Source: Hoplostethus atlanticus
Taxonomy: Eukaryota; Chordata; Actinopteri; Trachichthyiformes; Trachichthyidae
DNA length: 64,000 bases
Reading direction: 5' to 3'
Assembly: GCA_034670405.1 (NCBI GenBank)
Contig: JAXDDX010000062.1
Coordinates: 1,364,001-1,428,000, forward strand
Shown here in pieces: positions 1 through 64,000 of this stretch. The number at the start of each line of letters is the position of its first letter. The first letter of the stretch is position 1. The notes below the pieces were generated by a model. The model ran no database searches. It saw only the letters and a program-made list of their open reading frames with translations, and was not told where the DNA came from. A program made the translations under genes and the position numbers.

Positions 1-36
1 GCAGGAAGTTGTGTCGGTTCTTTCTGGTCTTTCCCA

Positions 37-1728
37 TCAATCTTCTACCGGCCCGTGGATCTGTGAACAGACGAGACATCAATGTCCACCTCCACACCTG
101 TACCATTGCTGTTGTGACTGTATTGATATTTGCTGTTTTGACCGTATTTGCTTCTGTCTAATTGAAAAGAAAATATGGTGAAAGGAAAGTGGTGGAACAG
201 ATTTTGACCAAATCACACAGTTACTAAACTGTTACCAATACTACTACATTGTTTTAATGCAGTTTCTAACTAGTATAATTCAGTCTTGCACTGCGTTACC
301 ATGTGGACTCATTTTCCCAACATTGACCGCTACAAGATGTCAGCAAGTTACATCTTCAATTTAAGCCTTTTTTTTTTTTTAAATGGCAGAATGAAATAAA
401 TGTGTAGATGAAAAAAGCCTGTAGACCTATCTGAATATAGGTCAGCTTGAATGAGCGGACTTTTTTTCTCATCACGAAAACCAGCGCAAGAAACCCCATC
501 ATTTTTAGGACCCCTAAAACTGAATTTAAGACTAATGAAATGCTGTATTTAACTGTACTGAAGCTCTTTTAAGGCCTCGAGTTTACAACATAAACTCAGG
601 ACCTCTGTGATATTGGCTGGCCCAATAAAAACAATTAGTGCAAATTAGTACCAAAGTACAAATGTGATTTAGTTTGTGCCTCAAGTAAGCCAAAGTAATA
701 TATAATATTAATGAAAACATGTCACTGAATGAACAAAAGGTGCTTGCTCTTTGACTACACTGCCTTTTTCCCCAGCCAGCTGTGAGAGCACTCACCGCCT
801 CGGCCAGCTCAGGCCAGCCCATTGACATTACGACCGCGTCGTCGGAGTTGGGAGGCGTCTCCAAGTTCCAGTAGGTCAGCTTGTCAAACACGGAGGATAC
901 CGTCACTGTCCTGTCCTGGACACACGTAATTTGGCAGAATTTAGACAAAGTAACAAAACACAGATGACGACAGCACATTTAAGGTCATACTACACGACTT
1001 GTAGCCTGATTTTGCGCCCACATTCGGTTGCCCGACTGGATTTAAAGCCTGGGGTGACTTTGGGTTCTTGGGCAGATGGTTTCGTGGTGTGAGAGGGGAC
1101 ATCGGTGTTTTTTTTACCTCCTGGTCGGAGCCAGGCTTGTTGACCTCCTTCAACACCAGGCCGGTGTAGCCCTGTGGACAGCTGAGCTCTTGCCCCCTCA
1201 ACCCGCGACCCCTGAATGACACCGTCTTCTCTGTAACGGGGGACAAACAGGATCACACAGTACGTTAGACAAATCAGTGTGAGAGAAAGTTTTCCCCTCG
1301 TAAATTAATGTGGGATAAACTATGAGCGTGATATGTTTTTTACTGCACATTTGACTGACTCAGTCTTTACAGAGCGATTTATTTTATTTCATATTTATAT
1401 ACCCATCCTGACCTGGGATTTCTGTGTGAACTGAAGCTGAGGTGCATTTTTCACACCCAGTGGCAACACTGTTGTCAACCCTAATAGATGACCGTCTCTG
1501 TTTCTGGAATTGGTGTCTCAAATGTGTCTGGATAAACTAGCTTGACCAAATATCAAACATATTCTGACTGTACCGTGTTTGCGGTCTTTGATGGCAGCGG
1601 TGAAGTACTGTGAGACCTGGGCTGGCCCGTTGTGTTCAACCTCACAGGGCAGCAGGTGGACCTGGGGCTCGCTCTGCCTTGCCCACCGACGACAGCTGAA
1701 CATGAGTCACACTGTTGGTACAAGACAT
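37..1728 (-). CDS. rnaseh2c: Ribonuclease H2 subunit C
   Basis: Non-catalytic subunit of the nuclear RNase H2 heterotrimer, which removes ribonucleotides from DNA and degrades RNA/DNA hybrids. Coding exons read on the minus strand: 1728-1574, 1230-1118, 915-796 and 60-37. Recognisable family blocks are [16 protein letters not shown] and FTAAI in exon 1, [13 protein letters not shown] in exon 2, [13 protein letters not shown] and MGWPELAEA in exon 3, and IHGPVED then stop in the tiny last exon. Junctions are GT-AG and keep phase. The start at 1728 follows an acceptor by one base and begins [19 protein letters not shown]. That frame does not run into PQVHLLP: one extra base lies at about 1668-1674. 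The four coding pieces total 412 nt, one more than a multiple of three. Corrected, the protein would be about 136 residues; the human protein is somewhat longer. A start at 1703 ([14 protein letters not shown]) is in frame without correction but has an unfamiliar N-terminus. Confidence 0.88.
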
Positions 1729-2510
1729 CCTGCAGCCAGAAGACGGGAGAACACACACCGACATGAATAACAACACACTACGCTTTGGCATTCTATTCAA
1801 AATTGCGATTTCTTTATATAAATGCAGTGAATTCACATGCAAGAGGTAATAATTACTGTATGGGCCATTGTCAGAAGGGAGCAAAGGAGGGGATAAGTGA
1901 TGAAAACCTACAGATAATGCTTTTAGAGGAAAAATGGGGTGAAGAATTATTGCCTGCCCACCATCCCCACAAAGGAACAAATTACCTGCAGACTGTCAGG
2001 TCTTTTCTTTCTTACTCTCCGATATAAAGACATAACAGCATGAATCTAATAGCCCATTACGACAAGTATGTTTGTTTTAAGTACTAAACACAGGGGTCCC
2101 TGAAGGGCCTCCAGGGTGTCCCCAGCAAAATGAGGACTATATTAATTTATTATTATTCAATTGCCACGAAGTTAGCACAATAACAGAATGGATATGGGTG
2201 ACAGTATTTATTATAGGTTTCACTGTGCCCACTGAATAACTACAAAAACCTTCTAACACGGGATTTAGTGGGAGAAAATAAAGTTTGGGAGTCCCTGCTA
2301 TAGCTAATGAATTCATTTACTACTTGTGTGGTGGTTGTCTACAATTTGTCTACTCACTCGTAATTAAAAACCCGTTAACTTTCCCTTAAAGTTTTATAGA
2401 CCGCTCTATAAATGATAGCAAGATTGCAATTCTGCTCTTATAATTAAACAACGTTAAGTGTCTGCAAATGACTAAAATAATCAATTGAACAGAGCATCCC
2501 CAATTCTTAC

Positions 2511-2570
2511 CTTTCAGTTTTCCAACCTCTTCCGGTCAGTGTTTCTCGTTGCACGTGATTGGACGAGCGC
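2511..2570 (-). promoter_or_regulatory. Probable 5' non-coding exon and promoter edge of rnaseh2c
   Basis: On the minus strand a strong donor (CTGAAAG then GTAAGAATTG) ends an exon at 2511. It matches the good pyrimidine-rich acceptor just upstream of the start codon near 1729. The exon contains CCGGAAGAGG, an ETS-type site of the kind found at TATA-less housekeeping promoters. Its 5' limit is a guess. Confidence 0.5.
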
Positions 2571-4693
2571 GTCTTCTTCTACGCTGCAGGACATTTGGGC
2601 GGGTGTTTTCTGTTTTCTTGGTCCGAGCTGCCCCCTGCCGGTGTTATGAGTTCTGCATGTACGCCCGAGATGTGCGTGCACACCGCGGAACATTGGTTTA
2701 AATACAAGCCAGCGGTCACAGGACGCTATAATGTTGTGTGAAGATCATTCTTATTTTTATACTAGTACTAACCTTCACCGTTATTCATCAATGACGATAT
2801 ATAGTCAATATGAAACAAAAACTAATAAAAATCGATCATACAACATCACATCCATAGCGTTCTCTACAGGGTTACATGCATGAAATTTACACTTTCAACA
2901 ATTCATAAAGCACGATATTTAATCTGTATTGTTATTACATGTGTGCTGGTTGCTAAATCGAAGTTGGTATATATTATTTCTGGCTAAATTGTGTACCGAT
3001 TCAGTGTTTGGTGCTGCCGATATGGAGGAACTCATTCAACATTCAACTCATCAAGTGTAACCCTTGTTTATTGCGTAGTTTATATAATTCTTCCGTTAGC
3101 TTGGAACCAAGTGCAGTATACAAATAAGTGTAGTATACAATAAAACACGGGGTTTAATCTCGAACCAGAGACGCAGTTTTACACCAGAGTTAAGGAGCAA
3201 AAACCTCTTCCGGGAATATTATTTACAGTAGCCCCTCACAAGGTTTCTTCCATTTTTTCCCCTGAAATATTTTGTGGGAGTTGAGTCTGGTCCAGATTAA
3301 AAACATGTACTCTATTATCAGTATTTCATTTTTTTCAGTACATGTATGGTTAGCAATAGAGTAAAATAGCTCTAAGGCCTATAAATAAGGTGGATAAACG
3401 GATATAATAAGTAATAATATATATGGTAAATCTGTTAATATGAGTACATATTTTTCCAATTAGGGATAGATTAAAGAGGTCTTCCCAGTGTGTCTGGAAG
3501 CAGCAGATCATGCAAAGCAAACTGATATATTATTTTATTCTATTGTTTATTAATTTTATAATTCAGAAGTCACCTATGAGTCTTCCTACTGGGACGACAT
3601 ACACTGAGGTGCTCGTTGTTCTTTTACCATTTTCAACCAAGGTATTGCTGACACTAGTTGTCTGTAATGATGAATAGCAATAAAAGGTATGTGTGACGTC
3701 CACTAATGTGTGGTCAGATTTGTGTTAGTGTATTTTTATTTTTCTTGTATTTTCTTTTCATTTAAGTGAATATAATTTAAGAGAATGTTATAATGGGCAT
3801 GCTAATATCCTGCCAGTAATATACTGCCATGTATATTGCACTTGCAATACTCACTCTTTAACAGTAGAGGGCAGCACGAGACTGTGGTTTACCCGGAGAT
3901 TGTCGTTAGGTATGTGACTCTCGGGTTTCTCCCAAAACTGCAGAGGACTCGGTAAAATGAAGCCACGTCTCCCTGTTTAATATTTTCTTTCCTGTATTTC
4001 AGGAACAACTGTTATGTTGGACTGCCACGCAGTACTTGCAACATATGCAATAAATTATTTTCATTAAACCGCACAAGTTGGTGGTGACTGGCCAGGAGGG
4101 AAAAACTGAAATTTAAGACATGATATATGAATGAACTTTGAAAAAAGGAAATTTGAGAGTTGGAGGAAAGGAAATAAACTGCCCAGTAAAACAGCATTTG
4201 TAGAAGATTTACAGTGATATTGATTTTACAGCTTTTACGACTTGTTTTTTAAACAAGCTGTGCTTCCATGAATGTATAGGACCTATACTACAATAAAGAG
4301 CCATCTAATCGAATCTATAAAGAGGCGCGATCCGGCGAACTAATTCAACCTAGCCCTGAACCCTAAATAACATAACGTTAGGCCCACGTGAAAAAATAAT
4401 AGTCGCTGTCCCCGTTCTGCCCGGTAGGCATAGGCTATGGTCCCTCTGGCTCATAGCCGGAATCAGGAGCACTCCTCCTCGCTCCAGTCCACATCGCTCA
4501 AGTCTGAGACTTCTCCACTGTTTCAACAAGTGTTTGATTATAGTAATAAGTACAAACAACGACATATCTTCAAACACTTGACTGATATCAAACATATCTC
4601 GGGTACAACAACACTATGACTCCTGTCCCGCGAAAGTCTTCGACTGGACTCCGCCCCCTGTGTTACTCCCTCAAAGGTCCCACTGGGAAACAT
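2571..4693. other. Intergenic, no gene seen
   Basis: AT-rich spacer between the rnaseh2c promoter and the hAT-type element. Only short chance open frames occur, with no splice-supported coding signal and no RNA gene that I could recognise. Confidence 0.5.
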
Positions 4694-4701
4694 ATACTGC
4701 A

Positions 4702-5756
4702 TAGTGATGGGAAGACCGACTCTTTTAACTAACTCGATTCTTTCGAGCCGTCCGATAGAAGTGCATCGATTCTAAATCGATTCATTATGATTCACCAACA
4801 AAAACATACCATCCCATGTGAGGTTTGAACCTACAATCCTCAGCATGAGAGTCTGCTGCTCTACTAATTGAGCTGTACTAGTAATGGAATCACATGAGCG
4901 CCACCCCTTTCAAACCAGATGTGTAACCAACTGTAAAACACCAACTAAACTACAGGTTAATGATAATAATATTTATAGTATTGCTATTGATTTCATTTTA
5001 TTTCGTGTGCTCTTGACTTTCTTTTTCTAATAGAGACAGTTTTGTTGACCAATGTTAAATGGCTTATAGTTTACCCAATTACCAGTTAATTTATTAAACA
5101 ACATCTTAAACAACAAAAACTGTTGTCAATGTGTGCAGAATAGATCGCTACATTATTACATTGGCCTTTTTCATGATCTAATATGGCTCCTTGATCCGGC
5201 AGGTACGCGGAAGTAGTCTCTCTCGTTCATCAGACGTGAACCGCTCGGACATCTCGGACATCTGCTCTCTCGGTTCGCGAGATGTCCGATTGAGTCCGAG
5301 AAGTCCGATATTCATCTGCTCTCTCGTTCATCTGCTCTCTCGACTCATTCGCGAGCCGCTCAGTCTCTCTCGTTCATCTGCCCTCTCGTTCGCGAGCCGC
5401 TCAGTCTCTCTCGACTCGTTCGCGAGCCGCTCAGTCGGATCAGCGGTTCTCGTCCGATGAACGAGAGAGACTACTTCCGCTTACCCGCCGGATCAAGGAG
5501 CCATACTGGATTATGAAAAAGGCCAATGTAATAATGTAGTGATCTATTACATTCTATATACATTGACAACAGTTTTTGTAATGTTTAAGATGTTGTTTGA
5601 TAAATTAACTGGTGATTTTTTAAATACATTTTCTTTTTTCTGGCGCTGCTATAACCGCTGCTGAATCAATTCAGTCGCGTGTGCGAGTCGAATCAGCTCA
5701 CTCACTTAACTGATTCGGTTCTTTTGAACGATTCGTTCGCGAATCGGCCATCACTA
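4702..5756. mobile_element. Non-autonomous hAT-type transposon with internal palindrome
   Basis: The ends are TAGTGATGG and its inverse CCATCACTA. They are flanked by identical 8 bp duplications ATACTGCA at 4694-4701 and 5757-5764, the target-site length of the hAT superfamily. Inside is a large inverted repeat: about 5083-5243 pairs with about 5443-5618 with few mismatches. It surrounds a core (5244-5442) with several partly repeated copies of a unit containing GTTCGCGAGCCGCTCAGTC and runs of CTCTCTCG. No transposase frame is present. The left arm also holds a degenerate tRNA-like stretch at 4809-4882. Confidence 0.88.
4809..4882 (-). other. Degenerate tRNA-like sequence inside the hAT-type element
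   Basis: Read on the minus strand it has a D-arm-like block (CAGCTCAATTAGTAGAGC), an anticodon-arm-like block containing CTCAT, and a T-arm/B-box-like block (GGTTCAAACC). The acceptor stem does not pair and the anticodon arm is imperfect. It is best read as a tRNA relic or SINE head, not a working tRNA gene. Confidence 0.45.
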
Positions 5757-5924
5757 ATACTGCAACGTCCACCATCAGATTCCCCTTCACTCAGTTCATG
5801 AAACAATGCCAAAGCCTCTTCTACATTTAGAGAGTCATTTATATATAAATCGCAAAATACATTTGTGAATCGTGTTGTATTTATTTGTGAACATTGAGAG
5901 TTAACAGATCCCATAGAAAAAACA

Positions 5925-6110
5925 CTGCATTTTCATTTTAATATGGTCATAGAATGCCCATAGGACTATGTGAAAATGAAAATTGGATTATTGCATTTTC
6001 ATTTTAATTTTTACTCAAATAATACATACATATGTGGAAAATTATAATGCTATTGTGGAATTACATTTTCATTTTCAAGTTTACATTATCATTTTAATTA
6101 AGTCCACTAT
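5925..6110. repeat. AT-rich degenerate repeat with TTTTCATTTT motifs
   Basis: The motif CATTTTCATTTTAA recurs near 5930, 5995, 6064 and 6087, in partly symmetrical arrangement with GAAAATGAAAA near 5970. It may be a short decayed element; no target duplication was found. Confidence 0.4.
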
Positions 6111-6459
6111 GGGCTTCCATACTTTATGGATATTATTCAGTATTTTGAACAATCATTAATGAGTTTGATGTTTTGCAGAACATCTTTCATCCCATCCATC
6201 AAGTGTAGTGGCAAGAAAAACACGCCCACCCCACACCCCACCCACACTGTGCATTCTTTCCTCAATTCTATTAGTGAAAAGTTATTTTTGCATAATTTAT
6301 CAGAGAGTACATAGATCACTACATTATTATTGGACTTAATGTGATCTTGGTGTGAGGAGGCTGTCTTGTTGGATTGTCCAATCAAAAAACAATGATTTGT
6401 AGATTATGACATCATAGGTGTTTTGGAACTCACGTTGTGTGAGTGTCCTAGATGTGGAT

Positions 6460-6506
6460 TTTGGTCATTGTACTTCTGCACCTGGATGAAGAACGACGCG
6501 ATTTAG
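6460..6506 (+). promoter_or_regulatory. Probable 5' non-coding exon of the HIPK-like gene
   Basis: A strong donor (TTTAG then GTAAGTC) at 6506/6507 lies upstream of a good acceptor (CTTCCTCTCAG) ending at 6838, nine bases before the kinase start codon. The two sites together suggest a spliced 5' UTR. The transcription start is not determined. Confidence 0.45.
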
Positions 6507-6847
6507 GTAAGTCAGTGGTTTTCCTCTTTAATATAGCAAAGTGTCTCGAAATTTGTTCAAGTCAAATTAAAATCCTACCGACCTGAATTTGGTAGTTAGG
6601 TGGATAGATAGTTAGGTAGGTAGATAGGTAGGTAACTGATAACTGTTAACTCGTGACTGTAGTAGGCTAAGCTGTCCTTTACCTGAAGTCTGTTGAAAAA
6701 AAATAATTTCAGACAGATAGATGACAAGTTAACATTGAAGGTTAACTGTTGTGTTAAGTGGATAGGAGCCTATTTAAAGGGATTGAAGTAACATCCTTCT
6801 TTTCTCTCTATTCTCTCATGTCTCCATCTTCCTCTCAGTTTTCCTCC

Positions 6848-9800
6848 ATGGAGAAAGTGAAGGACAGTTCACCCCCCACTCCCCCCTTGACCCCCCCACC
6901 TCTCCCTCTCTCCTCTGATGGCTCTCAACATGAAGATCCATCCGGCAGCTCCAGTAACTACATGATACTGAACTACCTTGGAAAGGGGAGCAGTGGGCAT
7001 GTGTCCCAAGCTCTGAAACTGGACACCAGTGACATTGTGGCCATAAAAGTCGTAAAATCTGACTATGTGGCCAAAGAGGAGGTGGGCGACTTTACTGATT
7101 TACAAAAGATTGTGTTACATCTGCTCCTTTTTTGTGTGATCCACTTGAAAGTGGATGACATCACCATGTCAAACCTGTCATGCATCCCCAGGTGTCCATC
7201 ATGAAACAGCTCAGATGTTTGGACCCAGACAAATGTCACATTGTGACATTTCATGACTACTTCCTGTTGAGCGGTCATCATTGTCTGGTGCTGGAGCTCT
7301 TGGACACCAGCTTGCTGGACTACATGATCCAGAGGGATTTCACCCCTCTGCACCTTAATGCCATCAGGTTCATCATCCAGCAGGTACAGATACCATCAGA
7401 TAGAAAGTCAATTCAAAGCTTCAGAAATGTTACACTGTGGTTCATAATAAAGTACCTACCTACCCCATACTCATATTCTATCACCGACTTTGTCCTTGCA
7501 GATGGCCACAGCACTGAAGGCCCTGAAGAGCATTGGAATGATCCATACAGATATTAAATTAGACAACATCATGCTGGTGGATCACCTGAACGATCCCTTC
7601 AGGGTCAAGCTCATTGACTTTGGCTTGGCCGTTCTGCGGTCTGACATGGCAGGCTCTACACATCAGCCCAATGACTCCAGGTGAGATCAATAGAAACAAG
7701 GATCACTACTCTACTGGAGAGTGTTTGCAGCTTCTCACTTCTACTGCAAATAAGTAGCAGAGTGTGTTTCCTGTCCATACCTGGAGACAAATGTTGAATT
7801 CAGGTCTGCATAGTTCTCAGCTGCTGTGACAACCTCCTTCTTTTTTCAACTGATTTCTGCCATATTGTATTCTTATTCCTCAAAACATGACAATGGTTCT
7901 CATTTGGTGTGCTGCTGTTCTCCACACTCAGGTCTCCAGAAATCCCTTTGGGGTTCCCAATGTCTGAGGCCATGGACATGTTGTCCCTGGGCTGTGTGAT
8001 AACAGACTTGTCCTCCGGGCAGTGTGACTGTTACATGGTCAGGTACCTTAGGGACTCTCTGCTCCCTTTCTGCACTATTCCTGATCCATCTAGCACTGCT
8101 GCATCCACATACATTATGTTAAGGATGGCTGCGTCCAGATCTTGATTATTGATTGCAGTAGCTACTCTAAGACCAGCAGATGATGATCACAGCAGACAAG
8201 TAATAAAAACATGTGGAGTCCTGATAGTCTAGACTGATGTGATCCTGTGTTTTGGCTTGAAAACATTCAAGTCATTCTACGTGTCGTACAAAGGCTGGAG
8301 GCTCAAGGTGTAACAGGTTCGATTGTTAGCTGTATTTACTACACCACCCTGAATAGAGGGGTGAGGGGCCTCTCAAGTTTGGCCCAATTCTATATCCAGG
8401 AGTCAGAACATCACTGGCCATAACACACTCAGAACAAGACAATGCCGAGGATATGAAAAATATAGCGTTGTTTATTTAGACATTGCAGTAGGTTACAATT
8501 TAAAATAACCATTCATAATTACTGGGCTACACGGTGCCACAACACATGCAATATTTTAAAGTATTTATTGTAAGTATCAATCAGTAATTCAGCTAAAGTG
8601 ATAAGAGGTATTTCAAATCAACTTTACCTTCCTTTAGACCCCAGAGGAAACAGACAGCTCGTCCACAGACAGCAGGTTCTACGTATTTAGATCTCTGGAT
8701 CACTTGACAGAGGTAGGTAGTCCAGTAGGTGGAAGCTGCTGAAGACGTGGAATTGGTTGAATTCATGACTTTCATCAACCTTTTTGTGAGTCAGGAAGAT
8801 GATTTGACTGTTTGTTTCTTATCATTTCCAAATGTAATCGAACCAGAACAACGAGGACGGGGCTGAGGTTGATGACAGGAGGGCGTTTGATGACCTCCTG
8901 AAACAAATGCTGCAGATGGATGCCAGTCTGAGGATCACACCCAGCGAAGTCCTCAGACATCCATTCATAACAATGAGCCACCTCACCACCGGCTCCCACC
9001 ACAGCTCTCAGTAAGTGTGTGTGTTTGTGTGTGTGGCGTGAGTCCTTATATTAATGCACATCGGTTATCAGACAAGGGTATGCGCTGTAGGTGAATGATT
9101 CATATATTGAGAAGCTGATTGATTGATTGGCATGCTTTGTCCAGTAGGAAGTCCCATGAGCATAACAGTGTGACTTTGTCCTTTGGTAGCAGTGAGACTC
9201 CGCCCCCTGCCATCACCATGCAGAAAGACAGTGAGACTGTGGATGAAAGAGCATCTCAGCCCAGCAGCAGCCAGAAGAGGGACCGAGGTTGATGATTGGT
9301 AGGTGTTGGTCTATCCTTCTGTTGGCCTCTGTCTGTTTGCTGTTTGGTACCTGAATGTACCTGAACAACACATCTGAGGTAGCAGTATATGTTAACTGCA
9401 TGTGTCCTCATTCACCAGCGATAGGTTAACCTCCACCAGAGCTGAGCCACGTATCATCTTGGTTCAGCCTAACCCAGATATGCTCTCCAACCAGAGGGAC
9501 GTGGCGACTGAACAGGGCAGTTATTGGTAAGATGATTTCCTCCTCACCCCTCAGATGAGGGTGGAAGAGGAGGAAAATGGTCTAGTTAGACCTTAATGTG
9601 AGCAGACCAGGGAGTATGTGCATCCATGTGGGAAATTTGCAAGATTCCATGACAAAAAGCATTTGATGGAATAGTACGCTAAACGTGCAGTTTTTGATCA
9701 CCAATAGCAGCCAACCAGAGATACAAATACTGCTCTTTCAAATGTGTACACCAATGGTAACTGAGTGTGTGTGTGTGTGTGTGTGTGTGTTTATGTGATC

Positions 9801-10344
9801 AGCCCCCAGGCTGTCCTGGACAAGGTCTCCAGCTCTCAGGAGTCCCTCAGTGAAACACCCCTGTCCCCTGTGATAACTGAGGGTCCTCCATCGCTGCACA
9901 CCACAGAGGTAGGAATCACTGCTTGCTCAATGTGAATTATATATTAGCAATATTGTACAGTTGAAAAATTGACTCAACCAGGAATGGATGGGATTATTGT
10001 TAATAATACTAATCATTCCTCACAGGTTGGAGCTCCAACAGTGAGCCCCGCTGTGGACTCTGCCACTGTGGCCTCCACTTTGGTTCCCCTGAGCAGCCCT
10101 GCTGCAGGCCCCGCCCCCACTCACTCCACATCTGGTAGGATATTCACCTCCACTTGTGTCTGAATTTTCAAGTCCTTCCACACTGTAGTTCATTCCATCA
10201 AGGTTGCTTGAGGCATTGACTGTCCTCTTTTGATTTTCAGAGGTCAGTAAGCCCAAGAAGAAGAAGAAGAGAGTCCGATGCTTCTTCTCCAGGTTGCTGA
10301 GGGCACTGTGCTGCTGCGGTGCGGCCAAGGTCGATGTGGAGTGA
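6848..10344 (+). CDS. HIPK-like protein kinase, C-lobe damaged (possible pseudogene)
   Basis: Member of the homeodomain-interacting-protein-kinase-like family that is expanded in fishes. Exons: 6848-7081, 7192-7383, 7502-7680, 7932-8042, a C-lobe exon ending at 8307, 8638-8712, 8847-9010, 9190-9287, 9419-9526, 9803-9908, 10026-10134 and 10241-10344. Kinase motifs seen: glycine loop [13 protein letters not shown] lysine, catalytic loop [12 protein letters not shown], and SPE in place of APE, followed by MDMLSLGCV and [26 protein letters not shown]. The C-terminus is basic then cysteine-rich ([22 protein letters not shown]), suggesting membrane attachment by lipidation. Damage: the C-lobe exon carries an in-frame TAG at 8230-8232. 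The 9287/9419 junction is out of phase. The family activation-loop tyrosine segment after GST is replaced by HQPNDSR. About eight residues before MVRYL are missing. Homology is clear; whether it makes protein is not. Confidence 0.72.
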
Positions 10345-10483
10345 AGTTCACTATGAAGGTTTATTTCTAGCGGAACACCTGAGAACTACGCTCAGAAGAT
10401 ATTCACCCACCATGTCAACAAGTCAGAAAAGACTGAATATCTGAATGAATGCAACAGCAGCTGCAAACTTGAAATATATGGGG

Positions 10484-10682
10484 TCAGCCCCATGTTCCCT
10501 CAGCCCTATGTCCCCTCAGCCCTATGTTCCCTCAGCCCCATGTTCCCTCAGCCCTATGTCCCCTCAGCCCTATGTTCCCTCAGCCCTATGTCCCCTCAGC
10601 CCTATGTTCCCTCAGCCCTATGTCCCCTCAGCCCCATGTTCCCTCAGCCCTATGTCCCCTCAGCCCTATGTCCCCTCAGCAT
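10484..10682 (+). repeat. 16 bp minisatellite, about 12 units
   Basis: Head-to-tail copies of CCCTCAGCCCTATGTC, with C/T variants at the last base and TAT/CAT variants inside. It lies just downstream of the HIPK-like stop codon, probably in its 3' UTR. Because 16 is not a multiple of three, all three frames on each strand stay open, giving spurious proline-rich reading frames. Confidence 0.92.
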
Positions 10683-10737
10683 CAGAGCTGGCCCTTCCAT
10701 AATGTGCATAACACGCTGTTGGGGTCCCCCAAAGGGC

Positions 10738-10806
10738 AGGGCCCCCCACACCCCCACACACACACACACCCCCACACACTCACCCCCCCACACATACCCC
10801 CCACAT
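10738..10806 (+). repeat. C-rich CA simple repeat
   Basis: Interrupted CACACA and CCCCC tracts; low-complexity sequence with no coding value. Confidence 0.8.
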
Positions 10807-10977
10807 AATAATCTGAGCAGACATATTTCTGCTGTTGCATTCATTCAAATATATACCCATACATATGTAAATCTCTGACTTCACATTAAGAACAAGGTGG
10901 GTGAATATTTTCTGAGTGTAAAATCCATCATCAGGTTCTCAGGTGTTTCGCTAGAAAAAGCCTTCATAGGTCTCCCT

Positions 10978-11262
10978 GTGGGCGACACGGTGGCCCAGTG
11001 GTTAGCACTGAGGCCTCACAGCAGGAAGGACACGGTTCCTCTCTGTGTGGAGTTTGCATGTTCTCCCCGTGTTGGCGTGGGTTTCCTCCGGGTCCTCCGG
11101 TTTCCTCCCACAGTCCAAAGACATGCAGCTCAGGTGGATTGGAGACTCTAAATTGCCCGAAGACGTAAAAGTGATTGACAGTCGATCTGTGTTGGCTTTG
11201 TGACGGAGTGGTGACCTGTCCAGGGTCTTTCTGTCTTTCACTGCATAAATGAATGAGCACAA
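10978..11262 (+). repeat. Fish tRNA-derived SINE copy
   Basis: It carries the well-known fish repeat blocks in order: GGCGACACGGTGGCCCAGTGG, TTAGCACTGAGGCCTCACAGC, GTGGAGTTTGCATGTTCTCC, TCCTCCCACAGTCCAAAGAC and CTAAATTGCCCG. The first block acts as a Pol III A-box-like head. The body is slightly diverged. Family name not assigned. Confidence 0.8.
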
Positions 11263-11929
11263 ATAAACTCAAAAACAAATTCACTGTTGTCATTATTAGT
11301 TATATTATGAATTCACTGTTGTCATTATTAGTTATTATTAGTTATATTATGAGTGTTTTAGCAGTAGAATATATTCAATTGTATACTGCTAGATTGTATT
11401 CAGATATAGTTAGTAGAAGTGAAATATTTCTTTCAAACAGCACACCTGACATATAGACAGACTCTCTCTCCCTCAAACATGTGCACATGCAACACACACA
11501 CGGGCGTAGATTCCTATATAACTAGTATGGACGTGTCCCTAGCACTTTCACGTTAAACTAAATAAACTAAAGGTAACGTTACATCAAAACAACAAAAGTG
11601 ACTCTTAAAAACATCTCTAGGACCATGCCATCAAATACCAACTGTGCCACAATTCAATAAATAAATATTTAATTGGCTTCTCCAATTAACTTGGCTTCTC
11701 CAATTAACTTCCGGTGCTCCTACATTCTTTATGTAGATCGGCTAAAACAGTAAGTGGCCAAGTCTAGGCTACTTCTCATATTGATAGAGTTGTTTTTCGT
11801 TTCTATAAATATTTAACATTATTACTGAGACCTCTTTGTATATTGTATATTGTACCTGTAAACTTCTGACTACAGCATGATGCAGGTTGCCTGCTTTACT
11901 GTAGTTTTCTATTGTGGCTCTAAATTTAT

Positions 11930-12091
11930 GGAATCAGGTTTGTGCCAATATAATCAAACAAAACTTCTTAAAAATCAAACAAAAATAAGAATTTCAGAGA
12001 GAATAAAACTCACTGAAGCAAAAAAAGAGTGAAACTTATAACCTGATTTTTAAGAAGATTTGTTTGATTATATTGGCACAAACCTGATTCC
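11930..12091. repeat. Near-perfect 48 bp inverted repeat with 66 bp spacer
   Basis: The left arm 11930-11977 starts GGAATCAGGTTTGTGCC. It is the reverse complement of 12044-12091 with a single mismatch. The spacer is AT-rich. No target duplication was identified, so it could be a small foldback element or a recent inverted duplication. Confidence 0.9.
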
Positions 12092-12189
12092 ATACAGTTT
12101 TCCCTCTTATGTTATGGCTCAGTGTTCACTGAAGTGGCCATTGAACAAGTTCACTAGATGGCGAGACCTTTTAGTATACAGAAAGATAG

Positions 12190-12220
12190 ATATTATTATT
12201 ATTATTATTATTATTATAAT
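12190..12220 (+). repeat. ATT trinucleotide microsatellite
   Basis: About ten uninterrupted TTA/ATT units. Confidence 0.9.
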
Positions 12221-12708
12221 ATTGAAGAAATGTTTTGGCGAAGATTTATGATCAAGGGCATGGATTTGAGGCGCAAACAATTTCTAAAATTAATATTAAA
12301 TATTTTTTTAAAGATTATTAAGACAGATAGGAAAGGGGATTCAATTTTCGGCAGTAACTCGATTTTCCGCATACACCGGCATAGGAAGAGTTAACCGTGT
12401 GTTTTGCACCTGCTGCTGGTCAGCCGGGTTAATGGATGACCTGAACACCTGAGTCAACACTGAAACCAGCCCTGCGGCCCGGAAGACACACGGGACAAAA
12501 GTAAGTTAAATGCCGCTTTCTGAATGAAAATATCAACTGCATTTTGGGTTTAAACCTTTCCATGGTTTTGACTCCACAAAAGGACACCAACCATTCAGCT
12601 AAGTTGCCGTTCCACCCGCTCGGAGGCACAAAGCAAATGCACCGCTGAGTGCGGTAGTTAAATACCGAGCTAGCGGGGGGGAGTTTCAGCGGTTCTTGAT
12701 CCCTGGAT

Positions 12709-16301
<3,593 letters not shown>

Positions 16302-16727
16302 CACCAGTCTCACTGGTTCCTGTGCGTTTGCCAAGCCCAGTGAGGAGGGAGATGACGACGACTGCTTGTATTTCAAATACATTTTGCCCATACAAATTCC
16401 TCAACAATCATTGGGGATGGACGGAGAACATACAAGACTGAGTTAAAGCCATTAGAGGCCACCGTTTTGAAAGATGGAGCACACTAAAGATGGATGTTTT
16501 TGAGTGGATTCTGCTGTCGACCGATTGACGAAAGCACTTTAGACATAAGCAGTGTCTTTTTGTCAAACATTTCCTTGGCCAGAGATTAGCCTTTCGTTGC
16601 CACGCACACAAGAGTTGCATACCCACCTGTGAGAAACCGACTGAAACGCCTGAAATCACCTGAATGAGGGGTGTTCTCTCAGTTCACAGCCAATCCTACA
16701 CCATTTCATTTATTACTGTATTTAATT

Positions 16728-16733
16728 AATAAA
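16728..16733 (+). terminator. Polyadenylation signal of the four-TM gene
   Basis: AATAAA about 430 bases after the stop codon and the first canonical signal downstream. A minus-strand AATAAA at 16812-16817 could serve the convergent rab33b gene. Confidence 0.55.
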
Positions 16734-18254
16734 AACCTGTATGAGTTAGCATTTCATCAAGTGGGACTGTCAAGTATGAAACGTGACTCACTTTGAAATG
16801 TTCAGGGTACTTTTATTGCAAGGTTACACAGGACAAAACCATTGCAAGCGTCTCCCTTTTCTGTCGTCCATAGTTGGGGGTCTGTTGGTAAATTAACGGC
16901 ATACTAATATTTATGTTTTTCCTAGCAATGAGATATTCAATGATGTTACATAGAGTACATGTACAGTACTGCTGTTTTTGTGTCGTTCATGGCAGCAGTG
17001 AGCAAAGGTAAGGCAAAGTAAATAAGGACGGGGGGGGGGGGGACTGTGGGTTGTCGGGTCGGGCGTGTTGATAAATTCCATTTTAGCACAGCAACTTAAA
17101 GGACACTTAAGAAAACATGAATTAAGTTGTGACCAAATCAATTTACCTTTTCTTCACATCACTGACACAGATGCATACAAAGAGATAGCCCGTTTGGCAT
17201 CCCTCAATAGTCATAGTATAAAGCTGAGCATGGCGCTGAATAACAGGAGCCACAGGACCAGCTGTGGCCACCCAGAAACCAACACTGACAAGTAGCGTAG
17301 TGTCTTATCATACAATGGCATTTGCGAGACATGGCGTCTGATGGCGAGTAGTAGCGTCGTAAGCTTACATACAGGATCAGCAATGGGTATAGGCACACTG
17401 CACGTCGAGATGCCTGAGAGGTGCCCACTAAAATACCTATAGGCGAGGAGAGGTATGCGTTTTCACCGTTTGTTTCACTGGCTTGCCTACGCGGTACAAT
17501 ATTCCAGTGTACCAGCGTGCACATCAAAAAATGCACACGCAAAAAGACGCACAGTTTCTAATCTCTGGACTGAACATGTAGCGGACTGACCTTCCTTGCA
17601 GGTTCCCTTTGGATCCTTTTTTATTTGTATTAATCAATTTCCTAACTCTGAACCTTTTTAAAAGGAAGCCCGGTTTGGTTGGATTTAAAAATTGCCTTCC
17701 TGAATTAAGAGCAAATTGACAGCCGTGATCTGTAGAGGGGGTGAAGTGAGGATACAAATAAGACATGGTAAGAACCACGTCTGCAGACAGAATAGGAATA
17801 ATGCTCTCACATATGGAAACAGTGAAGGTCATTTCTGTGACCTCACTAGCTGATCGAATTCAGATACTTGTTACTTTTTTTGTCCAGTTGTTGATTTGAC
17901 ACTGTGACGTGGCACTTCCAAAACATTTTCAGGCACCTTTTCCTTTTCCATGCACAGAAAAACAATTCCTCTGTGTTTCCGTGTCTTCTGCACTCAAATT
18001 ATTTTTGGGAGATTTTTTGTCGATTTTGGAACTCCAAATCAGAAGCCATGCTACCAGCCAAAACTCATTTAAAAGTCTTTTAGAAAAGGCAAGCACAAGC
18101 GTTGGGCAAATGTGTTCTCTTCTGATAGATATTCATCGGTGTGTTTGTTCTGATTGTGAAGCCACTCGCAAGCTTGATTCTGCTTCTGTCTCTCTCTAGC
18201 TCCCTACATCTTCCATCCCATCGTCCCTGTATAGTCTCAGGCTGAAGTTGCGTC
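16734..18254. other. Convergent spacer, probable rab33b 3' UTR
   Basis: No coding exon seen. It probably holds the long 3' UTR of rab33b, read on the minus strand. A poly-G run occurs at about 17030-17042. Short open frames here lack splice or family support. Confidence 0.45.
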
Positions 18255-19705
18255 TCAGCAGTTGACGCAGCTCCAGCCCCTCGCCCCGTCCTCCCCACCC
18301 CCGCCCTCTCTCAGGGTGATGGGTGACCCCCCGGGTGGCTGGCTCAACGCCAGGGGCTTCTGAGACTTCAGCTTGTGGGCCACCGTCATGAAAATGGCCT
18401 CCACGTGGTCGCTGTTCCCGCGCCCGTAACCGTCGTCGCCCTGGTTAGTGGGGCTCTTGGCCGACGTCTCAAACAGGGGCATGGAGTGGGCGTCGGCGAA
18501 CTGCTGCGCCACGTCCGTGCCCACTTGGACCGAGTCCTGGAGGTCGCACTTGTTGCCGACTAGGATCCGCGGTACCTCGGTGCCCAGGGCGTGCTGCTTG
18601 CACTCCTCGATCCAAGCCGGAAGGCTGCGAAAGCTAGCGGCGCTGGTAACATCATAGACAAAGACAACGGCGTGCACGTTGCGGTAGTAGTGCTGCACCA
18701 TGGACTTCCTGAAGCGCTCCTGGCCTGCAGTGTCCCACAGCTGGATCTGGGGGTGGAGAGAGAGAGACAGTGTGGGAATGGCTCTACTGTGGCAAGACAA
18801 TCAGTAGTGCCAATCGACCAGCTTAACCCTCATACCCATATTTAATTCAAAGCTTACCATACATCAGTCATGGCAAACTCCTGCATTTCCCAGAATGCCA
18901 CTCAACAACCCCAGACAAGGGGCGTAAACATGTTGCTTTCATAGTTGGGCATATGGGCTCATAAATATAGCTAGCTAGCCAACTAGTTTGTGAATATTGA
19001 GGTGTGTCTATGATTGAGACCACGCCCCTTACACAAAACGTCTTGTGGCTGCATTGCACTATGGTCTATTGAGTCTACTGTTGGAGGAGAAATTGGTATC
19101 TCTCCTCTTCTACTAAGATTTCTCCCTGTATGATTGTTCAAAGTACTGATGTTTTAGATCACTTTAGACACTGCTCGTTACCGCTCTGTTTTGGTGGAAG
19201 AAGACTGTGGGAATATAAAGTTATATGGGTTACAAAGCTGCTTGGCGGACTATATGAATGACGAAATTAGCAGTGGAACCTAATGAATCAGACAAAACCT
19301 TGAGTCAGATTCTACCAGGTTACCTTTGCCAATAAGCGAGGCAATATTAATGTATCAGTTTGACGTGACTCCATATAACAGAGAGGTGCTGTCGGTAGTG
19401 AGGTCGGTGTTTTATATGAGACTAGCCCCAAAGGTTGCTCCAGGAACCGTTACTACATTACCCCCGGCAGTGCACACCTTGATTTTCTCGCCGTCGATCT
19501 CGACCAGCCTCTCCCTGAAGTCCACCCCGATCGTGGCCTCGGTCTTCTCGGGGAACTTGCCGGCACAGAAGCGGTAGGTGAGACAGGTCTTCCCGACGCC
19601 AGAGTCCCCGATCACGATGATCTTGAAAATGCGGGTCCTCGGTGGCGGAAGAATCGAGCTCGTTAGCGAGCTGGAGAAGTCAACCGGGGGCTCCACCTCC
19701 GCCAT
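18255..19705 (-). CDS. rab33b: Rab GTPase, RAB33B-like
   Basis: Small GTPase of the medial Golgi that also acts in autophagosome formation with ATG16L1 (known for the family). Two coding exons: 19705-19478 and 18746-18255, joined at [11 protein letters not shown]-motifs: P-loop GDSGVGKT, switch I TIGVDF, WDTAGQE, NKCD and [28 protein letters not shown] and WIEECKQH match RAB33B better than RAB33A. The start MAEVEPP lies directly before the divergent N-terminus and the conserved [11 protein letters not shown]. Oddities: an insertion of about ten residues ([11 protein letters not shown]) after ETSAK, a glycine-rich hypervariable tail, and a C-terminus SCVNC. That is a C-x-x-C spacing, where the human protein as I recall it ends in a CxC prenylation motif. 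It is convergent with the four-TM gene and next to malate synthase. Confidence 0.93.
18868..19150 (+). repeat. Dispersed repeat family A, copy in rab33b intron
   Basis: Shares with 40240-40470 the blocks CATAAATATAGCTAG/TATAAATATAGCT, CCACGCCCCTTAC, TCTATTGAGTCTACTG, GGAGAAATTGGTATC and ATTTCTCCCTGTATGATTGT, in the same order and orientation. Confidence 0.75.
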
Positions 19706-19709
19706 ATCA

Positions 19710-21551
19710 ACCCGGCACGGTTGGTTAACGTCACCAAGGGAAGCCTTCAGCAGCTAGCACCGCACTAGTAGTAGTACCGCTGTTGTGGTGCGGAGGGAGC
19801 CTGAAATAAAGCTTTGAAGACGGACAACTGCTGCCCTTTGTCAGAATTCAATGACATTTGTAAATATATATATATCTATGTTCATGCAGTCTCAATATTC
19901 ATAACTTTATCGCTAACGCCAGTGCTTAAATCATACTTGATTACTCCCTGTCCTCAGGCTCTGAAGCCACGTACAATGTTGTCAAAGAAGTCACTTCTCG
20001 CGAGACAACGGCGAAACCCTACCCACATGCCTTATGCTGCATTCAAGCGCAATGGGAAAGGTGGCATTGTGGAACATAAAAGAAAATACTGTTCACCTCA
20101 GGTTTCAGCTAGTAAATACTACTTGGGAACTTGGGGTTTGGCAGTGGACCCTAATTTCTCTGACTTCCCGATTTCTGTCATCAGCAATAAGGAAATAGCT
20201 GTAGCTACGTTTCAGGAATAATATATTAATTTAATTCAAAACGGTTATTCCCATACAACATGAACGCGTGTTACCAATGAATGTCAAGGCCATACTGCAA
20301 TACATTTTTGTAATTTTCAATTTTCATGATGATAGATAGATAGATAATGCTATAGGACATCAACATTTGGGTACAGTAGGAAATAAGAAACTGAAACACC
20401 TGCTTTTCATCTGAATTCTACTTGACAAAAAATGTAACAATGATCTATATATACAGGCTGTACTTTAAACCCCAAATCCAAAACAAACATTTTCCTTGTC
20501 ATACAGTGACCACAGAGAGCCCGCAACCAAAGTCCACATCTATTAGGCGAACAGAGACCTGTTACCAGCATGTCTGTGAGTATTCCCGTATTAGACTTTA
20601 TTTATCAGTCAAATAGCATTAACTGATTTTGTGTTGTGTACTATAAAGACTGTAACACTAGTATAGACAAATGAGAAGAAAGGAGGTGGGAATGCACAAA
20701 GGCCTTCAAATCTGTACAACATGCACCAGAAACCGGTCGAAATGTACTGTGTTGTAGGGTTAGACTGATATATTGGTATGGGGTCGATATTGGCCTTTTC
20801 CACCCTGATGAGGAGAAAAGTCTGGCAACTGTGTTGTTTTGTTTTTTGGAAATTATTTGGGCATGGAAGTTGTTGAATAAATTCAGATCTAGACAGAAGT
20901 CTTTCAATCATGAATTACATGAGCAACATTTATTAACACAGAATACAATACAATACAATACTATACTATACTGAGCTCAGGAGAGATACACACACATGGG
21001 TATGGTATGCGGATCTCTGTCAGAGAAGCCTCTGAACAGAGATTATAAAGCTAAGGAAAACAAAGAAAGGGGGGTAGCTTCTAACACACTAACACAGTAG
21101 TTTCTAAACAAGGGGGCTACTTCTACAAGGGGGGTTGCCTCTACACATCTACAAGGTCGTTCTAATAGTTTGGTCTGAACAATGTGTGCTGTGTCAGGAC
21201 GTTCTGGGCAAAGGCTCTCCGGTGCCTCCTAGAGGGACCGGCCTTCTAGTATGGTTTATACGAATCCCAACCTTTGGCCTACAGGGCCCTAAGTCGGTTG
21301 ACGTCAAACAGAACGCCCTCACACACGCATACCTAAAGCTCCTAGACGCTAGACTAAGGATGCAGAGTCAGCACAAAGATACAGAATAGACACATGATAC
21401 ATAAATTCTTCCACAGAAGTGGTCAGAATTAAACAGAATAAAATAAAAAAAGAATTCAATTTTGGCAGCTTCCATCCCAGAATATCATTGGCCTTCAAGA
21501 ATCCACGTCAGATGAACCATAATGTGTTGATCCAATCTTTGTGGCCTTCAG
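19710..21551. other. Spacer between rab33b and malate synthase
   Basis: Divergent gene pair. Promoters for both, and an upstream non-coding exon of malate synthase, must lie here, because the first coding exon of malate synthase begins at an acceptor (CCTTCAG ending at 21551). I could not locate the promoter or that exon. A 135-codon open frame at 19814-20221 shows no family resemblance or splice support. Confidence 0.4.
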
Positions 21552-21563
21552 GGCCCAGTAGGC

Positions 21564-24500
21564 ATGGAGCTGTCTCCCTCCCCTCCACGCCTGGAAGCAG
21601 AGTATGGGACGCTCTTCACCACCGACTCCCTGCTCTTCCTCCATGAGCTGATCTCCAAGTTCGACGAGGAGGTTGATCAGGTAGGACGACTGTGTGCTTT
21701 TCTCGTTAATGAATTGATGCCTCCTGTTTTGTTCACCAAGAGCGCAGGAGGGCATATGCTGATTAGACGATACTACCGGTCACCCGAGGAGCACATCTTT
21801 GTATAGTAAGGGACATTGTGAATAGAGTTGGCCCAATATATCGGTTTGCCGATATCAGCCTAAAATATTGGATATCGACCAGTCAAGTCATCCACGTCCG
21901 ATATGATGGCCCAGAGTTTCTCCCCATCCTTCATTAAAAAGCTGTTAAAATAAATTTGTAAAATAATTGCATTTGTCTGGGTTTCAGTGGTGAGTATTAA
22001 TGTTTCGTTATGGTCCAATTGTTATTTCAGAGGCTATCAGCAGCTTCAATACAAATTTGTATCAGACTTCAAAAACTCATAGCAGTGCAACCGTAAATGT
22101 GACCGCGCAGGATGTGTTTCTTGAACATCTCGACAACTTTGGCAAGGACTTGACCAATGCTCCTTATTGCATTGCATCTCCGCTCTACCAAGGTCCTACG
22201 GTTGAGGGTGTCCAGAAAGGCCCAGTTGGACTTATCAGGTGACCTGCCTGGCTTTCTAGAGGCCACCACCCATGTCAGAAGGGATCCAGCCTGGAAGGTG
22301 CTCCCCGTTCCCCCAAGGCTCCAGAGGAGGCATGTGGATATTGGGGATTTGGCTCCCTCCGATGCTCAGCGTCTCATCCAAGCTCTCCAATCCCCAGCGC
22401 AGGGCATACAGGTATCATGTAGGCGTGGCCTCATGAGTCCAGCTCACGTTTTAAAAAATAAACAGAATGGTTAAGTTCTGTGCTGTTTTTGACCGGGAAC
22501 CCATCATTTCATCAGTGATACATCTGATTGATTTGATCGATTTTGTGTTTAGATAATGTCAGCTCGTAAGCTAGCTAACCATGGTATCTGGCAGTGTTGT
22601 AGTTGGGTCGCCAAACCTCAAGTTCAAGTCAAGTCCCACATCCTCAATGTTCAAGTCTGAGTAAGTTTGAGTTCACGTAATCCTCGCTGAACGAAATTAT
22701 AAGGAACATATACAAATTCACACCTGTCACATCACATTGGGGTTTAGTTATAATGGTCATAAAACAAGCAAATTTGAAAATGATAACGTCAAACCCTAAC
22801 CCTAAATTTAGGGTAATGCTGAAAATATGTGTAGCCTGTGTCTAAGGTGTTTGAGTCCCAAGTTCAAGTCCTCAGTACACCAGTCTGAGTCCAAGTCAGA
22901 GACATTCAAGTCCTAGTCGAGTCACGAGTCAGCAAAATTGGAACTCTTCCCTAAACTCACCATCCCTATACTCACCTTGTTGTAAACACAGATGACTTGC
23001 ACACTAGCTAAGTAGAGTAGCTAGTACAAGCTAGCATTAGTGTTAGCTAGCATGTTAACATTAACATTGGTTACTTACTAAATTAACCTGCTGGCTATGT
23101 AGCTAACAGTTTCTTGACTCTTGACTCTCAAGATCCAACTCAGAGTGTTTTGGAGTAGAGACCAGGGCTAAAGACAAGACAGTTTACTGAGTCACAGTAA
23201 CCTATATTTGGAAACAAATCTACCATATCAGACTGTTCAGTTTTCATTTATTTTTTTCTATCCATTCAGATTTGTCTCTACAACTATAACTCTCTCTTTG
23301 GTTTTGGCAGATTGACTTTGATGATGGGAACTGCCCTACTTACCACAATCAGATCAAAGGCATTCATAATGTGTACAAAGCTGTGCACAACCAATTTCCC
23401 AGTAAGTTAATCACTTTAAAATGAATAATAATCACACTGTTACAAATACAGTACTGGATCAGAATGAAACTCATACTGCCCGTAGTACGATGTACGTCAC
23501 CCATCATCCACCTCGCTCTTGTTTTAACAGACGTCCCGCCCATATCTCAGGCTCCTGTGCTGATGCTTCGTCCCCGAGCCTGGAACATGGTGGAGCACAA
23601 CATGATGGTACTATAGCATCATCTTTATATGAACTCACTTTCAGTTTATTCAGATGAATTCATTTATTCAATATGGAATTAAGCAAAAAAATGTTGAATG
23701 GAAATTGAACCGACACCAAGTGGTATGAGATTAGTGGAGGGGTGTCAGGAATACCTTTGTAATTCAGAATTTTTAAAATCATTTTTGGTCTCATTATCTG
23801 TCTGCTAACGCGGCTCCATTCCTCAGGTGGAAGGGAAGGAGGTTCCTGGACCTCTTTTCGATTTTGGGCTCCTCATGTTCCACTGTGGAAGGACGCTATT
23901 TGAAAAGAAGAGTGGACCGTTTATCTACCTGTCTAAAGTACTGTAACACACACACACACAAATGATTTGTGCAATGTCATTCCACTTGTCTCTCGCTCTA
24001 ACGAATCTCCTTCATGCCCTGCAGGTGGAGAGTTTCATGGAGGCCAGGCTATGGAACAAGATATTTGTCTGGACGCAACAGAAGGTTTGCACATGTGCCC
24101 TTGCACCTTTCCTGTACATATGCACATATGCTATGGTTTGATCATGTGAAGAGCGTCTGGCCTTCTGTACACCTGGTAATGGTGAATATGATGCACATTT
24201 TGCACATCACATATACAGGTTGTAATTTCATACACTGTTCCTCTTATATTCTCATTTCTCATTTCAGTATTTCTTATATGTTGCATATACATTGATACTT
24301 ATATAGATTTTTTTTTTTTACGTTATTTTGTGCTGCACATAATTCATATTTTGGTATTTTTTCATATCCTACATGTTTTTCATTTTTTTTTTTTTTTTTT
24401 TTTACTACTGCTACTAGTGCTAGTGTTATTTTGCACACTCTCATAATGCTGTAATCCATTTATTTTTCATGCTTTTTATTCATGAATTTCTACGTAACAT

Positions 24501-25638
24501 GCAGACGTTAAGAAGCTAACCTTTTCGCGTGACAAACAGGTGAAAGTAGCCGCTCCCTGCAATTGTCACATAATCTTTTCATGGTGGAGGAACATCATCT
24601 TCAGATAAGTGTGTGTGTGTGTGTGTCTCTAGCTGGGCCTTCCACTGGGCAGCATCAAGGCTACGGTGCTGATCGAGAACGTTTTGGCAGCGTTTGAGAT
24701 GGAGGAGATTCTCTATGAGCTGCGAGACCATTCGGCGGGACTCAACTGTGGCATCTGGGATTATTCAGCCTCCTTCGTCAATAAATTTGGTGAGCCTTAG
24801 CAGTATGGCTTTCTGCTGCTCATGAAATTCAAATGGACCCTATGTTTTCTTCTAAATCAACTGTAAACCACCCCAAAACACAAGGGTTTATGGGTATAAG
24901 GAGACGGATGTTGACATCTGACAGCCAGCAGTTCCTCATGCTTGGAAAGCCTAGCCTAACAAAATCTCACCAGAATCTCTAACCTGGCAGGATGACAGGT
25001 TACCAAAACTCTGTCCAATAAACAAGCTACATGTGTGTCATGTGACTTCAGTTTACAAACCCTGGTTCACTTGTAATTGAGCAGTGTGAACCTAGACCAA
25101 CCAAATACAAAAAAAGTCAACTTTTCCACCATGGTTCAAACCAAAGAATAAAACAGCAGATGACCACCCTGACCAGAATAAAATTATGAGGGAAACACTA
25201 AAAATGTATTTATAGTTTTGGTCAAATTTAAAGATATTGATTATCAGCACAAAGTATCAGCTATGAGCAGCTTCAATCCCAAACGTATCGGTGTTGCTAG
25301 CCGTCTTATAAAAAACCATGCCATGTCGAACCCTAGCCAGAATACATACATTGTCCTAAGGAGAAGACCTCTTTATGGTCAAGAGGTCGTGTCTTTTTGT
25401 TCCAGGTCACCGAGAAGCCTTCCTGCTGCCCGACCGCAGTAAATACGTCAATATGGAGAAGCGATTTCTCCGCAGCTACATGGACTTGTTGGTTCAGACG
25501 TGTCATCGGCGGGGGGCTCTCGCCACAGGGGGCATGGCTGCCCTGCTGCTGCCCAGGGACCAGCACAGCGCCTCCTACGGGACAGTGCTGGCTATTGTCA
25601 CCAGGCAGGACCGCATTGTTTTGCACACATGCAGGCCC

Positions 25639-25672
<34 letters not shown>

Positions 25673-28600
25673 TTGTATTAAGGTTCCTAACCCCTTTAGC
25701 ACGCGCACTACACAAGTAGTCTTTTTATAGTTCTACTTTGTGTAAAACATTTTTGTTTTTGTCTTTTATCTGTTTCTGTGGTGGGGTTGTTAGTCTGTTT
25801 TATTGTATGAACCTTACTATTTCTTTTTCTACATAATTTGTATCCAGTGCCTTTTATTTTCTCTCTTGTTTTTTTTTGTGCCCGGGAAAAAAACAGGAAA
25901 CATACTAAAAAAAAGAACCTTTAATTAATAATTGTAAATTCAGCGTATATGCTAGATTTATTAATCATGTGTTTCCAAAGCCAATGACACCCTATGGCAC
26001 AATGTAACATGTTTTTTTTGTTTTTTTTAAACATCTTCAATTTAAAATTTTAATTTTCACATATTACATGTTACTGATTATTTAATTGAAATGATATTTG
26101 AACACCTTTTTTCTCCTACCTTTTAGACTGAAGTTGCTGGAGATCAAGGCAGGTGTGGATGGTTTCATGGTGTATGACCTGGACTTGATAGAGCCCATGC
26201 AGAAGGCGAGCTACAATAAACGGTCCACAGACTGATTTTATTTGCTCTATGGCATTGGGTTTACCTTCTCAATTCTCCATTAATACTAATCCGTTGCCTC
26301 TCTCAGCTCTTTCAGCTCCATACTCAAGGTGATAACCAGCTCCACCAGGTTCGAGATGATCTCACCGTGACTCCTGATGACCTGCTGTGCATGCCTTCAG
26401 TCAGTCACTCTTTTGTCCCATGGCAAAACTGCAGTATATACCTTTTTAAAGCTGGAAGTTTCAAAGGTGCTACGCGTAGCAATTTAACATCAGTAGTGCC
26501 ACAGTCTCTACCGGCCTCTACTGTGCCACCGGGTCAGATTTGGCGGGAAATCTTAGATTGCTTTACGCTGTTTTTCCAGTGCTAACAGAGCTAAAGCTAA
26601 AGAGTTTTTGGCAACGGCAGATGGTGGAAGGAGAGAAAGGATGATTCAGAAAAAAAATCACTTCCAACATGTTGATCCTCTTCAGTAAAGACAAAGATGC
26701 CAGGGAGGGGGAGGGGGGACAGGAACAGGGTTTATGGGAAGTGTAGTCTTAATTTGGAGAAACACTAGTAACAATACCACTGGTGTGAGATACAGGCTAC
26801 CAAGCGTCTCCACCGTGGTCTCATTTGTTTATGGTAATTATACCAAGGTATCACAATTCAGTTGGCAATGATTCATTGATGTTTGAAAAAAAATGTTACA
26901 TGTAACATCTTTAAAGAACCAAGCCATGAATGCAGAATTGCGCCCCTTGATGAAACATGATACAAAGTACAAGTACATTTACATAAAAGTGTGTTATTTT
27001 GATTTATGATGGGTTTACTAAATACTGCAAAGTTCTGTCTACAAGTCAAAGTCCTCAAGGAAATATTTGTGATATGCCCAAAATTTAAATGGTCAAATAA
27101 ATTCTGTATTGCAACTTTAATACTCACCATATTTGCCCATTGAATTGATATCAGTAAGATGCTTTTTTGAAACGGGCCCTGACTGTAGTCATCTATATAT
27201 GGTAATACATGTATAAATATGATTATGCTGCATTTGGCTCTGACGGAGTATAATCTCACGTATGTCACTTTTCCTTAGGGAGGAGTCACTCTTCATGGCT
27301 TGAAATATAACATTGCAGTCAGTATCCTCTTTATCGATGCTTGGCTATTGGGTAAGTGCACACTGATTTTCACATGTTATTCTCACGCTGTTGAGTTGGA
27401 CAGAAGTGAGTGAGTGAGGCAGGGTAATATCTAGTTTTGACTTAGTCTGTATTGTTCAGTATCAGATTCACAGCATGCGTTCTTTCCTAGGCAAAGGCCA
27501 TTTTTTCTACAGAGGTCAGGTTGAGGATTCGGCCACGGCAGAGATTTCCAGATCCCAGGTGGGTTGAGTTGACAGTTGGGTTAAATTATATCTCCCTAAA
27601 CACTTCAGTACTAACCAAACGTCCACGACGGACATGAGACATTCATCAAAGCTTTGGCTAAATCTGCCTGATCAAAGCAATCAGGTGATAGTCCCCTTAA
27701 AGCAGACAGCTGGTTAATAGAAACCAGTTGAAAGGTAAATCCACTGGGTCCTTTGTCAAGTGTTACAATGGGCTGCATATCTGTGATCACATTTACACAG
27801 GAACAAGAAATCTTTCAGGTCTCCTTTAAAATCCTATGTTGTAAACCCACACATTTACTACATTATATTAGTTGTGTGTATATCTATATAAACCTTAAGG
27901 GGAAAAACCCCACAAAGATCCATTTCATTCTTTTGCTATGTAAATCCATTGTGTGTGTGTTTTAGGTGTGGCAGTGGATCCGTCATCAGACTCGGCTGGA
28001 GGGCAACAACAGGGTGGTGACCAGGCGACTGGTGGCTGACCTCACCCAGGAGGTCTTGATGGAGGTCAGGACTGTTGGGTAAGGCAACACTCCTCAAGGT
28101 ATATTAAAGGTGGTGAATTTAGCCGTTATTTGATGAGAACATGAACACCAAAATCATCAATCATCTGACCTTTGATTGGTTAACTTCATACCCAATTATT
28201 TACCCACCTGATTTAACTAATACAAGAGGAGGTTCACTTGTGCACCTGCACTAATTCCCTTTAAACCTTTTTACTGCATGAACAGTAAAACATATGAAAT
28301 TTGTAAATATAGATCCTTTATTTCACTTCAGAAAAAGGCTAATTTTGATACAATAAAGAGTGCATCATAAAAACTCAAGATTTCTATAATTGCACAATGG
28401 GTGTACAAATTTTCAATCACGACTGTATGTCAATTTTGGCATATGATTTGTCATGACTCCTGAATGTAGAAGGAAAATGTTCTTTAGCATGATGGTGCAG
28501 AAGGTGACAAACTACTTAAACAAGAACAAGTTAATAGACATATGAATGGTCATGTTGTATTTCTGGCCCGGGTACCACACATTCTCAAACATCGGGTTAA

Positions 28601-30253
28601 AGCCCATTTCCAAGATACGATGGATAACTTTTCTTTAGCAGGGAGGACCAATTGAGAGCTGAGGTCTCTTTTACACTGACTCTGAAATGTAAATATTTGC
28701 AGTCCACAGGTCCACACATAGATATTACAAAGAGACAAACAATAGACCAAGACCAACAATACAAGAGACCAAGGAGAAAAACAAGTGCATCCTTGAGTAA
28801 AGCATCTTCTAAGGATGCATTTCATTCCACTTATGAGGTGCATTTAAAAAAAAAAAAAAAGCTTACCTAATTTAGTGTTCACATGTGGAATATCCAAACT
28901 GATGAACCCCTGTGATCGAGTATGGTGTCCTATCGTTCTGAATTGTAACAATGATGAAATGTAAAACCAAACCATATTTTAAATTTCAACTTCTATCCCC
29001 ACCTTTTGAATTTGAGCCCCACGTATAGTACAGATAGTAAAATTGATATTATTTACGAGATATAATACAAGCTTACGTTTGATCAAGGCATTTTGGATGA
29101 CATTTTTGATGATTGAAATTTGTCAACAGATGGCGGTGATTAACAAATGCCTGCGTCGTTAGCATAATGATGAAAAGTGCTGTTACTGTTTAAAATCATT
29201 TGTGTATAATATGAAAAAGAGAGGCCCTTATATTGAACCCTGTGGAACACCCTTAAAAACTTCCACGGAAATCTGAGTGATGACTATTAGTTATTATTGC
29301 TTTAGATCTTCCAATGAGATTGCTTTAGTGATTTAAGGCAATCAAATACCCAGTAGGCCATGGATGGATAAAATGCCAACTATGACTACAAGAGCACCAT
29401 GCACAAAAAGACTGCTTGCCAAATTGAATGATAACTTAAAACTATAGAAATCATGATACCTCACTAATGTTAAAGGGGAACTGTAACTAGGATTATAGTA
29501 TAACACAAACCCATACAAAGAGCAGATTCAGTAGTTAAGGTAGGATGCAAGGAGAGGCCAATGTTACCGGGTGTGTTTTAAGTTGTTGAGTCTACAGTTT
29601 GGGCTGGTGCTCCCGGGTTATGTGGCCTTTCACAGTATATGGGATACACAAAGGTTAGAATGAAATTTAGAATGATCAGCTGGTATAATAGGAAATGCTA
29701 TCGAGTCCCCCGCTGTTTGATGCTGTCCACAGTAAGAGAAGGGGGTCCATACCATACGTCTGTTATATATTTATAAATTAACAGTCATTTTACATCCAAA
29801 GTAATATGAGTATGGACTCAATACATAAAGCAGTCTTTGACCAAATACTATTAGTTTGCCATGTGATAAACTGACCAGCTAATGACTTGAGGAGCACCAA
29901 AATGCACAATTAGCTCAGAGGGCTGAGTTGTTCTCATGCATCACATAAGTTAGTAGGCCTACTGTTTTCAGGTGGAGATGTTTTGTAATTTTCCATGCAA
30001 AGAATATTCTGTCATCTATCTACACTGTGACGTTACAAGGCCTGATCCTATTTTAAGTTCTTCCCTCTCTCTCTGCTTCAGGGCCGAACAGAGGTTACGG
30101 ACAGCAGCAGATATGTTCCTGGAGGTGGTCCAGAAGAGAGATTTCCCAGAGTTCTTCACCACCTATTTGAACCTCGACCACACTTTTCTCAGTTCCCAGT
30201 ACAACGGGCAGATGGAGGGCCTGGCCAGAGCCATGCACAAACCCAACCTCTAA
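21564..30253 (+). CDS. Malate synthase
   Basis: Condenses acetyl-CoA with glyoxylate to malate, the second dedicated step of the glyoxylate shunt. Fourteen coding exons: 21564-21680, 22193-22411, 23311-23401, 23531-23607, 23827-23937, 24025-24084, 24633-24789, 25406-25604, 26127-26205, 26307-26399, 27279-27351, 27491-27558, 27966-28078 and 30082-30253. They total 1,629 nt (542 aa), close to the bacterial/plant A-type enzyme. Family blocks in order: [99 protein letters not shown] and [18 protein letters not shown]. These include the catalytic arginine and aspartate regions. Exons 8 and 9 appear to end in GC donors (CCAG|GCAGGA and GAAG|GCGAGC). The C-terminus is KPNL, not a classical SKL-type peroxisomal signal. 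The first coding exon starts after an acceptor, so a short upstream coding extension is possible. AATAAA follows at 30285. Confidence 0.93.
22592..22950 (+). repeat. CAAGTC-rich dispersed repeat in malate synthase intron 2
   Basis: Starts near GGCAGTGTTGTAGTTGGGTC and ends near GAGTCACGAGTCAGC, with repeated CAAGTC/GAGTC hexamers at both ends. This looks like a non-autonomous fish DNA element. Ends and target duplication not resolved. Confidence 0.5.
25639..25673 (+). repeat. ATT trinucleotide microsatellite
   Basis: About eleven ATT units in malate synthase intron 8, about 35 bases after the proposed GC donor. Confidence 0.92.
28079..30081 (+). other. Last intron of malate synthase
   Basis: Two-kilobase AT-rich intron. 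I found no second gene or recognisable element in it. Confidence 0.5.
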
Positions 30254-30284
30254 GGCCCAGGCAGATTTTCAGATCCAGCTGAAC

Positions 30285-30290
30285 AATAAA
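30285..30290 (+). terminator. Polyadenylation signal of malate synthase
   Basis: AATAAA 32 bases after the stop codon, giving a very short 3' UTR if used. Confidence 0.7.
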
Positions 30291-31515
30291 CATGGATTCT
30301 ACATAACACACCACATAGCCTCACTTACTGAATACTGAACAGGCAGCCTCTTACAGAATGGGTCCAAATATTTTCTCTCCTTCCTGTATATCTCTATGTG
30401 TCGATATCCATTTAAATAACTAGTTTCAGGAAACAAGTTTTATTCAACTGAGTTTTTATTCAAGACTCCTTGGTGTTAAATAGGAGCAGGTTTGCTGCTG
30501 TGCTGAATCCAGTAGGACTGACAAATGCTTCCTTTAAAAACACAACCAAAACCAGTAGAGGGATTGATCACGAACATTGCATCACAAAGACCAGCAAATT
30601 TGAAAAATGTGTGTGGGGGAAAGGGGGTAACTAAATTTAAACCCTAAAAATAAAAGCCCATTAATAGAAATGCTGCCATCAATATTTGTTTTTATGCAAA
30701 GTTTTTCATGGGACTTATAAGGATGAAACTGAAGAAAAAGGTGCAAAAGGACATTTGTCTGTCATACAGACCAATGCAGCACTGTGGCGTCTACACCCCC
30801 CATCATCATGTTCCTCTCCCTCCCTCCAGTTCATATTTGGACCCGCACACCCTTGTGGCTGGGGCGGGGAACTGCAGGAAGCTGCCAGCTGATTAAACCC
30901 GAGTCCCTACGCCAGTGATTCTCCCTTTTTAAAACGTGCTACCTCTTTTGTGTTTAGCGCACACCAGCTCCCATTCTGAACCACGACAATCCTCCCAACA
31001 CCACCACCATTATTACAATGGTACTGTTTGCAAACATTTGTTTTATTAATTAATTTGTCAGTTTGTAATATATAAATTACCTTTTTAAAAACGTGAGAAG
31101 CAGATGCACCTACAAGAAGGACATGGCGTGAAAACACAGGAGTTATAGAAAACCTAGACTGTGTTTACAGAAGCCGTCTTAGCCAGCCGTCGTCCCACTT
31201 TTCCCACAATCCTCTTTATCCTCCCCATACCATTTACAGAATAGTTGTGGACAGGGCTTTGCTTTGTTTTGAAAAGTAAAATGTTTATTTATTTTTTTTC
31301 TTGTGCCATCTCCTCTCTCATCTCTCTATTTTCCTTTCTTTCCTGTGGTGCTCAGTCCATCCAGATCAGTGCAATGCAGGGGGCGATTCACAGCAGCCAT
31401 AGCCAAGGGTTGGGTTGGGGTTTGGGGGTGGGCAGGAAAGTAGGTGTTGTTGGCAGAGTAAGGCGTCTGGCGGCGTGCTCGCGCCTCCTCCTCTTCCCTA
31501 TCTCCTTCTCCTTGC
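30291..31515. other. Convergent spacer and probable naa15 3' UTR
   Basis: No coding signal. A minus-strand AATAAA at about 31284-31289 would give naa15 a 3' UTR of roughly 230 bases. Confidence 0.5.
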
Positions 31516-48501
<16,986 letters not shown>

Positions 48502-49162
48502 TGTATTTGCTTGCTATGCCTCTGTAGCTTCACACATGAATAATATCCTCTTGGAGTCAAAGATCCTGGACTGTTTCTGTGTCTTCAGGCTCCTCTCTCT
48601 CACGTGTTGAAGCCGAGGCCCCCTTAAGAGCAAAATGGCCGACCAGCTTCTCCTCCGGGTCAGTCTCGCTACCGCCCTCCACTGTGTGTTTTGGTGGCAC
48701 AAGATTGTGGGACTGTCAGTTGGACGCGCTCTGTAAGTCGAACGTTAGTTGAAATTGGTGCTGTTTAGTGTCTTGGGTGTGTGCCGAAATGCAGAGTTGC
48801 TCCTAACAATTCGCAAATTGTCCTGAGGCATCAACTACAACGTGTGTTTGTTTTCCGAGAAGCAAGGCGACTTTAATTGCACGATTTTTGAATGGATATG
48901 GCGTAACTTTCTCTCCATTCAAGCGAGAACGGAATATAGCGGGGCTAGGGTGAAGACAACTTAATTCGAAACAATAGTTAAAATTCTGAAATTATTACAC
49001 TCATCTTACACTGATAAATGTCATGATATTATGTTTGCATGAATATATCACATCGATTTATCGATGATCTGTAAATCCTCTACTCTGGCCTGCTAGGAAG
49101 TGTAATCAACCGCAGCGCAACACGATCGCACATCGGGTGAGGGAGTCCGTCCTGTCGCTAAA
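48502..49162. promoter_or_regulatory. Bidirectional naa15/ndufc1 promoter region
   Basis: The start codons of two divergent housekeeping genes are 661 bp apart. The segment includes AAAATGGCCGA near 48634, similar to a YY1 initiator site, and GC-rich stretches. No TATA box stands out. Part of it (about 48670-48950) resembles repeat family C. Confidence 0.6.
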
Positions 49163-50776
49163 ATGACTTTCAACCGGTTATTATCCCATGCAGTACGCGT
49201 TAGCAAAGGTAAGTCGATGACTTGTAGGGTATTAAATACATCATCGTGATTTTGATAGGCTTGGGCTTGATGTTACCTTGATGTTAGCAACACGGTTGGT
49301 TTTGAAGTCTGACCTTAGCTTAGCATCCTGCCATAACCAGTGTAGCAGCCAGGGAGATGACAAGCCCGGTGCATGCGGTTTTCGCTCTTTCTCTCTTCGT
49401 ATTGGGCTATGATTTGATGGGAATTAAGTACACCAAGCAGCTCTTATGTCAGGAAACTGTCTTCGTTTCCACTAAAACACAATAGAGGCTGGTAGTGAGC
49501 AGTGTGAACCAATTCAAAAAGTTGGAATTTTATGGGGGAAAGGGTGAGGCTTGGTTATGCTGAAGTTATCATGAGATCCAAGATTTGTAAATGTTCTTGA
49601 GTCATGTTCCACCAGGAAAGCGAGAGAACAGCATGCTTATGGGCTGAAAACAACCAAGCCCCTTTTGTTGACATAACTTCCAGGTTCTCTATCATTACGT
49701 CACTGCAAGTAGCCACGCAGAGATGTCAGCACCATGGTCTGGGTGATTACAGACACTGCAGTCTTTTCTCTAAGACTCACTACCCATGTTGATGACTATG
49801 CTCATGATATCTTTCCGTTTGTTCAGTTGGAACCAGGTCTGCATTCACAGCCTCCAAGCCAGACACTGCTAATCCCAACTGGTTGCGAGTGGGCCTGGCA
49901 TTTGGGACGTCCGCTTTCCTCTGGGCCCTGGTAAACACACATCACCTCACACTGAGCTTTCTGATCACATGCAATCTTAAAAAGAAATGCGATCAATCAC
50001 TATCATCAGTTATCTTGAGATCCTGTTTATTTCATGTTATTACTTATGGGCTAATGCACTACTTTTCCCTTCTATGGCTGCAGTAATACTTTATGGTGTA
50101 AGATTGAATGTACAATCGATAATGAGTCCAGCTGCAGGGTTTGCCCTAGCTCTGATGTGTAGCGTCACAACAAACTGCATTCAAAAATCAGTCTGTTTTA
50201 TGGTCGCCTAGCTGAATGGCAAACCTACACACCTCTTAGAGCAAGACGTAAACCCTTTGTACGAGTCACAAGGGCCCACCAAGTGGCATTCCAATAAAAT
50301 AAAAATTGTGGTTAACTTTAAAGTGCAGCTTGGCGGCTCAGCACTATATGCCAACTTTGCGTGTTTTTTGAAAAGCAAGGCCACATTAAATGCCAGATTT
50401 TTTAATGGAGTTTGGCGAGAACTTCTCTTCAAATAAGAGAGAACAGCAATGTAGCTGAGGCAGCTGGAGCCCAGGAGATAGTAGATGGCAGCTCCAATGC
50501 TAACCCCTTTTCCAGCACAATAAAATGTTTTAAATTAAATTCCAAAAAAACCTGGAGATACCCTGAAGACAAATGCATGTACATTTGTTATAGGCCTACG
50601 AGGCAGATAAAGCGTTTCTGATACTGGAATGCAGTTTGAGTGTGAGGAATGTGCTTGTTCTGATGTAACAAGTGGGTATATTTGAATGACTTGTCTCTTC
50701 CTTCTTCCATCTGTAGCTCTTGAAGCAGCACAGCACAGATGTACATGAGTACAACGTGAGGAATGGACTGGAATAA
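49163..50776 (+). CDS. ndufc1: NADH dehydrogenase (complex I) subunit C1
   Basis: Small single-pass accessory subunit of mitochondrial complex I. Three exons: 49163-49208, 49827-49930 and 50717-50776, together 210 nt (69 aa). The N-terminus MTFNRLLSHAVRVSK is basic and hydrophobic, fitting a mitochondrial import signal. PNWLRVGLAFGTSAFLWALL covers the membrane anchor, and KQHSTDVHEYNVRNGLE is the diagnostic C-terminus. The acceptor at 49826 (GTTTGTTCAG), not the AG at 49840, keeps the frame. A further donor just after the stop (CACACTG|GTACG near 50788) and an acceptor near 50972 suggest an intron in the 3' UTR. It is head to head with naa15, as in human. Confidence 0.92.
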
Positions 50777-51100
50777 ACCGCCACACTGGTACGTTGGTGT
50801 CCCATAGAGTTAGATGACTGAAAATAAACTTGGAGTGTCTTAAGTTTTGTCATCAGAAAGATAGTTTGTTATAATAGTATTATAGTATTTGATCATTTAG
50901 TGTGAAGACATACAAGCTATGAGTGGAAAAACAAATAAAATATTATGCTGTTTTTCATTCCTTGTCCTGTGCAGGAGGTCGTCAGTCCCTCTTGGGAGGT
51001 GAACCCTGCCTGTAGGACGCACCTGTTTCTCCTCTTGCTTCTATTTTCAACATTTCCCAATCTGACACTGAGTTATGTGTACTAATGTGTAGTTATGTGT

Positions 51101-51106
51101 AATAAA
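51101..51106 (+). terminator. Polyadenylation signal of ndufc1
   Basis: AATAAA at the end of the inferred 3' UTR exon. Confidence 0.6.
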
Positions 51107-51109
51107 GAT

Positions 51110-52437
51110 GCTATCATATATCATTCGAAATGAGCATGAGTCATGATCATTTCATTCACATAAATTCTTGTAAGTTCTTGTGGCTTTGGTGAAAAAATGA
51201 TACTCCCAGAAGTAGATCATTTGTGCTCTTAAAAATGATCCTCGTTCTACATGTGTCACAAATTATATCTAAATTTCCCAGGATACATTTTACGACCAAG
51301 GTCGTAAGGGAGGGGGAGTAAAAATAATGATATCTCGCTATTACCTTCATTTTCACTTTGATTCCCGGTCGGAATTTACAGAATGGTATTCCTGAGTATT
51401 TTTGGTTTGTACTGAAACCAATGTATGTAATTTGTGACAACAAACTTTTAAGGATAGTATTTTGTACTTAAAATATACCGTTATAGTTTTTGACAATTGA
51501 TAATCCTTAAATGGTAACTTAACCGTGGTCCTTTTATGTGCTGAGAAGGCTAAATCTCTTGACCCATGAAACCCATTTGAACATTCATTTTAACATCACA
51601 CTTGAGTCAAGTCAAAGATGACTGAAAACTTTCTTTATCTTTAAGTCTTTCATCTTGCAAAAGTGATTTTAAATTTTTATTAAAATACATTAAAACACAA
51701 ATACAACCTGGTTTTGGGTGATGCATGTACTGGATATACTAGCCGATGCATGTAACTGCACTTGTAGCAGCACTTTCTGTTACCACTGGGATCATCATTT
51801 GTTTCTCCTGTATTAGAAGTAAGCTACTATTGCTCAGTCAAGGGGGGAGGGGAGTATGCAGCCAACTGGTTTATTCATGACTCTATGACAGGGTATCAAA
51901 GGTTCATAGAAACAGATTAACCTTGTTTTAAGGAGAGATAGAGACTATGTCCATTTGACGTACTGTCAGTCCTCAACAGATCTAGCAGCACAGCATAATG
52001 AGCTAACCACATTTCACCAGGAAAACTGGTCAAAGCCCCCTAAACTGCATTTATTTGCTCCTTAGTTTATGCATATAGTTGTAGCGATTATTAGGATTAG
52101 TCTGATACATCAGTTTGCTAATATATGGGGCCTCTCTTGGCCTTTTGGGGTGGTAGCAGGTCAAACTCCCTTTTGGCCAGCTGTTGATAACCACGGTCTC
52201 AAAACTACAATCCGGGATTTGTGCTCAAGTGCACTCTCTCGCAGCAGTGCTGGAGGAATTACAACAATATATGCCTCAGAATGTAAATAGTTTGTTTTTA
52301 TCAACAGCTAACCTTGCTGGCTAGCTAGCATGCTGATGTTAACTAAGAATGTAGAGTTTTTCTGTGGTCTCTGTTTGACCGATGCTGGGCCAATATTGAT
52401 CCGGCACCACACACATTTCTTTTCCATGCGCTGCTTC
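51110..52437. other. Intergenic, no gene seen
   Basis: AT-rich sequence between the end of ndufc1 and the first downstream MITE. No splice-supported coding or recognisable element. Confidence 0.45.
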
Positions 52438-52438
52438 T

Positions 52439-52803
52439 TAGGCTACGTCCACACTAAGCCGTGTAAATTTGAAAACGCTTATTTATTTCTCCGTTTTGGC
52501 CTCCCGTCCACACTACGCCAGCGTTTTCGACCTCCAAAAACGGAGCTTTCTGAAAACGCTCTCCCAAGTGGATCAATTTGAAAACGCCGGCCCCCCCTTG
52601 TAGTGTGGACAGCAAAATTGAAAACAATGACGTTTGACTGTCATTTGATCCAGGTGTAAGACGCCGGCCCGAGTGATCTGCACATGCCCATGGAAGAAAG
52701 TATGCGTTTTTGGTGGTTTAGTGTGGACGGTGAGCTTTTCGAAAACGCTAAACACGAAAACGCTGTTTTCAAATTTGAACTGCTTAGTGTGGACGTAGCC
52801 TTA
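52439..52803. mobile_element. hAT-like MITE with AGGCTACGTCCACACTAAGC ends
   Basis: The left end AGGCTACGTCCACACTAAGC is mirrored by GCTTAGTGTGGACGTAGCCT at the right. Internal GAAAACGC/GCGTTTTC motifs occur in both orientations. No transposase frame; no clear target duplication. Confidence 0.82.
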
Positions 52804-53221
52804 GCTATAGGTGGAGGATCAGCAGATGTAGAGTCTGACAGGTGCCCAGGTTAGACATCATTACCGCTAACGTTATCTTTGTATACGTTATCTTTTCAGT
52901 TGTCAAATTCAATTTATTTGTCCCCAGTCTAGCTCCAATCTTTGTCACCATAGACGCCCTGCCCCCTCAAACACAGTGTTTTCAAAACAAGCACAGAAAG
53001 TGGGGTGCTGCATTAGTGGTGGATTGTCCATTGACAAAGAGCTAGCTACATTATTGCTACACTAGCAAGTAAAGTTTTCATGCCATTACTATGCTAATTA
53101 GCACCAGCATGCTAGCTAGCCAGCAAGGTTACATTCTGTAATTCCTCCTGCACAGCCACAAGAGGGTGAACTCAAGCATAAATCATGGATTGTAGCTTTA
53201 AACAGTGGTGTCAATGAGAAT

Positions 53222-53251
53222 CTATCTGTCCGTCTGTCCGTCCGTCCGTCC

Positions 53252-53316
<65 letters not shown>
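53222..53316 (+). repeat. Tetranucleotide microsatellite (GTCC then ATCT)
   Basis: A few GTCC/GTCT units followed by about twenty ATCT units. Confidence 0.95.
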
Positions 53317-53556
53317 CCTGTTCTTTCTAACCTCTCCATAAGCCTACAACCACTCGGGCTATGTTGAAAATAATGTCTTCTAAAATTATTAATTTTGTGT
53401 CTGTACAAAGCCAACATTTTGTCCATGTGTTGTGTTTGACCTTTCCTCTGTGGTGACGTGTGCCATGAAAGGTGAGGGGAGGCAAAAATAGGAATGTATG
53501 GAGGGTGATTAATGCCACAGAAGAGGAGACACAACAATGCTGCCATTATTTTAAAC

Positions 53557-53691
53557 CAGTGGTCTTCAACCCTGGTCCTCGGGACCCACAGCCCTGCTGG
53601 TTTTCCTTCCTACCAGGTAGCCCCTGATGAGACAGCTGGAATGAAAACCAGCAGGGCTGTGGGCCCTGAGGACCAGGGTTGAAGACCACTG
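53557..53691. mobile_element. 135 bp palindromic hAT-type MITE
   Basis: It begins CAGTGGTCTTCAACCCTGG and ends in the exact inverse. Most of the element folds back (CCCACAGCCCTGCTGGTTTT against its complement). It is flanked by perfect 8 bp duplications TTTTAAAC at 53549-53556 and 53692-53699. Confidence 0.93.
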
Positions 53692-53756
53692 TTTTAAACG
53701 TTTACTTGGATTTGGGGTGGCGTAGTGCTGTGGCTCAAATTGGTGTAAAGTAAATG

Positions 53757-53815
53757 CACTATTGTAAGTCACTTTGGATAAAAGCGTCTGCTAAATGACT
53801 GTAATGTAATATAAT
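53757..53815 (+). repeat. Fish SINE/LINE 3' tail
   Basis: GTAAGTCACTTTGGATAAAA and GCGTCTGCTAAATGACTGTAA, the common fish retroposon tail. It is the opposite orientation of the copy at 13576. Confidence 0.8.
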
Positions 53816-54457
53816 GTGGGTATGGCAAGGTGTGGCACTCCCCATACTTTAGCCCAGTAGTCTCAAATCATGGAGGTCTGCAGGTTCCAACCAAAAAATT
53901 TGGTTACCACCCAACCCTGTGTTGCACTCTTCTTTACTTTACACCTTGCGTAAAGAAGTCCAGATTTGATCTTGTAGTTTTTATCATTATAATGGAGAGC
54001 AAAGATTAGCCAACAATCACAAGAGATCTATTTGGAAACCATAGCTAAGAAAAACACATCAGAGGAGCATTCTGTTGATAGCATAACATGACCTATGTCT
54101 ATACCTAATTTATCATATTGACCAAATAATAATATCTTGTCAGTCATCGGTCATGGCTCCACTTGTCCAGAAATGTAGTCTATATATAAGCAGGTTTGGA
54201 TGTTTTGGTGGCAAATGATACAAGGACATAGCTTAGAGTTTAGTGAATTGACAGCACTACGTTTTTGAATGTGCCTGTGTCTAGCGTCGGGGGAAATGTT
54301 TTGTTGGTGGAACGTACATGGCTAACAAGTCACTCTACGCTTATTTGTTTGTTTTTTAATTTTCAACCGAATTAATTGCACAGGCCTGCCCTTATTGCAA
54401 GATCCAAATATTCTTCAAGGTTTTCCATTGTTGTGTTTTAAAAGAAACACAAAGGAA

Positions 54458-54530
54458 GTGGAAAAGGAGGGGAATCCCAGAAGGGATGAGGAGACTATGC
54501 CAATTGCCCGCTTCCTCTAGGTCAGATTAG
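54458..54530 (+). repeat. Dispersed repeat family B, copy 2
   Basis: Same order of blocks as 41515-41605, including GAGGGGAATCCCAGAAG and AATTGCCCGCTTCCTC. Confidence 0.75.
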
Positions 54531-54540
54531 CTTCTCTTTG

Positions 54541-54690
54541 GCATTAATCCCCCCTCAGAAAATCCTCCTCCTGCTTCGCTATGTCTTTAATCACCCCTCA
54601 AAAAACTCCTTCTGCTTCTCTGTGGCATTAATCACCCCTCAGAAAAAAATCCTCCTCCTGCTATCTTTGTGGCATTAATCACCCCCCAAA
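54541..54690 (+). repeat. Short tandem repeat of about 40-45 bp units
   Basis: Four imperfect units built around GGCATTAATCACCCCTCAGA and AATCCTCCTCCTGCT. It lies about 160 bp before the mgarp start codon. Confidence 0.75.
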
Positions 54691-54848
54691 TACATGGCAA
54701 CGCACAGCACATCATCTTGCGCAACGGAGGGCAGGGCTTTGCTTGTCTTCACACACGGTACAGCACAGCACAGCACACGGCCGACCGGTCATTCATTCTG
54801 CCTTTGCTGAAGGTGCAACATTCATCCTGTAGCCAACGTATAGCAGCG

Positions 54849-57800
54849 ATGTTTTCCTGCAGAGCGGCCTGGCAAAGATGTGGGCCTTTGGCACGGAGAG
54901 CAGCCTACAGGATACCTAGGGATGGTGAGTTTCACCATATGCAAGCCAAAAAATCGTGAGTTTGTAACTTTTTTTTGTGCTGGAATTTGGTGTCATCTCA
55001 CTGCTGTTCGCTTGTGATGTGTGGCGCCCGGTGCGCAGTAAGACTAGTACATTTTGTCCCCATGTGGTAGCTGCATCCCCACACTGGAAGGTGGCACCGG
55101 CTGCTGTACACCAGGGGACGTGAAGGTCAACTTGACTTTTTTGGGGGGTTAACGATACAATAAATGGCCTTTGTGTTGCATTCCGTCCCTGTTAGTGGCA
55201 GTGTGTGGCTTACGACACAGTGTATTTGTTTCTCCTCCTATAGAAAAGAGGCTGGGACATTTTGTAACGACACCACAATCTTCTGCCAGAGTATTAAGCA
55301 GAGCAACAGACTGTGGGCTCAAAACTATAATCCTCTGCAGTGGTTTTGATCGGGTCGTGCTGTACGGGCATTTGCCAGCTTGGTACTATACTAAATAAAA
55401 AAACAATGTTGTCTTACGCGTTGTGAACCCGTGTAACTTAGACCAAACCATTTTCATTACACTACGAGAACGGGACGATTATTACCTCCTGCGCTAACCG
55501 CGTTGTCTGTCTTTGTCAGGGTTTGTGTATTAAATGTGTGACCTTCACTAGACCAGGGGCAGCGTGGAAACATGGTGGCCGTCGTTAGTCACGTGGTGTG
55601 ATGGGTGGTCTAAACGTAAAGAGTGCACCATAGGCACGCGACACACCTCCTGTAGCTAGCTGTTCGTGAGCTTGCGCCACGAGCCGGTCGGCGGCTGTCA
55701 GCTTCTCCCAATGTTAATAAGGTTACATAACCATGGATGGTAAAATAGAAACACTATTGCGACTTTAACGTGAGCAGCTGGTGAAGAACAAGCGGCCCCC
55801 CCCCTGTTATCTCACTCCAGCCACACCTTTTTTGATTTTGTTTTGATATCCTTGCCCCAGTCTTGCAGGTTTTCATTCCAACTGAACACTACAGCAGTTC
55901 ATTTCACTAATTAACACACCTTAAGCCAGAAAGGAGGAAGTGTAATGAGTTAAATGAGCTACTGTAGTGTTTGGTTAGATTGAAAGCCTGCAGACTTGTA
56001 CTCTGAAAACATGCTAGAATCCTAACCAACTAATGCATTGCATGACATGCTAAACACATTTCATAGGTTTAAATACATATCAAACATGTTTATTGAGGCA
56101 GCTCAGATCGGTCTGTTTTTTTTCTTCTTTCTATTAATCTGTAAATCCCTCTCACTACCAGATAATCTTGCACATTGGGAGCTTCCCAGTACAACTACTG
56201 TCGGCCACTAAGCGTCTCCACTGGAGCGATTGGGGGTGAAGTGCGTTGCTCAAGGCCACCTTGACAGTAGCTGTTGATTTGGGGGAGAGCGTTTCCCCAC
56301 ATATTATTATTTTTTTTCTTCTTCCCCAGCCGGTGATTCAAAGCGGTGACCTCAGGCCTGCTTCTGTAACCTGTAGGCCGCCGCTGCTCCATGCTGGTTT
56401 AAGCTTCTACTGTCTCTTGACAAATGCCCCAGACCTAGATAAACGTGCTAACATGACTTTGTCCTGCTGCCAAGCACTACTGGGGGCCTCTTCTGTATAG
56501 CCCATCCATGATGAGATGGATATGCCAGGCCCTGGACTCAGGATTTCCTACTCTTGTCCACCAGTGGTCCCACTTAACCAGAGGAGGGTATCATGGCCTA
56601 ATCCTGTGACTTCCTGACCTGTGTCCCCTCTGCTAGTCATGATTTTCACCACCTCTTACGCAGGACTTGAGCTGATTAGCCAGTATAAATAACAGGGTGG
56701 TAGGGCGTTGTGTTAGAGGGCTGTACACTGGATTTGTTTTTCCTCCTGTATCCAAGAACCTTAATTTAAGAAAGTAGGCTGTCAGGTTTTCTGCCCAATT
56801 AAGGATTGTCGATAAGAAAGGAGTTGTGGCGAGGTTTGTAGTGTAGGAAATAAATTATTTTGTGTCTTCCAGGTGTTTTTTTTTTTTTTTTTTTTGCCAT
56901 CCTTTTTACTTTTAATGTTTAACCCCAAACATTTTCTGGGTGTTTTTTTTTTTTCCTCTTCCTCCTCTCCTTTCACCATTTACTCACTGTGGGCTAATTG
57001 TTCACTGCAGTGTATATAAGTCCTGCATCCCCATGGAAGCAGCTCAAGCATGGCTAAAAGACATGACACTCAAATTCAACTCAAACTATAAATCATAAAG
57101 AAAGGGGGGGAAAAAGATCCCACCCCGGTTCAGAGGGTTAATGTTTCAAAACAGATTTTTGCTTTAAGCAGTAGTATGCTGTTTGTTGAACTAAAGCTTG
57201 ATCCTTGGCTGTACACTATGTTCTCTGCCATAGGAAGTAGAGGCATATAAGCCCCTCTATGGAGGAATTTCAGTTGTTTGCTTTGACAGTCAGACCTCTC
57301 TACCTAACAGTCTGAAGTGGATTGTGCTGAACTACACTTGATGTTCAGTGTAGAAGTGCAGTTCTTTGACTTTGTCTGAGAGTGAAAGCTGATGTCATCG
57401 TATTGGCTAGAAGACTTGATTCTGGGCCAAATCTTGCCGTAGTAAACGCAAAGCATGCTTGGCTGCAGTTCTGGGGATGTGCTAGACTGCTTCAATGTTC
57501 AGCAGAGAAGAAAATGCCATGTCATAAGATTTGCTTAGTCGGAGTCTAAGATGTATATTTAACCATGGGCAATACCTTCAGATAATTCAAATTTTATGGC
57601 ACCAATAAAAATCAGAAGTTTAGTTTTGCGCAGCAGCAAGAAATTGGCATAACCTGACTGTAACCTGACACCTCCTGCCTATGAAGTTTTTAAAACGATA
57701 GCCATCATAGGCCAAGATGGCTGAAGCAGGCCTTTTCTTTCCAAGGGTGGAGAGGTAGAGTACGTCAGTTCGTAGGCATCAAGTGCTGACAGGCATATTT

Positions 57801-60800
57801 TTGGCTGTCTAAATCTATCGCACCTGATCCAATCAGATAGGGAGGCATCATGAGCCAACAGAGCGTCTTAGGCCACTTTCTCACCAATCCCGTTCACTCT
57901 GAGAGAGCTAAAGCTTATCAGTTTGTGGCGCACATTATTCCCATCCTGCATGGAGGATCTTTCTAATGCCCACTGGGGTCTTTCCAGGGCCATAGTGGGA
58001 AGCAGTATAGAAGTGTGGATAATCTGTATAGATCCAGGGACTGTTGTGGTTCATGATAGCTCCTCAAATTGCTTCTGTCCAATCACCTTATCCTGAAATG
58101 CCAGTTTTTTTTTTTTTCTCAGCCTGTAACATTCTCCTCCAAAGCATTCTGGGGTCAAGGGTAGGAAACGGGATTGATGAAGGATAGACTTAATAAATTC
58201 TTCTCCGATTTAGAAGTTATTGATGACAGGCTTGAGGAGAATCTAACAGATGACCTTTTGACCCTTTGCAGGTGTGCAGCGGCGGCCAATGTCATCGGTT
58301 CCCGGTGGGTCTGGGGAGAACATCGTCTATGCCGTGCTGTGTGGTGGAGCCTTCGCCGGTGCTCTCTCATATGTAAGTTGGATCGGTTCTATCGGTTTAT
58401 GATCTCGGTATCAGAATAAAATGGATTCAGACTTAAAACTTTGACTTCTCCCTTCTCCACAGGCATATAGCACTGTCACGACAGACAGTGCCAGGTTCAA
58501 TGATCGAATTTCTGAAATCAATGCCAGACCCAAGACGGAGTGGGTGCCTAAACCATGGCCACACAAGAGTAAGTCCACCCCACCAGCCTCTTCCTCCCCA
58601 TCCTCACCCGCCACTTACATTTCTAATCTGCTCTACTGTGTTAGACCAGAGCTCCTCAACTGGCTTGACGATTATAACTCAATTCTTCCCATCATCTGGG
58701 CTCCATCTGAGGTTGCTGTTATTGGTTTGTGAGCTTTGTCCACGTTGTCTGGGAAAAGGAACCTCCTAAAGACTTTTTAACGACACGTGGATGATTTTGG
58801 TGTCTATCTTTATCATCACTTAACAGCTAAACTGACCAACGGAATCGTCTCCCCATAAATTCAGTGTTTTACTTTGATGGACACAACTCAAATGCAGCCC
58901 TTGTTTAGTTCTTGGTTTGGTCTGCGTCACCCTGAGAGAACAGAGTGAGGTGATCAAAGCAAAGGATTGTGGGACAGTCCTGGATTATCCTCGGTTTATT
59001 TCAGTGTTGAGGGGAGTGTCACTGACCGACCACACAAAGAAGACTCATCTGAAGCGGGCAGCTTGCTCAGTCTGTCTGTGCTTAAGCTAAGAGAAGTCAG
59101 TAGGGTGTCTACTCTAGCAACAGACAGAAGCGAATAACCACATGCTATGTGCATGATGGGATGGGATGGTCTTCCTAGTATGTAACTTTACCAAAGGTAG
59201 CCTAAAATACTGACTAAAGGCTAAACAAGTAATGTTAGCTTACTAGCCTACCTAGTCCATCACATCCAAATAGCTGTAGCCACATAGCTCGCTAGAGTAA
59301 AGCCCAGTTTCAAACGTTTCCATACATATGCTTATCATATTTGGGCATAATGAAATGAAGAAAATCATAAAATACAAAACTAAATAAATAATTTTAAACA
59401 AACTGAGAATTTGCTCAGATGCTTCATAGCATATTTGTTGTAGAATAAATGTAGCTTTATCCAGGCTTTCAATGAAGAGTTTGTGTCCCATGGACTAAAT
59501 GCTGTTTCGGAGGCTCATATCCTCTAAACACAAATGCCCTCTGGTCCAACACACGCCACTGTTTATACTCTGTTTTATTTATTATGTTAGGGTTGGACAG
59601 TAGAGAGATGAAATTAGATGTAATTATAGAGGCCCCCCCACTATGCGTGGAAGTTTGTTTTGGCAAGCCTGACTGGAGCAATCATAGCAGTGAACCTAGT
59701 ATACTGATAGCAGCAGCAGCAACACAACAACTGTATACAGTCACACATGCAGGGGAGACATTGCTTGACTGTATAGACCTGCAATGAAACTTATTTGGCT
59801 TATACAGAGTACATCTCACGGTTTGTATTAAGATAACCCATTTCTTGTAGTTTTTATTACAGATAATGCAACACATCATATTCAAGGAAATATAATTTCA
59901 TTCACCATAGAAGGGTATCAAATGGCATTGTTTTAGAAAATATATCAGAATCGGCAAAGGTTCTGCTACCCATATTCATTTGACATTCTGCAGTAACTCA
60001 TCCACAAGTCATTATTGCATACTAAAGCATACATTTCTATTATGTGATGTGACCTGTTTCTCTGTAAACCTGTGACACTGTGGTTGTCTGTCTGTTTGCA
60101 GGCAGCGATGGGGAAGATGAGGGTGAGTTCTGTCGTGACTGACATTTTGCATTATTTATAACCACCGCCTGAAAACCTGCTTTCTGAATTGTCACTGAAC
60201 TGTTGCTCTGGGCTCAAGGGAAAACTTGGCATGTGCTTGATATTATGATTCTCACAATCTCACTGTTAAGATTCACACATTAGTTGCTGTGAAAGCTCAT
60301 AATTGCACTAATCACAGTTCTTTGTAGTAACACTAACTTAATTGGGGCCTGTTGCCACTTGCATTTCCAAGAATTGTCCAAGAAATATCCAATTAGTAGA
60401 ACTATAGGAATTAAAAGCATCAAATGAACAAGGCAGGTATACCAGATGTGCAAAATAACAGCAGTTAGTGCATGCTGAGACAGAAATATATAAAATAGGA
60501 GAATAATTTAAATAATTTATAAAATATATGCAGCATGAAATTATGAATTATATATCCAACAAGTTATCAAAGTGTGTTTGTCATGAATCCACTCCTTAAT
60601 CCTTATTGCTGAGACGCTGCAGCATTCTCCGGCTCATATTTACAACTTATGATTTTAAAGGCGATCCGTTCTGATTAAAAGTTGGGTTGAGTGACCTGCT
60701 GCTAGACAGTCTTGATGAGGTTAGAAGAGCTCTGTTCAGTATTAACAGCGAGGCCCAGTGCCACAGGACTTGTATAGTGCCGTCTCATTTGACATCTGGT

Positions 60801-63646
60801 TGACAGTGTGGCTGAGACCTGCTCAAGGAACCTATAAAGAAGGAAAAGTCAGATCCAGGGACATTTGGAGGCTATTATCACCGTGAAACATGAATCTTTT
60901 GGATATCTGCCTTTTTGGTTTGCTTAGTAAAGGCAATATATACCGTAAGCTATCTATGATGGCATGGCACTAACGTTACTTACTTGCTTAGCTTCCCAGC
61001 AGTGGTCTAAGACTGGTCCGTTGTGGTCAGATCCTTGAATGCGTGATACTATTAAACTTATTTTATCAATCAAAATTCATAATGAACATGCCCAAAACAT
61101 TAGCCAGTAAACAAAATGACAATTTTGCGTCTGCGTCATTGCCAGGTTAGAACGCTTTTTGAAACTCGGGCTTCAAAAACTAAGGTGTGACTTTCCCATC
61201 TGCTACAACAGCAATTGTGCTGCAGGTTTTACATTTTGTCTCCAAGTAACACATGGCCTATCTGACCTTTCCTTCTTTATAGGTTCCTTGGGTCTGCCAT
61301 ACTGTAAATGCCTCGCATTTGTATTCCACTTTCGCAGATGATACAGTTTTTAAGCATACATAACTCTATGCGAGTTGAACAGAGAACAATCAGTCACAGT
61401 CCAACAGTCAACCACTGCTTCAGACTGCACACTTTGGCAACCTAATCCTAAATCTTATTTCTTGTAATTTGTGTGTTTAGAATTTGTGCTTTTGATGCAT
61501 GTTATTTAGACCGGATTATCAAAATGCACGCAGAAGAATCTTCCTGGTAGTCATAAATTCACAAGGAGGTATGCTTGCTAAAAAGTGAAAATCTTCTCCC
61601 AAAAGGTACAATCAGATGACTTGAGGACCCTGCAAAGCACAGTCACATTTTCTATATTCAGAGCCAAAACATGAATGAGTAAATATATGAATTGTGTTGA
61701 ACATAAATAGGAATGGAGCAAATGAGGGGTCGTTGAAACAGTGACAATTACAGAACTAAAATGTAATGAAACAGTAAAAATATAAAGGCTGATTAATAAC
61801 CGCGTGTGCAAACTAACAGCAGTAGCGCATACTTAATACTTCATAATCATAAGATTTTATAATTCATAATGAAAATAAGTAGAATATGTACATTGTGAGA
61901 ATATTATAAAAATAAATAAAACTTTAAAAAAAAATCTCTTACATATGTGTTGTGTGCCACCTATAAACTGACTTGGGGCTATAATGGGATTACATGTGCT
62001 CTAAGCCTCTTGACAAAGCTCATCACTAATGGCTTTCGTGACATTTCCATGATTGCATTTCATCCTACTCATCTACACTTTTAGAGTTGCTTTGGAGCAA
62101 TGCTACTTTGGGAACTGCAATAAAACAATTTTGACAATCCTATGTCTTGTGTGACCTCTCCTTTCCTAATTTCTACCCTATTGGCCAACAGAACGGATCA
62201 AAACGGGGCCTTCTTGATAAATCTCCCCCCATGTTGGGCAACCCTTAAAACCCTTAAACTCCCTCTTTTCTGTCCCTTTCAGTCTTCTCTGCCTTCCCCC
62301 TACCTTTTTAGGAAGAAAAAAAAATAGTTCACCATCTTAAAATACGTTCGGCATTTGCTACCAAATGGACATCTCTGCTCCAAGTGAGACCAGCTGGTGC
62401 CTATCATCATTTTCCAATAATCAAGGCTTCTTCTCATAGAGCGCTCACCATTGACATCACCAATGCATCTCGCTAGCTGCTAGCAGCCCATATCCATTTG
62501 TTGCAAATTTCACAACCTTAGCCTCTTGTGGTTGAATTTGGATTAACAGTGACATTGTCAATGTGTAAGTGTAATTTATTTTTGAAAAAAACCCAAACTA
62601 GATTCTTCTTCCGTTTCTCTAACTCTTTGTATCTTTACTCTTTTCAGTGTAATGCTAAAGCTAAGGTCCTCTGTGGCCCGCTCAGCTACTCGTCCTAGAA
62701 CTGGACTCTTTGGATCTGAACAGGAGAACAAAATCCCTCTCACCTACTTTCCTCCTCTCCTGTACTGCTAAGAAAGAAAGAGTCCCACGCTCAACCTAAA
62801 ACCTCTGGACATTTCTGTGCTGGATACTGCGTCTCGTTTCTACTTTTATTCATTATTCTCATTAGATTCCACGGTGATTAAATGGCTTCTGCTGCTGTAA
62901 TAAGTGTTAATGGGTACATGTTTGAAGAGGTTAAATGGACACAAACATGCACAAACCACTTGCTTCGCTAATTGTGGCAGATTTTGTCCCCCCATTGGTT
63001 TATGTCGTTGAATAGCTGAGTGGTTTGAAATAAATGTTAAAGGAATATACTGTGTTTTGTTGGTAGATTGGCCTGTTGGTCAACTTAGCTGTTAAATTAA
63101 CTTAGACGCTAAAACCATCCATGCTAACACTTTAGCATACACTGTTGCTACAAGTTCTTTCTTTTTGAGATGATGCTACTGGTCTATCATGCAACATAGT
63201 GGATGCTTAGCATGGAGCACTAGAGCAAACATTGACCAAGGGCCAAACTCCAAAAACCCGATGTATGATCATCTCATTTTAAGATTAAAGACGCACAATC
63301 TACCTGGGCTGTCTCAGCTGTCTCACTGTCAGACTTACAGAGTTCCTGATAACTGGTAGCTTGTAATTGGATGGTAAGAAACTACGATATTTAACTTCCC
63401 CCACCTTACACCTTAACCTGCACTCCTTTCCTAACTCTTTGTTTTTTTCCTCCCTTCCCTCTCATCTTTGTCTTGTTCTTCCCCCTTTTTTTTTTTTGAG
63501 TTTGCATGCAGTTGTGTAGTGAATGTGTTGCCGCTGGGGTTTTTGCAGGTGGAGTATTCGCGGAGGGAATTGGTAAGGTCTGGAGTGGCATGGCTATGAC
63601 TGGTGCTTCTATGTTCTGGGTCAGCCCGCAGGACAGCTACAACTAG
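54849..63646 (+). CDS. mgarp: MGARP-like mitochondrial protein
   Basis: Mammalian MGARP is a mitochondrial protein linked to HIF-1 and to mitochondrial transport. Exons 54849-54924, 58272-58372, 58463-58568, 60102-60122 and 63549-63646 join in phase to 402 nt, 133 aa. The N-terminus MFSCRAAWQRCGPLARRAAYR is an arginine-rich mitochondrial presequence. RRPMSSVPGGSGENIVYAV aligns with the family block RRMSS..PG.SG.N..YY. One membrane segment follows (VLCGGAFAGALSYAY), then a conserved-looking STVTTDSARFN. Neighbourhood (ndufc1, naa15, rab33b) supports the assignment. The glutamate-rich tail that names the mammalian protein is nearly absent: only SSDGEDE remains before a new end VFAEGIGKVWSGMAMTG. 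An acceptor at 62647 would give another terminal exon with an immediate stop after EDE and an AATAAA near 63029. The last two exons are the least certain. Confidence 0.75.
55840..56005. mobile_element. Foldback element in mgarp intron 1
   Basis: GCAGGTTTTCATTCCAACTG and CACTACAGCAGTTCATTT are mirrored by AAATGAGCTACTGTAGTG and GATTGAAAGCCTGCAG. The inverted repeat is imperfect and lacks a target duplication. Confidence 0.65.
56150..56400 (+). repeat. Fish interspersed repeat with CCACT...GCTCAAGG blocks
   Basis: Contains TGAAGTGCGTTGCTCAAGGC and the downstream CAGCCGGTGATTCAAAGCGG and CCTGTAGGCCGCCGCTGC. These blocks recur across fish genomes. Exact family not assigned. Confidence 0.55.
56401..58271 (+). 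other. Rest of mgarp intron 1
   Basis: Contains T-runs near 56878-56895 and 56942-56954 and no coding evidence. Confidence 0.45.
60123..62647 (+). other. Large mgarp intron
   Basis: AT-rich intron without recognisable genes or well-bounded elements. Confidence 0.45.
62648..63045 (+). other. Possible alternative terminal exon of mgarp
   Basis: Follows a good acceptor (TTACTCTTTTCAG). In the phase left by exon 4 it reads a valine codon and then TAA. AATAAA near 63029 would end the transcript. No open frame, so it would be almost entirely 3' UTR. Confidence 0.4.
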
Positions 63647-64000
63647 TATCATTCATAGCGGCTGTTAGTAGCTATGTTTCCATCCAACTGTAAAGGAAAT
63701 TTTATGCACTCTTCAACTGTCGCAAAAAACGTGAAATGCCGCCAATCAATCCATCAGCTGGATTGAAGTTAATACTTTCTAAATGTTACAAAAACACTTT
63801 CACAAAAATAGTCTTAAGAATCGATTATTATTGGGCAAACTGTTATTGTTCTTTAGTGTAAGCTAATGTTGGTCATAAACTTAAGAAATGCACTTTGTGA
63901 CACTCTTAATGTACCAACTAATGATCATACAACATGTCTGACAGGTTGCGGTGGGCTGACATTTCAGAGTCCAAAGCCACTTCCTTCAGTTTTCGTAATT
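63647..64000. other. mgarp 3' UTR or spacer
   Basis: No gene seen up to the window edge. The polyadenylation site of the second mgarp end is not identified. Confidence 0.35.

Follow-up and report, generated by a model that had tools for sequence, protein, structure and literature searches.

A malate synthase A relative in Hoplostethus atlanticus with kept catalytic residues and an altered substrate pocket

Introduction

Malate synthase (MS) genes were reported in fish, frog and opossum by Kondrashov et al. in 2006, together with placental pseudogene remnants at the syntenic place where the opossum gene lies (PMC1630690); both the vertebrate gene and its placental remnant are therefore already known. 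Isocitrate lyase (ICL) was not found in vertebrates by the same authors, the animal MS proteins were said to retain conserved motifs (data not shown), and the occurrence of vertebrate MS without ICL, together with its loss in placentals, was posed as an open question (PMC1630690). Passages of a 2022 paper still term the animal malate-synthase-like proteins functionally uncharacterized and propose a glyoxylate-disposal role for zebrafish Mlsl, whose C-terminal PTS1 is given as ARL (PMC8919083). Transcription of orthologues is recorded in excerpts of papers on zebrafish (PMC5191836) and on pompano liver (PMC9108241), and a possum toxin-resistance paper, in the portion available, raises a malate synthase route as a hypothesis only (PMC11839783).

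The H. atlanticus gene described here shares its enzyme family with these vertebrate MS genes and with zebrafish mlsl. On comparison of the protein with its bacterial relatives, what appears to be new is that the catalytic residues are kept while substrate-pocket residues common to those relatives are altered. Literature searches, in the part of their results that was covered, returned nothing on the pocket of vertebrate MS, and a literature search with the letters of the fish pocket loop gave no matches.

Gene structure and genomic position

The window (the whole 64,000-nucleotide stretch of contig JAXDDX010000062.1 that was analysed) contains the following features; exons are those of the spliced gene model, with residue assignments from alignment to E. 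coli malate synthase A (MSA).

18318..19660, minus strand: RAB33B, neighbour (extent of bait matches)
21564..21680, plus strand: MS-like exon 1, where the coding model begins (start codon at 21564)
22193..22411, plus strand: MS-like exon 2 (L92, A93 and R99, corresponding to acetyl-CoA-site T95, G96 and M102 of E. coli MSA)
23311..23401, plus strand: MS-like exon 3
23531..23607, plus strand: MS-like exon 4 (Arg156, the catalytic Arg)
23827..23937, plus strand: MS-like exon 5
24025..24084, plus strand: MS-like exon 6
24633..24789, plus strand: MS-like exon 7 (Mg ligands Glu240 and Asp268; Trp267 retained; Ile266 in place of E. coli R276)
25406..25604, plus strand: MS-like exon 8 (followed by a GC donor, CAG/gcagga)
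26127..26205, plus strand: MS-like exon 9 (carrying [12 protein letters not shown], the altered loop of the pocket; followed by a GC donor, AAG/gcgagc)
26307..26399, plus strand: MS-like exon 10
27279..27351, plus strand: MS-like exon 11
27491..27558, plus strand: MS-like exon 12 (Asp438, the catalytic base)
27966..28078, plus strand: MS-like exon 13
30082..30253, plus strand: MS-like exon 14 (with stop codon; C-terminus HKPNL)
30285..30290, plus strand: AATAAA polyadenylation-signal-like hexamer, soon after the stop codon
31519..48501, minus strand: NAA15, neighbour (extent of bait matches)

When joined, the 14 plus-strand exons at 21564–30253 give a coding sequence of 1629 nt (542 codons and a stop) with no internal stop, and the exon phases are consistent throughout, which bears out the 14 in-phase exons of the preliminary description. 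Introns are GT-AG in 11 of 13 cases and AG is present at all 13 acceptors; GC donors are found in introns 8 (25605, gcagga) and 9 (26206, gcgagc), where the flanking consensus is matched at 5 of 7 and 6 of 7 positions, respectively, and AG precedes each cut. The nearby GT sites that were inspected disrupt the frame between exons 8 and 9 and between exons 9 and 10, so that GC donors are the simplest model for both introns. As a control, 18 introns of NAA15 (part of its introns, located with a script that used anchors entered by hand) were examined, and GT was found in 17; the single GC donor was judged by eye to be a misplacement, a GT donor fitting after "KFTR". The GC3 of the MS-like gene is 0.66, against a GC content of 0.40 over the gene span.

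The frame of exon 1 stays open upstream to 21531, with an acceptor-like CAG before 21552, and the true start could sit in an additional upstream exon. Between 19700 and 21450, a search for upstream coding exons of up to about 240 nt gave no ATG-to-GT-donor candidate with at least 5 of 7 consensus matches. A weaker candidate at 20570 (ATG TCT/gtgagt) was spotted by eye.

The gene lies on the plus strand between RAB33B and NAA15, both on the minus strand, as the preliminary description had placed it. Bait sequences for these neighbours gave matches on both sides, and for each gene the name was then confirmed with one stretch that matched in the PDB. We take RAB33B and NAA15 to be the flanking genes in the published vertebrate MS gene order as well. 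All 14 matches to the MS-like protein in the 633 Mb genome fall inside this one gene, which is thus single-copy as far as the search sees. Searches by peptide pattern for close relatives gave eight pattern matches in the genome contig set, none of them related, and no pattern matches in viral contigs.

Family membership and catalytic residues

At the domain level, profile and structure-database matches identify the protein as a malate synthase A relative. Pfam MS_TIM-barrel (E = 5.9e-69, 232.3 bits against a cut-off of 26.4) and MS_C (E = 6.8e-21, 75.3 bits against 23.1) are matched, and MS_N falls slightly below its cut-off (E = 7e-5, 22.7 bits against 23.5). TIGR01344 malate_syn_A, an equivalog model with bacterial and archaeal naming, gives E = 4.4e-137 and 457.4 bits, short of its equivalog cut-off of 594.5. 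The PDB matches include 3cux (2.7e-113) and the E. coli enzyme 3cuz (3.2e-90), well outside what chance would give. The earlier reading of the gene as an A-type malate synthase relative with an intact frame of 542 residues agrees with these matches and with the gene model.

The fish protein and bacterial malate synthase A (3cuz and 3cux) share the barrel, the C-terminal domains and four catalytic residues (Arg, Glu and two Asp). Arg156, Glu240, Asp268 and Asp438 are all kept, Glu240 and Asp268 being the Mg ligands, and each is found in 80 of 80 bacterial relatives. CLYBL and the malyl-CoA lyases of the CitE-like superfamily carry out related TIM-barrel acyl-CoA/2-oxo acid chemistry, according to excerpts of PMC3832036, and form a family of their own. 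The H. atlanticus genome has a CLYBL-like gene at a different location, on contig C24.

The substrate pocket

Over the matched stretch the fish protein is 37% identical to E. coli MSA, but acetyl-CoA- and acceptor-pocket residues are altered. In E. coli numbering, W365 is replaced by M, P369 by L, H368 by D, A367 by Y, R276 by I, M102 by R, T95 by L and G96 by A; each original residue is present in 80 of 80 bacterial relatives, and E. coli MSA retains all eight. The fish counterparts of Trp365, Pro369, His368, Met102 and Arg276 are M358, L362, D361, R99 and I266, and the treatment of these five positions as a family-defining set is our own reading rather than a published rule. The commonest residues of the pocket loop in the 80 bacterial relatives are G-H-D-G-T-W-V-A-H-P, and the fish protein has [10 protein letters not shown]. 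The preliminary statement that all family blocks are present accordingly holds for the catalytic residues and not for the pocket loop, and MS_N and the equivalog model stay under their cut-offs. No alternative exon with a canonical loop was found in six frames of 20000–31500 using five motif fragments; the scan gave three HDG matches, each judged by eye to lie outside a family context.

In excerpts of PMC3112382, the Pro that packs against adenine is identified in isoforms A, G and H, and a Trp next to glyoxylate in G and H (in A we assigned it by spacing); T95, G96 and M102 already vary among the three isoforms. Seven acetyl-CoA/acceptor-pocket positions were chosen from published structures, each conserved in 78–80 of the 80 bacterial relatives. 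Five of the seven are lost in the fish protein, among them the glyoxylate-side Trp (now Met358) and the adenine-packing Pro (now Leu362), against 32 of 130 other columns conserved in at least 78 of 80 (Fisher p = 0.016). Removal of the search-pattern columns reduced the comparison set to 30 of 120 and left the pocket at 5 of 7 (p = 0.017). L92 and A93 adjoin a two-residue insertion and their columns (T95 and G96) are uncertainly aligned; with these two removed as well, the pocket losses fell to 3 of 5, and comparison with the same 30 of 120 gave p = 0.11. The comparison, of one gene model from one vertebrate species with 80 bacterial relatives, suggests a modest enrichment of losses in the pocket. 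Losses also occur outside the pocket, at a further 26 of the 115 columns where at least 79 of 80 bacteria share one residue, as may be expected at a relatedness of 40–45%. Of 83 columns invariant in the 80 bacteria and present in both proteins, 19 are lost in the fish protein and 3 in E. coli MSA; the latter lies nearer to the bacterial set (50–59%) and so is no like-for-like control.

Lost pocket residues, together with two GC donors where the animal MS genes examined by Kondrashov et al. had only GT...AG introns, could also mean that the gene has begun to decay in this lineage, with its frame still open while splice donors and pocket erode; placentals have it as a pseudogene (PMC1630690). 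We regard this as improbable, given 542 codons free of stops and frameshifts, AG at every acceptor, AG ahead of the cut at both GC donors, the GC3 value and the retention of all four catalytic residues.

Metabolic context

An exon-by-exon kind of search of the 633 Mb genome gave no matches to ICL, and the same kind of search detected exons of malate synthase, of the allantoicase family (two matches on contig C129, 48.5 and 39.8 bits) and of the HpcH/HpaI family. A glyoxylate cycle is therefore unlikely in H. atlanticus, and the hint of one in the preliminary description is not supported. A full cycle would have the malate synthase relative in its favour, but with ICL unmatched by a search that detects those other families, we consider its operation very unlikely indeed.

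A plain malate synthase, making malate from glyoxylate supplied, for example, by allantoicase-based purine breakdown, with the pocket changes as tolerated drift, is a real if somewhat doubtful possibility. The kept catalytic residues and the allantoicase-family matches would suit it, as would the disposal role proposed for zebrafish Mlsl and the dysregulation of the zebrafish gene in a glyoxylate-accumulating mutant, noted in an excerpt of PMC5191836. It sits less well with the loss of the adenine-packing Pro and the glyoxylate-side Trp, both invariant in the 80 bacterial loci, and perhaps with the fish C-terminus, which reads PNL, a doubtful match to an SKL-like PTS1 tripeptide, where zebrafish has ARL.

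Discussion

We tentatively favour a working 2-oxo acid-condensing enzyme that acts apart from any glyoxylate cycle and whose acceptor may be altered, encoded by an apparently intact, single-copy gene. Asp438 would deprotonate acetyl-CoA, Arg156 would stabilize the enolate, and the enolate would then add to a 2-oxo acid bound to Mg. The acyl donor would still be acetyl-CoA and the acceptor side relaxed or changed, with pyruvate or another 2-oxo acid used beside or instead of glyoxylate, because Trp267 (E. coli Trp277) is kept and the glyoxylate-side Trp has become Met358. In excerpts of PMC3832036, pyruvate contacts the pocket Trp, and Trp277 of E. coli MSA is thought to exclude propionyl-CoA. 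The same excerpts indicate that the Trp does not wholly bar pyruvate, which one archaeal malate synthase accepts (Km 30 mM), and that malyl-CoA lyases retaining the pocket Trp act on citramalyl-CoA; a bacterial citramalyl-CoA lyase is treated in the part seen of PMC6689899.

A stronger form of this proposal, in which the vertebrate "malate synthase" would not function as one and would instead condense acetyl-CoA with pyruvate or some other larger 2-oxo acid, seems rather unlikely; it would follow from a kept core with acetyl-CoA as donor and the loss of the glyoxylate-site Trp. If true, it would explain both the persistence of the gene without ICL and its dispensability in placentals. The pocket change may be vertebrate-wide, lineage-specific or a sign of early decay, all three being compatible with a single vertebrate sequence. 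Were it common to vertebrates, the gene would carry a misleading name, and placentals, in losing it, would have given up a different reaction. The pocket comparison names the residues concerned and recasts the question posed in 2006 as one that substrate assays of a single protein could address directly.

Structure and setting of the gene

The malate-synthase-like (MS-like) gene of H. atlanticus consists of 14 forward-strand exons (21564-30253), which join into 542 codons and a stop with every phase consistent and no internal stops, bearing out the in-phase exons and 542-residue length of the preliminary description. The stop codon (30251-30253) is shortly followed by an AATAAA starting at 30285, and GC3 is 0.66 versus a GC of 0.40 over the gene span. 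Because the reading frame is open 5' of the first ATG back to 21531, and an acceptor-like CAG lies just 5' of 21552, an additional 5' coding exon is possible. Introns are GT-AG in 11 of 13 cases; the others have GC donors, and by a simple count their flanks fit the consensus at 5 and 6 of 7 positions, respectively:

25605, forward strand, GC donor of intron 8 (CAG/gcagga)
26206, forward strand, GC donor of intron 9 (AAG/gcgagc)

These GC-AG introns are consecutive, one on each side of exon 9, where the W/P loop is encoded; no meaning is attached to this placement. By contrast, the animal malate synthase genes examined in 2006 had GT...AG introns only (PMC1630690).

Exons of RAB33B and NAA15 were located with bait sequences, and the names were then confirmed by a PDB match for one stretch of each. 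Both genes are on the reverse strand and flank the MS-like gene, as had been claimed. RAB33B and the MS-like gene are head to head: the start codon of the latter lies ~1.9 kb from the first match to RAB33B (19660-21564), so a shared promoter region is possible. Repeats in the surrounding sequence were as follows, both UnaL2 elements scoring above the Rfam gathering score:

10484-10680, tandem repeat, 16-base unit, 12.3 copies
13584-13638, reverse strand, UnaL2 LINE 3' element
53751-53804, forward strand, UnaL2 LINE 3' element
54530-54685, tandem repeat, 41-base unit, 3.6 copies

The RAB33B-NAA15 interval had been put forward as the exact place to look for a mammalian remnant. That place was already examined by Kondrashov et al. 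2006 (PMC1630690), who described malate synthase genes in fish, frog and opossum and placental pseudogene remnants at the same syntenic place; neither the fish gene nor its mammalian remnant site is new.

Family membership and copy number

Pfam matches were obtained for the malate synthase barrel (5.9e-69) and C-terminal domain (6.8e-21), with the N-terminal domain slightly below cut-off. The NCBIfam malate synthase A model covered residues 18-513 (4.4e-137) at 457 bits, below a cut-off of 594.5 that belongs to a model built for naming bacterial and archaeal proteins. Two distinct sequences were matched in the PDB, both malate synthases. The protein is a malate synthase A relative, in line with the A-type first described. 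No vertebrate, plant or fungal malate synthase was found in the PDB, prokaryote-genome and viral-contig searches. When the protein was searched against its own 633 Mb genome, all 14 matches fell inside this gene, which is therefore single-copy as far as the search sees.

Comparison of the acetyl-CoA and acceptor pocket

The protein was compared with E. coli malate synthase A (MSA; 37% identity) and the best 80 of at least 497 bacterial relatives, picked by patterns lying outside the pocket columns; these 80 share pairwise identities of 0.51-0.99 among themselves and 0.40-0.45 with the MS-like protein. The catalytic Arg, two Mg ligands and catalytic Asp are present in 80/80 and kept in the MS-like protein; in E. 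coli these residues are numbered 166, 250, 278 and 447, the 278 being set from Trp277 in PMC3832036.

Equivalent acetyl-CoA-site positions in E. coli MSA are given as I94, T95, G96, M102, M330 and P369 in PMC3112382. For isoforms G and H, the same paper places a Trp next to the aldehyde carbon of glyoxylate; in both, this Trp precedes the adenine-packing Pro by four residues, and by equal spacing it corresponds to W365 in MSA. The MS-like protein keeps I94 and M330, and has Leu, Ala, Arg, Met and Leu at T95, G96, M102, W365 and P369, respectively. Further columns at 80/80 among the best 80 of at least 497 are also changed (H368 to Asp, A367 to Tyr and R276 to Ile); E. coli MSA keeps all eight residues.

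Of the 115 columns at which 79 or all of the best 80 of at least 497 relatives agree, the MS-like protein has lost 31, one by a gap. At the 83 columns with 80/80 that are present in both, it has lost 19 and E. coli MSA 3, and in leave-one-out none of the 80 loses more than 3 of 88. Since these two controls lie nearer the bacterial set than the MS-like protein does, they show only firm retention among true MSAs. Losses amounted to 5/7 in the pocket versus 32/130 at other positions (Fisher p = 0.016), and leaving out the search-pattern columns gave p = 0.017. If T95 and G96, both adjoining an insertion, are dropped, 3/5 are lost (p = 0.11), so the pocket argument rests more on which residues are lost, above all the Trp and Pro, than on their number. 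Set beside the uninterrupted reading frame, early decay of the gene within the H. atlanticus lineage is an unlikely source of these losses.

Pathway partners and proposed function

Exon-by-exon search of the genome returned no match to isocitrate lyase, a family matched in 8 of the 14 control genomes, each of them prokaryotic; searches of this kind do detect malate synthase, allantoicase-family and HpcH/HpaI-family exons. Of the animals whose genomes had been sequenced, only nematodes and Cnidaria were reported to have isocitrate lyase, and a new function of animal malate synthase was raised there as one option (PMC1630690). The allantoicase family gave two matches, one with a stop inside the aligned stretch (0/14 controls match). 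The HpcH/HpaI match is CLYBL-like over a 61-residue stretch (best match 5vxc/5vxo chain, 9.6e-20), 5vxo being human CLYBL according to PMC6689899.

In PMC8919083, animal malate-synthase-like proteins are termed functionally uncharacterised, and zebrafish Mlsl is listed as putatively peroxisomal, ending in the C-terminal signal (PTS1) ARL. The H. atlanticus protein ends instead in PNL (30242-30250), and its peroxisomal targeting may be weak or absent. Expression studies describe dysregulation of the zebrafish gene in a mutant, rescued by dexamethasone (PMC5191836), and, in pompano, increased liver expression of a malate synthase gene following peptide treatment (PMC9108241).

It is argued in PMC3832036 that Trp277 of MSA likely keeps propionyl-CoA from binding. 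For an archaeal malate synthase, the same paper suggests that pyruvate may be disfavoured by the contacts its methyl group makes with a Pro and with the Trp on the acceptor side; a related archaeal enzyme still accepts pyruvate (Km 30 mM). The MS-like protein retains the first of these two Trp residues (Trp267) and has Met358 in place of the acceptor-side one. A plain malate synthase that removes glyoxylate is nearly as likely as an enzyme with an altered acceptor. From this one sequence, the simplest inference is that acetyl-CoA would serve as the acyl donor and that the acceptor would be relaxed or different from glyoxylate.
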